Shown: piece by piece, positions 1-64,000 of the stretch
Layout of the letters: each line of letters opens with the position of its first letter
Position numbering within the stretch: the first letter of the stretch is position 1
Origin: Polaromonas sp. AET17H-212
GTDB lineage: Bacteria; Pseudomonadota; Gammaproteobacteria; Burkholderiales; Burkholderiaceae_C
Assembly (NCBI RefSeq): GCF_002379085.1
Contig: NZ_NBZW01000008.1
Span: forward strand, 62,001-126,000
DNA: 64,000 nucleotides
Direction of reading: 5' to 3'
Position numbers and translations under genes: made by a program
Notes under the pieces: model-generated
What the model saw: the letters and a program-made list of their open reading frames with translations, nothing else
Databases searched by the model: none
Told to the model about the DNA's origin: nothing

Positions 1-14
1 TGGCTGCAAGGGGC

Positions 15-1313
15 TTACCAGCTCAGGCGCGCATGCACCCAGTGCGCGGCCGCCAGCAGACGGTGGTCGTCGCCAGGGGCGCCCACCAGCTGCAGGCCCA
101 CGGGCAGCCCGCGGCGGCCCCGGGCAAAAGGCAGGTGCACGCAGGGCAGGCCCAGCAGGGTCCAGGTCCGGCAAAACAGCGGGTCACCCGTGCCGTCCAG
201 CCCGGCCGGGGCCTCGCCGATGCTGCTGGGGGCCAGCAACACGTCGTGTGATCCGAACAAGGCCTGCGCCTGGTGCCGCGCCTGCGCCGTTACCCGCAGG
301 TTGTGCGCGTGGGTGTCACCCGCGATGGCCAGGCCAGCCGCAATCAGTGCCTGCAGGGGCGCACTGAGCTGGTCGCGATGCCGCAGGCGTTCATCGCTCA
401 GGGAGCGCGCGGTCTCGAACGCCTGCACCTCTTTCTGCACGGCAACCAGGCCGGCCAGCTCGGGCGGCAGCGCCAGCGGCGCGCCGTGGCCGGCCAGCGC
501 TGCTTCGGCCTGGGCCCAGGCCTGCTGGGTGTCCTCATCGGCCTGGGCCCACTCGGGTGTGCGGCAAAAGCCGATGCGCGGTGCGGCTGTTTGTGCAAAC
601 GCGGCGGGGTCGGCCAGCCGCGTATCGCCGGTCAGCACCGCGCCGAGCAGCGCCACGTCGCGCACGCTGCGCGCAAAGCCGCCCACCGTGTCCAGCGTTT
701 CCGACAGGCTTTTGACGCCGGCCCGGGGCACGCGGTTGTGGCTGGGCTTGTAGCCGACCACGCCGCAAAACGCCGCCGGCCGAATCAGCGAACCGGCCGT
801 TTGTGTGCCCAGCGCCAGCGGCAGCATGGCGTCGGCCACGGCGGCGGCCGAACCGCTCGACGAGCCGCCCGGCGTGTGCTCGGTGTGGTGCGGGTTGCGC
901 GTGACGCCGGGGAACATGTTGGCCAGCTCGGTGGTCACGGTTTTTCCGAGCAGCACCGCGCCGGCCTCCCGGCACAGCGCCACGGCCGCCGCATCGGCCA
1001 GCGGCTGCTGGCCGGCATAAATGGGTGATCCGTAAGCGGTGGGCAGGTCACAGGTGTCGAACAAGTCCTTCACGCCAAACGGCAGGCCGTGCAGCAGGCC
1101 GCGCACCGGCCCGGCGTCGAGTTCGCGGGCCGTCGCCAGCGCGGCATCGGCGCCCAGCTGCACAAACGCCTGCAGCTGCGGCTCGCGTTCGGCAATGCGG
1201 TCCAGGCAGGCGCGGACCAGGTCCACGGCCTGGAGTTCGCGGCGTGCGAGCAGGCTGGCGGCTTGCCAGGCGTCGAGTTGGTGCAGGGGGGTGGTGGCGC
1301 GGGAGGAAGTCAT
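15..1313 (-). CDS. Amidase signature family hydrolase
   Basis: Amidase of the GatA/AtzF family (432 aa), hydrolysing an amide or acting as an amidotransferase-type subunit; the substrate is not predictable. The Ser-Ser-Lys triad is visible: Lys82 in GVKDLF, the glycine/serine loop GGSSSGS at 149-155, and the nucleophile Ser175 in TAGSLIRPAAFCG. The reading frame is open back to 1361, but I start at the Met at 1313 (MTSSRATTP); the longer start would run into the tRNA-Leu terminator at 1360-1390. It stands alone downstream of tRNA-Leu on the same strand and lacks gatB/gatC neighbours, so a stand-alone catabolic amidase is more likely than GatA. Confidence 0.85.
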   Translation of the reverse strand: MTSSRATTPLHQLDAWQAASLLARRELQAVDLVRACLDRIAEREPQLQAFVQLGADAALATARELDAGPVRGLLHGLPFGVKDLFDTCDLPTAYGSPIYAGQQPLADAAAVALCREAGAVLLGKTVTTELANMFPGVTRNPHHTEHTPGGSSSGSAAAVADAMLPLALGTQTAGSLIRPAAFCGVVGYKPSHNRVPRAGVKSLSETLDTVGGFARSVRDVALLGAVLTGDTRLADPAAFAQTAAPRIGFCRTPEWAQADEDTQQAWAQAEAALAGHGAPLALPPELAGLVAVQKEVQAFETARSLSDERLRHRDQLSAPLQALIAAGLAIAGDTHAHNLRVTAQARHQAQALFGSHDVLLAPSSIGEAPAGLDGTGDPLFCRTWTLLGLPCVHLPFARGRRGLPVGLQLVGAPGDDHRLLAAAHWVHARLSW

Positions 1314-1359
1314 GCCCGCCAGTATCCGTGCTTCTGCGCTTTTTGCGGGCAACGCCCAC

Positions 1360-1390
1360 AAAAAAGGCCCCTCCCAAACTGGAAGGGCCT
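1360..1390 (-). terminator. Intrinsic terminator of the tRNA-Leu transcript
   Basis: On the minus strand a 10-bp stem with one mismatch (AGGCCCTTCC pairing with GGGAGGGGCCT), a 6-nt loop and a run of six T. It lies after the two tRNA-tail repeats, so the repeats should be part of the primary tRNA transcript. Confidence 0.75.
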
Positions 1391-1397
1391 GTATCTG

Positions 1398-1607
1398 GTG
1401 CGCGGGGCCGGAATCGAACCCGCGAACGAAGTGCGCTTTGTCACTATCGCCCAGAGGCGGGCCGGTTCGGGAGAACCAAGCGACTGGTGTTCACAAGAGG
1501 GGGTGCGCGGGGCCGGAATCGAACCCGCGTACGAAGTGCGCTTTGTCACTATCGCCCAAAGGCGGGCCGGTTCGGGAGAACCAAGCGACTGGTGTTCACA
1601 AGAGGTG
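1398..1607 (-). repeat. Two 105-bp tandem repeats carrying a copy of the tRNA-Leu 3' tail
   Basis: Two units (about 1398-1502 and 1503-1607) differ at only a few positions and repeat with a period of exactly 105 bp; the third period begins with the real tRNA-Leu 3' end at 1608. Each unit has about 24 nt resembling the T-loop/acceptor 3' end (GGTTCGATTCCGGCCCC, then GCGCACC instead of GGGCACC), followed by about 80 nt of non-tRNA sequence holding small hairpins (GGTTC-TCCC-GAACC). The T stem no longer pairs well, so the units are tails and not whole tRNAs. The arrangement resembles the rtT repeats behind E. coli tyrT. Confidence 0.85.
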
Positions 1608-1690
1608 GTGCCCGGGGCCGGAATCGAACCGGCACGCCTTTCGGCGGGGGATTTTGAGTCCCCTGCGTCTACCAATTTCACCACCCGGGC
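1606..1690 (-). tRNA. tRNA-Leu (anticodon CAA)
   Basis: Class II tRNA with acceptor GCCCGGG pairing with CCCGGGC, a D-loop with GGTAGACGC, an anticodon stem GGGGA/TCCCC enclosing loop CTCAAAA (anticodon CAA), a variable arm GCCGAAAGGC and a T-loop TTCGATT. The discriminator A and an encoded CCA lie at 1606-1609. It reads away from cysM, whose start codon is 41 bp from the tRNA 5' end. A CATAAT -10-like box lies at 1711-1716 on the minus strand. Confidence 0.95.
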
Positions 1691-1730
1691 AGGAAGAAGC
1701 AAAGAGGTAAATTATGGCACAGTGCAGGGT

Positions 1731-2633
1731 ATGAATTATCCGACCATCGAAGACGCCATTGGCAAAACACCCCTGGTGGCACTGCAACGTATCCAGTCCC
1801 AAGCCAACACCCAACGCCACAACGTGGTCCTCGGCAAACTCGAAGGCAACAACCCCGCCGGCTCGGTGAAAGACCGGCCCGCGCTGTCCATGATCAAGCG
1901 CGCCGAGGAGCGCGGCGAGATCCGGCCCGGCGACACGCTGATCGAGGCCACCTCCGGCAACACCGGCATTGCGCTGGCCATGGCCGCGGCCATCAAGGGT
2001 TACCGCATGGTGCTGATCATGCCGGAGGATCTGTCGATTGAACGCGCGCAAACCATGAAGGCTTTCGGCGCCGAGCTGATCCTCACGCCCAAAAGCGGCG
2101 GCATGGAGCACGCGCGCGACCTGGCCGACCAGATGGCCAAAGACGGCAAGGGCCGCGTGCTGGACCAGTTTGCCAACCAGGACAACCCGCGCATCCACTA
2201 CGAGACCACCGGTCCCGAGATCTGGGCCGATACGCACGGGAAAATCACGCATTTTGTCAGCGCTATGGGCACCACCGGCACCATCACCGGCGTGTCGCGT
2301 TTCCTGAAAGAGAAAAACCCGGCGATCAAGATCATCGGCGCGCAGCCCAGCGAGGGCTCGCGCATTCCCGGCATCCGCAAGTGGCCCGAGGCCTACATGC
2401 CGAAAATTTACGACCCCAGCCACATCGACGAGACCGTGCTGGTGAGCCAGCTTGACGCCGAAGACATGTGCCGCCGCTTGGCGCGCGAAGAGGGCATCTT
2501 CGCCGGCATCTCGGCCGCCGGCGCCTGCTGGGTGGCGCAGGAGATTGCCAAAACCGTGGAGAACGCGGTGATCGTGTTCATCGTCTGCGACCGCGGCGAC
2601 CGGTATCTGTCGACTGGTGTGTTTCCGGCCTGA
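1731..2633 (+). CDS. cysM: Cysteine synthase B (O-acetylserine sulfhydrylase)
   Basis: PLP enzyme (300 aa) making L-cysteine from O-acetylserine and sulfide or thiosulfate. The N-terminal IGKTPLVALQRI, the PLP lysine Lys47 in GSVKDRPAL and the phosphate-binding loop SGNTG (75-79) are typical. The shorter length (300 aa) and the EGNNPAGSVKDRP segment favour CysM over CysK. Start chosen at ATG 1731, which gives the standard N-terminus; the frame is open much further upstream but only because it passes through the tRNA repeats. Monocistronic. Confidence 0.93.
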   Translation: MNYPTIEDAIGKTPLVALQRIQSQANTQRHNVVLGKLEGNNPAGSVKDRPALSMIKRAEERGEIRPGDTLIEATSGNTGIALAMAAAIKGYRMVLIMPEDLSIERAQTMKAFGAELILTPKSGGMEHARDLADQMAKDGKGRVLDQFANQDNPRIHYETTGPEIWADTHGKITHFVSAMGTTGTITGVSRFLKEKNPAIKIIGAQPSEGSRIPGIRKWPEAYMPKIYDPSHIDETVLVSQLDAEDMCRRLAREEGIFAGISAAGACWVAQEIAKTVENAVIVFIVCDRGDRYLSTGVFPA

Positions 2634-2641
2634 TGTCCCTG

Positions 2642-2664
2642 CCGTTCAGGCTCAGGGCGAACGG
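2642..2664. repeat. REP-like palindromic element (partial)
   Basis: Arms CCGTTC (2642-2647) and GAACGG (2659-2664) around AGGCTCAGGGC. It resembles the right part of a REP-like element I recognise from many proteobacteria; a left-part copy lies at 23763-23783 inside a gene. Confidence 0.5.
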
Positions 2665-2720
2665 TTTGGCCAGGGTTTGTATATAAAAAGTGGGCTGCCG
2701 CCCTTGTTCCACGGGTGCAG

Positions 2721-2740
2721 GTAGCTATCAAAAAAGAAGC
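2721..2740. repeat. Short AT-rich palindromic element, copy 1
   Basis: GTAGCTATCAAAAAAGAAGC, preceded by GCCCTTGTTCCACGGGTGCA, closely matching the context of the copy at 12028. It sits just upstream of the NUDIX gene. Confidence 0.6.
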
Positions 2741-2757
2741 AAAAAGGTTTGCATGTC

Positions 2758-3288
2758 ATGAGCCAGGAATTCAAGTTTTGCCCCAGTTGCGCCACCCCGC
2801 TGGCGATGATTTCCCAGCTGGAAGACAGCGGCGAGACCGCACGCCTGCGCTGCCCGGCCTGCGACTACACCCACTGGAACAACCCGGTGCCGGTGCTGGC
2901 CGCGATCATCGAGCACCAGGGCAAGATCCTGCTGGCGCGCAACGCCGCCTGGTCCGGCAAGATGTACGCGCTGATCACCGGCTTCATGGAAGCCGGCGAA
3001 ACGCCCGAAGGCGGCATCACCCGTGAGATCAAGGAAGAAACCAACCTCGACGTGACCGACCTCCAACTGATCGGCGTCTACGACTTCCAGCGCATGAACC
3101 AGATCATCATTGCCTACAGCGCCGTCGGCCATGGCGAAGTCAAACTCTCTCCCGAGTTGGTCGATTACCGGCTGTATGCCCATGAAGATGTGAAGTGCTG
3201 GCCGGCCGGCACCGGTTACGCCCTGGCCGATTTTTTGAAGTCCAGGGGTTTCGAGCCGGAGTTTGTGGAGTGGGCCAAGCGCGACTGA
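2758..3288 (+). CDS. NUDIX hydrolase with N-terminal zinc ribbon
   Basis: 176-aa NUDIX hydrolase. Four cysteines, CPSC (8-11) and CPAC (32-35), form a zinc ribbon as in NADH pyrophosphatase (NudC)-type proteins. The Nudix box spans about 75-97, GFMEAGE...REIKEE, with the metal-binding glutamates present. The N-terminal domain of full NudC is absent, so this is a short NudC-like member acting on NAD(H) or another nucleoside diphosphate derivative; the substrate is not known. ATG 2758 is preferred over TTG 2749 because AAAAAGG (2741-2747) is well spaced from it. Confidence 0.88.
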   Translation: MSQEFKFCPSCATPLAMISQLEDSGETARLRCPACDYTHWNNPVPVLAAIIEHQGKILLARNAAWSGKMYALITGFMEAGETPEGGITREIKEETNLDVTDLQLIGVYDFQRMNQIIIAYSAVGHGEVKLSPELVDYRLYAHEDVKCWPAGTGYALADFLKSRGFEPEFVEWAKRD

Positions 3289-3298
3289 TTCCCGCGGT

Positions 3299-3328
3299 TT
3301 GGCCAGGCGGGACGCATTCCGCTAGAAT
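3299..3328 (+). promoter_or_regulatory. Predicted sigma-70 promoter of the TPP-riboswitch operon
   Basis: TTGGCC (3299-3304), an 18-bp spacer and TAGAAT (3323-3328). Transcription would begin near 3335, exactly at the 5' edge of the riboswitch. Confidence 0.5.
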
Positions 3329-3334
3329 TTCCCT

Positions 3335-3433
3335 TGCTCCGGGGTGCAGCCCTGCTGGAAACGGCAGGGGTGGCTGAGATGGTCAGAACCAAACCCGCGA
3401 ACTTGAATCGGTTCATACCGACGTAAGGAGAGC
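3335..3433 (+). ncRNA. TPP riboswitch (THI element)
   Basis: All hallmarks of the thiamin pyrophosphate aptamer are present in order: closing P1 CTCC (3337-3340) with GGAG (3427-3430); GGGGTGC (3341-3347); an optional P3 hairpin CCCTGC / GCAGGG; the invariant GGCTGAGA (3372-3379); then GAACTTGAATCGG and TTCATACCGACGTAAGGA, the counterpart of the canonical CTGATC...TAATACCAGCGTAGGGA half. It precedes the operon starting at 3507 on the same strand, so TPP should repress LuxE-like, LuxC-like, ABC importer and SDR genes together. Confidence 0.92.
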
Positions 3434-3463
3434 TGTCAGCAACCCGGTGCGGGACTGCCACAT

Positions 3464-3498
3464 CTTTCGGAGCACTTGTTCAACAGAGCAACCGAAAG
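3464..3498 (+). promoter_or_regulatory. Hairpin before the first gene, possible expression platform
   Basis: CTTTCGG (3464-3470) pairs with CCGAAAG (3492-3498), ending 8 nt before ATG 3507 and covering the only purine-rich stretch (GAAAG) that could serve as ribosome-binding site. No T-run follows, so translational rather than transcriptional control is suggested. A smaller hairpin CCCG-GTG-CGGG precedes it at 3443-3453. Confidence 0.4.
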
Positions 3499-3506
3499 CG
3501 TGACCC

Positions 3507-4586
3507 ATGGCTCCACCGGCGTTGATTGCTGATCTGCTGGCCTTCCTGGCCGACACCCACCCGTCCGACGAGGCCTTCGACCGGCAGGCGCTCGCGCTGT
3601 TTGCGCACCAGTTCCAGCACAACCTGCCGTTCCAGCGCTTTTGCCAGCAGCGCGGCAAAACCCTGCGCACCGTCAAGAGCTGGCGCGACATTCCCGCCGT
3701 GCCCATCAGCGCCTTCAAGGCCCTGACCCTGAGCTGCATTCCCGCCAGCGAAGCCGAGCGCACCTTCATGACCAGCGGCACCACGCAGGCCGAGGTCAAG
3801 GGCAAGCACCACCACCCCACGCTGGCCGTGTACGACGCGTCCATGATCCGCAATTTCCGCGAACGCTTCATGGCCGGCAGCGGCCGCATCCGCATGGGCA
3901 TGTTGTTTCCGGACGAGACGCTGCTGCCGAATTCCTCGCTGGCGCATTACCTCGCGCTGGCCCTGCGCGAGTTCGGCACCGAAGCCAGCCACTACCTGCT
4001 GACGCAGCAGGGCCTGGACACGGTGCGCCTGATTGCCGAACTCGAGCGCGCGCAGCAGACCGGCGAGCCGTATGCGCTGCTGGGCGCGAGTTACAGCTTT
4101 GTGCACCTGCTCGACGAACTGCAGCGCCTGGGCAGAACATTCGCCCTGCCGGCCGGCAGCCGCGTGCTGGACACCGGCGGCTTCAAGGGCCAGTCGCGCG
4201 AGTTGTCGATGCAGGACTTTTATGCCCAGCTCTCGGCCACGCTGGGCATCCCCACCCGCCAGTGCATCAACATGTACGGCATGACCGAACTCAGCACGCA
4301 GTTCTACGACGACGGCAATGCGACCCTGCCCTCGGTCAAGTCGGGCCCGCACTGGATCCGCAGCCGCGTGGTCGAGCCGCTCAGTGGTGAGGAATTGCCG
4401 CGCGGTCAGCAGGGCATCCTCGCGCATTGCGACCTGGCGAACTTCAACTCGGTGACCACCATCCTGACCGAAGACGTGGGTGTGGCGGTGGACGGCGGCT
4501 TCTTGCTGCTGGGCCGCGCGCAGGGCAGCGCGGCCAAGGGCTGCTCGCTGGCGGTCGAGGAATTTTTGCAGGCGGCCGCGGCATGA
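3507..4586 (+). CDS. LuxE-like acyl-protein synthetase, under TPP riboswitch
   Basis: 359-aa protein of the LuxE family: ATP-dependent activation of a carboxylic acid to acyl-AMP, then transfer to an enzyme cysteine for delivery to a LuxC-type reductase. Visible: the AMP-forming loop FMTSGTT (87-93), LDTGGFKG, NMYGMTEL, and a C-terminal Cys346 in GCSLAVEEF at the position of the acylated cysteine of LuxE. Translationally coupled (ATGA) to the LuxC-like gene. No luxAB is present, so this is not bioluminescence. Riboswitch control and the co-transcribed THI5-like importer suggest that the acid is a thiamin-related compound; this is inference. A fatty acid remains possible. Confidence 0.85.
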   Translation: MAPPALIADLLAFLADTHPSDEAFDRQALALFAHQFQHNLPFQRFCQQRGKTLRTVKSWRDIPAVPISAFKALTLSCIPASEAERTFMTSGTTQAEVKGKHHHPTLAVYDASMIRNFRERFMAGSGRIRMGMLFPDETLLPNSSLAHYLALALREFGTEASHYLLTQQGLDTVRLIAELERAQQTGEPYALLGASYSFVHLLDELQRLGRTFALPAGSRVLDTGGFKGQSRELSMQDFYAQLSATLGIPTRQCINMYGMTELSTQFYDDGNATLPSVKSGPHWIRSRVVEPLSGEELPRGQQGILAHCDLANFNSVTTILTEDVGVAVDGGFLLLGRAQGSAAKGCSLAVEEFLQAAAA

Positions 4587-6037
4587 GGCTGCTGCGCGAA
4601 ACCGCCGGCTACCTGCCGGGCCTGCGCGCCGATGAGCTCGCGTGGCAGACGTTGGCCTTCGAGAGCACGGGCGGCCGCGTCGAGGTGGCCGTGCCGGTGC
4701 TGACCGAAGCGCAAATCATCGCGCTCACGCAGCGCGTGCGCAACGCCAGCCGCAGCTACCTCAAATCGCTGACGGTGGCGCAGATCGTGGACACCATAGA
4801 CCGCGCCATCCACCGCCTGCTGGACCCCCAGGACCCGTGGCGGCGCAAGGCCGACAGCGTGTTGCCGCGGGTGACCGGTTACGACGCGGAGATGGTACGC
4901 CTGGGCTTGACGGGTTACCTCAAGACCTTCCGCAAGCCGCAACTGCTGCGTTTTCTGGCTGAAGACTTTGGCAACCCGCAACTGCTCGACGACTTTGTGC
5001 CGCGTCCCAAGGGCGGCTTCTCCAAGGCCTTCGGTCCCGATGTGGCGGTGCATGTCTGGGCCGGCAATGTGCCCGGCCTGTGCCTGTGGAGCCTGATTTC
5101 CGGCTTGCTGGTCAAGTCCGGCACGGTCGGCAAGGTGGCCAGCGCCGAGCCGCTGCTGGCCGGCTGGTTCGCGCAGCTGCTGGTCGAGATCGATCCGGGT
5201 CTGGCCGACTGCCTGGCCGTGGTCTGGTGGAAGGGCGGCGACGAGGCGCAGGAGAAAGTGTTCTTCGGCCACGCCGACCTGGTGTTGGCCTACGGCAGCA
5301 ACGCGGCGCTGGCCGATGTGCGGCGCCAGGTGCCGGTCACCACGCGTTTCCTGCCCTTTGGCCACAAGCTCAGTTTCGGCCTGGTGGCCGCGTCCGCGCT
5401 CGATGCGCGCAAGGCGTCGCGGGCGGCTCAGCAGGCGGCCTACGACGTGGTGCGGTACGACCAGCAAGGCTGTTATTCGCCGCATGTGTTTTATGTGGCA
5501 CGCGGTGGAAAAATCAGCCCGGACGAGTTTTCACGCTACCTCGCGCATGAACTGTCCGCCCTCGAAAAGAAATACCCGCGGCGCACGCTGAGCCTGGGCG
5601 AAGCGGCCGATCTCGCTGCATGGCGCCAGGCCGAGGAAATCCACAGCCTGTCGCCCGGCGGGCCGCAGGTGGCAGGCGAGGGCGACTGGACCGTGGTTTA
5701 CCACCCCAGCCTGCAGCCGCTGGCGCCCGGCGCCCTGAACCGCACGGTGCGTGTGGTGGCGGTCGATCTGCTGGCCGACGTGATCCCGCTCCTGGGCCCG
5801 CACCGCGCCTTCTTGCAGACGGTCGGCGTGGCGGCCGCACCGCGCGAATTGTTCGGACTCGCCGAGCAGCTCGGCCGCGCCGGCGTCACGCGCATCTGCG
5901 CGCTCGGCCAGATGACGTCGCCCGAAGCCGGCTGGCACCACGACGGGCGCTTCAGCCTGCTCGACCTGGTGCAGATGGTGGACATCGACAGCTCGGCCGA
6001 AGCCGCAGCCGACATACTGGCGCCGTATGTCGACTGA
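4583..6037 (+). CDS. LuxC-like acyl-CoA/acyl-protein reductase
   Basis: 484-aa LuxC-family reductase that accepts an acyl group from LuxE onto a cysteine and reduces it with NADPH to an aldehyde. The active-site Cys297 lies in QQGCYSPHVF, the LuxC-type context, and FLPFGHKLSFG (257-267) is also typical. Starts by ATGA overlap with the LuxE-like gene and overlaps the following ABC ATPase by 11 bp, so the three are tightly coupled. Intact length and catalytic cysteine argue for an active enzyme. Product aldehyde not predictable from sequence; see the SDR at 8563 for a possible next step. Confidence 0.85.
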   Translation: MRLLRETAGYLPGLRADELAWQTLAFESTGGRVEVAVPVLTEAQIIALTQRVRNASRSYLKSLTVAQIVDTIDRAIHRLLDPQDPWRRKADSVLPRVTGYDAEMVRLGLTGYLKTFRKPQLLRFLAEDFGNPQLLDDFVPRPKGGFSKAFGPDVAVHVWAGNVPGLCLWSLISGLLVKSGTVGKVASAEPLLAGWFAQLLVEIDPGLADCLAVVWWKGGDEAQEKVFFGHADLVLAYGSNAALADVRRQVPVTTRFLPFGHKLSFGLVAASALDARKASRAAQQAAYDVVRYDQQGCYSPHVFYVARGGKISPDEFSRYLAHELSALEKKYPRRTLSLGEAADLAAWRQAEEIHSLSPGGPQVAGEGDWTVVYHPSLQPLAPGALNRTVRVVAVDLLADVIPLLGPHRAFLQTVGVAAAPRELFGLAEQLGRAGVTRICALGQMTSPEAGWHHDGRFSLLDLVQMVDIDSSAEAAADILAPYVD

Positions 6038-6791
6038 TACGCAGGCTTTTCTCGACATGCGCGGGGTCAGCTACAGCTTCCCGGCCTACCCGCAGGTGGT
6101 GAACCAGGTCGACTGGCAGATCGCGCGCGGTGAGGTGCACAGCCTGGTCGGCCGCAGCGGCTGCGGCAAGACCACGCTGCTCAAACTCGCGGCCGGCCTG
6201 CTGCTGCCCGACGCCGGTACGGTCACCGTCGATGGCCAGGCCTTTGGCAAGCCGGGCCGCCAGCTCGGCTTTGTGTTCCAGGCGCCGACCCTGCTCGAAT
6301 GGAAAACCGTGCTCGACAACGTGCTGCTGCCGGTCGCCTTGCAGCGCAAGCCGCTGCCGGCGGATCGCACGCGTGCCGACGAACTGCTGGCGCTGATGGG
6401 CCTGTCCGGCCTGGGCCGGCGTTTCCCGACCGAGCTGTCGGGCGGGCAACAGAGCCGCGTCGCGATTGCGCGCGCCTTGCTGCTGGCGCCTTCGCTGCTG
6501 CTGCTCGACGAGCCGTTTGCGGCGCTGGACGCGATCACGCGCGAGGAACTGCAGGACGACTTTCTGCGCATCTGCCGCCTCGCACAGACCACGGTGTTTT
6601 TTGTCACGCACGACATCAGCGAAGCGGTCTACCTGGCCGATCGCGTGGCCGTGATGGCCGACGGAAAAATCACCGACGACCTGGCGGTGGACCTGCCCTG
6701 GCCGCGCGGGCGCGAGCTGCGTTACGGCGCCCCTTTCAACGCGGTGTGTGCGCAGGTGCGGCGCGCCATGGACGGAGGGGACACATGCTGA
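6027..6791 (+). CDS. ABC transporter ATPase (ThiZ/SsuB/TauB-type)
   Basis: 254-aa ATP-binding subunit of a nitrate/sulfonate/thiamin-precursor type importer. Walker A GRSGCGKTT (42-50), the Q-loop near VFQAP (83-87), signature LSGGQ (137-141), Walker B LLLLDEP (157-163) and H-loop THD are all intact. It overlaps the LuxC-like gene upstream by 11 bp and the permease downstream by 7 bp. With a TPP riboswitch in front and a THI5-like binding protein behind, ThiZ of the ThiXYZ hydroxymethylpyrimidine-type importers is the closest functional guess. Confidence 0.85.
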   Translation: MSTDTQAFLDMRGVSYSFPAYPQVVNQVDWQIARGEVHSLVGRSGCGKTTLLKLAAGLLLPDAGTVTVDGQAFGKPGRQLGFVFQAPTLLEWKTVLDNVLLPVALQRKPLPADRTRADELLALMGLSGLGRRFPTELSGGQQSRVAIARALLLAPSLLLLDEPFAALDAITREELQDDFLRICRLAQTTVFFVTHDISEAVYLADRVAVMADGKITDDLAVDLPWPRGRELRYGAPFNAVCAQVRRAMDGGDTC

Positions 6792-7561
6792 GCCGTGTGA
6801 TGCTGGGACGGTTTGCAAGCCTGGGCCTGTTCGTGGCCATCGTGCTCGGCTGGGAGGCGCTGGCGCGTGGCGCGCATGTCTCGGCGCTGGTGCTGCCCGC
6901 GCCCTCGGTGATCGGGGCGGCGCTGTGGAGCGGGCTGCGCAGCGGCTACTTCTGGCCGCACCTGCTGCACACCGGGACCGAGCTGGTCCTGGGACTGGCG
7001 CTCGGCTGCGCCGCTGGTTTTCTGGGTGGCTTCGTGCTGGGCGAGTCGGCCTTTCTGCGCCGCGTGCTGTTTCCGTACGTGCTGGTCAGCCAGGTCGTGC
7101 CCAAGCTGGCGCTGGCGCCGCTGTTCATTGTCTGGTTCGGCTTCGGCATGACATCAACAGTGGTGATCACCGCGCTGATCTGCTTTTTTCCGCTGATGGA
7201 AAACACGCTGACCGGCCTGCAGCAGGTCGAGCCGCGCAAGCTCGAGCTGTTCCGCATGCTGGGCGCCACGCCGATGCAGACCCTGCTGCGCCTGAAGATT
7301 CCCTCGGGCCTGCCGGTCGTCATGGCCGGTTTTCGCGTGGCGGTGGTGCTGGCGCTGGTCGGCGCGGTGGTCGGCGAGTTCATAGGCGGCAGCAAGGGCC
7401 TGGGCGCGCTGATCATCGCCTCGCAGGCCATGATGGACACGCCGCTGATGTTCGCCGTGCTGCTCTTGATCACCGTGCTGGGCCTGGTGATGTATCAATT
7501 GGCGATTGGCCTGGAACGCCTGCTGCTCTGGCCGCATTTAAAAGAAAACTCAAAGGACTGA
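6785..7561 (+). CDS. ABC transporter permease (ThiX/SsuC-type)
   Basis: 258-aa inner-membrane permease with about six hydrophobic segments and the EAA-like loop near LFRMLGATPMQTLLRLKIPSG's region (about 150-170). BPD_transp_1 family, as in SsuC/TauC/ThiX. Starts at ATG 6785 inside the end of the ATPase gene (7-bp overlap) and ends 1 bp before the binding-protein gene. It forms the membrane channel of the riboswitch-controlled importer. Confidence 0.85.
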   Translation: MLSRVMLGRFASLGLFVAIVLGWEALARGAHVSALVLPAPSVIGAALWSGLRSGYFWPHLLHTGTELVLGLALGCAAGFLGGFVLGESAFLRRVLFPYVLVSQVVPKLALAPLFIVWFGFGMTSTVVITALICFFPLMENTLTGLQQVEPRKLELFRMLGATPMQTLLRLKIPSGLPVVMAGFRVAVVLALVGAVVGEFIGGSKGLGALIIASQAMMDTPLMFAVLLLITVLGLVMYQLAIGLERLLLWPHLKENSKD

Positions 7562-7562
7562 C

Positions 7563-8543
7563 ATGTACCCCTTCACCTCTCTTCTTCGTACCCTCGCCGC
7601 TGCCCTGCTCCTGACCGCTGGCCTGGCCCACGCCGCCGACAAGGTGGTGGTGGCCGGCTGGAGCCAGCCCATCACCGAGATCACCAACCTGCTGGTCGAG
7701 GAGGACAAAGGTTTCTTCAAGGCGCGCGGCATCGAGCTCGGCTACGTGCCGGGCGCGGGCGGCGGCGACGCGATCCGCAACATGCTGACCGGCCAGGCCA
7801 CGGTGGCTTTCACCGACCCCGGTTCCTTCTTCGCCGCGCTCGACAAGGGCGAAAAGCTGCGTGCGATCTACGACATCTACCCGCAGAACGTCTTCAACGT
7901 GGTCGCGCTCAAATCCAGCGGCATCACCCGGCCGTCTGACCTCAAGGGCAAGAAGATCGGCGTCTACAGCCTGTCCAGCGGCACCCGGCAAAACCTGCTG
8001 GTGCTGCTGCAGCAGGCCGGGCTGACCGAGGCCGACGTGACCATCGTCGTCACCGGCCTGCTCAACTTCGCGCCGCTGATGCAGGGCCAGGTCGATGCGA
8101 CCGCTGCGACCGACACCGGCCTGCTGGTCGGCCGCTCGAAAGGCTTGGCCGATGTCAACGTGATGGCGGTGCGCGACCACCTGAACATTTCCAGCGACCT
8201 GTTTGTGGTGACCGAAGCCACTTACCAGACGAAGAAGGACGTGCTCAAGCGCTTTCTCGCCGGCTACCGCGACAGCATGGCCTGGATGATGGCCAACCCG
8301 GACGAAGCCGCCGCGCTGGCCGTCAAACGCGCCATCGACGGCAAGAACCCGGCGATGAACCGCGAGATCATCAACCTGCGCAACGCCGCCAGCGTTTCAG
8401 CCGTCACGCAGGCGCGCGGCCTGGGCGCGCTCGACATGGCCATGTTCCAGAAAGCCGCCGACAGCTACAAAAAACTCGGCATGATCCAGCGCGAGATCAA
8501 GGCCTCGGACGTGGTCATGCAGGACCTGCTGCCGGCAAAGTAA
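7563..8543 (+). CDS. NMT1/THI5-like periplasmic binding protein
   Basis: 326-aa solute-binding protein with a signal peptide (1-24, cleavage after AHA) and the NMT1/THI5/SsuA fold: a start WSQPITEITNLLVEEDKGFF, then GGGDAIRNMLTGQATVAFTDPG, and PSDLKGKKIGVYSLSSGT near the middle. In other bacteria such proteins (ThiY) bind the pyrimidine part of thiamin or breakdown products. Its ligand here is unknown; the riboswitch favours a thiamin-related one. Last transport gene of the operon, 1 bp after the permease. Confidence 0.85.
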   Translation: MYPFTSLLRTLAAALLLTAGLAHAADKVVVAGWSQPITEITNLLVEEDKGFFKARGIELGYVPGAGGGDAIRNMLTGQATVAFTDPGSFFAALDKGEKLRAIYDIYPQNVFNVVALKSSGITRPSDLKGKKIGVYSLSSGTRQNLLVLLQQAGLTEADVTIVVTGLLNFAPLMQGQVDATAATDTGLLVGRSKGLADVNVMAVRDHLNISSDLFVVTEATYQTKKDVLKRFLAGYRDSMAWMMANPDEAAALAVKRAIDGKNPAMNREIINLRNAASVSAVTQARGLGALDMAMFQKAADSYKKLGMIQREIKASDVVMQDLLPAK

Positions 8544-8562
8544 GAAGTAAGAAGGAGTGGCC

Positions 8563-9330
8563 ATGAAGTTCAAGGGCAAGGTGGTGCTGGTCACCGGCGC
8601 CGGGCGCGGCATAGGCGCGGCGATTGCGCGCGGCTTCGCGCGCGAGGGCGCGGCGGTGGTCATCAACTACCTGCAGGACGCTGCCTCGGCCGAAGCCGTC
8701 GCGAATGAATGCAAGGCACTGGGTGGCGACGGCTGGGCGCTGCAGGCCGATGTCAGTTCGCAGCCTGCCGTCCATACGATGGTTGCCCAGGTGCTGGCCG
8801 AGATGGGCCGCATCGACGTGCTGGTCAACAACGCCTTTGCGTCCTACAGTTTCGACCCCGAGCAGCGCAAGCTGTTCTGGGAGCTGGACTGGGCCGACTA
8901 CCAGCGCCAGATTGACGGCGCGGTGCGCGCCACCTTCAACGTCTGCCAGGCCGTGCTGCCGCATTTCAAGCAGCGCAGCCAGGGTGCCATCGTCAACCTC
9001 GCCAGCGACCTGGTCGAGCGCCCCAGCGTGCCCTACCACGACTACAGCACGGCCAAGTCCGCCCTGGTCGGCTTCAGCCGCAACCTCGCGGCTGAACTGG
9101 GTCCGCTGGGCATACGCGTCAACTGTGTGGCGCCCGGCCTGGTCTACCCGACGGCCGCCAGCCGGCAGACGAAAGAAGAAGTCCGCGACCTGCTGACCGC
9201 CCAGACCCCGCTGCGCCGCATCGCCACCCCCGACGACGTGGCCGGTCCGGTGCTGTTCCTGGCCTCCGACTGGAGCGGCTTCATGACCGGACAGACCCTG
9301 TTTGTGGATGGCGGGCTGGTGATGCGCTGA
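8563..9330 (+). CDS. Short-chain dehydrogenase/reductase (FabG-like), end of riboswitch operon
   Basis: 255-aa classical SDR. NAD(P)-binding TGAGRGIG (11-18), NNA (89-91), the catalytic Ser148, Tyr161 and Lys165 (YSTAK) and the C-terminal GQTLFVDGG are intact. RBS GGAG (8554-8557) precedes ATG 8563; GTG 8557 is a weaker alternative. It is 19 bp after the binding protein and so belongs to the TPP-controlled operon. A plausible role is reducing the aldehyde made by the LuxE/LuxC pair to an alcohol, but SDR specificity cannot be read from sequence. Confidence 0.85.
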   Translation: MKFKGKVVLVTGAGRGIGAAIARGFAREGAAVVINYLQDAASAEAVANECKALGGDGWALQADVSSQPAVHTMVAQVLAEMGRIDVLVNNAFASYSFDPEQRKLFWELDWADYQRQIDGAVRATFNVCQAVLPHFKQRSQGAIVNLASDLVERPSVPYHDYSTAKSALVGFSRNLAAELGPLGIRVNCVAPGLVYPTAASRQTKEEVRDLLTAQTPLRRIATPDDVAGPVLFLASDWSGFMTGQTLFVDGGLVMR

Positions 9331-9384
9331 TTGGCCGAAGTTTCAAGACTTTTGGGCCTCCAGCCCATGTCTTTCTTGCGTGAG

Positions 9385-9404
9385 TAGCTATTAAAAATAT
9401 AGCA
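9385..9404. repeat. Short AT-rich palindromic element, copy 2
   Basis: TAGCTATTAAAAATATAGCA, preceded by TTTGGGCCTCCAGCCCATG (about 9349-9369), the longer form of the element. It lies between the SDR and the YidB-like gene. Confidence 0.6.
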
Positions 9405-9504
9405 ATTTTGAGGGCGCCATCCGCGCTGTGTTGGCGCTCCCGCCTACACATGCCAGCCGCTGCGACGCCTAAGCTCGAAATTTCCTTCGGCAAGAGAGTC
9501 CCAC

Positions 9505-10080
9505 ATGGCAAACAGTTTGATTGAACAGATACTGGCAGGCGTTTTGTCCCATGCCACACGCGGTCGCGGCCAGCCCGGTGCGGAGAGCCCATCGCTGGAC
9601 GGGGGCGCCGGTGGCGGCCTGGGTGACTTGCTGGGCGGAATGCTGGGCCGCGGTCGTGCGCCGGCGGGTGCCGCCACGGAACGCAACGCTCCGTTGGGCG
9701 GTGGCGGCGGCGCGCTGCTGGCCATGCTGTTGCCCCTGGCCATGCAGTGGGTGCAGCGCAATGGCGGCCTGGGCGCGGTGCTGGGCAAATTCCAGCAAAA
9801 AGGTTACAGCCAGCAGGCGGCGTCCTGGGTGTCGACGGGTGAAAACGAAGCCATGCCGCCGCAGGCCATCGACGACGTGGTGGGGCTGGGCGAACTGTCG
9901 CGCCTGTCGCAGCAGCTGGGCGTGCCGCAGCAGGAGGTGGCGGACGGCTTGGCGCAGATTCTCCCCGAGGTGGTGCACCAGCTGACGCCACAGGGCGAGG
10001 TGGCCGGCGACACCGACGCCGTGTTGACGGAGGGCATGTCGGAACTGCAGGCGCTGCTCGGCCGACTGGACGCTCGCTGA
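9505..10080 (+). CDS. YidB-like (DUF937) protein
   Basis: 191-aa protein of the YidB/DUF937 type, with no known biochemical function. N-terminal helix NSLIEQILAGVLSH, a glycine-rich segment (about 30-72, GGGLGDLLGGMLG and GGGGGALL), then a hydrophobic/helical AMLLPLAMQWVQRNGGLGAVL and a conserved C-terminal helical part. No signal peptide. Monocistronic, flanked on both sides by copies of the short palindromic element. Confidence 0.7.
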   Translation: MANSLIEQILAGVLSHATRGRGQPGAESPSLDGGAGGGLGDLLGGMLGRGRAPAGAATERNAPLGGGGGALLAMLLPLAMQWVQRNGGLGAVLGKFQQKGYSQQAASWVSTGENEAMPPQAIDDVVGLGELSRLSQQLGVPQQEVADGLAQILPEVVHQLTPQGEVAGDTDAVLTEGMSELQALLGRLDAR

Positions 10081-10168
10081 GTGTGCCTGGGCGTGGGGTG
10101 GTGATGCGGTGAGCCGCTTCGGCTGCATGCCTTTTTTTGCCCTAATCCCATAACTGGCAGGCGTGAGC

Positions 10169-10188
10169 AGCTATTTAAACAGGAGTAA
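10169..10188. repeat. Short AT-rich palindromic element, copy 3
   Basis: AGCTATTTAAACAGGAGTAA, preceded by GGCAGGCGTGAGC. It lies between the convergent YidB-like and Fic genes. The CAGGAG variant is shared with the copies at 47630 and 62297. Confidence 0.55.
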
Positions 10189-10220
10189 TAGGCTTCAGAT
10201 GCGGCTCCGCGAGAGCCTCC

Positions 10221-11390
10221 TCAAATTGGCTCCCCCCCTTCGTTCAGAATGTTCAGATAAGCGTCGTAAACAAAAATACGGTTGCGGCGTTGCCCGGTCA
10301 GTTCACGGGCAATGCCCAGGCTCACCAGGGCTTGCATGGACTTGGAGGCGGTGGGGAATGTCATGCCCGCTTCCTGACAGAGTTGTCTCAGACTGCAAAG
10401 AGGGCGGCTGCGCAGCGCCCCGAGTACGCGCTGCGCATTGGCCGCACCGCGCCCGATCACCTGGCTGCGCTGAATATCCTGCTGGAACAGCGCCGCCAGC
10501 CGCTGTGCGGTTTGCACCGCGCCAGTGGCAGTTTGTTCCACACCCTCCAGAAAAAAATCCACCCAGGCTTCCCAGTCGCCGTGGGTACGCACCCGATCCA
10601 GCAACTCGTAATAAGTGGCGCGGTGCTGCTTGAAATACAGGCTCAAGTAGAGCAGCGGCTGCGCAAGCAAGCCGCCGTCGTGCAGCAGCATCGCAATCAG
10701 CAGCCGGCCCAGGCGGCCGTTGCCGTCGAGAAAAGGGTGAATGGTTTCAAACTGCACATGCGCCAGAGCCGCTTTGAGCAACACCGGACTGGACTCGGTT
10801 TGTCCCTGGTCGTGGATAAAGTTTTCCAGCGCCGACATGCAGGGCTCGACCTGCTGGGGCGGCGCCGGCACAAAACGGGCGTTGCCGGGGCGGGTACCAC
10901 CAATCCAGTTCTGGCTACGGCGAAATTCTCCGGGTGCCTTGTCGCTGCCGCGCCCGCGTGCCATCAGGTGCTCATGCATTTCACGTAGAAGCCGGTTGCA
11001 CAGTGGAAAGCCTTCGCGCAAGCGAGTCATGCCGTGCTCCAGCGCTGCAATGTAATTGGATACCTCCACCACGTCGTCAAACGGCACGCCGGGCAACTCG
11101 TCCAGTTCAAACAGCAGGAGATCGGACAGCGACGATTGCGTGCCCTCGATCTGTGACGACAGCACCGCCTCCCGCCGGACATAGGCATAGAGAAAAAGCT
11201 GGGGATCGGGCAGCAACATGCTGACGCTGTCCAGCCGTCCGACCGCCAGCGTGGCGCGTTCCAGCAAGCTTTGGCGGGTGCCAGTTAAATGCAGCGGGGG
11301 AGCCGGGGGCAAAGGTGCAGGTACAAATGCCTGAACGGTTTCGCCGCCGGCTACGCTGGCGGTGTAAGTCCCTGTTGCGTTACGAAGCAT
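10221..11390 (-). CDS. Fic-domain AMP-transferase with inhibitory motif and winged helix
   Basis: 389-aa Fic protein. The catalytic motif HPFLDGNGRLGR (218-229) matches HPFxxGNGRxxR exactly, so AMPylation (or similar nucleotidyl transfer) activity is expected. An N-terminal SSQIEG (78-83) fits the (S/T)xxxE(G/N) inhibitory helix, making it a self-inhibited class II Fic. The C-terminal about 70 aa look like a winged helix (QLCQEAGMTFPTASKSMQAL), so DNA binding or autoregulation is possible. ATG 11390 chosen because AAGGAA sits 6 nt upstream; the frame extends to 11435. It lies next to a decayed restriction-modification gene. Confidence 0.88.
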   Translation of the reverse strand: MLRNATGTYTASVAGGETVQAFVPAPLPPAPPLHLTGTRQSLLERATLAVGRLDSVSMLLPDPQLFLYAYVRREAVLSSQIEGTQSSLSDLLLFELDELPGVPFDDVVEVSNYIAALEHGMTRLREGFPLCNRLLREMHEHLMARGRGSDKAPGEFRRSQNWIGGTRPGNARFVPAPPQQVEPCMSALENFIHDQGQTESSPVLLKAALAHVQFETIHPFLDGNGRLGRLLIAMLLHDGGLLAQPLLYLSLYFKQHRATYYELLDRVRTHGDWEAWVDFFLEGVEQTATGAVQTAQRLAALFQQDIQRSQVIGRGAANAQRVLGALRSRPLCSLRQLCQEAGMTFPTASKSMQALVSLGIARELTGQRRNRIFVYDAYLNILNEGGEPI

Positions 11391-11469
11391 GGCGTTTCCT
11401 TGAATAAGGATTGTATTTATTAAAGAAAATAGCATTATTATTTAATATGATGCCAAATGGAAGCTCCCC

Positions 11470-11800
11470 TGACTCTTAATTCCTGGCTTGGGCGCACGCC
11501 CGGGCCATTTTTTCGGTCCGGATGACCAGCGCTTTCGGGTTGCTGGTGGGGCCGATGCGGTAATCACAATCACGCCAGAGCGGTCCGACAGCTCGGGGCA
11601 AGGCAGGCCGTTGACGAAGGCAATACCTTTGGCTTCCCGCGCCCTGCCAGCTTCACCAAAGCGGTTGTCGGCGTAACGAAAAAAATCAGGCCTAGAACGG
11701 GTGTAAAAAATTCAGAAGGTTTGAGGCCGGTATTGGCCCATAACTGGTCGGCTGCGGCCTACAGGCGGTTTTCAACTGCCACGAGATTTGAAGCCGTGTC
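11470..11800 (-). pseudogene. Decayed 5' fragment of a type I restriction-modification methylase (hsdM)
   Basis: Read on the minus strand from about 11790, the frame gives VAVENRL, a TAG stop where the family has Trp, then AAADQLWANTGLKPSEFF and TPVLGLIF (11758 to about 11690), the recognisable HsdM N-terminus. At the run of seven T (near 11683) a frameshift is needed to continue as RYADNRFGEAG. Beyond that nothing matches the rest of HsdM, which is missing. So: nonsense codon, frameshift and 3' loss. No hsdS or hsdR is nearby. The rest of the gap 11391-12154 holds only a terminator and a short repeat. Confidence 0.65.
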
Positions 11801-11878
11801 GCCCCTGTGTGTCTGAATCGCTTGTATTCTGACGGAGCAAGTTAAGGGGCTGGAGTCGTTCCACATCTGTCTGCTGGA

Positions 11879-11909
11879 TCGACACATCGTCGCCATGTGT
11901 CGATTTTTT
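11879..11909 (+). terminator. Intrinsic terminator-like hairpin
   Basis: Perfect 9-bp stem TCGACACAT / ATGTGTCGA with a 7-nt loop followed by six T, plus strand. No intact plus-strand gene lies upstream for more than 1 kb, so it may be a relic of a lost gene. Confidence 0.6.
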
Positions 11910-12027
11910 CGGGTTTTATCGACATGACGCATACGGGATGGCCGCCCGCATTGGCCTGGGGGGGGGGGCGGAAGGGGCGGAATTTTAAGTGTTTTTGACA
12001 TCCAGCCCTTATTCCACGTGCACAAGC

Positions 12028-12046
12028 AGCTATCAAAAAAGTAGCT
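12028..12046. repeat. Short AT-rich palindromic element, copy 4
   Basis: AGCTATCAAAAAAGTAGCT, preceded by TCCAGCCCTTATTCCACGTG; about 110 bp upstream of tRNA-Arg. Confidence 0.65.
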
Positions 12047-12154
12047 ATTGGCGGCTGCCGGTTGATGGTCGGCAGGCGCCCGCCCCGGAAGGCTTGCGAT
12101 TCCCGCCGCGGCGTGGCCCGGCGGCACCGGCCCGCCTTGGTAAACTACGCGTCT

Positions 12155-12230
12155 GCCTTTGTAGCTCAGTGGATAGAGCGATCCCCTCCTAAGGGATAGG
12201 TCGCAGGTCCGATTCCTGCCAAGGGCACCA
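12155..12230 (+). tRNA. tRNA-Arg (anticodon CCT)
   Basis: Acceptor GCCTTTG pairs with CAAGGGC (one T-G pair), D-arm GCTCAGTGGATAGAGC, anticodon stem ATCCC/GGGAT around loop CTCCTAA (anticodon CCT, reading AGG), T-arm GCAGGTCCGATTCCTGC, discriminator A and encoded CCA. Confidence 0.95.
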
Positions 12231-12287
12231 TCTTTTTACGCTGTCGTGACGATCAGGTGCTGAACGGCTAGGCCGCTTCAGGCCGCG

Positions 12288-13505
12288 TCACTTGGACAGC
12301 AGGCGCATCGCCTCTTCCAGCCCCTTGATGGTTAGCGGGTACATGCGCTGGTTCACCAGCTGCTGGATCACACTGATGCTCTGACGGTACTGCCAGACGC
12401 CTTGCGGCTCGGGGTTGATCCAGACGAATTTCGGGAAGGCATTGGTCAGCCGCTGCATCCACTCGGCGCCGGCTTCCTCGTTGTTGTATTCGACGCTGCC
12501 GCCCGGCTGCAAAATTTCATAGGGGCTCATGGTCGCGTCGCCCACAAAGATCAGCTTGTAGTCCTTGTTGTACTTGCGGATGATGTCCCAGGTCGCGAAC
12601 TTCTCGCTGAAGCGGCGGCGGTTGTTCTTCCACATGAAGTCATAGACGCAGTTGTGGAAGTAATAAAACTCGATGTGCTTGAACTCGGTCTTGGTGGCCG
12701 AGAACAGTTCTTCGACGCGGCTGATGTGTTCGTCCATGGTGCCGCCCACGTCCATCAGCAGCAGCACCTTCACGTTATTGTGGCGCTCGGGCACCATCTT
12801 GATGTCCAGCCAGCCGGCGTTGGCCGCGGTGGAGCGGATGGTGTCGTCCAGGTCTAGCTCTTCCACATGGCCTTCACGTGCGAACTTGCGCAGGCGGCGC
12901 AGTGCCACCTTGATGTTGCGCGTGCCCAGCTCCTGGGTGTCGTCGTAGTCCTTGTAGGCGCGCTGGTCCCAGACTTTCACCGCGCTTTTGTTGCGGCTTT
13001 TCTCCTGGCCGATGCGAATGCCCTGCGGGTTGAAGCCGTTGGCGCCAAACGGCGAGGTGCCGCCCGTGCCTATCCATTTGCTGCCGCCTTCGTGGCGTTC
13101 CTTCTGTTCTTCAAAACGTTTTTTCAGCGTTTCCATGAGCTCGTCCCAGCCCATCTTCTCGATCTTGGCCTTGTCTTCGGGGCTGAGTTCGAGCTCCAGG
13201 TTCTTGCGCAGCCATTCCAGTGGAATGTCCTTGGTGAAGTCGGCAATCATCTCCACACCCTTGAAGTAGGCCGCAAAGGCGCGGTCGAACTTGTCGTAGT
13301 GTTTTTCGTCCTTCACCAGCACGGTGCGGCTCAGGTAATAGAAGTCGTCGATTTTGTACGCGCCTGCGCCGATCTCGCCGTCCTCCCCCTTGCCGCTGTT
13401 GGGCCCGACCACGCCGGCCTGCAGCGCCTCGAGCAGCATCAGGTATTCCTTGACCGAGACCGGCAGCTTGGCCGAACGCAGGGTGTAGAAGAAGTCGATC
13501 AACAT
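12288..13505 (-). CDS. VWA-domain protein (CoxE/YehP type), partner of MoxR ATPase
   Basis: 405-aa cytoplasmic protein with a C-terminal von Willebrand A domain; the MIDAS-like motif is DVGGTMD (in VLLLMDVGGTMDEH) instead of DxSxS. The N-terminus (MLIDFFYTLRSAKLPVSVKEYL) is typical of VWA proteins paired with MoxR ATPases. Such pairs act as chaperones inserting cofactors or assembling complexes; the client is unknown here. It is the last gene of a four-gene operon (MoxR, small membrane protein, GNAT, VWA), 13 bp after the GNAT gene, with RBS AAGGGAG 7 nt before its ATG. Confidence 0.85.
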   Translation of the reverse strand: MLIDFFYTLRSAKLPVSVKEYLMLLEALQAGVVGPNSGKGEDGEIGAGAYKIDDFYYLSRTVLVKDEKHYDKFDRAFAAYFKGVEMIADFTKDIPLEWLRKNLELELSPEDKAKIEKMGWDELMETLKKRFEEQKERHEGGSKWIGTGGTSPFGANGFNPQGIRIGQEKSRNKSAVKVWDQRAYKDYDDTQELGTRNIKVALRRLRKFAREGHVEELDLDDTIRSTAANAGWLDIKMVPERHNNVKVLLLMDVGGTMDEHISRVEELFSATKTEFKHIEFYYFHNCVYDFMWKNNRRRFSEKFATWDIIRKYNKDYKLIFVGDATMSPYEILQPGGSVEYNNEEAGAEWMQRLTNAFPKFVWINPEPQGVWQYRQSISVIQQLVNQRMYPLTIKGLEEAMRLLSK

Positions 13506-13518
13506 GGTCGGGCTCCCT

Positions 13519-14124
13519 TCATGGCTTCGATGGACGCGGCTTGTCCAGCAGGTAGAGGAGTTGCGCCTTCACTTCCGGCCACTCGCCGGCGCGCAGGCTG
13601 TACATCACCGTGTCGCGAATCGTGCCGTCGCGCCGCAAGGCGTGGCCGCGGATCACGCCGTCTTTTTGGGCGCCCAGGCGTTCGATGGCGCGTTGCGAGG
13701 CGAAGTTGAAATTGTCGGTGCGCCAGCCCACCACGTGGCAGCCCAGGGTCTCGAACGCGTGGGTGAGCATCAGCAGCTTGCAGGTGGTGTTGACGTGCGT
13801 GCGCTGGCAGCGCGCGGCGTACCAGGTGTAGCCAATCTCGACACGTTTCACGGCCGGCAAGATGTCGTGGTAACTGCTGCTGCCCAGCACGGTGCCGCTG
13901 GCGGCGTCGCGCACCGCAAAGGCAAAGCGGTGGCCGGCGTCGCGGGCCTGGAGCGCGTCCCCGATGTAGGCGTGGGTCTGGTCCGGTTCGGGCACCGAGG
14001 TCACGCGCAGCTTCCAGAGCTCGCCGTCGGCGGCCGCGGCGCGCAGGCCGGCTTCGTGATCCAGTGCCAGCGGCACCAGCTCCACGCCGCGCCCGGAAAG
14101 AATGACGGCTTGCACAAAACTCAT
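13519..14124 (-). CDS. GNAT-family N-acetyltransferase (RimJ/RimL-like)
   Basis: 201-aa acetyltransferase of the RimJ/RimL group: LVPLALDHEAGL, FAVRDAASGTVLGSSSY (beta strands), RVEIGYTWYAARCQRTHVNT as acetyl-CoA loop region, and FNFASQRAIERLGAQKDGVIR near the C-terminus. Probably acetylates a protein N-terminus or small amine. It starts inside the stop codon of the small membrane protein gene (ATGA) and is followed 13 bp later by the VWA gene, so it is embedded in the MoxR/VWA operon, which is unusual. Confidence 0.85.
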   Translation of the reverse strand: MSFVQAVILSGRGVELVPLALDHEAGLRAAAADGELWKLRVTSVPEPDQTHAYIGDALQARDAGHRFAFAVRDAASGTVLGSSSYHDILPAVKRVEIGYTWYAARCQRTHVNTTCKLLMLTHAFETLGCHVVGWRTDNFNFASQRAIERLGAQKDGVIRGHALRRDGTIRDTVMYSLRAGEWPEVKAQLLYLLDKPRPSKP

Positions 14125-14360
14125 GTGTCTTTGCCCTGTTTTTTGGCCTGCGCACGGCGCCAGCGCCGCGCGATCTGCAGCCCCAGACCACCGCCCAGGC
14201 CGACCAGCACGATGCCGCCTATGGCGCTGTTGCCGTAACCGGCGGCAAAAATGTCCAGGCCGAACAGCCGGCCCAGCCAGAAGCCGAGCAGCGCGCCGCC
14301 GACAAACCCGACAGCGTCGGACAGGCCTTCGACCAGCAAGTTGCGGTTGTCGCTTGCCAT
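14121..14360 (-). CDS. Small glycine-rich membrane protein
   Basis: 79-aa protein with two hydrophobic glycine-rich segments (about 12-36 and 43-63) and a basic tail (RRWRRAQAKKQGK); probably an inner-membrane hairpin with the tail in the cytoplasm. Family not recognised. Starts at ATG 14360, 7 bp after the MoxR stop, and overlaps the GNAT start by 4 bp, so it is co-translated with its neighbours. Confidence 0.6.
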   Translation of the reverse strand: MASDNRNLLVEGLSDAVGFVGGALLGFWLGRLFGLDIFAAGYGNSAIGGIVLVGLGGGLGLQIARRWRRAQAKKQGKDT

Positions 14361-14367
14361 GGCTTGT

Positions 14368-15210
14368 CTAGCGGTTGTGGCGTTGCATGAACACCAGTTT
14401 TTCAAACAAGGTGACGTCCTGCTCGTTCTTGAGCAGCGCGCCCACCAGCGGCGGCACGGCGACCTTGTCTTCCTTGCTTTGCAGCGCTTCCAGCGGAATG
14501 TCTTCGGCGACCAGCAGCTTGAGCCAGTCCAGCAGTTCGCTGGTAGACGGCTTTTTCTTCAGGCCGGGCAGGTTGCGCACGTCGTAAAAGGTTTTCATGG
14601 CCGCGGCCAGCAGTTCTTTCTTGAGGCCGGGGAAGTGCACGTCGACGATCAGTTTCATCGTGTCGGCATCCGGGAACTTGATGTAGTGGAAAAAGCAGCG
14701 GCGCAAGAAGGCGTCGGGCAGTTCTTTTTCATTGTTCGAGGTGATGAAGACCAGCGGCCGGTGTTTGGCCTTGATCAACTCGCGTGTCTCGTAGCAGTAG
14801 AACTCCATGCGGTCGATCTCGCGCAGCAGGTCGTTCGGGAACTCGATGTCGGCCTTGTCGATCTCGTCGATCAGCAGCGCGACTGGCTCGTCGGCCGTGA
14901 AGGCCTGCCAGAGCACGCCCTTGATGATGTAGTTGTGGATGTCCTTGACCTTTTCGTCGCCGAGCTGCGAGTCGCGCAGGCGCGACACTGCGTCGTATTC
15001 ATACAGGCCCTGCTGCGCCTTGGTGGTGGACTTGATGTGCCACTGCAACAGCGGCAGTTGCAAGGCTTCGGCCACTTCCTCGGCCAGCATGGTCTTGCCG
15101 GTGCCGGGCTCGCCCTTGACCAGCAGGGGCTTTTTCAGGGTGGCGGAGGCGTTGACGGCGAGCATCAGGTCCTGGGTGGCGACGTAGTTTTTGGAGCCTT
15201 GGAATTTCAT
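14368..15210 (-). CDS. MoxR-family AAA+ ATPase
   Basis: 280-aa AAA+ ATPase. Walker A GEPGTGKT, Walker B LLIDEIDKAD, sensor-like FITSNNEKELPDAF and arginine-finger region are intact; length and MoxR features fit. Works with the VWA protein at 12288-13505 as a remodelling pair. First gene of its operon; there is no good Shine-Dalgarno before the ATG on the minus strand (the region reads CACCTCCTG). It is divergent from cytochrome c4. Confidence 0.9.
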   Translation of the reverse strand: MKFQGSKNYVATQDLMLAVNASATLKKPLLVKGEPGTGKTMLAEEVAEALQLPLLQWHIKSTTKAQQGLYEYDAVSRLRDSQLGDEKVKDIHNYIIKGVLWQAFTADEPVALLIDEIDKADIEFPNDLLREIDRMEFYCYETRELIKAKHRPLVFITSNNEKELPDAFLRRCFFHYIKFPDADTMKLIVDVHFPGLKKELLAAAMKTFYDVRNLPGLKKKPSTSELLDWLKLLVAEDIPLEALQSKEDKVAVPPLVGALLKNEQDVTLFEKLVFMQRHNR

Positions 15211-15345
15211 GATGGACAGGAGGTGTAAACGGGAAGAGGAGTGAATCTGCGTTGATTCAGCCGGGGCAGGACCGGGCCGCGGCAGGCATAGATATAATCA
15301 GCGGTTGTTTTTTATAACAAATTCTCTTCTGATTGTGCGCGCAAA

Positions 15346-16011
15346 ATGACCAAGCTGTTCACCACCATATTCGCCCTGGCTGTCTCATTTGTGACGGTTT
15401 CCGCCCATTCCCAGGACATCAAGGGTGATGTCAAGGCCGGCGAAACCAAAAATGCCATGTGTATCGGCTGCCACGGTATCAAGGGTTACCAGGCCAGCTT
15501 CCCCGAGGTCTACAAAGTCCCCATGATTTCCGGCCAGAGCGCCAAGTACATTGACGCCGCCCTGCATGCCTATAAAAAAGGCGAGCGCAAACACCCCACC
15601 ATGCGCGGCATCGCCGAGTCGCTGAACGACCAGGACATTGCCGATCTGGCCGCGTATTACGCCCAGCATGGCGTGACCGAAGGCGCAGCCGCCGCAGCAC
15701 GCACCGCCAAAACGCCCAGCCCGGCCGTCGCTGCCTTGCTGGGCAAGGCCAATTGCGCCTCCTGCCACGGTGCCGACTTCAGCAAGCCGATCGACCCGTC
15801 CTACCCCAAGCTCGGCGGCCAGCATGCCGACTACCTGTTTGTGGCGCTCAAGGCCTACAAGGTCGAGAACAACCCCAAGGTTGGCCGCGGCAACGCCATC
15901 ATGGCTGGCATGGCCAAGCAGTACACCAACGCAGAACTCAAGCAGCTGGCCAGCTACCTGTCCTCCGTCGAGGGTGACCTGAAAGTGGTTCCGCAGAGCA
16001 AGTTCCGCTAA
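15346..16011 (+). CDS. Cytochrome c4 (di-haem)
   Basis: 221-aa periplasmic electron carrier with a signal peptide (about 1-22) and two CxxCH haem sites, CIGCH (39-43) and CASCH (137-141), one per homologous domain. Each domain has a distal Met candidate (MRGIAESL, MAGMAKQY). Cytochrome c4 feeds electrons to terminal oxidases such as cbb3 or the caa3-type oxidase encoded at the other end of this window. A TATAAT -10 box lies at 15293-15298, without a clear -35. Followed by a bidirectional terminator. Confidence 0.92.
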   Translation: MTKLFTTIFALAVSFVTVSAHSQDIKGDVKAGETKNAMCIGCHGIKGYQASFPEVYKVPMISGQSAKYIDAALHAYKKGERKHPTMRGIAESLNDQDIADLAAYYAQHGVTEGAAAAARTAKTPSPAVAALLGKANCASCHGADFSKPIDPSYPKLGGQHADYLFVALKAYKVENNPKVGRGNAIMAGMAKQYTNAELKQLASYLSSVEGDLKVVPQSKFR

Positions 16012-16026
16012 ACGGTTTCGCTCCTG

Positions 16027-16056
16027 CAAAAAAGCCGCTGATTTCAGCGGCTTTTG
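16027..16056. terminator. Bidirectional intrinsic terminator
   Basis: AAAAAAGCCGCTG-ATTT-CAGCGGCTTTT, between the convergent cytochrome c4 and DUF1841 genes. Confidence 0.8.
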
Positions 16057-16067
16057 TCATTCCGTGG

Positions 16068-16502
16068 TCAGTCTTTAGTGGCTTGGCGCTGCACGCAGGC
16101 GATGTAGGCGTCGCCGTCGGGCGGGCGCCCGGCGCGCTGGCTTTCCCAGACCATCTGGCCCAGGCAGTCCATGGCTTCATGGTGGGCGTCGTGCAGCGAA
16201 TTGCGCCGGGCGGTCAGCAACTCGACGGCCTGCCGGATGCCGCGCGGCTGGTCAATCGAACACTGCTCGCTGATCGACAGGTGCATGGACAGGTGGAGGA
16301 AGGGGTTGGTCTTGCCGCCTTCCACGTCGTACATCTTGTCCAGCGCCGCATCGGCATCGGCAAAGTCGGCGTGGTACTCGGGGTGTTCGTCCAGCCACTG
16401 GCTTGCTATGGTTTCAATAGCTTCCAGCGGTTGCCCTGAGCGGGCCTTGGCATAAACGGAGCAGAAAAAACGACGGACGTCGGCTTGCGTAGGCGTGAAC
16501 AT
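16068..16502 (-). CDS. DUF1841 family protein
   Basis: 144-aa conserved betaproteobacterial protein of unknown function (DUF1841). Characteristic: MFTPTQADVRRFFCSVYAK at the N-terminus and NPFLHLSMHLSISEQ with histidines in the middle (about 79-93), then ARRNSLHDAHHEAMDCLGQ. The His/Asp-rich motifs hint at a metal site, not proven. A palindromic GCTATGGTTTCAATAGC is inside the frame (16405-16421), translated as AIETIA. Monocistronic. Confidence 0.85.
   Translation of the reverse strand: MFTPTQADVRRFFCSVYAKARSGQPLEAIETIASQWLDEHPEYHADFADADAALDKMYDVEGGKTNPFLHLSMHLSISEQCSIDQPRGIRQAVELLTARRNSLHDAHHEAMDCLGQMVWESQRAGRPPDGDAYIACVQRQATKD
16405..16421. repeat. Short palindrome inside DUF1841 gene
   Basis: GCTATGGTTTCAATAGC, 5-bp arms; a probable diverged copy of the dispersed palindromic element, in frame within the gene. 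Confidence 0.35.
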
Positions 16503-16679
16503 GGCTCAAGCGTAGCATGGGGCCTGTGGTGGCTGCCGCTGTGGTGTTTTCGGGACGCGAAAAGGTCCGTCGGCAATGTCCTACGGCCCTGCGGGGCCTG
16601 ATCGGCTAGATTACCCCCACGGCAGCGTGATCCCGGCAAGCGCGCGCCGGCATACCCATCATCCGGCGAGGAGAACTTC

Positions 16680-16901
16680 ATGAATGCAATCAGAATCACA
16701 GGCATTGTCCTGATCGTGCTTGGCCTGGCCGGCTTTTTCACCGGCGGTTTCAGCTTCACCAAGGACACCACCAAAGCCAACATCGGCCCCATCCAGCTGA
16801 CCGTGCAGGAAAAAGAGTCGATCAATGTGCCCCAGTGGCTCAGCATTGGCGCGATTGTCCTCGGCGCCGTGGTGCTGGTCATGGGTTCCCGCAAGTCCTG
16901 A
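16680..16901 (+). CDS. DUF3185 small membrane protein
   Basis: 73-aa protein with two transmembrane segments (about 5-25 and 52-69) and a short periplasmic loop TKDTTKANIGPIQLTVQEKE. DUF3185 type, function unknown. RBS GAGGAGA precedes the ATG by 7 nt. Monocistronic, convergent with the IclR regulator. Confidence 0.75.
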   Translation: MNAIRITGIVLIVLGLAGFFTGGFSFTKDTTKANIGPIQLTVQEKESINVPQWLSIGAIVLGAVVLVMGSRKS

Positions 16902-16925
16902 ACAGCCCGTCGGGTCATGGCCCGA

Positions 16926-17741
16926 TCAGGTGCGTTGAACGCTGAGCAGACGTGAAATCGTTTGCGCGGCGGCCAGCAGGGCCGGCAGCATGCTGTCCTG
17001 CATGGCCCTGGCGCTGGTCCGGTTGGCCTGCCCGCTGATGTTCAGGGCCGCCACCCTCTTGCCCTGCCGGTCCAGAATCGGCGCGGCCATGGACACCAGG
17101 CCTTCTTCCAGCTCCTGGTTCACCAGGCACCAGCCCTGCTTGCGCGTCTGCGCAATTTTCTGGCGCAGGGTGTCCAGGTCCGTCACCGTGTGGCGGGTGA
17201 GCGGCGCCAGTCCGGAGGCTTTCAGGCAGGCCAGGGCTTCGTCTTCCGGCAGGCCGGCCAGCAACACGCGGCCCATGGACGTGCAGTAGGCCGGCAGGCG
17301 CGAGCCGACCCCCAGCGTGATGCTCATGATCTTGTGGGTGGCGACACGCATCACATACACAATGTCCGTGCCTTCCAGCACCGCGGCAGAACACGACTCC
17401 CCGACTTCCTCAGCCAGACCTTCCATCACCGGTTCGGCCAGGTTCCAGATCGGCATGGACGACAGGTAGGCAAAACCCAGGTCCAGGATGCGCGGGGTCA
17501 GGGAAAAAAGCTTGCCGTCACTGACGACATAGCCCAGCGTCTGCAGGGTCAGCAAAATGCGCCGTGCACCGGCGCGTGTCAAGCCGCTGCGTGCCGCCAC
17601 CTCGCTCAGCGTCTGGCGCGGCGCCTGCGCGCTGAAAGAACGGATGACCTCCAGCCCGCGCGCGAAGGACTGGACATAACTGTCGCCCGGCGCGGGAGCG
17701 GGCCGGCCATCAGGACCCGAAGGGGATGCAGCAATTGCCAT
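16926..17741 (-). CDS. IclR-family regulator of the 3-oxoadipate genes (PcaU/PcaR/PobR-like)
   Basis: 271-aa regulator. An N-terminal winged helix (about 20-85, SYVQSFARGLEVIRSF, then SEVAARSGLTRAGARRILLTL) is followed by the IclR effector domain (SCSAAVLEGTDIVYVMRV, YCTSMGRVLLAGLP, LEEGLVSMAAPI). The YVQSFARGLEVI start is typical of the PcaU/PobR branch, which senses protocatechuate, 3-oxoadipate or p-hydroxybenzoate. It is divergent from pcaI with a strong palindrome between them, so it probably controls pcaIJF. Confidence 0.88.
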   Translation of the reverse strand: MAIAASPSGPDGRPAPAPGDSYVQSFARGLEVIRSFSAQAPRQTLSEVAARSGLTRAGARRILLTLQTLGYVVSDGKLFSLTPRILDLGFAYLSSMPIWNLAEPVMEGLAEEVGESCSAAVLEGTDIVYVMRVATHKIMSITLGVGSRLPAYCTSMGRVLLAGLPEDEALACLKASGLAPLTRHTVTDLDTLRQKIAQTRKQGWCLVNQELEEGLVSMAAPILDRQGKRVAALNISGQANRTSARAMQDSMLPALLAAAQTISRLLSVQRT

Positions 17742-17776
17742 GGGTGCGGAAATCTCCTAAAATTCATTATACGAAC

Positions 17777-17799
17777 ATTTGTTCTACATAAGAACAAAT
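17777..17799. promoter_or_regulatory. Probable IclR operator between the regulator and pcaI
   Basis: Perfect inverted repeat with 9-bp arms ATTTGTTCT / AGAACAAAT and a 5-bp spacer ACATA. It lies 36 bp before the pcaI start codon and in the only gap between the divergent genes. Confidence 0.65.
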
Positions 17800-17834
17800 T
17801 CAAGGCATGTGATTTTTCCGGTGGAGACCGCTTC

Positions 17835-18551
17835 ATGATCAACAAGACAGCCCGGTCGGTGGCCGAGGCGCTGGCCGGCGTGCAGGACGGGGCCACCGTG
17901 CTGATCGGCGGTTTCGGCACGGCCGGCATCCCGAACGAACTGATTGACGGGCTGATTGCGCAGGGTGCGAAGGACCTGACCGTGGTCAACAACAACGCCG
18001 GCAATGCCGACACCGGTCTTGCCGCGCTGCTCAAGACCGGCCGCGTGCGCAAGATCATCTGCAGCTTTCCGCGCCAGACCGACAGCTACGTTTTTGACGA
18101 GCTCTACCGCGCCGGCAAGCTTGAGCTGGAGCTGGTGCCACAGGGCAACCTGGCCGAGCGCCTGCGCGCGGCGGGTGCCGGCATAGGCGCGTTTTTCTCC
18201 CCGACCGGGTTCGGCACCGAACTGGCAAAACATGCCGATGGTTCGCCCAAGGAAACCCGCGAAATCAATGGCCGGCACTACGTGCTGGAAATGCCGATTT
18301 ACGGCGACGTGGCGCTGATCAAGGCCGAGCGTGGCGACCGCTGGGGCAACCTGGTGTACCGCAAGGCGGCGCGCAACTTTGGCCCGGTCATGGCGACGGC
18401 GGCCAAACACACGGTGGCGACTGTCCACGAGATCGTGGCGCTCGGCGCGCTGGACCCGGAGCACATCGTGACCCCCGGCATTTTTGTGCACCGGATCGTC
18501 AAAATTGACCGTGTCGCCACGCAGGGCGGCGGCTTCAAACAGGCAGCCTGA
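17835..18551 (+). CDS. pcaI: 3-oxoadipate CoA-transferase subunit A
   Basis: 238-aa alpha subunit of succinyl-CoA:3-oxoadipate CoA-transferase. The glycine loop LIGGFGTAGIP near the N-terminus and FFSPTGFGTELA, then RGDRWGNLVYRKAARNFGP are typical. ATG 17835 follows the operator; the upstream-open frame is spurious. The beta subunit starts 1 bp after its stop. Acts on 3-oxoadipate produced by protocatechuate/catechol or, here, maleylacetate routes. Confidence 0.92.
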   Translation: MINKTARSVAEALAGVQDGATVLIGGFGTAGIPNELIDGLIAQGAKDLTVVNNNAGNADTGLAALLKTGRVRKIICSFPRQTDSYVFDELYRAGKLELELVPQGNLAERLRAAGAGIGAFFSPTGFGTELAKHADGSPKETREINGRHYVLEMPIYGDVALIKAERGDRWGNLVYRKAARNFGPVMATAAKHTVATVHEIVALGALDPEHIVTPGIFVHRIVKIDRVATQGGGFKQAA

Positions 18552-18552
18552 C

Positions 18553-19194
18553 ATGACCTACCAGAAACGCAGCAAAGACCAGCTCGCCGCCCGCGTGGCA
18601 CGCGACATCCATGAAGGGGCCTACGTCAACCTGGGCATCGGCATGCCGACGCAGGTCGCCAACCACCTGCCCGAAGGGATCGAGGTCATCCTGCAGAGCG
18701 AGAACGGCATCCTCGGCATGGGGCCGGCCCCTGCCGAGGGGGACGAGGACTTCGACCTGATCAATGCCGGCAAGCAGCCGGTGACCCTGCTCAAGGGCGG
18801 CTCGTATTTCCACCATGCCGACAGCTTTGCGATGATGCGCGGCGGCCACCTGGACATCTGCGTGCTTGGTGCCTTTCAGGTTTCAAGCACCGGCGACCTG
18901 GCCAACTGGAGCACCGGCGAGCCCGGCGCCATTCCCGCCGTGGGCGGCGCCATGGACCTGGCCATCGGGGCCAGGCAGACCTGGGTCATGATGGACCTGC
19001 TGACCAAGAAGGGCGAGAGCAAGGTGGTCCAGACCTGCAGCTACCCGCTGACCGGCATAGCCTGCGTCAAACGCATCTACTCCGACCTGGCCACCCTGGA
19101 ATGCACGCCGCAAGGCCTGCGGCTGGTGGATAAAGTCGAGGGGCTGGCGCACGACGAGCTGGAGAAGCTGGTCGGCCTGCCCATCGCGGTGTAA
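18553..19194 (+). CDS. pcaJ: 3-oxoadipate CoA-transferase subunit B
   Basis: 213-aa beta subunit. The catalytic glutamate Glu50 sits in QSENGILGMGP, the signature of class I CoA-transferases, and GGSYFHHADSFAMMRGGH is conserved. It begins 1 bp after pcaI and forms the heteromeric enzyme giving 3-oxoadipyl-CoA. The thiolase gene pcaF follows after 68 bp. Confidence 0.92.
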   Translation: MTYQKRSKDQLAARVARDIHEGAYVNLGIGMPTQVANHLPEGIEVILQSENGILGMGPAPAEGDEDFDLINAGKQPVTLLKGGSYFHHADSFAMMRGGHLDICVLGAFQVSSTGDLANWSTGEPGAIPAVGGAMDLAIGARQTWVMMDLLTKKGESKVVQTCSYPLTGIACVKRIYSDLATLECTPQGLRLVDKVEGLAHDELEKLVGLPIAV

Positions 19195-19262
19195 GGCCGC
19201 GAAAATTTCCGTTCCGGCCTAGCCTGTCCAGGCCCTTTGATAACCCATCTGTGAGAACGACC

Positions 19263-20468
19263 ATGACTCCCCAAGCTTTTATCTGTGACGCCATCCGTAC
19301 CCCTTTCGGCCGTTACGGCGGCGCGCTCAGCAGCGTGCGCACCGACGACCTGGCTGCCGTGCCGCTGAAGGCGCTGATGGCACGCAACCCCAACGTCGAC
19401 TGGCTGGCCGTCACCGACATGATTTACGGCTGCGTGAACCAGGCCGGCGAAGACAACCGCAACGTGGCCCACATGGCCACGCTGCTGGCCGGCCTGCCGC
19501 TGGAGCTGCCGGGCGCCACCATCAATCGCCTCTGCGGGTCGGGCATGGACGCGGTCGGCACGGCGGCCCGCGCCATCAAGGCCGGTGAGGCCCGCATGAT
19601 GATTGCCGGTGGCGTGGAGAGCATGAGCCGCGCGCCGTTTGTGATGGCCAAGGCCGAGAGTGCCTTCAGCCGCGCCGCGCAGATGTACGACACCACGATT
19701 GGCTGGCGCTTCGTCAACAAGCTGATGAAGGAAAAATACGGCACGGACGCCATGCCGGAAACCGCTGAAAACGTGGCGGCCGAGTACAAGATCAGCCGCG
19801 AAGACCAGGACAAGATGGCGCTGGCTTCCCAGCTGAAGGCGGTGGCCGCGCAGAAGTCGGGTTTCTTCGACGCCGAGATCACGCCGGTCACCATCGCCCA
19901 GAAAAAAGGCGACCCCGTTGTTGTCAGCAAGGACGAACATCCGCGCGAAACCTCGCTGGAGGCGCTGGCCAAACTCAAGGGCGCGGTGCGGCCTGACGGC
20001 AGTGTCACGGCGGGCAACGCCTCGGGCGTCAACGACGGCGCCTGCGCGCTGCTGATTGCCAACGAAGAGGCGGCGAAGCAGAACGGCCTGACGCCACGCG
20101 CGCGCATTGTCGGCATGGCGACGGCCGGTGTGCCACCGCGCATCATGGGCATCGGCCCGGCCCCGGCGACCGAAAAAGTGCTGGCACTGACCGGCCTGAG
20201 CCTGGCGCAGATGGACGTGATCGAACTCAACGAGGCCTTTGCGGCCCAGGGCCTGGCGGTGTTGCGCCTGCTGGGCCTGCAGGACGACGACGTACGCGTC
20301 AACCCGAACGGCGGCGCGATTGCGCTGGGCCATCCGCTGGGGGCCTCGGGTGCGCGCCTGGTGACCACGGCGGTCAACCAGCTGCACCTCACCGGCGGCC
20401 GTTACGCGCTGTGCACCATGTGTATCGGTGTCGGACAGGGCATTGCGCTGGTGATCGAACGCGTTTGA
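19263..20468 (+). CDS. pcaF: 3-oxoadipyl-CoA thiolase
   Basis: 401-aa thiolase splitting 3-oxoadipyl-CoA to acetyl-CoA and succinyl-CoA. Nucleophile Cys91 in NRLCGSGMDA, His in GGAIALGHPLGASGAR and Cys387 in CIGVGQG are present. Length and the N-terminal ICDAIRTPFGRYGGALS fit PcaF better than a general acetyl-CoA acetyltransferase. Start ATG 19263 chosen over GTG 19251. Ends the pca operon. Confidence 0.92.
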   Translation: MTPQAFICDAIRTPFGRYGGALSSVRTDDLAAVPLKALMARNPNVDWLAVTDMIYGCVNQAGEDNRNVAHMATLLAGLPLELPGATINRLCGSGMDAVGTAARAIKAGEARMMIAGGVESMSRAPFVMAKAESAFSRAAQMYDTTIGWRFVNKLMKEKYGTDAMPETAENVAAEYKISREDQDKMALASQLKAVAAQKSGFFDAEITPVTIAQKKGDPVVVSKDEHPRETSLEALAKLKGAVRPDGSVTAGNASGVNDGACALLIANEEAAKQNGLTPRARIVGMATAGVPPRIMGIGPAPATEKVLALTGLSLAQMDVIELNEAFAAQGLAVLRLLGLQDDDVRVNPNGGAIALGHPLGASGARLVTTAVNQLHLTGGRYALCTMCIGVGQGIALVIERV

Positions 20469-20561
20469 CAGGGTTGAACTGAACGCTCAAGGCGGCCAGG
20501 CCGGGGCCATGGCCATGGCGTTTCGCGGGTTCGCGTCTTGCGCTGAGGCTCGAGCCGCGCT

Positions 20562-21206
20562 CTAATGCCCCACCTGCCACAGCGGCAGGCGCCAGTCGCG
20601 CCACAGCGCCAGCAGGCGCAGGCCGGCGGTGATGGTCACCGTGCTGACCAGCGCGACCCATTCGGGCGCGCCGAGCGCGCTCAGTCCCAGGTACACCCAG
20701 CCGCCGACAAAAGCGCAGACCGCATACGGCCGGTGGTCGCGAAACGCGCTGGGGATTTCGTTGCAGACGATGTCGCGCAAGACGCCACCGAACACGCCGG
20801 TGACGATGCCCATCAACACACAGACCAGCGCCGGCATGCCGGCCTGGCTGGCCACGTCCACCCCGACCGCGGCGAACAGGCCCAGGCCCAGCGCATCGGG
20901 GATCTGCATGACGCGCTCGGTGGGTTCGAAATGGCGCTGGCGCATGAACAGCATCGCCGCCGTGCCGAGCGCCAGAATGCCCCAGACATACTCCACATGC
21001 CGGACCCAGAAGAAGGGCCGCTGGTCCAGCAGCAGGTCGCGCAGCGTGCCGCCGCCAAAAGCAGCCACAAACGCCACCACAAAGACACCCACGGCATCGA
21101 GCCGGCTGCGCGCCGCCACCATGACCCCGGAGAGGGCAAAGGCCACGGTGGCCGACAGTTCCAGCGCATGGCGCAGCCAGCTGCCCCAGGTGTTGATGTT
21201 TTCCAT
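20562..21206 (-). CDS. TRIC / YicG-type trimeric channel-like membrane protein
   Basis: 214-aa membrane protein with two repeated three-helix units (UPF0126/TRIC). The twin motifs GGGTLRDLLL and GGVLRDIVC mark the two repeats; about seven hydrophobic segments. Bacterial members are cation channels related to animal TRIC. No co-transcribed partner; convergent with pcaF and divergent from the dehydrogenase at 21349. Confidence 0.85.
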   Translation of the reverse strand: MENINTWGSWLRHALELSATVAFALSGVMVAARSRLDAVGVFVVAFVAAFGGGTLRDLLLDQRPFFWVRHVEYVWGILALGTAAMLFMRQRHFEPTERVMQIPDALGLGLFAAVGVDVASQAGMPALVCVLMGIVTGVFGGVLRDIVCNEIPSAFRDHRPYAVCAFVGGWVYLGLSALGAPEWVALVSTVTITAGLRLLALWRDWRLPLWQVGH

Positions 21207-21348
21207 GGGGCGATTGTGCCGCGGCGGCCGCCGGCCTGGCAGCTGCCGCTATTTTTCGGTCCCTGAAAAACTGATTTCCGCTGGATTTCTTGAACCCCGG
21301 CAGGTGCTGCTGCACACTGGCCCGGGTCACAAGAAACAAGGAACCAGC

Positions 21349-22272
21349 ATGGGCAAGCGCATCGGATGGATAGGTTTGGGACGCATGGGCGAGGCCATGG
21401 CCAAACGCCTGATCAAGGCCGGCCACGAGGTCAGTGTGTGGAACCGCACGGCTTCCAAGGCCGCGCCGCTGGCGGACTACGGTGCCACCATCGTCGGCAG
21501 CAAGCAGGACTTGGCTTCCTGCGACATCGTCTTCACCATGGTCTCCACTACCGACGACTTGAAGCAGGTGCTGTTCGGCGAAGGCGGCCTGGTGGCGGGC
21601 ACGGCCAAACCCAGGGTGGTGGTGGACAGCTCGTCGATCTCGCAGGAGGGTTCGGCCGAAATCCGCACGCGGCTCGAAGCCATGGGGGTCGGCTACCTGT
21701 GTTCGCCGGTATCCGGCAACGCCAAAGTGGCCAAGGCCGGCAAGCTGCTGCAGGTGGCCTCCGGACCCAAGGTGCTGTACACCGAGGTCGAGCCCTACCT
21801 GCAGGCCATGGCGCGCAAGGTGATGTGGGTGGGCGAGGGCGAACTGGCGCGCATCTGGAAAATTGCCCACAACACCATGTTCGGCGTGATCATCCAGAAC
21901 CTCTGCGAGATCACGGTGCTGGCCGAAAAGGCCGGCATTCCGCGTCACATCTTTCTCGAAAGCATCAACGACTCGGTGCTCGGCTCCATGTACACCCGGT
22001 ACAAGACGCCGATGCTGACCAACCTGACGTTTGACCAGGTGACCTTCACGCCCAAGCTGCTGCTCAAGGACATGGACCTCGGCCTCGGGGCTGCGCGGGC
22101 GCATGGCGTGGCCATGCCGGCTGCGGCGGCCACGCGCGAGTCGGTGGCCCGGATGGTCGGCCGCGGCCACGAGGACATCGACTTTGCCGTGCTGCTGGTG
22201 GAAACCGCCAGGGACGCCGGCCTGGCACTGAAGCCGGAAAACGTCAAGATGAGCGACGGCCTCGAAACCTGA
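21349..22272 (+). CDS. NAD(P)-dependent beta-hydroxyacid dehydrogenase (HIBADH family), first copy
   Basis: 307-aa member of the 3-hydroxyisobutyrate / 6-phosphogluconate dehydrogenase superfamily. N-terminal Rossmann GWIGLGRMGEAMAKRL (7-22), a substrate-binding SPVSGNAKVAKAG, and the catalytic lysine in IWKIAHN are visible. Substrate not predictable. The amidohydrolase gene follows 2 bp later and a second family member lies at 24679, so both probably serve the same catabolic route. RBS AAGGA before ATG 21349. Confidence 0.85.
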   Translation: MGKRIGWIGLGRMGEAMAKRLIKAGHEVSVWNRTASKAAPLADYGATIVGSKQDLASCDIVFTMVSTTDDLKQVLFGEGGLVAGTAKPRVVVDSSSISQEGSAEIRTRLEAMGVGYLCSPVSGNAKVAKAGKLLQVASGPKVLYTEVEPYLQAMARKVMWVGEGELARIWKIAHNTMFGVIIQNLCEITVLAEKAGIPRHIFLESINDSVLGSMYTRYKTPMLTNLTFDQVTFTPKLLLKDMDLGLGAARAHGVAMPAAAATRESVARMVGRGHEDIDFAVLLVETARDAGLALKPENVKMSDGLET

Positions 22273-22274
22273 CC

Positions 22275-23633
22275 ATGGCCAGCACACCCGCCAGAACCCT
22301 GATCCGCGGCGCCACCATCGTCACCATGGATGCGCAGGGCGACCTGCCCAGCGGCGACATCCTCGTGACGGGCGACACCCTGACCGAGATTGCGCCGGCC
22401 ATCCAGGCCGACGATGCGCAGGTGGTGGATGCCACCGGCCACATCATCATTCCGGGCCTGGTCAACGCCCACATGCACACCTGGCAGACCGCGCTGCGCG
22501 GCCTGGCCGCCAACTGGACACTGCTCGAGTATTTCAAAAAGATGCACGCCGGGCTGGCCACCGTGTTCACGCCCGACGATCTGCACATTGCCACGTTGGT
22601 CGGTTCGCTGAACCAGCTCAACTGCGGCACGACCACGCTGGCCGACTGGTGCCACAACAACCCGACGCCGGCGCACAACGACGCGGCCATCAGCGGCCTG
22701 CTCGCGTCCGGCATACGCGCGGCTTTTTTTCATGGCACGCCCAAGCCCGACCCGTTGCCCGGGCAGGCACCGTTCTGGGAGGTGCCGCATCCGCGCGCGG
22801 AAATCGAGCGCCTGCTCAAGGCGCACCAGGGCCAGCCGCTGCTGAGTGTGCAGGCGGCGGTGCTGGGGCCGCATTATTCGACGCTGGAGGTGGCGCTGCA
22901 CGACTTCGCCATGGCCAAGGAACTCGGGCTGATCGCCTCGCTGCACCAGGGCGGCGGTCCGGCGCGCACGCCCGACGGTTGGCGCCAGCTGGACATGGCC
23001 GGCCTGCTGGGCGACCACATCAACATCGTGCACGGGCACGCGCTCAATGACGTGCAGCTGCAGCGTTTCTGCGAGCTGGGCATGAGTTTTTCAGCCGCAG
23101 CCGAAAGCGAAATGAGCCAGGGCCACGGCCACCCGCTGACCGGCCGGCTGCGGGCGCTGGGCCGCGCCCCCTCACTGGGCGTGGACCTGGAAAGCGTGAT
23201 GAGCGGCGACATGTTGACGCAGGCGCGCATCGCGCTGGGCATCCAGCGCTCGCTCGACAACGTGGCCTACCGCGAAACCTACGGCACGATTCCACCGACG
23301 TCGACCATCACCACGCGCGAGGCGCTGTCCTGGGTGACGGTCGAAGGTGCGCGCATGCTCAAGCAATCGCACCGCATCGGTTCGCTGGCCGCCGGCAAGC
23401 AGGCCGACCTGGTGCTGATCCGCGCGACTGACCTCAACATGCAGCCGGTGCACGACCCGGTCAACTCGGTGGTGATGCAGACCTCGCTGGCCAACATCGA
23501 CAGCGTGATGGTGGCCGGGCGCTGGAAAAAACGCCACGGCCAGCTGCTGGGCGTGGACCTGGCGCCGCAGCTGGCGGCGTTGCAGGCCTCGGGACAAAAA
23601 ATCGCGGAGGCGATGTTGCTATCAAATAAATAG
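22275..23633 (+). CDS. Amidohydrolase (cytosine deaminase/TrzN/SAH-deaminase type)
   Basis: 452-aa metal-dependent hydrolase. Metal ligands seen: NAHMH (His66, His68), His224 in LHQGG, His253 in IVHGHAL and Asp304. The family usually has Glu three residues after the third His (HxxE); here it is Gly, so the proton shuttle is altered and the reaction may differ from deamination or dechlorination. The stop codon TAG falls inside a palindromic repeat (23618-23635), so the last residues (LLSNK) come from the repeat. It starts 2 bp after the dehydrogenase. Confidence 0.82.
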   Translation: MASTPARTLIRGATIVTMDAQGDLPSGDILVTGDTLTEIAPAIQADDAQVVDATGHIIIPGLVNAHMHTWQTALRGLAANWTLLEYFKKMHAGLATVFTPDDLHIATLVGSLNQLNCGTTTLADWCHNNPTPAHNDAAISGLLASGIRAAFFHGTPKPDPLPGQAPFWEVPHPRAEIERLLKAHQGQPLLSVQAAVLGPHYSTLEVALHDFAMAKELGLIASLHQGGGPARTPDGWRQLDMAGLLGDHINIVHGHALNDVQLQRFCELGMSFSAAAESEMSQGHGHPLTGRLRALGRAPSLGVDLESVMSGDMLTQARIALGIQRSLDNVAYRETYGTIPPTSTITTREALSWVTVEGARMLKQSHRIGSLAAGKQADLVLIRATDLNMQPVHDPVNSVVMQTSLANIDSVMVAGRWKKRHGQLLGVDLAPQLAALQASGQKIAEAMLLSNK

Positions 23634-23635
23634 CT
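23618..23635. repeat. Short AT-rich palindromic element, copy 5, spanning a stop codon
   Basis: GCTATCAAATAAATAGCT; supplies the last codons and the TAG stop of the amidohydrolase gene. Confidence 0.6.
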
Positions 23636-23698
23636 GACTGCGCAGGTAATAAAAGGGCGGAGACCCATTTTGACCATCAAACCAAGGAGACAAGCACC

Positions 23699-24679
23699 AT
23701 GAAACGTTTCATCTTTTTCACCATGAGCCTGCTGGCCGTGGGCAGCGCGCTGGCCCAGGCCACTTCGACAGGCTCAGGACAGGGTTACCCCAGCAAACCC
23801 ATCAAATTCCTGGTGCCCTTCACGGCCGGCAGCGGCACCGACCTGATTGCCCGCAGCATCGCCGACACCATGAGCAAAAGCATGGGCCAGCCCATCGTGA
23901 TCGAGAACAAGCCCGGCGCCGGCGGCACCATCGCCGCCGGCCAGGTGGCCAAAGGCGAGGCCGACGGCTACACCGTGCTGGTGCATTCGTCGGGCCATGC
24001 GCTCAATCCGGCGATCTACAGCACCATAGGTTACGACACCCTCCGCGACCTCACCGGCATCACGCCGCTGGCGGCCCTGCCCAATGTGCTGGTGGTCAAC
24101 CCGGCCAAGGGCTGGAAGTCGGTGGCTGACCTCGTGGCCGCCGCCAGGGCCAAACCGGGCCAGCTCAACTACGCCTCGGCCGGCGTCGGCAGCGCGACCC
24201 ACCTCAACGCGGAAAAATTTCGCCTGCAGGCCGGCATCGAGGCCCTGCATGTGCCTTACAAGGGCACGCCGGAAGCGATGACCAATGTCATCGGCGGCAG
24301 CAACGACTGGTTCTTCGCGCCGCTGGCCTCGGCCCTGCCGCTGGTCAAGGACGGCAAGCTGCAGGCGCTGGCCGTCAGCACGCCCAGCCGGTCGCCCGCG
24401 CTGCCGCAGGTGCCGACCACGGTCGAGGCCGGCGTGGCGGGCTCCGACTACACCTTCTGGGTCGGCATGATTGTGGCGAGCGCCACGCCCGCGCCTGTGG
24501 TCAAACGCCTGCATGAGGAGGCGCTGAAAGCCATGGCCCATCCGGAGGTCAAGGAGCGCATGAACAAGCTGGGCGCCGAGCCCTTCCCGCTGTCGGTCGA
24601 GGCCTTCAATGCCTTCATCAAGACCGAGGTGGACGCCGCCGCGCGCATTGCCAAGGCGGCCGGTCTCAAGGGCCAGTGA
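23699..24679 (+). CDS. Bug-family (TTT) periplasmic binding protein, first copy
   Basis: 326-aa tripartite-tricarboxylate-transporter binding protein. Signal peptide (1-19, ALA), then YPSKPIKFLVPFTAGSGTDLI, the two glycine/asparagine beta-loop signatures (ENKPGAGGTIAAG and LNYASAGVGSATHL) and a typical length. Residues 21-27 (TSTGSGQ), just after the signal peptide, are encoded by a REP-like sequence (23763-23783). No TctA/TctB membrane genes are nearby, as is common for Bug genes. It ends 1 base into the next dehydrogenase gene, so the two are co-translated. Confidence 0.88.
   Translation: MKRFIFFTMSLLAVGSALAQATSTGSGQGYPSKPIKFLVPFTAGSGTDLIARSIADTMSKSMGQPIVIENKPGAGGTIAAGQVAKGEADGYTVLVHSSGHALNPAIYSTIGYDTLRDLTGITPLAALPNVLVVNPAKGWKSVADLVAAARAKPGQLNYASAGVGSATHLNAEKFRLQAGIEALHVPYKGTPEAMTNVIGGSNDWFFAPLASALPLVKDGKLQALAVSTPSRSPALPQVPTTVEAGVAGSDYTFWVGMIVASATPAPVVKRLHEEALKAMAHPEVKERMNKLGAEPFPLSVEAFNAFIKTEVDAAARIAKAAGLKGQ
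23763..23783. repeat. REP-like fragment within a coding sequence
   Basis: CTTCGACAGGCTCAGG (23763-23778) plus ACAGG matches the left part of the REP-like element whose right part is at 2642-2664. In frame, it adds a Ser/Thr/Gly linker after the signal peptide. Confidence 0.5.
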
Positions 24680-25554
24680 TGACGCTGGTGCATGTCGCCG
24701 GTGTCGGCAAGATGGGCCTGCCCATGGCCGGGCATTTCCACGCGGCCGGCCATGCGGTGACGGTCCGCGACCCCCGCGAGACACGCCTGCAATTGGCGCG
24801 CAGCCAGGGCCTGCAGGTGGCTGATGACGCCAGCGCCGCGATGGCGCGTGCCGACATCATTGTTTCCTCGCTGCCCAACGACGCCGCCTTGCGTGAGGTC
24901 GCCGCCCAAGTGGCGGGGGCCGCGCGGCGTGGCGCGATCTACATCGATACCAGCACGGTCTCGCAGCAGGCGTCGGCCGACGTCGCCCAGATGCTGGCGG
25001 CGGCCGGGGTGGCCTACCTGCGCACCACGCTCTCGGGCAACAACAAGATGGCCGAGGCGGCCCAGCTCACGGTGATGGCGTCCGGCCCGCGCGCCGCTTA
25101 TGACAGCGTGTTGCCCTTGCTCAAGACCCTGGGGCCGCACCAGTTTTACCTCGGCGCTGCCGAGCAGGCGCGCCTGATGAAGCTGGTGGTCAACCTGATG
25201 ATTGCGCAGACCAGTGCCATGCTGGCCGAGGCCCTGACCCTGGGCCGCAAGGGCGGGCTGGCCTGGGGCGACATGTGGCAGGTGCTGGGCGCCAGCGCGG
25301 TGGCCTCGCCCATCGTCAAGGCGAAGTCGGCGCAGCTCTCGCAGCGCGACTTCACGCCGACCTTCACGGTCGAGCAGATGGTCAAGGACCTGACGCTGAT
25401 TCTGGGCGCCGGCGCCGACAGCCATGTACCCTTGCCGCAGACGGCGCTCACCTTCCAGCTGATGCAGGCGGCGCTGGCCCAGGGCGACGGCCAGGACGAC
25501 TACGCGGCCATCATCAAGACGGTCGAGCGCAGCGCCGGGTTACCTGCGGACTGA
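24679..25554 (+). CDS. NAD(P)-dependent beta-hydroxyacid dehydrogenase (HIBADH family), second copy
   Basis: 291-aa HIBADH-superfamily enzyme: N-terminal HVAGVGKMGLPMAGHF, SLPNDAALREV, TLSGNNKMAEAAQLT and the catalytic lysine in LMKLVVNLM. It shares the fold with the protein at 21349 but is clearly divergent in sequence. ATG overlaps the Bug stop codon (TGATG). Likely oxidises or reduces a hydroxyacid or semialdehyde in the same pathway; the substrate is unknown. Confidence 0.85.
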   Translation: MTLVHVAGVGKMGLPMAGHFHAAGHAVTVRDPRETRLQLARSQGLQVADDASAAMARADIIVSSLPNDAALREVAAQVAGAARRGAIYIDTSTVSQQASADVAQMLAAAGVAYLRTTLSGNNKMAEAAQLTVMASGPRAAYDSVLPLLKTLGPHQFYLGAAEQARLMKLVVNLMIAQTSAMLAEALTLGRKGGLAWGDMWQVLGASAVASPIVKAKSAQLSQRDFTPTFTVEQMVKDLTLILGAGADSHVPLPQTALTFQLMQAALAQGDGQDDYAAIIKTVERSAGLPAD

Positions 25555-25565
25555 AAAGGGGAACC

Positions 25566-26627
25566 ATGAGAAGTTTCATCTACAACGGCCAGGCAGGCCG
25601 CGTGATTTTCGGCGCCGGCAGCCTGCAGCACCTGGGCCGCGAAATCGAGGCACTCGGCGCACGCAAGGCGCTGGTGCTGTCCACACCGGAGCAGCGCGCC
25701 TCGGCCGAGATGATTGCCGACCTGCTGGGGCCGCGTGCCGCCGGCGTGTTCGACCGGGCCGTCATGCATGTGCCGATGGAGACCGCCCGCGAAGCCCGCG
25801 AGCTGGCCCGCCAGCTCGGCGCCGACTGCGCCGTCGCGATTGGCGGCGGCTCCACCACCGGGCTGGGCAAGGCGATTGCGCTGGACTCCGGCCTGCCGAT
25901 TCTGGCGATCCCCACCACCTATGCCGGCTCGGAGATGACGTCCATTTACGGCATCACCGAGGGCGGGCTGAAGAAAACCGGCAAGGATGCGCGCGTGTTG
26001 CCGCGCACCGTCATCTATGACCCCGAGCTGACCCTGAGCCTGCCGGTCCGCATGAGCGTGACCAGCGGCATCAACGCGCTGGCCCACGCGGCCGAAGGCC
26101 TGTATGCGGTGGACCGCAACCCCATCATGGATCTGATGGCCAAAGAGGGCATCGCCGCCATGGGGCGGGCGCTGCCAGCTATCAAAAAAGAAGCGACAGA
26201 CATCGCCGCCCGCAGCGATGCGCTGTACGGCGCCTGGCTGTGCGGCACTGTGCTGGGCAACGTCGGCATGGCGCTGCACCACAAGCTGTGCCACACCCTG
26301 GGCGGCAGTTTCAACCTGCCGCATGCCGAGACCCACACCATCGTGCTGCCGCACGCGCTGGCCTACAACGCGGCCGCGGCGCCGCAGGCCATGCAGGCCA
26401 TCGCGCAGGCGCTGCAGGGCCGCAGTGCGGCGCAGGCGGTGTTCGACCTGGCGCAGAACAACGGCGCGCCGGTGGCGCTGAAGGACATCGGCATGAAGGC
26501 GTCCGACCTTGACAAGGCCTGCGACATTGCCATGCAGAACCAGTACCCGAACCCGCGGCCGCTGGAGCGCGCTGCGATCCGCCAGTTGCTGCAGCAGGCT
26601 TTCGACGGGCAGCGTCCCGAAGCCTGA
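25566..26627 (+). CDS. Maleylacetate reductase (iron-containing ADH family)
   Basis: 353-aa group III dehydrogenase. NAD loop AIGGGSTTGLGKAIAL, AIPTTYAGSEMTSIYGIT, and HKLCHTLGGSFNLPHAETHTIVLPH are the pattern of maleylacetate reductases (MacA/TftE type), which turn maleylacetate into 3-oxoadipate. That fits the intradiol dioxygenases at 30242 and 35048 and pcaIJF upstream. A palindromic repeat (26177-26194) is inside the frame and encodes AIKKEA. 11 bp after the dehydrogenase gene. Confidence 0.85.
   Translation: MRSFIYNGQAGRVIFGAGSLQHLGREIEALGARKALVLSTPEQRASAEMIADLLGPRAAGVFDRAVMHVPMETAREARELARQLGADCAVAIGGGSTTGLGKAIALDSGLPILAIPTTYAGSEMTSIYGITEGGLKKTGKDARVLPRTVIYDPELTLSLPVRMSVTSGINALAHAAEGLYAVDRNPIMDLMAKEGIAAMGRALPAIKKEATDIAARSDALYGAWLCGTVLGNVGMALHHKLCHTLGGSFNLPHAETHTIVLPHALAYNAAAAPQAMQAIAQALQGRSAAQAVFDLAQNNGAPVALKDIGMKASDLDKACDIAMQNQYPNPRPLERAAIRQLLQQAFDGQRPEA
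26177..26194. repeat. Short AT-rich palindromic element, copy 6, in frame
   Basis: AGCTATCAAAAAAGAAGC, identical over this stretch to the intergenic copy at 2721-2740, but here coding for part of the maleylacetate reductase (AIKKEA). Confidence 0.65.
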
Positions 26628-26728
26628 GCCGCGGTCGGCCGCCATGGATGCGAAGGCGGCTTTCATGGGTCGCCATTTTCGGGTGACAGGACTAGACTGG
26701 TGCCCTCTGTGGACAGACCCGTGTTGTC

Positions 26729-27262
26729 ATGGAAATTTTTGTTCTGCTGCTAATGGTCGCCGCTTTCAGCGCCTGGCAGTTCAAATCAAAAAACCAGGCC
26801 AGGCGCATGGCCCTGCTGGACGGTTTTCTCGGCCGCTACCAGGTGGAAAAGCGGATGGAAAACCTGATCGAGGCTTACCTGAGTGCGCTGGAGGAGAAAG
26901 ACCCGGAGCGCCGGGCCCGGCTCTGGACCATGCTGGCCTTGTCCGAGGAGCAGCTGTGCGGGCAGTTCCGGCGTCTCGCCGCGGATTTTTCGGCGGTGGA
27001 CGAGGCCGATGCCCGCGTCAGCAAGCTGCCGGCGTTTCTGCCTGAAACCGACCGGTTTTTCCCCGCCAACACCTTCGACATGCGGCGCGCCCTGGTTGTG
27101 CATGCCGAGGCGCTGGAGCGCGCGGCAAGCAATGCACAGGGCCGCGCGCCGCGTGACAAGGCCTACACCCTGTCGGCCGAACTGTTGTTGATGCAGCACA
27201 CCTGCCACTGGTACCGCCACTCCAAGGCGGTCGCCTCGGCGCGCATGCTGGCCCGGCACTAG
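26729..27262 (+). CDS. Hypothetical protein with N-terminal membrane anchor, C-terminus apparently truncated
   Basis: 177-aa protein, family not recognised. N-terminal hydrophobic segment (1-17, MEIFVLLLMVAAFSAWQF) then a charged, mainly helical domain (EKRMENLIEAYLSALEEKDPERRARLW). After the TAG at 27260-27262 the same frame continues for 24 codons (TPYPQLLASVDPQTRQAYLAVIGR) to a TGA at 27335-27337, with the same codon style, so the amber codon may be a recent nonsense mutation or a sequencing error. Monocistronic. Confidence 0.55.
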   Translation: MEIFVLLLMVAAFSAWQFKSKNQARRMALLDGFLGRYQVEKRMENLIEAYLSALEEKDPERRARLWTMLALSEEQLCGQFRRLAADFSAVDEADARVSKLPAFLPETDRFFPANTFDMRRALVVHAEALERAASNAQGRAPRDKAYTLSAELLLMQHTCHWYRHSKAVASARMLARH

Positions 27263-27402
27263 ACGCCGTACCCGCAACTGCTGGCGTCCGTGGACCCGCA
27301 GACGCGGCAGGCCTACCTGGCGGTGATAGGCCGCTGAACTGGGGGCGCTGCCCAAAAGTCTCAGTCAAATCGAGCTTCAGCCCAAGCAGGGTGGGCGCAC
27401 GC

Positions 27403-27421
27403 AGCTATCAAATAAGGAGCT
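27403..27421. repeat. Short AT-rich palindromic element, copy 7
   Basis: AGCTATCAAATAAGGAGCT, between the convergent hypothetical and monooxygenase genes. Confidence 0.6.
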
Positions 27422-27432
27422 GTCGGCAGATC

Positions 27433-29103
27433 TCAGACGGTGCCGGCGGCATGCCCGGTTGCCTGCTTGAGCACCTGCAGCGCCTGCCGGCCCTGGCTGC
27501 CGCGCCAGGCCACGATCTGGTCCGGGCGGATCAGGGTAAGCGGCGCTTCGTACAGCGCCAGCAGCGCGTCTGACGGCTGCCGCACCACTTTCAGGTCCAG
27601 GCCCAGCGCCGCCGCCGCATCCACAAAAGCGCGGGTGTCGGGGGCCTCCGGCCCCAGGGCCAGCAGCGTCCATTCGAAGTTGAAACTGTCGTACAGCGAG
27701 ACGCCGTTCGCCAGCCAGGCGTGCGGTGCGCGGCCCCCGGGGCTGGCGCTGGGCTGGTAGTGGCCGGCTTCGTCCGGCGGCGGCGTGCTGCCGTCCTTCA
27801 CGATCAGCGGCGAGCCGTCGTAACGCCCGCCAAAAGTCACGCCGGGAATGTTGAATTCCAGGCGCACGTGCTGGTTCAGGTAGCTGGAGGCGCGTTCGCG
27901 TTCGGCCTGGCCCGCGGCATCGCCCTGCTCCAGCAGGGCGGTGGCGCGGAAGCTGCCGACCGAATCGGCAAAACGCCGGGCATAGGCGGTGTTGCGTTCG
28001 GCCAGCGCTTGGCGCTCCGGTCCGTAACTGTCCAGCAGCTGCGGCGGCGCCTGGCCGCGCAGCACGGCGGCCAGTTTCCAGCCGAGGTTGACCGCGTCTT
28101 CCACCGCGGTGTTGTAGCCGAGGCCGCCGGTCGGCGTGAACAGGTGGGCCGCGTCGCCACCGATAAACACCCGGCCGCGCTGGAAGCTCTGCGCCACCAG
28201 CGAATGCCCCGCGGTCCAGGTGCCGACCGACAACACCTCGATGGCCAGATGCGCGCCCATGGCTTGATCGACAATCCGCTGCGCGTCGGCGGCGGTCCAG
28301 GCGTCGGCATCTTCACCCTCGTGCACCGCGGCGTGAAAGGCAAACTCCGACTGGCCGTCCACCGAGGCCATGAAGGCGCGGCGTTCGGGATTGACCGACA
28401 CATACATCCAGGCGCGGGCGTGCGGGAACACAGTGTAAAAATCCGGCGCGCGCAGGTACACCGCAAACATCTTGCCGCCCATGAACTCACGTTTGACGCC
28501 GCTGGCGCCGTCCCAGGCGATGCCCAACGTGCTGCGCACCAGGCTGCGCGGGCCGTCGGCGCCCACCAGGTACGCGGCCTGCACGTCCAGGGCTGGCCCG
28601 CCGGCGCTGGCGCGCACCTGCGCCTGCACATGGCTGCCGTGGTCCTCGAAACTTTCCAGACCCCAGCCATAACGCACATCGATGCCGGGCAGGGCTTCGG
28701 CGTGGCGGCGCAAGGTGGCCTCGACAAACTTCTGCGACACGCGGTGCGGCAGTTCGGCCGCGCTCCAGGAGCCGCCCATGGCCTTGATGTTTTTCACCGC
28801 CTGCGCGGCGGTGGGCAGCTGCAGGCGGGCCAGCTCATGGCCGGTGTAACGCGTGAAGTAGGCAATGTCGGTCGGGTGGTCGTCCGGCAGGCCCTGGGCG
28901 CGGATCTCGCCGGCAAAACCGAGGCGGCGGAAATGCTCCATGGTGCGCGCCTGCGTGGCGTTGGCCTGCGGGTTGAAGGCGGTGCCCGGTTTCGGGTCCA
29001 CCAGCAGGCAGGCCACGCCGCGGCGGCCGAGTTCGTTGGCCAGCATCAGGCCGCAGGGGCCACCACCGGCGATCAGCACGTCGGTATGCAGAACCTCGCC
29101 CAT
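27433..29103 (-). CDS. FAD-dependent aromatic monooxygenase (phenol hydroxylase/MhpA/TfdB-like)
   Basis: 556-aa class A flavoprotein hydroxylase. FAD site LIAGGGPCGLMLANELGRRG (about 10-29), the DG motif LVGADGPRSLVR and the GD motif FIGGDAAHLFTPTGGLGYN are intact; a thioredoxin-like C-terminal domain completes the length usual for MhpA/TfdB/resorcinol hydroxylases. It likely hydroxylates a phenolic ring ahead of intradiol cleavage, possibly giving hydroxyquinol; this is inferred from neighbours. ATG 29103 lies 1 bp after the LysR stop, so regulator and enzyme share a transcript. Confidence 0.87.
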   Translation of the reverse strand: MGEVLHTDVLIAGGGPCGLMLANELGRRGVACLLVDPKPGTAFNPQANATQARTMEHFRRLGFAGEIRAQGLPDDHPTDIAYFTRYTGHELARLQLPTAAQAVKNIKAMGGSWSAAELPHRVSQKFVEATLRRHAEALPGIDVRYGWGLESFEDHGSHVQAQVRASAGGPALDVQAAYLVGADGPRSLVRSTLGIAWDGASGVKREFMGGKMFAVYLRAPDFYTVFPHARAWMYVSVNPERRAFMASVDGQSEFAFHAAVHEGEDADAWTAADAQRIVDQAMGAHLAIEVLSVGTWTAGHSLVAQSFQRGRVFIGGDAAHLFTPTGGLGYNTAVEDAVNLGWKLAAVLRGQAPPQLLDSYGPERQALAERNTAYARRFADSVGSFRATALLEQGDAAGQAERERASSYLNQHVRLEFNIPGVTFGGRYDGSPLIVKDGSTPPPDEAGHYQPSASPGGRAPHAWLANGVSLYDSFNFEWTLLALGPEAPDTRAFVDAAAALGLDLKVVRQPSDALLALYEAPLTLIRPDQIVAWRGSQGRQALQVLKQATGHAAGTV

Positions 29104-29104
29104 G

Positions 29105-30034
29105 TCAGTACACACCAAAGCGCCCGGTCCACTTGCGCTCGTAGTCCTGCTTGGCGAAGTGTTCGGCGACGAAGTCGATGAAGGTGCGCACTTTGGCCGA
29201 CAGGTGTTTCCGGCTGGGGTAGGCCAGGTTGATGGTCAGGCGCGGCAGGTCCCATTCGTCGAGCACCGGCACCAGTCGGCCGGCCACGATGTCGTTGTAG
29301 ACGATGTAGCTGGGCTGCACCAGGATGCCCATGCCGTCCAGCGCCGCGGTGCGCAGGATCTGGCCGTCGTTCGATTCCAGCAGACCCTTGACCGTGACGG
29401 TGGTGGAGGCACCGTCGCGGGTGAAGCGCAGCTCGTTCGGGTTGTTGGCGTAGGTGTAGATCAGCAGCTTGTGTTTGTGCAGGTCTTCCAGGGTTTTCGG
29501 AAAACCGTGCTGCGCAAAATAACGCGGCGACGCCGCCAGGATGCGGCGCGTTTCCGCCAGGCGGCGTATCGTGATGTTGGAGTCAGGCTCGATCTCCCGC
29601 GTGCGGATGGCCACGTCGATGTTGTTGTCGATGATGTCCAGGTAGCGGTTGGCGGCCTCGACGTGCACGGTCACATTGGGGTAACGCTGCGTGTATTCGC
29701 GCAGCAGCGGCGCCACGTGGTGCAGCGAAAACGACAGCGAGGCCGTGATGCGCAGCATGCCGGTCGGGTTGAGCGCCGTGGCGTTGACCGCCGACTCGGC
29801 GTCCTTCAGGTCGGACAAGATGGTTTTGGCGCGGCTGAAAAACTCCTGGCCTGTGTCGGTGAGGTAGAGCCGGCGCGTGTTGCGCTCCACCAGCCGGGCG
29901 CCCAGGCGCTCTTCCAGCGCCGACAGGTGCCGGCTCGCGGCCGCATTGGACAGGTCCAGCGCTTCGGCGGCGCGGCTCAGGCTGCCGGTTTCGGCCACCT
30001 GCACAAACAGTTCAATCTCCGTCCAGCGATCCAA
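29105..30034 (-). CDS. LysR-family regulator upstream of the monooxygenase
   Basis: 309-aa LysR regulator. Helix-turn-helix at about 17-40 (GSLSRAAEALDLSNAAASRHLSALE), then the effector-binding domain. The best start is TTG 30034 (giving MDRWTEIELFVQVAETG), with GGAG 7 nt upstream; an ATG-start frame to 30085 is longer but has a non-LysR N-terminus. It is co-transcribed with the monooxygenase and divergent from the dioxygenase at 30242. Confidence 0.86.
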   Translation of the reverse strand: MDRWTEIELFVQVAETGSLSRAAEALDLSNAAASRHLSALEERLGARLVERNTRRLYLTDTGQEFFSRAKTILSDLKDAESAVNATALNPTGMLRITASLSFSLHHVAPLLREYTQRYPNVTVHVEAANRYLDIIDNNIDVAIRTREIEPDSNITIRRLAETRRILAASPRYFAQHGFPKTLEDLHKHKLLIYTYANNPNELRFTRDGASTTVTVKGLLESNDGQILRTAALDGMGILVQPSYIVYNDIVAGRLVPVLDEWDLPRLTINLAYPSRKHLSAKVRTFIDFVAEHFAKQDYERKWTGRFGVY

Positions 30035-30241
30035 GCCATGTCTCCTGCAGTTGCCGCCTTTGTTTTTTCTTTGGGCCGCCTGCATTGTGGCCCAGCCGCA
30101 TCAGCCTTTTTTCCGCGGCGCGGAAAAGTCATTTGCGCCAGCCCGCTTTTGTTCCGGGACGCCCAAGCCTACATTTAGTGCCAGAGAGTCCACGAAGGAA
30201 AGTATGCACGTCCACGCTCCCGTTTTTCGGAAATTCCGGCC

Positions 30242-31072
30242 ATGCGCAACCTGAACCAGGACACCATCACCCAGGCGGTGCTGGCCCGTTTTGCGGGCAC
30301 GCCCGATGCGCGCCTGAAGGAACTCATGACCAGCCTGGTGCAGCATCTGCACGCCTTTGCGCGCGAGGTGAAGCTGACCGAGGCCGAGTGGCTGGCCGGC
30401 ATCGAATTCCTGACGGCGACTGGCCAGAAGTGTGATGCCAAGCGCCAGGAGTTCATCCTGCTCAGCGACACGCTGGGCCTGTCCATGCTGACGGTGGCCA
30501 TGAACAATGACAAGCCCCCCGGCTGCACCGAGGCGACGGTGTTCGGCCCCTTTCATGTCGAGGGTGCACCGCATTTCGACAATGGCGCCGATGTGGCCAA
30601 TGGCGCGGTGGGCGAACCCTGCGTGGTGCGCGGCAGGGTGCTGGGCCTGGGCGGCGAGGCTGTGGCCGGCGCCGACATCGAGGTCTGGCAGGCCGATGCC
30701 GCGGGCAACTACGACGTGCAGTACGCCGACCTGGACAAGTTCCAGGCGCGCGGCGTGCTCCATGCCGGTGCAGACGGCAGCTTTACCTTCAGGACCATCG
30801 TGGCCGAGCCTTACCCGATTCCCGTGGACGGCCCGGTGGGCGACATGCTGCGCGCGACCAGCTGCCACCCCTGGCGGCCGGCGCACCTGCATTTCATGAT
30901 CAAGGCCCCGGGTTATGAAACGCTGGTGACCCATGTGTTTCGCAATGGCGACCCTTACCTCGACTCCGATGCGGTGTTCGGCGTGCGCCAGTCGCTGGTG
31001 GCCGACTGGGTCAGGCAGCCCGACGGCGTTTACCGCCTCGATTTTGATTTTGTCCTCAACCCGGCCTCATGA
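30242..31072 (+). CDS. Intradiol ring-cleavage dioxygenase (hydroxyquinol 1,2-dioxygenase-like), first copy
   Basis: 276-aa non-haem Fe(III) dioxygenase. N-terminal dimerisation helices (RLKELMTSLVQHLHAFAREV, then EFLTATGQKCDAKRQEFILLSDTLGLS), then the catalytic barrel. Iron ligands: Tyr in GNYDVQY, Tyr in YPIPVDGPVG, and two His in RPAHLHF. The pattern matches hydroxyquinol/catechol 1,2-dioxygenases, cleaving hydroxyquinol to maleylacetate. Followed 1 bp later by the YCII gene. Paralogue at 35048. Confidence 0.88.
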   Translation: MRNLNQDTITQAVLARFAGTPDARLKELMTSLVQHLHAFAREVKLTEAEWLAGIEFLTATGQKCDAKRQEFILLSDTLGLSMLTVAMNNDKPPGCTEATVFGPFHVEGAPHFDNGADVANGAVGEPCVVRGRVLGLGGEAVAGADIEVWQADAAGNYDVQYADLDKFQARGVLHAGADGSFTFRTIVAEPYPIPVDGPVGDMLRATSCHPWRPAHLHFMIKAPGYETLVTHVFRNGDPYLDSDAVFGVRQSLVADWVRQPDGVYRLDFDFVLNPAS

Positions 31073-31073
31073 C

Positions 31074-31373
31074 GTGATCTACATCTTCTCCCTGATCGAC
31101 AAGCCCGACAGCGGCGCGCTGCGCCAGCGCATCCGCCCCGAACACAAGGCCTACCTGGCCGGCATGGCGGAGCGCATCTCCTTTGCCGGACCGCTGGTCA
31201 CTGACGATGGCCGGACCATGCTGGGCAGCCTGCTGGCGATCGAGTTCGACGCGCGCGAGGCAGCGCACGCCTGGCTGGCCGATGAACCCTTTACCCGCGC
31301 GGGCCTGTATGCAAGCACCAGCATCCATGCCTTCGTGAACCTGTGGCCGCAGAAAACCGGCTTCCCCGCATGA
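31074..31373 (+). CDS. YCII-related small protein
   Basis: 99-aa protein of the YCII alpha/beta barrel family (ferredoxin-like): YIFSLIDKPDSGALRQRIRPEHKAYL, then GPLVTDDGRTMLGSLLAIEF and a conserved C-terminus DEPFTRAGLYASTSIHAF. Some relatives act in aromatic degradation as small isomerases or dehydrochlorinases. GTG start 1 bp after the dioxygenase stop; its own stop overlaps the next ATG. Exact reaction unknown. Confidence 0.78.
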   Translation: MIYIFSLIDKPDSGALRQRIRPEHKAYLAGMAERISFAGPLVTDDGRTMLGSLLAIEFDAREAAHAWLADEPFTRAGLYASTSIHAFVNLWPQKTGFPA

Positions 31374-31723
31374 TCAAACACATCGTCATGTGGAACATCC
31401 GCGGCGACACGCCCGAGGCCAAGGCGGTGGGCATTGCCAAGCTGCAGCGCAGTTTTGAAAGCCTGCGCGGGAAAATTCCCGGTCTCGCGCACCTGGAAAT
31501 CGGTGTCGATGCCAGCCGGGTCGATTACGCCTGCGACGTGGTGCTTTATTCCGAGTTCGACAGCCAGGCCGCGCTCGATGCCTATGCCAGCCATCCCGAA
31601 CACCTGCGCGTGAAGGGCGAACTCGCCGATCTGCGCATCGCGCGCCACCAGGTCGACTACGAAGGTCCGTTCGGCACCCGGCCGGGAGCCACCCCACACC
31701 ACAAGGAGACAGTCAATGAATGA
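31370..31723 (+). CDS. Dabb (stress-responsive A/B barrel) domain protein
   Basis: 117-aa dimeric alpha/beta barrel: MIKHIVMWNIRGD, then FESLRGKIPGLAHLEIGVDAS and YSEFDSQAALDAYASHPEH, the Dabb signature. Members have little or unknown activity; some are cyclases or isomerases. ATGA overlap with the YCII gene and an 8-bp overlap with the NTF2-like gene, so all three are co-translated. Confidence 0.8.
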   Translation: MIKHIVMWNIRGDTPEAKAVGIAKLQRSFESLRGKIPGLAHLEIGVDASRVDYACDVVLYSEFDSQAALDAYASHPEHLRVKGELADLRIARHQVDYEGPFGTRPGATPHHKETVNE

Positions 31724-32345
31724 CAACAGGAACAGGGACATGGACAGCGAGCTGCTGATCCGGCAGATGGTCGAGCGCTGGGCCGTCTGGCGCGATGCAG
31801 GCGACTGGGAGCGTTTTGCCACCGTGTGGCACCCCGAAGGCGTGATGATGGCGACCTGGTTCCAGGGACCGTTCGCGGACTTCATTCGTGTGACGAAAGA
31901 AGGCTGGGCCAAGGGGGTCAGCATCCTGCATTTTCTCGGCGGCTCGGCCGTCGAGGTCGCGGGCGAACGGGCCATCGCGCAGACCAAAATGACCATTTCC
32001 CAGCGCGGCATGGTGGAGGGCGCGGACGGCCCGGTGCTCTGCGACGTGGTCTGCACCGGACGCTTTTATGACTTCGTGGAAAAGCATGAAGGCCAGTGGA
32101 AGCTGCTGCACCGGCAGCCGATTTACGAAAAAGACCGCATCGACCCGGTGGACGCCTCGGCGAGCCTGAAGCTTGATGCACAGGCGCTGGTCGCTTTTCC
32201 GGAAGGCTACCGCCACCTGGCCTATATCCAGACGCGGATCGGCTACACCGTCAAGCTCGACATGCCGATGCTCAAGGGGCCGGTGGTCGACGAGCTGTAC
32301 CGTCGCGGCGCGCGCTGGCTGGCCGGCGGACCCCTGGAGCGCTGA
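31716..32345 (+). CDS. NTF2/SnoaL-like protein
   Basis: 209-aa cone-shaped fold of the SnoaL-like_4 type: MVERWAVWRDAGDWERFATVWHPEGVM, then TKMTISQRGMVEGADGPVLCDVVCTGRFYDFVEKHEGQW. Relatives include hydratases, isomerases and dehydrochlorinases and, with larger partners, ring-hydroxylating oxygenase small subunits. RBS AAGGAG 7 nt before the ATG. Overlaps the Dabb gene by 8 bp; Bug gene follows 4 bp later. Confidence 0.78.
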   Translation: MNDNRNRDMDSELLIRQMVERWAVWRDAGDWERFATVWHPEGVMMATWFQGPFADFIRVTKEGWAKGVSILHFLGGSAVEVAGERAIAQTKMTISQRGMVEGADGPVLCDVVCTGRFYDFVEKHEGQWKLLHRQPIYEKDRIDPVDASASLKLDAQALVAFPEGYRHLAYIQTRIGYTVKLDMPMLKGPVVDELYRRGARWLAGGPLER

Positions 32346-32349
32346 CATC

Positions 32350-33366
32350 GTGAAAACATCCATCTTCTCTTTCAGCGTGAGCGTGATTCCGCCGCCGCTG
32401 CGATTTGCCGCAGCCGCCTTGCTGCTTGCTGCCGCGTTCCTGCCGCTGGTGCACGCCCAGGGCAGCCCTTACCCGACCAAGGTGGTCAAGGTGGTGGTGC
32501 CGCAGCCGCCGGGCGGCGGCTTCGACTTTGTCGGCCGCCTGCTGGCCGACCGCCTGGGCAAGCAGGTGGGGCAGAGCGTCATCGTGGAAAACAAGCCGGG
32601 TTCGGGCACGCTGGTCGGCACCGACTTCGTGGCCAAATCGGCACCCGATGGCTACACCCTGCTGGTCGGCTCGGTCTCCAACCTGGCGCTCAATCCCGGC
32701 CTGTATCCCAACCTGCCGTATGACAGCCTGAAGGACTTCGAGCCGCTCGGTCTGGCCGTGGCCTACAGCTACACGCTGATGGCCCGCAAGGACCTGCCGC
32801 TGGCCTCGCTCCAGGAGGTGGTGGCTTATGCCCGGGCCAACCCGCGCAAGCTGACCTACGCCTCGGCCGGCAACGGCTCGGGCCAGCATGTGCTGGCTGC
32901 AGCGCTGTGGCACCTGGCCGGTGTGGAGATCACCCATGTGCCCTACCGCGGCGCGCAGGCGGCCTACCAGGACCTGCTGGGCGGGCGGGTGGACCTGTTC
33001 TTTGACCTGTCGCCCACGGCGCGCGTGCAGGTCGATGCCGGCACGGTCAGGGCGCTGGCCGTGTCGGGCGCGGCCCGCAACCCCATGCATCCGGCGGTGC
33101 CGACGATCCATGAAACCGGCACGGCGGCGCTGGAGCTGGAGTCCTGGTTCGGCTACTTCGCGCCGGCGAAAACGCCGCCCGAGGTGCTGGCCCGCCTGCG
33201 CAGCGATCTGGCCAAGGTGATTGCCGCGCCTGACGTGACCGAGGCCTTCCGCAAGGCCGGCGGCAAACCCATGAGCCTGGACACGGCTGACACCCGCGCC
33301 CTGGTGCAGCGTGATGTCGAGCGCTGGACCCGGCTGATCCGCGACGCCGGCATCAAGGCCGAGTGA
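32350..33366 (+). CDS. Bug-family (TTT) periplasmic binding protein, second copy
   Basis: 338-aa TTT binding protein. Starts at GTG 32350; a long signal peptide (about 1-37, ends VHAQ) is followed by YPTKVVKVVVPQPPGGGFDFVGRLL, ENKPGSGTLVGTDFVAKSAPDGYTL and TYASAGNGSGQHVL, the family signatures. It binds a carboxylate-containing aromatic or its breakdown product by analogy. Last gene of the co-translated group starting with the dioxygenase at 30242; a nitroreductase gene follows after 43 bp. Confidence 0.88.
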   Translation: MKTSIFSFSVSVIPPPLRFAAAALLLAAAFLPLVHAQGSPYPTKVVKVVVPQPPGGGFDFVGRLLADRLGKQVGQSVIVENKPGSGTLVGTDFVAKSAPDGYTLLVGSVSNLALNPGLYPNLPYDSLKDFEPLGLAVAYSYTLMARKDLPLASLQEVVAYARANPRKLTYASAGNGSGQHVLAAALWHLAGVEITHVPYRGAQAAYQDLLGGRVDLFFDLSPTARVQVDAGTVRALAVSGAARNPMHPAVPTIHETGTAALELESWFGYFAPAKTPPEVLARLRSDLAKVIAAPDVTEAFRKAGGKPMSLDTADTRALVQRDVERWTRLIRDAGIKAE

Positions 33367-33409
33367 GCTTCTCCATTTTTGAACCATTTGAACCATTGAA
33401 AGCGAACCC

Positions 33410-33994
33410 ATGAAAATTGCCCCCGAGTGCCTCGACCAGCTGTTCCTCCAGGCACGTACCGCCAACGGATTTCTCGACAAGCCGGTGGCGTTGTCCCTGC
33501 TGCGCGAGGTCTACGACGTTGCGAAGATGGGCGCCACCTCGATGAACACCCAGCCGACGCGTTATGTGTTCCTGATCTCGCCCGAGTCGCGCGCGCGCCT
33601 GCTGCCGGCCCTGTCGCCCGGCAACCTCGACAAGACAAGGACGGCACCGGTGACCGTGATCGTGGCCAACGACACCAGGTTCTATGAACACATGCCCCAG
33701 GTCTGGCACAAGCCGGGCGCGAAGGAAAACTTCGAGGGCAACAAGGCCCTCGCCGAAGGCACGGCCACGCGCAACGGCACGCTCGGCGGCGGCTACTTCA
33801 TGATGGCGGCGCGTGCCCTGGGCCTGGACTGCGGCCCGATGAGCGGGGTGGACCTGGCCAAGGTGAATGCGGAGTTTTTTGCCGACGGCCGCCTGCAGGC
33901 CAACTTCCTGATCAACCTCGGCTACGGCGACGACAGCCAGCTGTTCGACCGCAATCCGCGCCTTTCCTTTGAGCAGGCATGCACGGTGCTGTGA
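33410..33994 (+). CDS. Nitroreductase-family protein (RutE / malonic semialdehyde reductase-like)
   Basis: 194-aa FMN protein of the RutE/HadB-like branch: LFLQARTANGFLDKPV, SMNTQPTRYVFL, GTLGGGYFMMAARALGLDCGPMSGVD and FLINLGYGD at the C-terminus are family hallmarks. RutE reduces 3-oxopropionate to 3-hydroxypropionate; in this cluster it might reduce a semialdehyde or enone intermediate. 43 bp after the Bug gene; convergent with the following LysR gene. Confidence 0.83.
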   Translation: MKIAPECLDQLFLQARTANGFLDKPVALSLLREVYDVAKMGATSMNTQPTRYVFLISPESRARLLPALSPGNLDKTRTAPVTVIVANDTRFYEHMPQVWHKPGAKENFEGNKALAEGTATRNGTLGGGYFMMAARALGLDCGPMSGVDLAKVNAEFFADGRLQANFLINLGYGDDSQLFDRNPRLSFEQACTVL

Positions 33995-34010
33995 ACCGGC
34001 ATGGCCGCTG

Positions 34011-34892
34011 TCAGGTGGCCGGGCTGGCCGCCCGCCGGATGATGTCCGCGAAATGTTTGATCGTGGGCGAGCGTGTGGCGCCTTTTTTCCAGAGCATGCC
34101 GGGTGTGCGTATTGGGGTCGGGTCTTCCAGCGGCACCACGCGCAGGTCGGCCGAGGGCGTGACGGCCGTCTCCGCAATGATGCCGGCCAGCCCGGTCTGG
34201 CGGATCAGCTCGATCATCGGTGCGATGGAGTTGAGTTGCGCCGCCACCAGGGGCTCGGCGCCCGCCGCTTCGAAACAGTCGTCCAGCAGTTTGCGCGTCA
34301 GGAACTGGGACGGCAGCAGGACCATGCGCACATGATGCAGCTCGACCATGCGCACGCGCCGACGTGTCGCCAGCGGGTGCGAACTGGCCACCACCAGGCG
34401 CAGCTCCTCGTTGTAAAGCGGCTCGAACCACAGGTCGGTGCCCTCGGGGCGGTAGGACACAGCCAGGTCCAGGTGGCCCGAGGCCAGGCGCCGGGCAATC
34501 ATGTCGGCCGACAGTTCTTCGACCGTCACCTGGATGCCCGGGTAGTGGTGCAGGAAGGTGGACACGCACAGCGGCACCATGCGTGTGTTGAAGCTCGGCG
34601 TGGTGCCCAGGCGAATGCTGCCGGTCAGGGTTTCGGCATTGCTGCGCAGGGCCTGCACGGCACGGTCGATTTGCCCCAGCGCCGGGGTCAGGTGGCTGCG
34701 CAGGATTTCGCCGGCTTCGGTCATCCGGACTTTTTTGCTGCTGCGGTCAAACAGCTCGACGCCGAGTTCGTCTTCGAGCTGCCGGATCTGGTGCGACAGC
34801 GTCGACTGGGTGACGTGCAGGCGCTCGGCGGCGCGTGTGAAATTCAGGGTTTCGGCGACGGCATCGAAGTAGCGGACGTGGCGCAGTTCCAT
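34011..34892 (-). CDS. LysR-family regulator, divergent from second dioxygenase
   Basis: 293-aa LysR regulator. Helix-turn-helix at about 16-40 (LNFTRAAERLHVTQSTLSHQIRQLE), effector domain from about 90. It is divergent from the dioxygenase gene at 35048, with a 21-bp palindrome in between, so it probably controls the dioxygenase/lyase/CoA-transferase operon and itself. Confidence 0.88.
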   Translation of the reverse strand: MELRHVRYFDAVAETLNFTRAAERLHVTQSTLSHQIRQLEDELGVELFDRSSKKVRMTEAGEILRSHLTPALGQIDRAVQALRSNAETLTGSIRLGTTPSFNTRMVPLCVSTFLHHYPGIQVTVEELSADMIARRLASGHLDLAVSYRPEGTDLWFEPLYNEELRLVVASSHPLATRRRVRMVELHHVRMVLLPSQFLTRKLLDDCFEAAGAEPLVAAQLNSIAPMIELIRQTGLAGIIAETAVTPSADLRVVPLEDPTPIRTPGMLWKKGATRSPTIKHFADIIRRAASPAT

Positions 34893-34910
34893 GAAAGAAG
34901 CTCCGTTTTC

Positions 34911-34931
34911 ATCATTGATGGCATCGATGAT
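34911..34931. promoter_or_regulatory. Candidate LysR operator
   Basis: Near-perfect 21-bp palindrome ATCATTGATGGCATCGATGAT containing a T-N11-A core, 18 bp upstream of the LysR start codon and in the gap between the divergent genes. Only two symmetric positions mismatch. Confidence 0.55.
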
Positions 34932-35047
34932 AACGGTGGAAATTAATCACTTCCGGAGCGGGGTCTGAGGTCCTAGACTGACGCTGCTTTTCCAATGCCC
35001 AGCCCTAGGGTTAACCACTCAGGGTAAACGATTACAGGAGACAAGAT

Positions 35048-35941
35048 ATGGCGCAACTCGAAGCACAGGACCTGGCGCAGGCCGTGGTGGACCGCATGGA
35101 CGACTGCCAGGACGCGCGGTTCAAGCAGGTCATGACCTCCCTGGTCAAACACGCGCACGCCTTCGTGCAGGACGTGCAGCTCACCCCCGAGGAATGGATG
35201 ACGGCCATCCAGTTCCTCACCGCCACCGGCAAGATGTGTGACGACAAGCGCCAGGAGTTCATCCTGCTGTCCGACACGCTGGGCATTTCCATGCTGGTGG
35301 TGGCGATCGAGCAGGCCAAGGGCGCCGCGGCGCACAAGGCACGCAGCGGTGTCGATGCCCCGACCGAAGCCACCGTGCAGGGTCCGTTCTACTGGGAAGG
35401 CGCGCCGGAACTGCCGCTGGGCGCCGACATTGGTGCAGGCAACCCGGGCGAGCCCTGTTACTACCACGGCCGCGTGACCGACCTGGCCGGCCAGCCGATT
35501 GCCAACTGCGCGGTGGACGTGTGGTCGGGCGATGGCGAGGGTTTTTACGACATGCAAAAGGGTGCGGACGCGGGCATGGCCCTGCGCGCGCGTTTTCACA
35601 CCGATGCGGACGGCAACTACCGCTTCTGGTCCATCAAGCCCTCGTTTTATCCCGTGCCCGACGATGGCCCGGTGGGCGGCATGCTGCACCGCATGGGCCG
35701 CCACCCGAACCGGCCCGGCCACATGCACATGATGCTGACCGCGCCCGGCCACGAGCGGCTGACCACCCACATCTTCGTGTCCGACAGCCCCTACATCGAC
35801 TCGGATGCCGTGTTCGGCGTGCGCAACAGCCTGATCGTGGACTTCGATGCCCACCTGGCCGGCCCCGCACCCGACGGCCGCACCCTCGACAAACCTTTCC
35901 ACAGCGCGAAGTACGACTTCCGGCTGGTGGCCAGCGCCTGA
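35048..35941 (+). CDS. Intradiol ring-cleavage dioxygenase (hydroxyquinol 1,2-dioxygenase-like), second copy
   Basis: 297-aa paralogue of the enzyme at 30242, closely similar in the N-terminal helices (VMTSLVKHAHAF; AIQFLTATGK; KRQEFILLSDTLGIS) and also with all four iron ligands: Tyr in FYDMQ, Tyr in YPVPDDGPVG and two His in RPGHMHM. It is longer at the C-terminus and differs around the active site (MLHRMGRHPNRPGHMH against MLRATSCHPWRPAHLH), so substrate range may differ. RBS AGGAGA 7 nt before the ATG. First gene of an operon with the lyase and CoA-transferase. Confidence 0.88.
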   Translation: MAQLEAQDLAQAVVDRMDDCQDARFKQVMTSLVKHAHAFVQDVQLTPEEWMTAIQFLTATGKMCDDKRQEFILLSDTLGISMLVVAIEQAKGAAAHKARSGVDAPTEATVQGPFYWEGAPELPLGADIGAGNPGEPCYYHGRVTDLAGQPIANCAVDVWSGDGEGFYDMQKGADAGMALRARFHTDADGNYRFWSIKPSFYPVPDDGPVGGMLHRMGRHPNRPGHMHMMLTAPGHERLTTHIFVSDSPYIDSDAVFGVRNSLIVDFDAHLAGPAPDGRTLDKPFHSAKYDFRLVASA

Positions 35942-35976
35942 GCCCCCCGCGCACCTTTCTTGACTGGAGAAATGAT

Positions 35977-36780
35977 TTGAAAATCGGCAAGGCCACTGTG
36001 CCCCGTTCTGCGATCTGCACCTCGAACGAAAACACCATCGTTGTTCGCGGCGCTGATCTTGCGCATGAACTGATCGGGCAGATCAACTTCGGCGACTACT
36101 TCTTCCTGCTGGTGACCGGGCGCCGCGCCGACGCCGCCACCAGCGCCGTGCTTAATTCCACCCTGGTCGCCATTGCCGAACACGGCCTGGTGCCCAGCGT
36201 GCAGGCCGCGCGCATGACGCTGGCGGCTGCGCCGGACGCGATGCAGGGCGCCGTCGCGGCCGGCATCCTCGGCTCCGGCTCGGTGATCCTCGGCGCCTCG
36301 GAAACCGCCGGGCGCCTGTTCCTGGCGGTCGAGAAGGAGGCTGAAAACCACCACGGTGACCTCAAGGCGGCGGCCCGTGTGGTGGTGGCTGACTTGCGCG
36401 CGCGCAAGCAGGCGATTGCCGGTTATGGCCACCCGGAGCACAAGGCGCGCGATCCGCGTGTGGGCAAGCTGTTCGAGGTGTCGGCCCGGGCCGGCGGTGG
36501 CCAGCGTTACGTGGAGATCGCCCAGGCCGTGGAAGCCGTGATTCCCGAGATCGTTGGCAAGGAGCTCAAGCTCAATGTCTCGGGCGCCATTCCCGCCGTG
36601 TTGCTGGGGGTGGACTTCCCGGTTAACGCGCTCAAGGGCGTGCCCATGCTGGCGCGCACCGCGAGCCTGATCGCGCACCTGAACGAAGAGCTCAGCGACC
36701 CCATCGGTTTTGCGCTGTCCTACCAGGCCACGCGCGAGCTGGAATACACCGGCGAGATGCCGGCGGAGCGCCAGGCATGA
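35977..36780 (+). CDS. Citrate-synthase-family lyase (citryl-CoA lyase-like)
   Basis: 267-aa short member of the citrate synthase fold, the length seen in citryl-CoA lyases. IVVRGADLAHELIGQINFGDYFFLLVTGR and the central GYGHPEHKARDPRVGKLFE (catalytic-type His) and IPAVLLGVDFPVNALKGVPMLARTASLIAHLNEE are family features. It starts at TTG 35977, with GGAG (35966-35969) upstream. It overlaps the CoA-transferase (ATGA), suggesting that the acyl-CoA made by that enzyme is cleaved here. True substrate unknown. Confidence 0.82.
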   Translation: MKIGKATVPRSAICTSNENTIVVRGADLAHELIGQINFGDYFFLLVTGRRADAATSAVLNSTLVAIAEHGLVPSVQAARMTLAAAPDAMQGAVAAGILGSGSVILGASETAGRLFLAVEKEAENHHGDLKAAARVVVADLRARKQAIAGYGHPEHKARDPRVGKLFEVSARAGGGQRYVEIAQAVEAVIPEIVGKELKLNVSGAIPAVLLGVDFPVNALKGVPMLARTASLIAHLNEELSDPIGFALSYQATRELEYTGEMPAERQA

Positions 36781-37946
36781 GCAAGGTTCTCGCGGACGTG
36801 CGGGTCGTGGAACACGGCACCTTCATCACCGGGCCGGCGGCTTCGATGTTGCTGGCCGACCTCGGCGCCGACGTGGTCAAGGTCGAGCTGCCGGGCACGG
36901 GGGATCCTTTCCGGGCGTTCAAGGACGGCCTGTACAGTCCACATTTCCAGACCTACAACCGCAACAAGCGCAGCATCACGCTCAACACCAAACAGGCCGC
37001 GGACCTGGCGCAGTTCGATGCGCTGATCAAGGAAGCCGACGTTTACATCCAGAACTTCCGGCCCGGCGTGGCCGAGCAGATCGGCGTCGGCGAGGAGCGC
37101 CTGCGCAAGCTCAATCCTCGGCTGATCTATTGCTCCATCAGCGGTTTCGGTGCCACCGGGCCCTCATCACATCGACCGACGTACGACACCGTCGCCCAGG
37201 CCGTCAGCGGTTTCCTGGGCCTGCTGGTCAACCCGAAGGATCCGCGCGTGCTGGGCCCGGCCATGGCCGATTCCCTGACCGGCTTCTACGCGGCCTACGG
37301 CATTCTCGGGGCGCTGCATGAACGCCACGCCACCGGCGTGGGCCGCAAGGTGGAAGTCTCCATGTTCGAAGCCATGACGCACTTCAACCTCGACGCCTTC
37401 CAGCACCTGTTTTCCGCCAATGAAGTCATGGGCCCGTTCAGCCGGCCCAGCGTGTCGCAGTCGTATGTGATGCAGTGTTCGGACGGCAAATGGATCGCCC
37501 TGCACATGTCCTCGCCGCCCAAGTTCTGGCAGGGCCTGGCCGCGGCGATGGAGAAGCCGGACATTTTTGATGACGCGCGTTTTGCCACGCGCGAGGCCCG
37601 CATCGCGCACCAGGAAGACATGATCGCCGTGCTGGGTCCGATCTTCGCCCAGCGCGATCGCGCGGAATGGTGCCGCCGCCTGGAAGCCGGGGACGTGCCG
37701 CATGCGCCCATGTACACCACGGCCGAGGTGCCCGACGATCCGCAGGCCAGGCACCTGCAGCTGTTTGTCGAAACCGAGCACCCGGTGGTCGGAACCTTTC
37801 GCACCGTGCGTTCGCCCGTCTCCTTCGATGGCGAACGCGCCCTCGATGTCACCGCACCGCCCCTGCTGGGCGAGCACAACGCAGAACTTCGCGGCGGCTG
37901 GACCCCGCGCGCCGCCACAACACCCCAACCGGAAACCCGCGCATGA
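36777..37946 (+). CDS. Class III CoA-transferase (CaiB/BaiF family)
   Basis: 389-aa CaiB/BaiF CoA-transferase, moving CoA from a donor such as succinyl-CoA to a carboxylate. The catalytic Asp lies in LGPAMADSLTGFYAAYGI; N-terminal VEHGTFITGPAASMLLADLGADVVKVE and GRKVEVSMFEAM are typical. ATGA-coupled to the lyase upstream and to the Bug gene downstream. It probably activates a ring-cleavage-derived acid before the lyase step; that is inference from position. Confidence 0.86.
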   Translation: MSKVLADVRVVEHGTFITGPAASMLLADLGADVVKVELPGTGDPFRAFKDGLYSPHFQTYNRNKRSITLNTKQAADLAQFDALIKEADVYIQNFRPGVAEQIGVGEERLRKLNPRLIYCSISGFGATGPSSHRPTYDTVAQAVSGFLGLLVNPKDPRVLGPAMADSLTGFYAAYGILGALHERHATGVGRKVEVSMFEAMTHFNLDAFQHLFSANEVMGPFSRPSVSQSYVMQCSDGKWIALHMSSPPKFWQGLAAAMEKPDIFDDARFATREARIAHQEDMIAVLGPIFAQRDRAEWCRRLEAGDVPHAPMYTTAEVPDDPQARHLQLFVETEHPVVGTFRTVRSPVSFDGERALDVTAPPLLGEHNAELRGGWTPRAATTPQPETRA

Positions 37947-38959
37947 CCTCTTTTTCCATCCCTTCCCTGCACCCGCGCCTGGCGCGGCGCACGCTGCTGG
38001 CGGCCGCCTGCACACTGGGCCTGGCCGCCTTGGGCCTGAGCCCGGCGGCCGTGCTGGCACAGGACTATCCGTCACGGCCCGTCAAGCTGATCGTGCCTTT
38101 CGGCCCGGGCACCACGACAGACATCATTTCCCGCGTCATTGGCGAAGCCCTGGCCAAACCCCTGGGACAGGCGGTCATTGTTGAAAACCGCGCCGGCGCC
38201 GGCGGTGTCATCGGCTCCGACCTGGTGGCCAAGTCGCCGGCGGACGGCTACACCCTGGTGATGGGTACGGTGGGCACCCATGCGATCAATGCCACGTTGT
38301 ACAAAAAGCTGCCGTACGACCCGCTCAAGGATTTCTCCCCCGTCGCCTTCGCCGGCTACACGCCGACGCTGCTGGTGGTGGCGGCCAACTCGCCGTTCAA
38401 GTCGGTGAAAGACCTTGCGGCCCAGGCGGCCAAACCCGGCGGCGTGAGTTTTGCCTCGGCCGGCAACGGCACCTCGGGCCACTTGGCCGGCGAGCTGCTC
38501 AAGGCCAGGCTGGGCGGCGAGATGGTGCATGTGCCCTACAAGGAAGGGGGCCTGGCCATGTCCGACGTGATGGGCGGGCAGGTGCAGTTCATGTTCTACC
38601 ACCCGGCGGCCGTGCTGCCCCACATCAAGGCCGGCAAGCTGCGCGCGCTGGGGGCCTCCAGTGCAAAGCGCAGCGCCGCTGCGCCGGACGTGCCGGCTAT
38701 CGCCGAGCAGGGCGCGGGCGACTTTGACCTGGTGGCCTGGTTCATGATCTACGCGCCCGCCGCCACCCCGGCGCCTGTCCTGGCCCGGCTGCGCGATGCC
38801 GCCGCCCAGGCCATGGCCAGCAGCGAGGTTGTGGCCAAACTTGGCGCGCAGGGTCTGGAGCTGCGCAGCATGAAGCCCGATGAGCTGGCCGCCTTCGGCC
38901 GGACGGAAATTTCAAAATGGTCTGAACTGGTCAAGCGCTCCGGCGCGCAGGTCGACTGA
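37943..38959 (+). CDS. Bug-family (TTT) periplasmic binding protein, third copy
   Basis: 338-aa TTT binding protein. The signal region contains LARRTLLAAACTLG with a twin arginine (Tat-like) and ends at about residue 39 (VLAQ). YPSRPVKLIVPFGPGTTTDII, ENRAGAGGVIGSDLVAKSPADGYTL and SFASAGNGTSGHLAGELL are the family signatures. ATGA overlap with the CoA-transferase gene, so binding protein and catabolic enzymes share a transcript; the ABC importer follows after 49 bp. Confidence 0.88.
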   Translation: MTSFSIPSLHPRLARRTLLAAACTLGLAALGLSPAAVLAQDYPSRPVKLIVPFGPGTTTDIISRVIGEALAKPLGQAVIVENRAGAGGVIGSDLVAKSPADGYTLVMGTVGTHAINATLYKKLPYDPLKDFSPVAFAGYTPTLLVVAANSPFKSVKDLAAQAAKPGGVSFASAGNGTSGHLAGELLKARLGGEMVHVPYKEGGLAMSDVMGGQVQFMFYHPAAVLPHIKAGKLRALGASSAKRSAAAPDVPAIAEQGAGDFDLVAWFMIYAPAATPAPVLARLRDAAAQAMASSEVVAKLGAQGLELRSMKPDELAAFGRTEISKWSELVKRSGAQVD

Positions 38960-39008
38960 GTCCCGAGTTTTTCCGCGTCCTTACCTATAAATCAACAGGA
39001 GACAAACC

Positions 39009-40211
39009 ATGAAACTTTTCAACCGATTTTTGTCCGCCCTTGCTGCGGCGGGAGCCGTCAGCCTGCTGGCGATGCCTGCCGCCGCCCAGGCCCCCGCGCC
39101 CTTGCGTATCGGCAGCACGCTGGCGCTGACCGGACCGCTGGCCACCACCGCGCTGACACACAAGCTGGCAGGCGAAATCTATGTGGACCAGCTCAACGCC
39201 AGGGGTGGCCTGCTGGGGCGCAAGGTGGAATGGATTGTCAAGGACGACCAGTCCAAGCCGGAGCTGGCCCGCACCCTGTATGAGCAGCTCGTGACCTCGG
39301 ACAAGGTGGACCTGCTGATGGGGCCCTATGCCACCGGGGCGATTCTCTCGGCCATGGGCGTGGCCCAGCGTTACAACAAGGTGCTGGTGCACCACACCTT
39401 CGGCATTCCGGCGTTGGCCAAGTACGAGATGGCGTTTCCGGCCTGGTCGCTGGGGTCGGACCCCGGCACGACGGTGCCCAACTCGGTGTTCGACGCGCTG
39501 GCCGCTTCGCCCAAGCCGCCGAAGACGGTCGCCTTCGTCACCAGCAAGTTTCCATCCATCCACTTCATGTCGCTGGGCGCGCGGGAAGTCGCCAAAAAAC
39601 GCGGCCTCAAGGAAGTGCTGTTTCTCGAATGGGACTTCGGCAACCGCGATTTCGGACCGATTGCCGCGCGTGTCAAGGACGCCAAGCCGGACCTGGTCTG
39701 GGTGGGCGACATCGGCCTGGAGGGCAACATGCTGCTCGACGCGATGAAAAAAATCGACTACGTGCCGCCGCTCCATTTCCACACCTATCCCGCGCCCGGC
39801 CCCATGACCAAGTCGCCCGATGGCAAAAATGCGCTGTCGCTGACGATCTTCGAAGAGCACGCTCCGTTCACCGCCAACCCGGTTGCGGCCGAATTTGTCA
39901 AACTGTTCAACGAACGCGCCACCAAGGCCAACCTGCCTGACACCTCGGTCGAGGTGCAGGCTGCGGCCTCGTACTCGGCCTGGCAGATCCTGGAAGCCGG
40001 CGTGCGCGGCGCCAACAGCTTTGACGACAAGGCGATCGGCGCCTGGTTGCGCAAGAACCGGGTGGAGACCATCCACGGCCGCCTGCGTTTTGACGGCCCC
40101 GGCAACTACGGCGACGACCTGATGAAGATCAAGCAGGTGCAAAACGGCAAGTGGGTCGTGGTGCATCCGGCGCAGTTCGCGCCCGCCGGCGTCAAGCTGC
40201 AAGTCAACTGA
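39009..40211 (+). CDS. Branched-chain-type ABC transporter binding protein (LivK-like)
   Basis: 400-aa periplasmic binding protein of the LivK type. Signal peptide about 1-29 (AAAQ), then LRIGSTLALTGPLATTALTHKLAGEIYVDQLNARGGLLGRKVE with the usual Liv start and KDDQSKPELARTLYEQL. In catabolic clusters such proteins bind aromatic acids rather than amino acids. RBS AGGAGA upstream. Heads a four-gene importer, but lies directly behind the dioxygenase operon (49 bp) and may be partly co-transcribed. Confidence 0.86.
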   Translation: MKLFNRFLSALAAAGAVSLLAMPAAAQAPAPLRIGSTLALTGPLATTALTHKLAGEIYVDQLNARGGLLGRKVEWIVKDDQSKPELARTLYEQLVTSDKVDLLMGPYATGAILSAMGVAQRYNKVLVHHTFGIPALAKYEMAFPAWSLGSDPGTTVPNSVFDALAASPKPPKTVAFVTSKFPSIHFMSLGAREVAKKRGLKEVLFLEWDFGNRDFGPIAARVKDAKPDLVWVGDIGLEGNMLLDAMKKIDYVPPLHFHTYPAPGPMTKSPDGKNALSLTIFEEHAPFTANPVAAEFVKLFNERATKANLPDTSVEVQAAASYSAWQILEAGVRGANSFDDKAIGAWLRKNRVETIHGRLRFDGPGNYGDDLMKIKQVQNGKWVVVHPAQFAPAGVKLQVN

Positions 40212-40226
40212 CGCCGCGAGCCGCCC

Positions 40227-41084
40227 ATGAGTTTCCCGAGTTTCAACCTGCTCGCCCAGTCCATCCTCTCGGGGATCTTCATCGGCGGCCTGTACGGCCT
40301 GATCGGGCTCGGGCTGGGCCTGACCTGGGGCCTGCTGCGCCAGATCAACCTGGCCCACTTCGGCCTGGTGTTTCTGGCGGCCTACATGAGTTACCACATG
40401 GCCACCGTGTGGCATGTGGACCCGCTGCTGACGCTGCTGATCCTGCCGCCGCTGTTTTTCCTGTTTGGCGTGGGCATGCAATGGGTGTTGTCGCGTTTTG
40501 CAATCTCGCCCTTCAATTCGCTGCTGGTCACCTTCGGCATCACGGTGGTGATGGAAAGCGTGATCCAGGCAATCTGGACGGCGGATTTCCGCCGTCTCGA
40601 GACGCATTACAACGACCAGAAGTTCACGATTGGCTCGCTCTACATTCCGGTGCCTGAGCTGGTGACGCTGGTGGTGGCGGTGAGCCTGTCACTGCTGATC
40701 TGGGCGGCCATGCGTTACACCGACCTCGGCAAGGCACTGCGTGCCATGGCCGAGGACGGACCGATTGCCGCGGCCTTCGGCATCAACCAGAAAGGCATGT
40801 CGCTGATGCTGGCCGGGATCTGCGCCGCGCTGGCGGCGGTCGCCGGCATCTGCCTGGCGCTGACCTTCACACTCACGCCCTCGCAGATTTTTGCCTGGGT
40901 CGGCGTCGTCTTTGCGGCGGTCATGCTCGGCGGCCTGGGCAGCGCGCTCGGCCCGCTGGTGGCCGGCATCATCATCGGTGTCAGCGAGGCCATCACCATG
41001 GCGGTCGCCGCGCCCTCGTGGGCACCCATCGTCTCGTTTTCGCTGCTGATCGTGATGCTGCTGTTTCGTCCCGGGAAGCTATGA
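40227..41084 (+). CDS. Branched-chain-type ABC transporter permease (LivH-like)
   Basis: 285-aa inner-membrane permease with about eight hydrophobic segments. LLAQSILSGIFIGGLYGLIGLGLGLTWGLLRQINLAHFG at the N-terminus and RAMAEDGPIAAAFGINQKGMSLMLAGICAALAAVAG are LivH signatures. 15 bp after the binding protein. The stop codon lies in a dispersed repeat (41082-41162). Confidence 0.86.
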   Translation: MSFPSFNLLAQSILSGIFIGGLYGLIGLGLGLTWGLLRQINLAHFGLVFLAAYMSYHMATVWHVDPLLTLLILPPLFFLFGVGMQWVLSRFAISPFNSLLVTFGITVVMESVIQAIWTADFRRLETHYNDQKFTIGSLYIPVPELVTLVVAVSLSLLIWAAMRYTDLGKALRAMAEDGPIAAAFGINQKGMSLMLAGICAALAAVAGICLALTFTLTPSQIFAWVGVVFAAVMLGGLGSALGPLVAGIIIGVSEAITMAVAAPSWAPIVSFSLLIVMLLFRPGKL

Positions 41085-41162
41085 CCCCCACGCTCACCAC
41101 TTCGTGTGTTTCGCTGCCCCCCGAGGGGGCTGAACTTTGCTTGGGGCGGCCCGGCGCTCCGT
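41082..41162. repeat. Comamonadaceae-type dispersed repeat (GCCCCCCGAGGGGGC), copy 1
   Basis: TGACCCCCACGCTCACC, then ACTTCGTGTG, TCGCTGCCCCCCGAGGGGGC and GGGGCGGCCCGGC; begins with the stop codon of the LivH-like gene and fills the 91-bp gap to the next gene. Copy 2 is at 62181. Confidence 0.7.
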
Positions 41163-41175
41163 TCGGATCTGAACA

Positions 41176-42912
41176 ATGAACAAAACAGTCATCGGCATCC
41201 TGGCCGCGGGTGCCTTGCTGGCCAGCGTGCCCTGGCTCGGCGTGCCGGCCTTCTACGAGTCCTTTCTCTACCTGCTCTGCCACTGGATGATCCTGGCCCT
41301 GTCCTGGAACATTCTTTCGGGGTATTCGGGCTACTTCTCCTTCGGCCATGGTGCTTTTTTTGGCATCGGCATGTACACCTCCGCCGGGCTGGCGGCCAAC
41401 CTGAACTGGCCGTTTCTCTGGACCCTGCCCGCGGCCGCGCTGCTGGCGGCCCTGCTGGGCATGGCGCTGGGCGCCGTGGTGTTTCGGGTCAAGTCCGTGC
41501 GCGGCGAGTTGTTTGCGCTGCTCACGTTGGCCATCACCTTTGTGGTGGGCACCATCGTGCTCAATACGCGCATTGACGGCGGTCCGGGCATTTACCTCAA
41601 TTCGGTGGCGATCCCGGCGATCGGTCCGACGGCATCGTCGTCGATCTACCTGATGGCCCTCTTCGGTGCCGTCGCGACCCTGCTGATCTCGTACCGCATC
41701 CAGGCGTCCCGGCTCGGCATGGGCCTGTTTGCCATCCATGACGACGAAGACGTGGCCGAGGTGATGGGCGTGCCGACCTTTCGCTACAAGCTGCTGGCCT
41801 TCGGCATTTCCTGCGCGCTGGCCGGCCTGGCCGGTGGCATCCACGCGCTGTTTGTGTCTTACGTGACGGCCGGCGAAACCTTCACCATCGTGGTGCCGCT
41901 GACGGTGGTGCTGATGAGTGTGCTGGGCGGCACGCGCCACTGGGCCGGGCCGGCCGTCGGCGCCGTGGCCATCACCTGCCTGATGTACTTCTTCACGGCT
42001 GGCAACAACCCGATTGCCGGCAAGGCCGCCGTGGGGGTGATCCTGGTGCTGGTGATCCTGTTCATGCCCAACGGCATTCTGGGTTTCTTCCTCAAGCGGA
42101 CGGCGGGCCATCGTTCGGTTCCACCGGCGCTTGCGGCGCAGGCCGCGGCTGCCCCCGAGGCCGCGCCAGCGCCGGCCGCTTCCGGCAAGGTGCTGCTGGA
42201 CGTGCAGAACCTGTCCAAAGCGTTCAAGGGCGTGCAGGCCCTCGACGGTGTGAGCCTGCAGGTGCATGAAGGTGAAATTCTCGGCCTGCTCGGCCCCAAT
42301 GGTTCCGGCAAGTCGACCTTCATCAACGTGGTGAGCGGGCATTTCCCGGCGACCGGCGGGCAGATGTTTTTTGAAGGCCGCCAGCTCGCCGGGCTGGAAG
42401 CCCACAGCATTGCGCAGGCCGGCATCGCGCGCACCTACCAGATCCCCCGGCCGTTTGCCCATTTGACCGTGCTGCAGAACGTGGCCCTGGTGGCGATGTT
42501 CGGCGGCGCGGCGCTGAACCACGAACAGGCCACGCAGGAAGCCTGGAAGTGGCTGGAATTCACCGGCCTGCAGGACAAGGCCGATGCCCTGCCCGATGAC
42601 CTGAACCTGCACCAGCGCAAGTTTCTCGAACTCACGCGTGCGCTGGCTTCGCGGCCGCGCCTGGTGCTGCTCGACGAGGTGCTCTCCGGCCTCACACCGG
42701 GCGAAATCAACGAGGCTATCGCGCTGATCCGCAAGATCCGGGACCGCGGCGCCACCATTGTGTTTGTCGAACACGTCATGCGCGCGGTGATGGCGCTGGC
42801 CGACCGCGTCGCCGTGCTCAACTACGGCAAGCTGATTGCCGTCGGCCCGGCCCAGGAAGTGATGCAAAACAGCGAAGTGGTCAGCGCTTACCTGGGGACA
42901 CCCCATGCTTGA
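41176..42912 (+). CDS. Fused LivM-LivG: ABC permease plus ATPase
   Basis: 578-aa fusion. Residues about 1-310 are a LivM-type permease (ALSWNILSGYSGYFSFGHGAFFGIGMYTSAG), a linker rich in Ala/Pro (about 315-335) follows, and about 338-578 is a LivG-type ATPase with Walker A GPNGSGKST, Walker B RLVLLDEVLSGL and the switch His in FVEHVM. The signature is LNLHQRKF instead of LSxGQ, a degenerate form. One gene for two subunits differs from the usual separate livM and livG. Overlaps the LivF-like gene by 8 bp. Confidence 0.86.
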   Translation: MNKTVIGILAAGALLASVPWLGVPAFYESFLYLLCHWMILALSWNILSGYSGYFSFGHGAFFGIGMYTSAGLAANLNWPFLWTLPAAALLAALLGMALGAVVFRVKSVRGELFALLTLAITFVVGTIVLNTRIDGGPGIYLNSVAIPAIGPTASSSIYLMALFGAVATLLISYRIQASRLGMGLFAIHDDEDVAEVMGVPTFRYKLLAFGISCALAGLAGGIHALFVSYVTAGETFTIVVPLTVVLMSVLGGTRHWAGPAVGAVAITCLMYFFTAGNNPIAGKAAVGVILVLVILFMPNGILGFFLKRTAGHRSVPPALAAQAAAAPEAAPAPAASGKVLLDVQNLSKAFKGVQALDGVSLQVHEGEILGLLGPNGSGKSTFINVVSGHFPATGGQMFFEGRQLAGLEAHSIAQAGIARTYQIPRPFAHLTVLQNVALVAMFGGAALNHEQATQEAWKWLEFTGLQDKADALPDDLNLHQRKFLELTRALASRPRLVLLDEVLSGLTPGEINEAIALIRKIRDRGATIVFVEHVMRAVMALADRVAVLNYGKLIAVGPAQEVMQNSEVVSAYLGTPHA

Positions 42913-43621
42913 AGTCAACAATATTTCTGTCAATTACGGTGCGGCGCCGGCGCTGTGGGATGTCTCGCTGCAGGTTCAGCCCGGCGAGCTGGTGTGTGTG
43001 GTCGGCCCCAACGGCGCTGGCAAAACCACGCTGATCAATGCCATTGCGGGCATGCACCGGGTACGCGCGGGCAGCCTGCACTTCAACGGGCGGGACATCA
43101 CCGCGCTGGCCAGCCACCGGTTTTGCGAGGCCGGCATTGCCATCGTGCCGGAGGGCCGCAGGCTGTTCACCCAGATGACGGTGCTGGACAACCTGGAGCT
43201 GGGCAGTTTCATTGCCTCGGCCAAGGCGCACCGCAAGGCCTCGCTGGAGCATGTGCTGTCGCTGTTTCCGGTGCTCAAGGTCAAGCTGGACAGCCCCGCG
43301 GGATCGCTCTCGGGCGGTCAGCAGCAGATGGTGGCGATTGGCCGCGCGCTGATGGCGCGGCCCGGCTTGCTGCTGCTCGATGAGCCGTCCCTGGGCCTGG
43401 CGCCGCTGATCGTGATGGACATGTTCCGCATCATCCGCCAGATCAATGCGCAGGGCACCTCGGTGCTGCTGGTGGAGCAGAACGTCGCCATGGCCATGGA
43501 GCTGGCCAAACGCGCCTATGTGATGGAAGAGGGCCGCATCGTTGCACAGGGCGAGGCCAGCGAGTTGCTGACACGCCCGGAAATCCAGAAAGCCTACCTG
43601 GGCCTGGAAACGCACGAATGA
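42905..43621 (+). CDS. Branched-chain-type ABC transporter ATPase (LivF-like)
   Basis: 238-aa second ATPase of the importer. Walker A GPNGAGKTT, signature LSGGQQQM, Walker B LLLLDEPSLGLAP and the H-loop near VLLVEQNV are intact, in contrast to the degenerate signature of the LivG half of its partner. It overlaps that gene by 8 bp and ends the transport operon. Confidence 0.88.
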   Translation: MLEVNNISVNYGAAPALWDVSLQVQPGELVCVVGPNGAGKTTLINAIAGMHRVRAGSLHFNGRDITALASHRFCEAGIAIVPEGRRLFTQMTVLDNLELGSFIASAKAHRKASLEHVLSLFPVLKVKLDSPAGSLSGGQQQMVAIGRALMARPGLLLLDEPSLGLAPLIVMDMFRIIRQINAQGTSVLLVEQNVAMAMELAKRAYVMEEGRIVAQGEASELLTRPEIQKAYLGLETHE

Positions 43622-43646
43622 AGCCGGGGACGCCTGGCTGGACGTT

Positions 43647-43664
43647 GCTCCTGAAACAATAGCT
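43647..43664. repeat. Short AT-rich palindromic element, copy 8 (reverse orientation)
   Basis: GCTCCTGAAACAATAGCT, followed by GCTGGCGTCC, in the 180-bp gap between the LivF-like and TauE-type genes. Confidence 0.5.
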
Positions 43665-43801
43665 GCTGGCGTCCGTTCCTAAAGGGATGGAGCCATATTT
43701 CTTGCATCAATACCGGTCCGCTGCCGATCTGTTGGCGGTGCAGCCTGGCGGCGCCAGCGCCCTTGCAGGCCCGATAATCGGCAGCTTTTGCCGGCAAACC
43801 C

Positions 43802-44557
43802 GTGACCTTTCCGCTCATCACTGACCCCTTCTTCTACGCCGTGGCGGTTCCCGCCGTGCTCTTGCTGGGGGTCAGCAAAAGCGGGTTCGGGGCGGGCTTC
43901 GGCTCGCTGGCCGTGCCCATGATGGCGCTGGCGGTGACCGTGCCGCAGGCGGCGGCCATCCTGATGCCGGTGCTGCTGCTGATGGACCTGCTCGGCATGG
44001 CGGCTTTTCGCAAGGACTTCGACCTCAAACTGCTGAAGTTCCTGGTGCCTTTCGGGCTGGTGGGCACGCTGGTCGGCGCCCTGTTGTTCAGCCTGCTCGA
44101 CGGCAAGGTCGTGGCCGGCATCGTGGGTTTTTTCACCCTGCTGTTTCTGGCGCAGCGCCTGCTGTTTCCGCCCCGACCCGACAGCCCGCCGCCGCCGAAG
44201 TGGCTGGGTGCGCTGTTGACCGCGACCTCGGGGTTCACCAGTTTTGTGGCCCATGCCGGCGGCCCACCCATCAGCGCCTACGTCATTCCCCTGCGCCTGA
44301 GCCCGCTCAAATTCACCGCAACCCTGGCGTTTTTCTTCTTTGTGATCAATCTTTCCAAGTGGATTCCGTATGCCTGGCTGGGGCTGCTCGACCTGCGCAA
44401 CATGGCGACCTCGCTGGTCCTGCTGCCGCTGGCGCCCGTGGGCGTCTGGGTCGGCGTGCGCATGGCCAGGCGCATCAGCCAGGTGCTGTTTTACCGGGTG
44501 CTGTACGGCGGCATGTTTCTCACCGGCTGCAAGCTGCTCTGGGACGGGTTGCGCTGA
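43802..44557 (+). CDS. TauE/SafE-family membrane transporter
   Basis: 251-aa membrane protein with about eight hydrophobic segments, typical for TauE/SafE (sulfite/organic anion exporters): LLGVSKSGFGAGFGSLAVPMMAL at the N-terminus and TSFVAHAGGPPISAYVIPLRLSP in the middle, the two repeat signatures. Starts at GTG 43802. Substrate unknown; no sulfur genes adjoin. Separate transcription unit from the importer before it. Confidence 0.84.
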   Translation: MTFPLITDPFFYAVAVPAVLLLGVSKSGFGAGFGSLAVPMMALAVTVPQAAAILMPVLLLMDLLGMAAFRKDFDLKLLKFLVPFGLVGTLVGALLFSLLDGKVVAGIVGFFTLLFLAQRLLFPPRPDSPPPPKWLGALLTATSGFTSFVAHAGGPPISAYVIPLRLSPLKFTATLAFFFFVINLSKWIPYAWLGLLDLRNMATSLVLLPLAPVGVWVGVRMARRISQVLFYRVLYGGMFLTGCKLLWDGLR

Positions 44558-44728
44558 GGCCGGGCGCCACCGACCTGTGGGTGGCGCGCGTCGCCGGAAA
44601 AACTGCACACGCGAGATCTTGTGATTTTCTGTAAAAATCGCCAATATGAGCGCAAAAGGTTACGTGTTACCGTTTGACACCGCGTGCGTGCCGGTCTGTT
44701 CTTTCCTCCGGTTTTCCAGAATGGTTTC

Positions 44729-45616
44729 ATGACCACCGTCGTTTTTGCCGATCTCGTCGGCAGCACCAGCATGTTCGAGCGGCTGGGGGATGAAACCGCC
44801 TCGCGCTTTGTCACGCAACTGGTTGGCGCCCTGAGCCAGGTCTTCGAGCAGCACAACGGCCGCGTCGTCAAGCTGCTGGGCGACGGTCTGTTTGTCGTGT
44901 TTCCGCAGGTGGTCGATGCGCTGGCCGCCTGTGTCTGCATCCAGAAACGCTTTCTCGACGCACCCATCCGGCCCGGCGGCAGTGGCGCGCCGGTGCAGAT
45001 GCAGATGGGCATGGAGTCGGGCGAGGTGATCGAGATCGACGGCGACTGTTTTGGCGATACCGTCAATTCGGCGGCACGCCTGGCCGACCTGGCCGGCGCG
45101 GCGCAGATTCTCACCACGCAGAACGTCTGGGCGGCCCTGGGGCCGCTGCAGCGGGCGTCATTGCGCAGCTTGGGGCCGATGCACCTGCGCGGCAAGGCGG
45201 AAGCCAGCCCGGTGTACCGGGTGGAATGGCAAAGCGGCCGCGACGACGATGCCACCATGATGGGCCGCTCGCTGGCTGCCGACGCCGCGCCGCTGGTTCT
45301 CGAACTGGTGGCCGGCGCGCAGGCCGTGCAGGTCAACGCCGGCAGCGCCAGGATGTCCATCGGCCGGGGCGCCGGCGCGTCGCTGGCCCTGAACGATCCG
45401 CGGGTGTCCCGCATGCACGCCACGCTGGAGTGGCGCGGCGGGCAGTTCGTGCTCAGCGATGCCTCAAGTTATGGCACCTGGGTCTACTTCGGCAACCAGA
45501 ACGAGGCCGTGGTGCTGCGCCGCACCGAGTGTTATCTGGTCGGCAGCGGACAGATCAGCGCCGGGTGCGAACGCAAGGAAGGCAGCCCGCTGATCAGCTT
45601 TTCCATCAGAAGTTGA
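44729..45616 (+). CDS. Adenylate/guanylate cyclase fused to an FHA domain
   Basis: 295-aa two-domain protein. Residues 1 to about 160 form a class III cyclase: metal Asp in FADLVGSTSM and LLGDGLFVVF, and the transition-state pair in GDTVNSAARLADLAG. Residues about 195-285 form an FHA phosphothreonine-binding domain: SIGRGAGASLALNDPRVSRMHATLEW with the conserved Gly-Arg and Ser-x-x-His. ATG 44729 chosen; GTG 44684 lacks support. The Ser/Thr kinase gene follows 73 bp later, so the kinase may regulate the cyclase via phospho-binding. Confidence 0.87.
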   Translation: MTTVVFADLVGSTSMFERLGDETASRFVTQLVGALSQVFEQHNGRVVKLLGDGLFVVFPQVVDALAACVCIQKRFLDAPIRPGGSGAPVQMQMGMESGEVIEIDGDCFGDTVNSAARLADLAGAAQILTTQNVWAALGPLQRASLRSLGPMHLRGKAEASPVYRVEWQSGRDDDATMMGRSLAADAAPLVLELVAGAQAVQVNAGSARMSIGRGAGASLALNDPRVSRMHATLEWRGGQFVLSDASSYGTWVYFGNQNEAVVLRRTECYLVGSGQISAGCERKEGSPLISFSIRS

Positions 45617-45689
45617 TGCGGCGACCGATAGAATTGCTGTTTCCAAACGTATCCATCGGTCTTTGCCCCTTCTTTTTCACCTTTACCCC

Positions 45690-47579
45690 ATGAGCCTCAA
45701 CAAGCTGGGACGCTACGACATCATTCGCGTGCTGGGCAAGGGCGCGATGGGGCTGGTCTACGAGGCGCGCGACCCCAATCTGGACCGCCGCGTCGCGATC
45801 AAGACCATCAAGGTGGAAAACCTGTCCGAAGAGGCCGCTGCCGAGTACGAAGCGCGTTTTCGCACCGAGGCGCATTCGGCCGCCCGCCTGCAGCACCCCC
45901 ATATTGTCAGCGTGTATGACTCGGACCGCCATGGCGACATGGCCTTTCTGGTCATGGAGTTCATCCAGGGCGAAGACCTCAAACACCACCTGGACGCGGG
46001 GCGGCGTTATTCGCTGGAGGAAACGCTGCGCATGGTCCGGGACCTGTTGTCTGCGCTGGACTATGCACACCGGCAGAACATCGTGCACCGCGACATCAAG
46101 CCGGCCAACCTGCTGATCGAGGCGGATGGCCGGGTCAAGCTCACTGATTTCGGTGTGGCCCGCATCCAGGATTCCGGTGAAACCACACGCACCCAGGGAA
46201 CCATGGTGGGTACCCTCAAATACATGTCGCCCGAGCAGGTGCAGGGCCTGCCAATCGATGCACGGGCCGACCTGTTTGCGGCCGGGGTGGTGCTGTACCA
46301 GCTGCTCACCGGCAAGCGGCCCTTCGACGGCGACACCGACTTTGCGATCATCCAGCAGATCGTGGGCCACACCCCGGCCGCGCCCAGCAGCTTCAACACG
46401 CAGTTGCCGGCCGCCATCGACGCGGTGGTGGCGCGGGCACTGGCCAAAAAACGCGAGCAGCGTTTTGCGACGGCGCAGGAGTTTTCGGCTGCGCTGCAGG
46501 AAGCCAGCGGCCATGCGTCGGACCCGACCATTGTGCCGCCCGTGAGCCCGTCCGGCGTGCGCGCCGGCACGGCCACGGACACCGGCCGCTCACGCGCGGG
46601 CGGCTCCACCGTCAAGCTCAACACGACCGGCACCGACACCGGCTCGACCGTGACGCAGGAGCTTGAGCTGGTCTACTGGAAGGACATCAAGGACTCTGAG
46701 GACCTGGGTGACCTGGAAGGGTTTCTCGACAGGTTTCCCTCCGGCATTTACGCCGATCTGGCGCGCCGGCGCCTGCGCAAGCTGGGCGACACGGTGGAGG
46801 CCGATGGCTCTGGAGCGGGCATCGAATCCACCGCCACGGAGGTTTTTACCGAAGAGGCCAGCGAATGGACGCGGCTGCAGGCTTCCCATACCCGTTTGGC
46901 CCCGATCCCGGCTTCGAATCCCCCGCTTGATCCTCCTGCGGGTGTGCCGGCCACACCCGACGCCCGCGACGCCGAAGTGACCCAGGTGGGCTTGGCGACG
47001 GTGCCGCTTCACAGCCCGGTGCCGGACAAGGCCCAAGCCTCCGCGCCCGTCGCGCCCGTCGCGCCGGCCGCATCCGGCGCGCCGCCAGCGGGGCGCTCCA
47101 AAATGCCGCTGGTCGTGCTGGCCGGCGTGGCGGTGCTGGTGCTGGCCGGCGTCGGGTTCAAGGGCTTCTCCGGGCAACCGGCGCCGGTGGTTGCGGCGCC
47201 CGCCGACGCAGCCCTGCCGGGCACGGCCGCCGGCGCAGCGCCTGTCAGCCCGGCAGCCAAGGCGGGTGCCGAGCCTGCCGCCGTCAATCCATCAGCCAAA
47301 CGCGCCACCCCGGTGCGCACGGACAAGCCGACGCCATCCCGGCCGGCCGCGGCGGACGGCGGGACGGGCGCTGCAGCGGCGGCCGTCGCGCCGGCACCTG
47401 CGGCTGCCGCAGCGCAGTCGTCCGGTCCGTCGCAGGCCTGTGAAGGCCGGGTGTTGCTTGGGTACCAGATCTGCATGAACGAACAATGCGCCAAACCTGC
47501 CTTCAGCAGGCATCCGGTCTGCGTCGAACGGCGCACGATGGAAAAGCTGCGGCGGGAGGCGCAGGACCAGCGCAATTGA
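45690..47579 (+). CDS. Hanks-type Ser/Thr protein kinase with one transmembrane segment
   Basis: 629-aa membrane-anchored kinase. Gly-rich loop VLGKGAMGLVYEA, catalytic Lys in AIKTIK, HRDIKPANLL, DFGVAR, and a Thr-rich activation segment (ETTRTQGTMVGTLKYMSPEQ) are all intact (residues about 8-270). A long Ala/Pro/Thr-rich linker, one TM helix (about 470-490, MPLVVLAGVAVLVLAGVGF) and a periplasmic C-terminal part with four cysteines (CEGRVLLGYQICMNEQC...HPVC) follow. Likely partner of the upstream cyclase-FHA protein. Confidence 0.88.
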   Translation: MSLNKLGRYDIIRVLGKGAMGLVYEARDPNLDRRVAIKTIKVENLSEEAAAEYEARFRTEAHSAARLQHPHIVSVYDSDRHGDMAFLVMEFIQGEDLKHHLDAGRRYSLEETLRMVRDLLSALDYAHRQNIVHRDIKPANLLIEADGRVKLTDFGVARIQDSGETTRTQGTMVGTLKYMSPEQVQGLPIDARADLFAAGVVLYQLLTGKRPFDGDTDFAIIQQIVGHTPAAPSSFNTQLPAAIDAVVARALAKKREQRFATAQEFSAALQEASGHASDPTIVPPVSPSGVRAGTATDTGRSRAGGSTVKLNTTGTDTGSTVTQELELVYWKDIKDSEDLGDLEGFLDRFPSGIYADLARRRLRKLGDTVEADGSGAGIESTATEVFTEEASEWTRLQASHTRLAPIPASNPPLDPPAGVPATPDARDAEVTQVGLATVPLHSPVPDKAQASAPVAPVAPAASGAPPAGRSKMPLVVLAGVAVLVLAGVGFKGFSGQPAPVVAAPADAALPGTAAGAAPVSPAAKAGAEPAAVNPSAKRATPVRTDKPTPSRPAAADGGTGAAAAAVAPAPAAAAAQSSGPSQACEGRVLLGYQICMNEQCAKPAFSRHPVCVERRTMEKLRREAQDQRN

Positions 47580-47629
47580 GACGTTTTGAGTGACTGCCCG
47601 GCTGCCACATCGTTGTGCCCACCCTCTTT

Positions 47630-47648
47630 GCTATAAAAACAGGAGCTA
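47630..47648. repeat. Short AT-rich palindromic element, copy 9 (reverse orientation)
   Basis: GCTATAAAAACAGGAGCTA between the kinase and the ParA-like gene; the rest of this 249-bp gap shows no gene. Confidence 0.6.
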
Positions 47649-47828
47649 TCTGCGACCGTACATCAAGGGCGGAAGGGCGATTTGACTGAAATCGCAGGGC
47701 GCCACGCCAGGTTTGGCAATTGCGCTGGCAGAAGGGGGACGGCTCCATCGCGACTGTTGCGTCCCGTCCGCGGTTTGGCCGATGTGTTGCCAGCCGTTAC
47801 CATAGCGACAAAATTCCGGGAGATTCGC

Positions 47829-48446
47829 ATGCCTGTGGTTGTGATTGCCAATCCGAAGGGCGGCGTCGGTAAAACGACGCTGTCGACCAATGTTGCGGGT
47901 TATTTCGCCAGCCAGGGCCATGCGGTCATGCTCGGCGATGCTGACCGCCAGCAGTCGTCCCGCCTCTGGCTGGGCTTGCGGCCGCCCGCCGCCCGGCCGA
48001 TCTCGACCTGGGATGTCAGCGCCGACCTGATCGTCAAACCGCCCAAAGGCACGAGCCATGTGGTGCTCGACACGCCCGCCGGCTTGCACGGCTGGCGCTT
48101 CAACGATGTCCTCAAGCTGGCCGACAAGGTGATCGTGCCGCTTCAGCCCAGCGTGTTTGATATTTTTGCCACCCGCAGCTTTCTGGACCAGCTCGCCGAA
48201 CACCGCCACGCCGGCAAGATGCAGGTCGGCATCGTCGGCATGCGCGTCGATGCCCGCACCATCGCGGCTGACAAGCTGCGTGCTTTTGTCGAGGGCCTGG
48301 GTTTGCCGGTGCTCGGTTATGTGCGCGATACCCAGAACTACATCCATCTGGCAGCCCGTGGCCTGACCGTGTTCGACGTTGCCCCGGGCCGGGTGGAAAA
48401 AGACCTGCAGCAGTGGCAGGGCATCTGTCGCTGGCTGGACCAGTGA
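47829..48446 (+). CDS. ParA/MinD-like ATPase
   Basis: 205-aa deviant-Walker ATPase: NPKGGVGKTTLSTNVAGYFA (Walker A with signature Lys), GDADRQQSSRLWL, VVLDTPAGLHGW (Walker B). No parB is adjacent and the protein is short, so it is an orphan ParA as in carboxysome/chemotaxis/ plasmid-like positioning systems or a chromosomal orphan. RBS GGGAG 6 nt before ATG 47829. Its relation to the kinase upstream is only positional. Confidence 0.85.
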   Translation: MPVVVIANPKGGVGKTTLSTNVAGYFASQGHAVMLGDADRQQSSRLWLGLRPPAARPISTWDVSADLIVKPPKGTSHVVLDTPAGLHGWRFNDVLKLADKVIVPLQPSVFDIFATRSFLDQLAEHRHAGKMQVGIVGMRVDARTIAADKLRAFVEGLGLPVLGYVRDTQNYIHLAARGLTVFDVAPGRVEKDLQQWQGICRWLDQ

Positions 48447-48519
48447 CAGCGGCGCTTTCGGGGTCGGCCGTGTCGCTGGCTGGACAGGCCGCCATCGGTG
48501 CGGGCGTTAAAGTCCGGGC

Positions 48520-48975
48520 ATGAAAACCTTCCAGACCCTCTCCGAACTGGCGGCCTGTGTCGGCCAGGAAGTCGCTGTCAGCGACTGGCTGACCATCACC
48601 CAGGAGCAGGTCAACCTGTTTGCCGAAGCCACCGGCGACCACCAGTGGATCCATGTGGACCCGGAAAAAGCCAGGGCGGGCCCGTTCGGCGGGCCGATCG
48701 CGCACGGCTTCCTGACCCTGTCGCTGCTGCCCAAATTTTTTGAATCGTCCCTGGAGATTGTTCAATCCCGCATGGGGGTCAATTACGGGCTCAACCGGGT
48801 GCGTTTCACGGCGCCGGTGCCTGTCGGCAGCCGCTTGCGCGCCCGCCTGAAGCTGCTGGCCTGCGAGCCGATTGACAACGAGGGGCAGCAGATGACCTGG
48901 GAAGTGACGGTCGAACGGGAGGGGGCGACCAGGCCGGTGTGTGTGGCCGAGTCCCTGGTGCGGCGCTACCCGTGA
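48520..48975 (+). CDS. MaoC-like hot-dog hydratase
   Basis: 151-aa hot-dog-fold protein of the MaoC / (R)-specific enoyl-CoA hydratase group: FAEATGDHQWIHVDPEKARAGPFGGPIAHGFLTLSLLP carries the catalytic Asp and His of the hydratase-2 motif. Reaction: hydration of an enoyl-CoA, in lipid or polyhydroxyalkanoate metabolism. 73 bp after the ParA-like gene; ends at a bidirectional terminator. Confidence 0.86.
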   Translation: MKTFQTLSELAACVGQEVAVSDWLTITQEQVNLFAEATGDHQWIHVDPEKARAGPFGGPIAHGFLTLSLLPKFFESSLEIVQSRMGVNYGLNRVRFTAPVPVGSRLRARLKLLACEPIDNEGQQMTWEVTVEREGATRPVCVAESLVRRYP

Positions 48976-49007
48976 CGGGCCCACAGGCCCGAACCGCCTG
49001 ATCCACG

Positions 49008-49045
49008 AAAAAAAGCCCGCTGCAGTCATGCAGCGGGCTTTTTTT
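49008..49045. terminator. Bidirectional intrinsic terminator
   Basis: A-rich run, perfect stem AGCCCGCTGCA / TGCAGCGGGCT with loop GTCA, then seven T; between the convergent MaoC and first DUF4148 genes. Confidence 0.88.
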
Positions 49046-49079
49046 CGGGAGCAGCAGGGCCCTTCCGGGCGCGGCAGGT

Positions 49080-49364
49080 TTACATGTAGCCGATTTCGCC
49101 CTGCGGGATTTCCCCGTTGCGCAACGCTGCGATGGCTTTGGCACGCACCGCGCTGCGCTCCAGGCCGGAGTTGGTTACGCCGACAAAGCCGGTGCTGCCA
49201 TTGCTGATCTTCACCGGGGTGAGTGCTTCAGCCCGGACTTCGGCAACGGAGCGGGTGGAGTTGAACTGGACGGCGAATTGCGAGCCGTCGGCCTCGTCGG
49301 CATGCGCGCCGAAAGCGGCCAGGGTGGAGAAAGCGGCGACGGCAAACAGGTGGGTGGTTTTCAT
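49080..49364 (-). CDS. DUF4148 secreted small protein, first copy
   Basis: 94-aa exported protein with a signal peptide (about 1-22, AHA) and the DUF4148 core. The stretch HADEADGSQFAVQFNSTRSV plus AEV is identical to that in the copy at 51058-51351. Function unknown; DUF4148 proteins are common as multiple copies in Burkholderiales. ATG 49364 gives the signal peptide. Divergent from a LysR gene. Confidence 0.82.
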   Translation of the reverse strand: MKTTHLFAVAAFSTLAAFGAHADEADGSQFAVQFNSTRSVAEVRAEALTPVKISNGSTGFVGVTNSGLERSAVRAKAIAALRNGEIPQGEIGYM

Positions 49365-49411
49365 GATGAATCCTTTCAGGGTAGGTACAGAGTTACGGCC
49401 AGGGTGGGCAT

Positions 49412-49475
49412 CATCAGTCCCATCTTGTCCGGTCTCGGTGAGTCGGTTTGTGCTCATCGATGGGTTGAACTTTAC
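49412..49475. promoter_or_regulatory. Conserved leader block shared by both DUF4148 genes, copy 1
   Basis: CTCGGTGAGTCG, then GCTCATCGATG and TTGAACTTTAC (49434-49475) recur in the same order at 51423-51470 upstream of the second copy. Probably the DUF4148 promoter/leader or a shared operator for the divergent LysR proteins. Confidence 0.6.
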
Positions 49476-49567
49476 GCCTTCATCGATCAATTTAAAACTA
49501 TATAGTCATCAATTAACCATTTCAGTAATTGAAACAATAGAGAATTAACCATACAATCTGTTGCACT

Positions 49568-50497
49568 ATGGATCGTTTGAGCTCAATGAAGGTGTTCCAG
49601 CATGTGATCGACGAGGGCGGTTTTGCGTCGGCAGCACGCTCCCTCGACATGTCGCCAGCGGGTGTCACGCGCATGGTGGCGGCCCTGGAAGAACACCTGG
49701 GCGTACGCCTGCTGCAGCGCACAACACGCAAGCTGGCACTCACTGACGCAGGCGAGGCTTACCTGTTGCGGGTTCGCAGCATCCTGCACGAGGTGGAGGA
49801 CGCCGAGTCGGCCGCGGCGGAACACACGCGCGAATTGCAGGGCACGCTGCATGTGCTGGCGACGCCGGTGCTGGCCTCGTATTTCCTGTCACCGCGCATT
49901 GCCACCTGGCATGCGCGTCACCCCGGGGTGCTGCTGGACCTGCAGATCGACCCCTTTCCCCAGCCGCGCATCGAGGAGTTTGACGTGACCTTCCTGGTGG
50001 TGGACGAGGGTTTTGACGGTGACATCGTGGCCCGGCCGCTGGCCACGACCGACTGGATCGCCTGCGCGTCGCCCGACTACCTGCTGCGCGCCGGCACACC
50101 GGATGCGCCGGAACAGTTGCGTGGCCACACTTACCTGAAATTCCAGTGGCCGCAGAACTCCGGCCACTATGGCCGGCAAACGCGCCTGCAACCGGTGGGG
50201 GGCGGTGACGCCGTCGAGGTGGACCTCAGGCCTGCACTGCAAACCACAAGCTTTGACGTGTTGCTGCGCGCGGCGCTTGATGGCGCCGGCATCACCTTCC
50301 TGTCGCGCTTGCTGGTGGCCTCGCACCTCGAACGCGGCTCGCTGGTGCACCTTTTGCCGGACTGGGTGTTTGGTCGCTTCACGATTTATGCGGCGCTGCC
50401 CACGCGCAAGTTCATGCCGTCGCGGACCCGGGCCTTCCTGGATTTTCTGGCCGAGTTGGGCCCGCGGGACGGAACCGGTCGAACTAGATCGGGGTGA
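49568..50497 (+). CDS. LysR-family regulator of the DUF4148 module, first copy
   Basis: 309-aa LysR regulator of the DsdC/CrgA-like group, MDRLSSMKVFQHVIDEGGFASAARSLDMSPAGVTRM being the helix-turn-helix region. It resembles the protein at 51562 over its whole length (for example LLQRTTRKL followed by ALTDAGEAYLLRVR against SLTEAGQSYLQRVR). Divergent from the DUF4148 gene 203 bp away, so a regulator of that gene by position. Its end overlaps the hypothetical gene at 50484 by 14 bp. Confidence 0.87.
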   Translation: MDRLSSMKVFQHVIDEGGFASAARSLDMSPAGVTRMVAALEEHLGVRLLQRTTRKLALTDAGEAYLLRVRSILHEVEDAESAAAEHTRELQGTLHVLATPVLASYFLSPRIATWHARHPGVLLDLQIDPFPQPRIEEFDVTFLVVDEGFDGDIVARPLATTDWIACASPDYLLRAGTPDAPEQLRGHTYLKFQWPQNSGHYGRQTRLQPVGGGDAVEVDLRPALQTTSFDVLLRAALDGAGITFLSRLLVASHLERGSLVHLLPDWVFGRFTIYAALPTRKFMPSRTRAFLDFLAELGPRDGTGRTRSG

Positions 50498-50795
50498 GTT
50501 GGGCGGCAGGCAGCCAGCCACTGAAAGTGCCCAGCAGGGCGTTGATGCGCCTGGTGGCTTCAGCCTGGTCGCGTGTGCGCGAGATGCACTGGTACAGGTC
50601 ACTGCGCAACAGCCAGAGGTCGGCCGGCGTAGGGGCCGTGTTGATCCTGAAAATGATGCGCTGCGCGTCAACGCTCTTGCAGTCATGCAGGGTTTGGTGC
50701 ATCTGATGCCGGATCTGCTCAAGCGGCATCCGGTCCGTCGTGTCGGGGGCGGCAGGAGGTGGCCGCATCGCGGCAAAAATGGAGGTGAGAGCCAT
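50484..50795 (-). CDS. Hypothetical protein between the two DUF4148 modules
   Basis: 103-aa protein (start ATG 50795, AGG 6 nt upstream; the frame is open to 50882). Not recognised. Contains LRSDLYQCISRTRDQAEATRRINALLG; no signal peptide or membrane segment. Its 3' end overlaps the LysR gene by 14 bp in convergent orientation. Separates the two duplicated modules. Confidence 0.5.
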   Translation of the reverse strand: MALTSIFAAMRPPPAAPDTTDRMPLEQIRHQMHQTLHDCKSVDAQRIIFRINTAPTPADLWLLRSDLYQCISRTRDQAEATRRINALLGTFSGWLPAAQLTPI

Positions 50796-50980
50796 GGGGA
50801 CCTGTGGATTCCTGAGGTCGGATAGACCGCAGGGGAGGGCGAGAGAAGCGCTGACGGACCGGATCGCGGCCATCAAGCGCAAGAGTGTTCAGGCATTTTA
50901 GGGATTACCCTGAGTTTGAGTAGGTTGGCCGCCCTAACGTAGGACGACATTTGCTGCAATGGTGCTGCGGTTTCCGGAAC

Positions 50981-51015
50981 AAAAAAACCGCCCGGAGGAA
51001 GCCTCCGCGGCGGTT
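50981..51015 (-). terminator. Intrinsic terminator of the second DUF4148 gene
   Basis: Minus strand: AACCGCC-G-CGGAGG pairing with CCTCCG-GGCGGTT (one bulge), a 3-nt loop, then seven T; 43 bp after the DUF4148 stop codon. Confidence 0.85.
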
Positions 51016-51057
51016 CTGGATGAGCCTGGCCGAAATCCGGCCAGCGTGCAGCTGCGA

Positions 51058-51351
51058 TTACAGGTAGGTGGCTTCGCCGCGCGGGATCTGGCCCAGGCGG
51101 ACAGCGTCAGCTGCTTGGGCCCGCACGGTGGCGCGGTCGGTCGCGGATTGCACGGTGGCCGCCACGCGCGAGCCGGCGGGCTCCTGGCTGTGGGTTTTCA
51201 CTTTGGTGGCTGCTTCGGCCTGAACTTCGGCCACGGAGCGGGTCGAGTTGAACTGGACGGCAAACTGCGAGCCATCGGCTTCGTCAGCGTGGGCGCCGAA
51301 AGAGGCAACAGTGGCAAGCGCGGCAACAGCGAAGAATTTGGATGCGTTCAT
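51058..51351 (-). CDS. DUF4148 secreted small protein, second copy
   Basis: 97-aa paralogue of 49080-49364 with signal peptide (about 1-22, AHA) and the same ADEADGSQFAVQFNSTRSV core. The middle region differs (THSQEPAGSRVAATVQSATDR against KISNGSTGFVGVTNSGLER), so the two copies have diverged there. Divergent from the second LysR gene. Confidence 0.82.
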   Translation of the reverse strand: MNASKFFAVAALATVASFGAHADEADGSQFAVQFNSTRSVAEVQAEAATKVKTHSQEPAGSRVAATVQSATDRATVRAQAADAVRLGQIPRGEATYL

Positions 51352-51403
51352 GATGACATTTCCTTGGAAGAGTGAATAAACATTTCCGGGCATGGCGGGC
51401 TCG

Positions 51404-51470
51404 TTGATCCCGTCTGTCCAGCCTCGGTGAGTCGTTTATTGGTTGCGGCTCATCGATGTATGAACTTTAC
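51404..51470. promoter_or_regulatory. Conserved leader block, copy 2
   Basis: CCTCGGTGAGTCG, then GCTCATCGATG and TGAACTTTAC (51461-51470), as in the block at 49412-49475, upstream of the second DUF4148 gene. Confidence 0.6.
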
Positions 51471-51561
51471 TGTTGCCTCAAACAAAGAAAAATAGCGAAC
51501 AAATCAATTACTAATTGCTGTTTATGGAATAATAAGGGCTTGAATTACTGGTAATTACCCT

Positions 51562-52524
51562 ATGGACCGACTCTTATCCATGCGCGCCTTCCAGCAAGTC
51601 GTGGACGACGGCGGGTTTGCCGCCGCCGCCAGGACGCTGGACATGTCGCCGGCGGTGATGACCCGCCTGATCACGGATCTGGAGCGGCATCTGGGCGCCC
51701 GCCTGCTGCAGCGCACCACCCGCAAGCTGTCGCTGACCGAGGCAGGGCAGTCCTACCTGCAGCGGGTGCGGCACATCCTCAACGACGTGGACCAGGCCGA
51801 GGCCTCCACACGCCAGCAAACCGACGAACTGGCCGGCCTGCTGCGCATTCACACCCAGCCCGTGATGGCGGTGCACATCATTGCGCCCCTGGTGGCCGAG
51901 TTTCGCCGCCGCTATCCCAAGGTGGTGCTGGACATCACGGTGGACTCCCCGCTGGTGCCGCCGATCGAGGATTACGACCTGACGATTCTGGGCGCCGGCC
52001 GGCTGTACGACGCCAACGTGGTGGCGCGGCCGGTGATTGTTTCAGAAGGCCTCCTGTGTGCCTCACCGCGCTACCTGCGCAGTGCCGGCACGCCGCGCCA
52101 GCCGGACGACCTGAAGAACCACGCCCTGCTCAGGCTCAGCCAGGCCGGGATCCGCCAGCGCGAATGGCAACTGATCAACCCGGAGGAGGGGGACCGGGAA
52201 GTGGCCGTGGAGGTCAAGCCCGTGATGATGGCCAACCACAGCGACACCTTGCTGCGGGCCACGCTGGACGGCACTGGCATCAGCGCGCAGCCGCTGGACC
52301 TGGTGGCCAATTACCTGCGCGACGGGCAACTGCGGCGCGTGCTGGCGCCCTGGATCACCGGCCGTTTCACCCTGTACGCGGCCCTGCCCAGCCGCAAATA
52401 CGTGCCGGCGCGGGCCCGGGTGTTCATGGAGTTCCTGATCGAGCAGACCCGGCTGAAAGCCGACGAGGCCGAACGCACCTGGCCCTCCAGAGGCGAACGC
52501 AAGGCGGGTGATCCCGCCGTCTAA
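51562..52524 (+). CDS. LysR-family regulator of the DUF4148 module, second copy
   Basis: 320-aa LysR regulator, paralogue of the protein at 49568 with a matching helix-turn-helix (MDRLLSMRAFQQVVDDGGFAAAARTLDMSPAVMTRL). Divergent from the second DUF4148 gene with 210 bp between. The C-terminus is extended (KADEAERTWPSRGERKAGD). Convergent with trmL, whose coding end overlaps it by 4 bp. Confidence 0.87.
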   Translation: MDRLLSMRAFQQVVDDGGFAAAARTLDMSPAVMTRLITDLERHLGARLLQRTTRKLSLTEAGQSYLQRVRHILNDVDQAEASTRQQTDELAGLLRIHTQPVMAVHIIAPLVAEFRRRYPKVVLDITVDSPLVPPIEDYDLTILGAGRLYDANVVARPVIVSEGLLCASPRYLRSAGTPRQPDDLKNHALLRLSQAGIRQREWQLINPEEGDREVAVEVKPVMMANHSDTLLRATLDGTGISAQPLDLVANYLRDGQLRRVLAPWITGRFTLYAALPSRKYVPARARVFMEFLIEQTRLKADEAERTWPSRGERKAGDPAV

Positions 52525-53000
52525 TCAGGGGCGCCGGGCATGGCAAAGTGGTTTTGCCGCCAGGCTTCAAACACCGTGACGGCGACGGCGTTGGACAGGT
52601 TCAGGCTGCGCTGGCCGACCCGCATCGGCAGCTTCAGGCGCTGCGCCGGCGCAAACAGCTCACGCAACTCGGGGGCCAGGCCCCGGGTTTCCGAGCCGAA
52701 CACCAGCCAGTCGCCCGGCGCGAAAACGGCGTCGTGCACCAGCCTTGTGCCGCGCGTCGTGAGGGCAAACATTCTTTGCGGGTCGGGCTGCTCGGTGGCC
52801 AGAAAAGCGGGCCAGTCGGCATGGCGTTTGAGTTCGGCGTACTCGTGGTAGTCCAGTCCGGCGCGGCGCATGTGTTTGTCGTCCATCGAAAAACCCAGCG
52901 GCTCCACCAGGTGCAGGCGGCAGCCGGTGTTGGCCGCCAGCCGGATCACATTGCCAGTGTTGGGAGGAATTTCGGGCTCGACCAGAACGATATTGAACAT
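52521..53000 (-). CDS. trmL: tRNA (cytidine/uridine-2'-O-)-methyltransferase
   Basis: 159-aa SPOUT methyltransferase modifying the wobble base of tRNA-Leu (CmoA/UmoA). MFNIVLVEPEIPPNTGNVIRLAANTG at the N-terminus, FGSETRGLAPE and the knot-forming RSLNLSNAVAVTVFEAWRQ at the C-terminus are diagnostic. Its likely target is the tRNA-Leu class encoded at 1606-1690. ATG 53000 chosen (typical start); comF lies 25 bp upstream on the same strand. Confidence 0.9.
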   Translation of the reverse strand: MFNIVLVEPEIPPNTGNVIRLAANTGCRLHLVEPLGFSMDDKHMRRAGLDYHEYAELKRHADWPAFLATEQPDPQRMFALTTRGTRLVHDAVFAPGDWLVFGSETRGLAPELRELFAPAQRLKLPMRVGQRSLNLSNAVAVTVFEAWRQNHFAMPGAPD

Positions 53001-53025
53001 CGCCTGATTGTCGCGTGTCGGTGCC

Positions 53026-53760
53026 CTAGCTGGCTTCGGTACGAGCGACCACCAAGCCGCTGACGCCGGCGGCGCCTGCATCGCGCAGGGCCTGCGCGGC
53101 GGCAAACAGGGATGCCCCGCTGGTCATCACATCATCAACCAACAGCACGTGGCGGCCTGCCAGTTCGCCTGCACGCAGGGGATCGACGACAAATGCGCCT
53201 CTGACGTTGTGCAGTCTCGCTTCGCGCTTGAGTTGGGACTGGGGTGGCGTGTTCCTGATGCGCAGCAGCAGCCGGGCGTCGGGACGCGCGGCCGTGCCGC
53301 TTTGACCGGCCAGGGCCCTGGCCAGTTCCCAGGACTGGTTGAAGCCGCGTGTCTGCAGGCGTTCGGCCGACAGGGGCATGGGAAGCAGCCAGTCACCGGG
53401 CTGCAGGGTTGCCAGCCGTCCCGCAAGGCCGGGTGTCCGCAGAAGCAGGCCGGCAAACACCGCGGCCCAGGCCGGGTCCTGGCCGAATTTGTAGACGGCC
53501 ATCAGTCTCGACCAAGGGTAGGCGTAGGCCACGGCGGCAAAACACGCGTCCAGCGGCGGCGGCTGCCGCACGCAGGTCGCGCATTGGGTCTGACCGCTGA
53601 CCAGATTGATGGCGCAGGTGCTGCAGCGCGCCGCCGGCTGGCCGAAGCGCGCGATGCAGGCCGCGCAGACACGGCGGGCTGGCCAGCTGTGGCACACCGC
53701 GCACTGGCTGGCCAGATGTTGCAGGGTCAGGAAAGCCGGGGTGGTCAGGCGCAGCGACAT
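53026..53760 (-). CDS. ComF-family phosphoribosyltransferase-like protein
   Basis: 244-aa ComF protein. Four-cysteine zinc ribbon at the N-terminus (CAVC/CAAC/CSTC/CATC pairs), then LLPMPLSAERLQTRGFNQSWELARALA and the PRPP loop HVLLVDDVMTSGAS. ComF supports uptake of DNA or nucleotide salvage in naturally competent bacteria; it may also act in general nucleotide metabolism. Followed by trmL on the same strand, divergent from the methyltransferase at 53816. Confidence 0.85.
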   Translation of the reverse strand: MSLRLTTPAFLTLQHLASQCAVCHSWPARRVCAACIARFGQPAARCSTCAINLVSGQTQCATCVRQPPPLDACFAAVAYAYPWSRLMAVYKFGQDPAWAAVFAGLLLRTPGLAGRLATLQPGDWLLPMPLSAERLQTRGFNQSWELARALAGQSGTAARPDARLLLRIRNTPPQSQLKREARLHNVRGAFVVDPLRAGELAGRHVLLVDDVMTSGASLFAAAQALRDAGAAGVSGLVVARTEAS

Positions 53761-53815
53761 CGTGTCAATATACTCGTCGCTCTACCTGCTTGATTCCTTC
53801 CATGTCCCTCTTCTG

Positions 53816-54712
53816 ATGTCCAACGACCGCCCACCCACCCTGGATCCAATGGCTGTTGCCCGCTGGCAACGCGTGGCACCGGCGGCATCGCCCTGGCTGC
53901 ATGAGGAAGTGGCGCAGCGCATGCTGGACCGGCTGCAGTGGATCAAGCTCAAGCCGCAGGCCTGGGCTCACTGGGGGGCGATGCGCGGCGGCATGCAGGC
54001 GCATCGGCAACTCGCCGACCGTTATCCGGATGCGGAGTGTTTTGTGGTCGAAGCCCGGCAGGAGCTTGCGCAGGCAGCTATAAAAAATGTAGCGAAATCC
54101 TGGTGGCATCCGAAGCGCTGGGCGGGACCGGCCGTGCATGTTGAGGCCCCGCCGCCAGCCGGGGTGGACATGCTCTGGGCCAACATGGCGCTGCATGAGG
54201 CCGCCGATCCGCAGGACCTGCTGGCGCAGTGGCATCGGGCCCTGAAGGTCGGCGGATTTTTGATGTTTTCCTGCCTGGGCCCAGACAGCGCGCGCGAGTT
54301 GCGCGAGCTCTATCGGGCGCTGGGCTGGCCGCCGGCCGGCCACGAATTGACCGACATGCACGACTGGGGTGACATGCTGGTGCAGACCGGTTTTGCCGAA
54401 CCCGTGATGGACATGGAGCGCATCACGTTGACCTACGAGACGCCACAACGGCTGCTGCAGGAATTGCGCGAGCTGGGCCGCAACTTCCATCCCACGCGTT
54501 TTGCCGGCCTGCGTGGACGCGCCTGGAAGGCGCGTCTGTTGCAGGCGCTCGAGCGTTTGCCGCGCCAGAGCGACGGCCGGCTGATGCTGACCTTCGAGGT
54601 CATTTATGGTCATGCCCTCAAGGCGCAGCCCAAAGTCAGGGTCAGCCCCATGAGTGCGGTGTCGGTGCAGGACATGCGCGCCATGTTGCATGGATCGCGC
54701 GGCATTTCCTGA
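53816..54712 (+). CDS. BioC-like methyltransferase with degenerate SAM motif
   Basis: 298-aa protein aligned with BioC (malonyl-ACP O-methyltransferase): LHEEVAQRMLDRLQWIKLKP at the start, LFWANMALHEAADPQ-like post-motif (LWANMALHEAADPQDLL), LKVGGFLMFSCLGPDSARELRE and LTFEVIYGHALKAQ. But motif I, normally VLDLGCGTG, reads WAHWGAMRG. A copy of the palindromic repeat (54076-54093) is in frame (AAIKNVAK). Possibly a divergent BioC, or not active with SAM. ATG 53816 chosen. Confidence 0.65.
   Translation: MSNDRPPTLDPMAVARWQRVAPAASPWLHEEVAQRMLDRLQWIKLKPQAWAHWGAMRGGMQAHRQLADRYPDAECFVVEARQELAQAAIKNVAKSWWHPKRWAGPAVHVEAPPPAGVDMLWANMALHEAADPQDLLAQWHRALKVGGFLMFSCLGPDSARELRELYRALGWPPAGHELTDMHDWGDMLVQTGFAEPVMDMERITLTYETPQRLLQELRELGRNFHPTRFAGLRGRAWKARLLQALERLPRQSDGRLMLTFEVIYGHALKAQPKVRVSPMSAVSVQDMRAMLHGSRGIS
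54076..54093. repeat. Short AT-rich palindromic element, copy 10, in frame
   Basis: AGCTATAAAAAATGTAGC, coding for AIKNVA near residue 90 of the BioC-like protein; the intergenic copies have the same arms. Confidence 0.6.
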
Positions 54713-54857
54713 GGCTTCCAGGCGCACGCGGAACAGTCGGGATTGGCCCTTGTGGCGGCTTTGTGCAAAACAATCCCGGCTACAATCCAGACTCGAATTT
54801 TTGGCTATCCTACACAGTTGGCGGCCGAAAGTGCTTGATCAGCGTCAAAGTTGTTTC

Positions 54858-55358
54858 GTGTTGCTCACCACCCCATCAGTCCGATTTGCCAAGGCGCCCG
54901 GCCAGAGCGGTCAGGGGCAGCAGGCTGTCCAGTGGCTGCTCAAGCGCAACTGTTCCGTGACACCAGCGCAACTGGTGTGGCTGTATGTCTCGCTGTGTGT
55001 GGTCTCGCTGGGCATTGCCGGATTTTTCTGGGTGCAGGGTGCCACGATGGTGATGCCGTTCGCATGGCTGGAACTGGTGGTGGTGGGCGCGGCATTCCGG
55101 GTGTATGCCCGCCATGCGACGGATGGTGAACGCATCGTCCTGCAAGGCGGCCAGCTGGTGGTGGAGCTCGAGAGTGCGGGGCGTCTCGAGCGGGCGGAGT
55201 TCAACCGCGAATGGGTTCGTGTCGAACCCAAAAACGGAGATGGCTCGCTGATCGAGGTATCGGGTCAGGGGCGTTCGGTCAGGGTGGGGCGGCATGTGCG
55301 TCCCGAGCTGCGGCCGGCACTGGCGCGGGAGATCCGTCACGCATTGCGTGGGTGTTGA
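54858..55358 (+). CDS. DUF2244 membrane protein
   Basis: 166-aa protein of the DUF2244 family, typically next to the cox operon. Two hydrophobic segments (about 41-61 and 65-83, WLYVSLCVVSLGIAGFFWVQG then FAWLELVVVGAAFRV), then a soluble C-terminal part (RAEFNREWVRVEPKNGDG). Start is uncertain: GTG 54858 is used, GTG 54831 is an alternative. No clear RBS. 128 bp before ctaC. Confidence 0.68.
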   Translation: MLLTTPSVRFAKAPGQSGQGQQAVQWLLKRNCSVTPAQLVWLYVSLCVVSLGIAGFFWVQGATMVMPFAWLELVVVGAAFRVYARHATDGERIVLQGGQLVVELESAGRLERAEFNREWVRVEPKNGDGSLIEVSGQGRSVRVGRHVRPELRPALAREIRHALRGC

Positions 55359-55486
55359 GTTGGTCCGGACGACAGCGCGCCAGGCCGGGGCGGTCCGGAC
55401 GGTGTCAGGGCTGTCTTTATAATCAGTCGGTAATTGAGGCATTAAAAGTGATCACGATGAACGAACGCACAACAACAGGGTCAGGC

Positions 55487-56692
55487 ATGAAGCACGCAGT
55501 CGAAGTTTTGAAGTCCCTGATCCTGCAAGCCAGCCGCAAGCTGGCTGCTGTCACGGCCCTGTCAGTCGCCTGGCTGAGTACAGCGGCCTACGCGGTCAAC
55601 GACCTGCCCGGCGGCCCGGCCGTCAACCAGCTCAACCTGCACCCGGCCGTGACCAAGATCGCGCAAGAGCAGCACTGGCTGCACTGGTTCATGATGATCA
55701 TCTGCCTGGTCATCTTCCTGGCCGTGTTCGGCGTGATGTTTTATTCCATCTGGAAGCACCGCAAGGCCGCCGGCCACAAGGCTGCCAACTTCCACGAGTC
55801 CGCCACGGTCGAGATCATCTGGACCATTGTTCCCTTTGTGATCGTGATCCTGATGGCCCTGCCGGCCACCAAGGTGCTGGTTGCCTCCAAGGACACAACG
55901 GGTGCCGACCTGACCATCAAGGCCACCGGCATGCAGTGGAAATGGGGCTATGACTACATCAAGGGCGAGGGCGAAGGCATCGGTTTTGTCTCGTCGCTGG
56001 ACAGCACGCAGCGCGAAATGTCCAACAATGGCGGCCCGAAAAAGGGTGAGGCGCCGGATGACTACCTGCTCAAGGTGGACAACCCGCTCGTGGTGCCTGT
56101 CGACCGGAAAATCCGCATCATCACCACCGCCAACGACGTGATCCACGCTTTCATGGTGCCGGCCTTCGGCATCAAGCAGGATGCGATCCCCGGTTTTGTG
56201 CGCGACACCTGGTTCCGTGCCGAAAAGACCGGCGATTTCTATGGCCAGTGCGCCGAGTTGTGCGGCAAGGAACACGCCTACATGCCCATCCATGTGAAGG
56301 TGCTCTCGGCCGAGGACTACAGCAAATGGGTTGGCGTCAAGGTCAAGGAAGCCGCTGCCAAGGCCGATGATCCTGCCAAGGTGTGGGCACTGCCTGAACT
56401 GAAGGCCCGCGGCGAAAAAGTCTATGCGGCCAATTGTGCGGCCTGCCACCAGGCCAACGGCAAGGGCGCCGGACCGATCAAGCCGCTGGACGGCTCGGCC
56501 ATCGTGCTCGATGCCGACCACGGCAAACAGATCCAGGTCCTGCTCAATGGCGCCGCCGGCGGCGCGATGCCTTCCTGGAAAGCCTTGAGTGATACCGACC
56601 TGGCAGCGGTGGCCACTTACACCAAGAACAACTGGTCCAACCAGACCGGCCAGCTGGTGCAGCCCGCTGCAGTGCTGGCCGCGCGCAAATAA
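55487..56692 (+). CDS. ctaC: Cytochrome c oxidase subunit II with fused cytochrome c domain (caa3-type)
   Basis: 401-aa subunit II. Signal peptide (about 1-36), two TM segments, the CuA site (His in VIHAFMVPAFG; GQCAELCGKEHAYMPIHV with two Cys, Glu, His and Met) and a C-terminal cytochrome c domain with CAACH (about 322-326). The fused haem c makes this a caa3-type oxidase. Start ATG 55487 preferred (MKHAVEVLK) over ATG 55457; CAGGG lies 6 nt upstream. ctaD follows after 96 bp. Confidence 0.92.
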   Translation: MKHAVEVLKSLILQASRKLAAVTALSVAWLSTAAYAVNDLPGGPAVNQLNLHPAVTKIAQEQHWLHWFMMIICLVIFLAVFGVMFYSIWKHRKAAGHKAANFHESATVEIIWTIVPFVIVILMALPATKVLVASKDTTGADLTIKATGMQWKWGYDYIKGEGEGIGFVSSLDSTQREMSNNGGPKKGEAPDDYLLKVDNPLVVPVDRKIRIITTANDVIHAFMVPAFGIKQDAIPGFVRDTWFRAEKTGDFYGQCAELCGKEHAYMPIHVKVLSAEDYSKWVGVKVKEAAAKADDPAKVWALPELKARGEKVYAANCAACHQANGKGAGPIKPLDGSAIVLDADHGKQIQVLLNGAAGGAMPSWKALSDTDLAAVATYTKNNWSNQTGQLVQPAAVLAARK

Positions 56693-56788
56693 GCCGACTT
56701 TCCCCCGCAGATTCTCAAGCAGCCGGCGAACCCCCCGGGTCCGCCGCAAAGACACAGCTACAGGCACAAGCCACCAAAGGAAGCCAAG

Positions 56789-58423
56789 ATGAGTGCAGTT
56801 CTAGACCATCACGATCACGCGCATGACGACCACGACCATGCCCCGACGGGCTGGCGTCGCTGGGTATTCGCGACCAACCACAAGGACATCGGCACGCTGT
56901 ACCTGCTGTTCAGCTTCACGATGCTGATGTTCGGCGGTGTGCTGGCGCTGGCTATCCGTGCCGAGCTGTTCCAGCCCGGCCTGCAACTGGTCAACCCGGA
57001 ACTGTTCAACCAGCTCACGACCATGCATGGCCTGATCATGGTGTTCGGCGCCATCATGCCGGCCTTTGTCGGTTTTGCGAACTGGATGATTCCGCTGCAG
57101 ATCGGCGCGGCCGACATGGCGTTTGCCCGCATGAACAACTTCAGCTTCTGGCTGCTGATTCCTGCCGGCCTGATGATCGTGGGTTCCTTTTTCATGCCCG
57201 GTGGCGCTCCGGCAGGTGGCTGGACGCTGTATGCGCCGCTGTCGCTGCAAATGGGCCCGTCCATGGACGCCGGCATTTTTGCGCTGCACATCCTGGGCGC
57301 CTCGTCCATCATGGGCTCGATCAACATCATCGTGACCATCCTGAACATGCGCGCACCCGGCATGACGCTGATGAAGATGCCGATGTTCTGCTGGACCTGG
57401 CTGATCACCGCCTACCTGCTGATCGCCGTGATGCCCGTGCTGGCCGGCGCCATCACCATGACGCTGACCGACCGCCATTTCGGCACCAGCTTCTTCAACC
57501 CCGCCGGCGGCGGTGATCCGGTGATGTTCCAGCACATCTTCTGGTTCTTCGGCCACCCCGAGGTCTACATCATGATCTTGCCGGCCTTCGGTATCGTCAG
57601 CCAGATCATCCCGGCGTTTGCGCGCAAGCGCCTGTTCGGTTACGCCTCCATGGTGTACGCCACCGGTTCCATCGCCATCCTGAGTTTTGTCGTGTGGGCG
57701 CACCACATGTTCACCACCGGCATGCCGGTGACTGGCCAGCTCTTCTTCATGTATTCGACCATGCTGATTGCCGTGCCGACCGGCGTGAAGATCTTCAACT
57801 GGATCGCAACGATGTGGAAGGGCTCCATGACCTTCGAGACACCGATGCTGTTTGCCGTTGGCTTTATCTTCGTCTTCACCATGGGCGGCTTCACCGGCCT
57901 GATCCTGGCGGTGGCGCCGATTGACATCCAGGTGCAGGACACCTACTACGTGGTGGCGCACTTCCACTACGTTCTCGTGGCGGGTTCGCTGTACGCGCTG
58001 TTTGCCGGCTATTACTACTGGTCGCCCAAGTGGACCGGCGTGATGTACAACGAAAAGCGCGGCAAGATCCACTTCTGGTGGTCGCTGATCTCCTTCAACG
58101 TGACCTTCTTCCCGATGCACTTCCTGGGTCTGGCCGGCATGCCGCGCCGTTACGCCGACTACCCGATGCAGTTTGCCGACTTCAACGCGATTGCCAGCGT
58201 GGGTGCCTTCTTCTTCGGCTTCGCCCAGGTGTATTTCTTCCTCTTTGTGGTCCTGCCCACCATGCGCGGCAAGGGTGAAAAAGCACCCCAGCGTCCCTGG
58301 AACGACCCGGACGGCGCAGGCGCTGAAGGTCTCGAGTGGGAAGTGGCATCGCCCGCGCCTTTCCATACCTTTGAGACACCACCCCGCCTGGACGCCACTG
58401 CGACCAAGGTGATCGGTTACTGA
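56789..58423 (+). CDS. ctaD: Cytochrome c oxidase subunit I
   Basis: 544-aa haem-copper oxidase core with 12 TM helices. Low-spin haem His in TTMHGLIMVFGA, CuB and cross-linked His-Tyr region in FGHPEVYIMILPAFG, the two His in VVWAHHMFTTG and the haem a3/a ligands in HFHYVLVAG are intact. Oxygen reduction and proton pumping. RBS AAAGGAAG 5 nt before the ATG. The histidine-rich N-terminus (DHHDHAHDDHDHAP) is unusual and could bind copper or be a phylogenetic feature. Confidence 0.95.
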   Translation: MSAVLDHHDHAHDDHDHAPTGWRRWVFATNHKDIGTLYLLFSFTMLMFGGVLALAIRAELFQPGLQLVNPELFNQLTTMHGLIMVFGAIMPAFVGFANWMIPLQIGAADMAFARMNNFSFWLLIPAGLMIVGSFFMPGGAPAGGWTLYAPLSLQMGPSMDAGIFALHILGASSIMGSINIIVTILNMRAPGMTLMKMPMFCWTWLITAYLLIAVMPVLAGAITMTLTDRHFGTSFFNPAGGGDPVMFQHIFWFFGHPEVYIMILPAFGIVSQIIPAFARKRLFGYASMVYATGSIAILSFVVWAHHMFTTGMPVTGQLFFMYSTMLIAVPTGVKIFNWIATMWKGSMTFETPMLFAVGFIFVFTMGGFTGLILAVAPIDIQVQDTYYVVAHFHYVLVAGSLYALFAGYYYWSPKWTGVMYNEKRGKIHFWWSLISFNVTFFPMHFLGLAGMPRRYADYPMQFADFNAIASVGAFFFGFAQVYFFLFVVLPTMRGKGEKAPQRPWNDPDGAGAEGLEWEVASPAPFHTFETPPRLDATATKVIGY

Positions 58424-58450
58424 TCCGTTCGAAGCAACAACCCGCGCGCC

Positions 58451-58564
58451 ATGACACCTGAACAGAAAAAGAACAACCTGCGGCTGGGGCTGATCCTCGC
58501 CTCGATCGCGGTGGTGTTTTTCCTCGGTTTCATGGCCAAGCTGGTCTTTTTCGGCAAAGGCTGA
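58451..58564 (+). CDS. Small Cox assembly protein (37 aa)
   Basis: 37-aa peptide, MTPEQKKNNLRLGLILASIA and then VVFFLGFMAKLVFFGKG: a short basic head and one TM helix. Position (27 bp after ctaD, 3 bp before ctaG) and sequence match the short 'cytochrome oxidase small assembly protein' of Burkholderiales. Function in assembly is inferred from synteny. Confidence 0.8.
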   Translation: MTPEQKKNNLRLGLILASIAVVFFLGFMAKLVFFGKG

Positions 58565-58567
58565 CGC

Positions 58568-59182
58568 ATGGGCCTGAAGCGCGAAAATTTCAGGATGGTG
58601 GGCAAGCTGGGCGTGATTGTGCTCGGCATGTTTGCCTTCGGTTATGCGCTGGTGCCCATCTACAAGGCGATCTGCGAGATGACCGGCATCAACATCCTGG
58701 CGCTGGGCGACCGGCAGATTCCCGGCGCGACGCCAAAGTTGTCGGCGAACACCCAGGTCGATACCAGCCGCAGCATCACCGTCGAGTTTGACGCGAACGC
58801 ACGCGGTCCCTGGATGTTCAAGCCGGCGCAGCGTTCGCTGCAGGTGCATCCGGGCGAATTGATGACGGTGATGTACGAGTTCCAGAATGTGCAGAACCGC
58901 ACGATGTCGGCACAGGCCATTCCGAGCTACGCACCCGTGCAGGCCGGCGCGCACTTCAACAAGCTCGAATGCTTCTGCTTCAGCCAGTACACGCTGGCGC
59001 CGGGCGAGAAAAAGCAGTGGCCGGTGGTGTTTGTGATTGACCCGAAACTGTCGAAAGACGTGACCACCATCACGCTGTCGTACACATTTTTCGAAGTCGG
59101 CGGTAAAACCCCGGCCGCGCCGGTAGCCGGCCCTGTTGCCGCCGTGGATCTGGCGCGACCCGCGCGTGAGCCCGGCGTATGA
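58568..59182 (+). CDS. ctaG: Cytochrome c oxidase assembly factor Cox11/CtaG
   Basis: 204-aa copper chaperone that fills CuB of subunit I. One N-terminal TM helix (about 12-30), a periplasmic domain with the copper motif CFCF (in LECFCFSQYTL) and FVIDPKLSKDVTTITLSYTFF. Starts 3 bp after the small Cox gene and overlaps the DUF2970 gene by 4 bp. Confidence 0.93.
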   Translation: MGLKRENFRMVGKLGVIVLGMFAFGYALVPIYKAICEMTGINILALGDRQIPGATPKLSANTQVDTSRSITVEFDANARGPWMFKPAQRSLQVHPGELMTVMYEFQNVQNRTMSAQAIPSYAPVQAGAHFNKLECFCFSQYTLAPGEKKQWPVVFVIDPKLSKDVTTITLSYTFFEVGGKTPAAPVAGPVAAVDLARPAREPGV

Positions 59183-59388
59183 GCACGCCGGTCACGCAGC
59201 GCAAAGGCTCCATCTGGCGCACCATCAAGGCGGTGAGCTGGTCGTTTGTCGGGCTGCGCAGCCGGAGTGACTACGAGAAGGATGTGCAGCAGCTCAACCC
59301 GGTCCACATCGTGGTGGTTGGCCTGGTCGGGGTGCTTGTTTTTGTCGGCGGCCTGATTCTTCTGGCCACCTGGGTGGTGGGCAAATAG
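59179..59388 (+). CDS. DUF2970 small membrane protein
   Basis: 69-aa protein with a DUF2970 pattern (KGSIWRTIKAVSWSFVGLRSRSDYEKD) and one C-terminal TM helix. ATGA overlap with ctaG. Usual companion of cox operons in betaproteobacteria, role unknown. Confidence 0.82.
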   Translation: MSTPVTQRKGSIWRTIKAVSWSFVGLRSRSDYEKDVQQLNPVHIVVVGLVGVLVFVGGLILLATWVVGK

Positions 59389-59452
59389 CCGGCAGGGCGC
59401 CCGCCAGGCCTTGATTATTGAATTTGAGAATTTAGCGAAACAGGAGTTGGAA

Positions 59453-60334
59453 ATGTCTTCAGCAGCACATGCAGGAACCCCGTATTACTTCGTCCCGGCG
59501 CCTTCGGCTTACCCGGTGATGGCGGCCATCGGCCTGTTTTTCGTCATCCTCGGCGCGGGGCAGTGGATCAACGGTTCGGGCTGGGGCGCTTATTCGCTCG
59601 CGTTTGGCATGGCCTGGTGGCTGGGCGTGCTGTTTTTCTGGTTCCGTGCCGCGGTCAGCGAAAGCGAAGGCGGGCTGTACGGCCACAAGATCGACCTGTC
59701 CTACCGCTGGAGCATGAGCTGGTTCATTTTCTCGGAAGTGATGTTCTTCGGGGCTTTCTTCACGGCCCTGTGGTGGGCGCGCGTGCACTCCGTGCCTGCG
59801 CTGGGCAGTCTGGAAAATGCCTTGCTCTGGCCCGATTTCAAGGCGGTCTGGCCCAGCGTGGCCGCCGGCGTGACCGGCTCACCGGCCGACATCATTGAGC
59901 CCTTCACGACCATGGGCCCTTTCTGGCTGCCCACCATCAACACCGCCTTGCTGCTGAGCTCCGGTGTCACGCTGACCATCGCTCACCACGCGCTGCGTGA
60001 AAACCACCGCGGCAAGACGATTGCGTTCATGTGGATGACCGTGCTGCTCGGCATTATCTTCCTGTGTGTGCAGGGCTACGAGTACTTTCATGCCTACTCC
60101 GAGCTGAACCTGAAGCTCTCGTCCGGCGTGTACGGTTCGACCTTTTTCATGCTGACCGGTTTTCACGGTTTTCACGTGTTTGTCGGCATGCTGATGCTGC
60201 TGTTCATCACGCTGCGCCTGCAAAAAGGGCATTTCACGGCAGACCGCCACTTTGGTTTTGAAGGTGCGGCCTGGTACTGGCACTTTGTGGACGTGGTCTG
60301 GCTGGGCCTGTACATCCTCGTCTACTGGCTCTAG
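59453..60334 (+). CDS. ctaE: Cytochrome c oxidase subunit III
   Basis: 293-aa seven-helix subunit III: YYFVPAPSAYPVMAAIGLF, SEVMFFGAFFTALWWARV and GFHGFHVFVGMLMLLFITLRL, then AAWYWHFVDVVWLGLYILVYWL at the C-terminus. ATG 59453 chosen because the N-terminus then matches the family; the frame extends to 59411. RBS AGGAG 7 nt upstream. Followed by a terminator. Confidence 0.93.
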   Translation: MSSAAHAGTPYYFVPAPSAYPVMAAIGLFFVILGAGQWINGSGWGAYSLAFGMAWWLGVLFFWFRAAVSESEGGLYGHKIDLSYRWSMSWFIFSEVMFFGAFFTALWWARVHSVPALGSLENALLWPDFKAVWPSVAAGVTGSPADIIEPFTTMGPFWLPTINTALLLSSGVTLTIAHHALRENHRGKTIAFMWMTVLLGIIFLCVQGYEYFHAYSELNLKLSSGVYGSTFFMLTGFHGFHVFVGMLMLLFITLRLQKGHFTADRHFGFEGAAWYWHFVDVVWLGLYILVYWL

Positions 60335-60415
60335 AGGCTCTGGAACGCAGGCGCTGCAGCAGGCATCTTGCCGCGCAGCTTTTGTTTGCCGCACGCCCTC
60401 CGCGGCGAGTACAGG

Positions 60416-60447
60416 AAAGGCCGCTGACGCGGCCTTTGTTCTTTTTT
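60416..60447 (+). terminator. Intrinsic terminator after ctaE
   Basis: AAAGGCCGC-TGAC-GCGGCCTTT stem-loop, then GTTCTTTTTT. Ends the cox structural transcript; the assembly genes after it need their own promoter or read-through. Confidence 0.78.
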
Positions 60448-60455
60448 GGTTCTTT

Positions 60456-60677
60456 TTATTTGCCCGCCGCGATGCCGGTGGGCTGGATGTAGCCCATTTT
60501 CCAGGCGATCAGGATGCAGACAAACAGCACAATTGAAAAGCCGACGCGAAAAGCCAGCGCGCGTGCCATGTTGCCGCTTTTGGCTTTGCTGCCGCTGCCG
60601 CCCTTCAACATGAAAAACAGTGCGGATCCGAGGCTGGCGAGGATGGCCAAAAATGCAATGGCGACGAGGTAATTCAT
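60456..60677 (-). CDS. DUF2909 twin-TM small protein
   Basis: 73-aa protein with two TM helices (about 4-24 and 46-63) and a short loop KGGSGSKAKSGNM. It matches DUF2909, the small protein that sits opposite to surf1 in many Burkholderiales. Divergent from the SURF1 gene (18 bp between the starts). Confidence 0.78.
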   Translation of the reverse strand: MNYLVAIAFLAILASLGSALFFMLKGGSGSKAKSGNMARALAFRVGFSIVLFVCILIAWKMGYIQPTGIAAGK

Positions 60678-60695
60678 GAACCGGATTATCCGCGC

Positions 60696-61442
60696 ATGAG
60701 TTCACCCCTGCCCAGCGTCCGCTTTTGGATCGTGACCCTGGCGGCCTTGCTGATGGCAGGCCTGACTTTTTCGCTGGGCCAGTGGCAATGGGGCCGCGCC
60801 GCCGACAAGATGGCGCTGCAGGCTGCGATCGATGCCCAGAACAGGCTCCCCGCGCTGGATAACCGCACATTGCTGGCGACGCAGGACCTGGCGACGGTGC
60901 TGCACCGGCAGGCGTTGCTGCAGGGTGTCTGGCAGGAGGCGCACACGGTGTACCTGGACAACCGTCCGATGGGGGGCAAGTCCGGTTTCTGGGTGGTGAC
61001 GCCGCTGGCGCTGGAAGGCGGGCGGCCGTGGATCCTGGTGCAGCGCGGCTGGGTGCCGCGCGACTTCAATGACCGCACCCGCCTGCCGGTCGTGCCAACC
61101 CCGCCCGGACTGGTCAGCGTGGCCGGCCGCATGGCCCCGCCGCCGTCCAAGCTATATGAATTCGCTGGCGAGCCAGGCGGGCGCATCCGGCAAAATCTCG
61201 ATGTCGCCGCCTTTGGCGCGGAAATCGGCCAACCCCTGATGGCCGTGTCGCTGCTACAGACCGGTGCCGCCAGTGAAGGCCTGCTGCGCGACTGGCCGGC
61301 ACCCACCGTGGGCGTTGACAAACATTATGGTTATGCCTTCCAGTGGTTTGGCCTGTGCGCCCTGGTCGTGGGCCTGTATGTCTGGTTCCAGCTGATTTCC
61401 CCGCGCCGCAAAAAGCGGCACTTACCGCATCCCCAACCCTGA
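60696..61442 (+). CDS. SURF1-family oxidase assembly protein
   Basis: 248-aa SURF1 protein, helping haem insertion into the oxidase. Two TM helices (about 9-27 and 213-232) enclose a periplasmic domain with VYLDNRPMGGKSGFWVVTPLAL, WILVQRGWVPRDF and HYGYAFQWFGLCA, the conserved signature. 15 bp before the SCO-like gene. Confidence 0.9.
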   Translation: MSSPLPSVRFWIVTLAALLMAGLTFSLGQWQWGRAADKMALQAAIDAQNRLPALDNRTLLATQDLATVLHRQALLQGVWQEAHTVYLDNRPMGGKSGFWVVTPLALEGGRPWILVQRGWVPRDFNDRTRLPVVPTPPGLVSVAGRMAPPPSKLYEFAGEPGGRIRQNLDVAAFGAEIGQPLMAVSLLQTGAASEGLLRDWPAPTVGVDKHYGYAFQWFGLCALVVGLYVWFQLISPRRKKRHLPHPQP

Positions 61443-61457
61443 ACGGCGATTTCCAAA

Positions 61458-62180
61458 GTGCAACCTCCACAGCCCGATCTTTCTCCGTCCCCGACAGGCC
61501 CAGCCGGGCCGGGCGGTCAGGACCAGCCCCTGGGGCTGACCGTCCATGCCATGCCGCAGCTCGACGCGGCCACGGCCGCACGCGCGCCCGCTACCCGGGC
61601 GGGACGCTGGAAAATGCTGGCCGTCCTGCTGATCTGTGCCGCACCGGTGATTGCGTCCTACTTCACCTATTACGTGATCCGTCCGGAAGGCCGGCGCAAC
61701 TATGGCGAGCTGGTCGACCCGCAGCGCCCCGTGCCGGCCCTGGCCGCCGTGGCACCCGACGGCAGCCGCATCGAGCTGCCTGCGCTCAAGGGCCAGTGGC
61801 TGCTGCTCAGCGTGGCCGGCGGCGCCTGCGACACGACCTGCCAGCAACACCTGTATTTCCAGCGCCAGCTGCGCGAATCCCTGGGCCGGGAAAAGGCCAG
61901 GCTGGACCGCGTCTGGCTGGTCAGCGACGACGCAGCCATTCCGGACTCCCTGAAAACGGCGCTGCTCGGTTCCACCGTGCTGCGTGTGTCCGGTCTGGAC
62001 CAGTGGCTGCAGGCCGCGTCCGGGCAGCGGTTGCAGGATCACCTGTATTTGGTGGATCCGCTCGGCAACTGGATGATGCGTTTTCCGGCGAACATGGATG
62101 CGGCTGGCGCGGCGAAAGCCAAGCGCGACCTCGAACGCCTGCTGCGCGCCTCTGCCTCTTGGGACAAGGAGGGCAGGTAA
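61458..62180 (+). CDS. SCO1/SenC-like oxidase assembly protein
   Basis: 240-aa membrane-anchored thioredoxin-like protein. A proline-rich cytoplasmic head (1 to about 48), one TM (about 55-72), then a periplasmic domain with CDTTCQQHLYFQRQLRESLG. The CxxxC motif fits the SCO copper-site motif, though the fold is only loosely matched and the usual SCO DGxxxL start is absent. GTG 61458 is used; ATG 61551 is an alternative. Role in CuA assembly inferred. Confidence 0.68.
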   Translation: MQPPQPDLSPSPTGPAGPGGQDQPLGLTVHAMPQLDAATAARAPATRAGRWKMLAVLLICAAPVIASYFTYYVIRPEGRRNYGELVDPQRPVPALAAVAPDGSRIELPALKGQWLLLSVAGGACDTTCQQHLYFQRQLRESLGREKARLDRVWLVSDDAAIPDSLKTALLGSTVLRVSGLDQWLQAASGQRLQDHLYLVDPLGNWMMRFPANMDAAGAAKAKRDLERLLRASASWDKEGR

Positions 62181-62270
62181 TGGCCCCCACGTTCGCGCAC
62201 TTCGTGTCGCTCTCTGCCCCCCGAGGGGGCCGCTGCGCCTGCGGGCCGGCGGAGCCGGACCCGCGGCCCC
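62181..62270. repeat. Comamonadaceae-type dispersed repeat (GCCCCCCGAGGGGGC), copy 2
   Basis: TGGCCCCCACGTTCGCGCAC, then CTTCGTGTCGCTCTCTGCC and the palindrome, as in copy 1 at 41082. It fills most of the 130-bp gap between the SCO-like and ctaA genes, with a GC-rich tail (GGGCCGGCGGAGCCGGACCC). Confidence 0.75.
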
Positions 62271-62296
62271 TGCTGGCCTGAAAACCCGCAATAACC

Positions 62297-62310
62297 AGCT
62301 CCTGTTAAAC
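62297..62310. repeat. Truncated copy of the short AT-rich element
   Basis: AGCTCCTGTTAAAC, immediately before the ctaA start codon; matches the reverse complement of the copy at 10169. It could supply the spacing region in front of ctaA. Confidence 0.35.
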
Positions 62311-63471
62311 ATGGACACGCAAGACCTCTACAACCTCAGTCCGGCGCTGCGGCTCATGGGCATGGGCCTGGTGCTGGCCCTCGGGCCGCTGGCCTGGGTC
62401 TGGCTGCGCAACAAGAACCAGCCGATGGCGCGGCGCCTGCGGGTGCTGACGCTGGTGACGCTGTTTCTGACCTTTGACCTGGTGCTGTTTGGCGCCTTCA
62501 CGCGCCTGACCGATTCGGGCCTGGGCTGCCCCGACTGGCCGGGCTGTTACGGCCACGCCAGCCCGGTAGGCGCGCAACAGCCGATCAGCGCCGCCCAGGC
62601 GGCCCTGCCCAGCGGGCCGGTCACGCATGGCAAGGCCTGGATCGAAATGATCCACCGCTACCTGGCGACCGGTGTCGGGGTGCTGATCCTGACGCTCGCC
62701 GTCGCCACCTGGCTGAGCCGCCGAAAGGGGCAGGGCAGCGGGACCATCCTGTCCCCTTGGTGGCCCATGGCGACGCTCGTCTGGGTCTGTCTGCAGGGCG
62801 CTTTTGGCGCACTGACTGTCACCATGAAACTGTTCCCGCTGATCGTCACCTTGCACCTGCTGGGCGGTCTGGTCCTGCTGGCCTTGCTGCGCGCCCAGGC
62901 CGTGCGTTATGCGCAGGCCCAGGGCGAGGCCATGCCGGCACCCCTGCCAGCCGCCACGTGGCTGCTGCTGGCGGTGACCTTTGCCCTGTTGTGGGTCCAG
63001 ATCGCGCTGGGCGGCTGGGTCAGCACCAACTACGCGGTGCTGGCCTGCACTGATTTCCCCGCCTGCCAGGGCAGCTTCTGGCCGCCGATGGACATCCGGG
63101 AAGGCTTCACGCTGTGGCGCGCACTCGGTGCAGGGCTGGACGGTGACAACATCAGCTTCCAGGCGCTGACGGCGATTCACTATGTGCACCGGCTGATGGC
63201 CTATGTTGTTTTTGCGGCCCTGCTGTGGCTGGCCAGCCGCCTGCGGCAGATTCCTGCCATGCGTTCCCATGCCTTCTGGATCGGCGGCTTGGCCTTGTGG
63301 CAGTTTGCCACCGGCCTGAGCAACGTCGTGCTGGGCTGGCCGCTGGTGGCCGCGGTGTCCCACACGGGCGGCGCGGCCGCCCTGGTGGTGGTGCTGACCG
63401 GCGCCATTTTTTCGAGCTACCGCACCCCTGAGTTGGCAAGTGCGTCAAAATTGAGGGCTTCCAGCCTATGA
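62311..63471 (+). CDS. ctaA: Haem A synthase
   Basis: 386-aa membrane enzyme making haem A from haem O. Eight TM helices in two halves; haem-binding His in [29 protein letters not shown] and [10 protein letters not shown], and the cysteine pair CPDWPGCYG in the first half and CTDFPACQG in the second. It overlaps the ctaB start (ATGA). The C-terminal codons (ASKLRASSL) fall in a GGGCTTCCAGCC stretch like part of the short repeat. Confidence 0.92.
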
Positions 63472-64000
63472 ATCCCGCCGACTCCTCCGCCTCCGTGGCG
63501 GTCGCCCCTTTTGTGCCCTCGAAGTTTGCGCAGTTTTACGCGTTGACCAAGCCGCGCGTGGTGCAGCTGATTGTGTTTTGTGCATTGATCGGCATGGTGC
63601 TGGCCGTTCCCGGCGTGCCCAGCTGGGCCGATGTGAGGCTGGCGCTGGTGGCCAGTGCGGGCATCTGGCTGGTGGCTGGCGCGGCCGCTGCCTTTAATTG
63701 CCTGGTCGAGCAGCAGATTGACGCCAAAATGAAACGCACCGCCTGGCGTGCCACCGCCAAGGGGCAGATCAGCAATCCGCTGACACTGGCTTTTTCGGCG
63801 GCACTGTGCGCGCTGGGCTCGTGGATTCTCTACGTCTGGGTCAACCCGCTGACGATGTGGCTGACCTTTGCCACCTTTGTCGGTTACGCGGTGGTCTACA
63901 CCGTAATCCTGAAACCGCTGACGCCGCAGAACATCGTGATCGGCGGTGCTTCGGGGGCGATGCCGCCGGTGCTCGGCTGGGCCGCCATGACCGGAGCCGT
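63468..64000 (+). CDS. ctaB: Protoheme IX farnesyltransferase (haem O synthase), 3' end outside the window
   Basis: First 177 codons of the UbiA-type prenyltransferase that converts protohaem to haem [21 protein letters not shown] and the prenyl-diphosphate motif region [16 protein letters not shown] (Asp-containing) are visible, followed by two more TM helices. The ATG is inside the ctaA stop (ATGA). The frame is open to the end of the window; the C-terminal half is not seen. Confidence 0.92.

Follow-up and report, generated by a model that had tools for sequence, protein, structure and literature searches.

A tandem repeat array behind tRNA-Leu(CAA)

The window (the whole 64,000-nucleotide stretch of Polaromonas sp. 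AET17H-212 analysed here) carries a tRNA-Leu(CAA) gene on its minus strand at 1606..1690 (ARAGORN; Rfam RF00005, 53 bits), which is the host of two 105 nt repeat units standing directly behind it on the same strand: unit 1 at 1501..1605, counted from the tRNA CCA end, and unit 2 at 1396..1500 (repeat search and TRF). The direct repeats are of exactly 105 nt (1397-1501 and 1502-1606, 97% identical), and TRF reports the array at 1397-1630 with a period of 105, 2.2 copies and a score of 440, the only strong array in the 64-kb window, where the other TRF rows (three in all) score 51 and 67. Each unit contains a copy of the tRNA 3′ tail matching at 23/24 nt, on the minus strand at 1502..1525 in unit 1 and 1397..1420 in unit 2; the 24-nt unit tail recurs exactly at these two positions and with one mismatch at the tRNA end itself (1607-1630), against a mean of 0.00 matches in 100 shuffles. 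Read on the plus strand the tail copy opens each unit, read in the direction of the tRNA it closes it. Behind the array lies an intrinsic terminator (1365..1390, minus strand), a 10-pair stem and T run folding at −24 kcal/mol (z −3.6), and the two overlapping terminator-like sites found on the minus strand at 1390-1365 compare with 0.9 expected from shuffles. The first-pass annotation of this DNA had described two tandem repeats of exact 105-bp period behind a tRNA-Leu, each with about 24 nt of the tRNA 3′ end and with an intrinsic terminator after them, and was correct on each of these points. An assembly artefact, which it had considered, is unlikely because another Polaromonas genome (G053, locus L009) has two such units, 98% identical over the 310 bases searched.

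The remainder of each unit had been called non-tRNA sequence; the antisense tRNA segment and hairpins that it holds had been missed. In unit 1 an antisense segment (X′, 1553..1574, minus strand) is an inverted repeat of the tRNA variable arm and T stem at 1625-1646 (91%, 2 mismatches in 22 nt), and unit 2 carries its counterpart at 1448..1469 (minus strand; 86%, same partner at 1625-1646). This best inverted 22-nt match of two mismatches lies below the minimum reached in shuffles, which was 5 in 200 shuffles at every second offset and 6 in 60 shuffles at every offset. A hairpin, P3, stands between the antisense segment and the tail copy on the minus strand of both units, at 1527..1541 in unit 1 (six pairs including one C-A mismatch; scored as P3, position by reading) and at 1422..1436 in unit 2 (one C-T mismatch; position and pairing by reading, with no separate score). 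Among 42 tRNA genes of Polaromonas sp. AET17H-212, tested over up to 400 nt behind each, a close tail copy stands behind tRNA-Leu(CAA) alone (1 mismatch in 24, next-best tRNA 7), and so does a close inverted copy (3 mismatches in 22 in the register used, next-best tRNA 7). The terminator is followed in the same direction by an amidase-like gene (15-1313), which scores below the cut-off of every amidase model shown, and cysM (1731-2633), which scores over its cut-off, runs divergently on the other side of the tRNA; a search for a promoter consensus at the tRNA-Leu(CAA) and array of the window found none. A TPP riboswitch lies further along on the plus strand (3330-3446, 58.1 bits).

Plan and conservation of the unit

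In the direction of the tRNA, units follow a common plan: a variable stretch (~30 nt, longer in some genera), the antisense arm, a hairpin P2, a joint, the hairpin P3 and the sense tail, in which the antisense arm is a copy of the host tRNA variable arm/T arm, the sense tail runs from T loop to CCA, and the joint between P2 and P3 approximates ATTGAC-AA. Across 30 units in 10 genus groups (369 pairs) the spacer aligns between groups above shuffles (mean z 3.58), whereas the sequence leading up to the antisense arm (0.70) and the 40 nt that follow the tail (0.48) are not conserved; with one unit per genus group the values are 3.78, 0.65 and 0.23, respectively. Locus L093 was grouped with Hylemonella (same genus, g15), and placing it with Curvibacter instead gives 3.51, 0.65 and 0.44. 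P3, with up to one mismatch allowed, is present in 30/30 units at a mean score of 5.86 vs. 2.96 in shuffles, 5% of which reach the observed median; its stems vary between units (GCGCAC/GTGCGC, ACGCC/GGCGT, AGCACG/CGTGCT, TCGCCCACGC/GCGTGGGCGA, TCGTCCTCGC/GCGAGGACGA) and one mismatch is found in 7/30, including that of the window. In an alignment of 24 units (A3) the covariation score exceeded all 500 shuffles, three pairs change on both sides (24/500 shuffles as high) and the number of further pair types is ordinary (161/500 as high). Template switching can yield apparent compensatory change (PMC8794818); it can imitate covariation of this kind, but it hardly accounts for the conserved joint. 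Similarity by eye of the joint and spacer to the tRNA-Leu(TAA) variable arm is not above background among 59 tRNAs, and this derivation was rejected. So was a strict 105-bp constraint on the units, because in Hylemonella, Xenophilus and locus L095 the core lies further from the tRNA.

Fit of the units to their host tRNA

Both the tail and the antisense arm fit the tRNA behind which each unit stands. Over 31 carrier loci the unit tails differ from their own tRNA by 87 mismatches in all, compared with a mean of 136.0 and a minimum of 112 in 10,000 permutations, and the antisense arms by 18 vs. 24.7 over 13 nt (p 0.0001) and 104 vs. 119.2 over 18 nt (p 0.0002), values which are too favourable because the carriers are related; in this host permutation test L014 was labelled TAA and is actually a CAA 3′ half. 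A single C/T site which separates the Leu tRNAs agrees between unit and host in 30/31 loci, with C in 26/26 units of C hosts and T in 4/5 units of T hosts (L015 and L072 being out of register in this comparison), and the match is broken in L114.

Distribution of the units and loci that lack them

Repeat number and sequence in relatives, a comparison proposed in the first-pass annotation, bear out a wider family: related units, one to four per locus, stand behind tRNA-Leu(CAA) or tRNA-Leu(TAA) in Polaromonas, Curvibacter, Hylemonella, Ramlibacter, Xenophilus and a Variovorax. Full-length units occur in at least 11 Polaromonas genomes (87 searched, fetched loci read), a lower bound because both loci were not read in every genome; nine are behind tRNA-Leu(CAA) (L001, L009-L015 and L072) and two behind tRNA-Leu(TAA) (L078 and L079), with remnants at two further Polaromonas loci (L070 and L074). 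Scanning named genomes with a pattern returned 29 stretches; in 26 of them a unit stands at the 3′ end of a tRNA-Leu (L114, L123 and L132 assigned by inspection, L123 retaining only a tail remnant of the tRNA), and the other three (L125, L133, L134) were rejected as chance matches. Its carriers belong to Polaromonas, Curvibacter, Hylemonella, Ramlibacter, Xenophilus, Variovorax sp. PCZ-1 and less closely named records; the Variovorax has four units of 104-bp period behind tRNA-Leu(TAA), the fourth without a full tail. With filters that lose weak matches, a sequence model matched 11 of 399 genomes of the family, eight of which remain (own genome included) once L096-L098, where reading found no units, are dropped, and a structured model run on 399 genomes of the order under such filters returned the own genome and one chance match, G825, the sole match outside the family, at which there is no tRNA. 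Every confirmed copy sits at the end of a tRNA-Leu with anticodon CAA or TAA, and no copies away from tRNA-Leu were found with these models and this pattern, which were built from Leu units, so units at other host tRNAs could be missed. At two loci (L010 and L094) runs of N lie inside the repeat arrays; copy numbers there are lower bounds because the assemblies break on the units.

Most relatives lack the unit. It was present at 4/30 tRNA-Leu(CAA) loci read in the family, the window included (the best 30 of 64 genomes with a match), and at 0/30 tRNA-Leu(TAA) loci (the best 30 of 40 genomes with a match), so that 56/60 sampled loci are free of it, and presence looks to be all or none. At two unit-free loci (L020 and L021) the tRNA CCA runs directly into GATACAGG, the terminator sequence that stands behind the array in the window, and in L200 the tRNA is directly followed by sequence resembling, by eye, the gene end found behind the unit in other genera. 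The two Polaromonas TAA units (L078 and L079) are nearest to each other and then to a Polaromonas CAA unit, not to the TAA units of other genera, in a comparison which left out L114 and L132. Units at the TAA loci of L112, L115, L118, L127, L130 and L131 follow Gly-Cys-Leu(TAA) tRNA clusters.

Comparison with RtT and other tRNA-end repeats

The annotation had likened the array to the rtT repeats of the E. coli tyrT locus, where the period is 178 bp and a stable transcript and the Tpr reading frame are known. The likeness in anatomy stands: in both, a tandem array lies directly behind a tRNA, units end in a copy of the tRNA 3′ end and contain hairpins and an antisense T-arm segment (19/22 nt in E. 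coli, 20/22 nt in unit 1 of the window), and copy number varies. In E. coli K-12 tyrT-tyrV-rttR there are three exact copies of the 19-nt tRNA-Tyr tail behind tyrV and one in the spacer, and the best 22-nt antisense T-arm copy of the rttR units has 3 mismatches (minimum of 60 shuffles, 6). Kinship in sequence does not stand, as the Leu units do not score as RtT: the covariance model RF00391 had no match at E up to 1 in positions 1-6000 of the window, 10 carrier loci gave nothing at the gathering threshold, L092 and L116 nothing at E up to 10, and the own genome, under stricter filters, nothing either. Membership in RtT was ruled out on these scores. The two also differ in period (105 vs. 178), in host (tRNA-Leu vs. 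tRNA-Tyr, -Gln, -Ser and -Arg) and in the position of the core, which on inspection lies inside the T-loop copy in RtT and before it in the Leu units. The Leu units are described here as a real and recurrent element of the RtT kind without an RtT score, best read as a new family; RtT at several tRNAs and as an expressed RNA was known already.

RtT itself was found in 4680/5426 E. coli genomes at one to nine places each (median 2; one place may join copies), and in a sample of 369 genomes from the class RF00391 has a match at E up to 0.001 in 65, of which 23 exceed the cut-off. Directly behind tRNA-Tyr, -Gln or -Ser stand 23 of the 25 RtT loci checked; the last 16 nt of the host tRNA recur without mismatch in 16/22 loci measured, and an antisense 14-mer with up to two mismatches is found in 6/22 (for L246, shuffles also reach 2). 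RtT tails fit their own host best (402 vs. 218, maximum 310) and so do the antisense stretches (210.5 vs. 165.0, maximum 195), each in 20,000 permutations over 23 of the 25 loci (L245 and L254 left out), although for at least L237, L248, L252, L253, L259 and L261, all of them kept in the count, a wrong GAACC had been used to place the antisense stretch. A further set of 40 stretches, taken from 14 of the matching genomes and in part overlapping the 25 loci, gave 61 RtT elements, 45 with the upstream tRNA in the stretch; Rfam RtT elements (L237-L261 and L262-L301) lie behind Gln, Ser, Tyr and Arg tRNAs, Arg(ccg) and Arg(cct) included, often in tandem. By core sequence, 20/38 rows are nearer another locus of the same genome and 18/38 nearer the same tRNA elsewhere, tandem copies being counted as rows. 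Clear same-genome cases occur between different tRNAs in G880 and G1143 and between two Ser tRNAs in G1088, and a further one, in G1101, involves a partner locus with no tRNA assigned. PMC4986893 reports RtT RNAs in Actinobacillus, seen by Northern blot and by sequencing, with RtT near Asn and Lys tRNAs of that genus and at many other tRNA operons of E. coli; rttR also appears among REP-bearing RNAs (PMC12306157) and RttR in a table (PMC4606813).

Other systems resemble the Leu units in part. The 3′ETS-leuZ of E. coli, a tRNA-Leu trailer which acts as an RNA sponge, shares the position behind a tRNA-Leu; we know of no tRNA tail copy or repeat in it. Direct repeats flank genomic islands at tRNA 3′ ends, and there too a direct copy of the 3′ end lies beside an intact tRNA, but the Leu-unit copies are ~80 bp apart with no integrase between them and have an antisense arm matched to the host. 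The rtT-like elements before gatY, rbfA and cvpA are linked in PMC2965389 to BIMEs, i.e. repeated DNA elements of enterobacteria; these are hairpin-rich like the Leu units, but are reported before protein genes. Template-switch products (PMC8794818) likewise contain a nearby segment copied as its reverse complement which forms a stem, whereas the Leu units recur with a conserved spacer and are not one-off. In the accessible portions of the literature searched, no mention was found of repeats behind tRNA-Leu in Comamonadaceae or of an antisense T-arm segment in RtT.

Transcription with the tRNA

The annotation expected the repeats to be transcribed with the tRNA. This fits the window, where co-transcription is likely because the only terminator-like site stands behind the array, and the array is probably transcribed there as a 3′ trailer able to pair with the tRNA, an effect which we take as secondary. 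It does not extend to the family, because in 6/31 carriers (L091, L094, L111, L116, L122 and L128) a terminator by the hairpin-plus-T rule stands between tRNA and unit. The context of the unit also differs, lying before the amidase-like gene in the window, near other genes elsewhere and, at TAA loci, between the tRNA-Leu(TAA) and a following ORF. At TAA loci such as L211, L213, L233 and L235 an ORF-like stretch begins, by eye, some tens of bases after the tRNA-Leu(TAA), and an ORF so close behind the tRNA suggests a possible tRNA-mRNA transcript.

Origin and spread of the units

The reading we favour, to which we give slightly less than an even chance, is that the Leu units are an RtT-like tRNA-end repeat element of Comamonadaceae, unrelated in sequence to RtT, maintained and spread as DNA, with transcription in places, and with a mechanism and function that we infer. 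In the course of replication or recombination the unit could anneal to a tRNA 3′ end through its tail and antisense arm; strand exchange or a switch of template would then put it behind the tRNA, which is left intact, unequal exchange between tail copies could produce the array, and switching between the inverted copies may keep the arms matched to the host. We count in favour of it the position of the unit at a tRNA-Leu 3′ end in 26/29 pattern stretches, the unit-free loci (L020, L021) beside the terminator sequence of the window, the tails and antisense arms that fit their own host, a spacer which is conserved when the flanks are not, the presence of P3 with differing stems in all 30 units scored, the same anatomy in E. 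coli rttR and RtT ends which track the host at several tRNAs, the placing of rtT-like elements among the BIMEs (PMC2965389), the terminator before the unit in 6/31 carriers, which argues against a general trailer role, and the Polaromonas TAA units (L078, L079) that are nearest, after each other, to a Polaromonas CAA unit. Against it we count the even split of the RtT within-genome spread test (20 vs. 18 of 38 rows), the P3 mismatch in 7/30 units, the host mismatch of L114 and the RtT RNAs of Actinobacillus (PMC4986893), which favour an RNA role for RtT. No movement of units was observed and no enzyme identified in the loci and genomes compared here.

A broader proposal, which we put forward as speculative and rather doubtful, is that RtT and the Leu units belong, as separate families, to a single class of small elements that colonise the 3′ ends of tRNA genes. 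Their antisense arm and their sense arm would each be refitted to the host, and they would multiply in tandem and spread from tRNA to tRNA within a genome. If this is true, the 'rtT RNA' would be the transcribed face of a DNA element. In the papers cited, RtT is treated as a small RNA released from tRNA transcripts or as a BIME-like repeat. As the same anatomy occurs without an RtT score in another bacterial group and the ends of both families are fitted to the host, whether these are regulatory RNAs or elements living on tRNA ends becomes a testable question.

RtT being already known at several tRNAs and as an expressed RNA, the Leu units may instead be a functional structured RNA in the tRNA trailer, whose processing would free units as a small RNA or whose antisense arm would pair with unprocessed tRNA-Leu and tune its maturation, tandem copies adding dose; we regard this as possible but on the unlikely side. 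A tRNA-Leu trailer that works as an RNA has a precedent in 3′ETS-leuZ, terminator-like sequence in the window is absent up to the end of the array, and joint folding of the tRNA and unit 1 over 31 loci (L014, L114 and L132 being incomplete tRNAs) gains 11.1 kcal/mol on average over separate folding, falling to 4.0 when the antisense arm is shuffled. The pairing is kept despite sequence change, with covariation above all 500 shuffles, although template switching can also give apparent compensatory change (PMC8794818), and RtT expression is reported in another species (PMC4986893). The arm has next to no effect on joint folding in L072, L112, L114 and L131, however, the genomic context varies among loci, tRNA and unit are separated by a terminator in those 6/31 carriers, and most sampled relatives do without the unit (present at 4/30 CAA and 0/30 TAA loci). 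A neutral scar of duplication, inversion and duplication is improbable in our estimate: a template switch at the tRNA hairpins during replication would have led to part of the tRNA being copied in reverse, and after a return to the first template its end would have been copied again, with slippage producing the array and with neither function nor spread. Such a course would explain why the unit is an inverted plus a direct piece of tRNA, and duplication also predicts what is seen in Hylemonella, where L091 and L094 repeat the terminator stretch behind the unit, and in L095, which repeats the stretch behind the tRNA; distal copies decay, moreover, as in the third unit of L089 and the antisense arm of units 2 and 3 of L092. 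But genus groups with flanks that do not align conserve the spacer, which has no clear tRNA counterpart, and CAA and TAA loci carry related spacers, so more than one local accident is needed.

Remnants of the attachment sites of an integrase-borne element entering the T loop of tRNA-Leu, with the tail as core repeat and the spacer as leftover arm region, seem to us very improbable. The core repeats of integrative elements usually span the T loop to CCA of a tRNA, which is the extent of the tail, and tRNA-Leu(CAA) does serve as an integration site in Polaromonas, where in L014 a tRNA 3′ half, severed at the anticodon loop, is preceded by a phage-integrase gene and L074, L080, L083 and L084 are also cut at that loop. 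These cuts, however, lie in the anticodon loop and not the T loop, the units of the window have no match in phage or plasmid collections, the single pattern match on a viral contig reads as tRNA sequence, and an integrase arm is not expected to track the variable arm of the host. In the loci read, no integrase-bearing element bounded by the repeat was seen. The tRNA-Leu(CAA) 3′ half behind the phage-integrase gene of L014 still holds two repeat units. In L080, L081 and L082 (genomes G033, G057 and G040) a tRNA-Leu(CAA) cut at the anticodon loop has another tRNA-Leu(CAA), this one complete, ~300 bp behind it, in which ARAGORN reads an intron of 227-228 nt (order read in L080); here the inserted element seems to bring with it an intron-bearing replacement tRNA.
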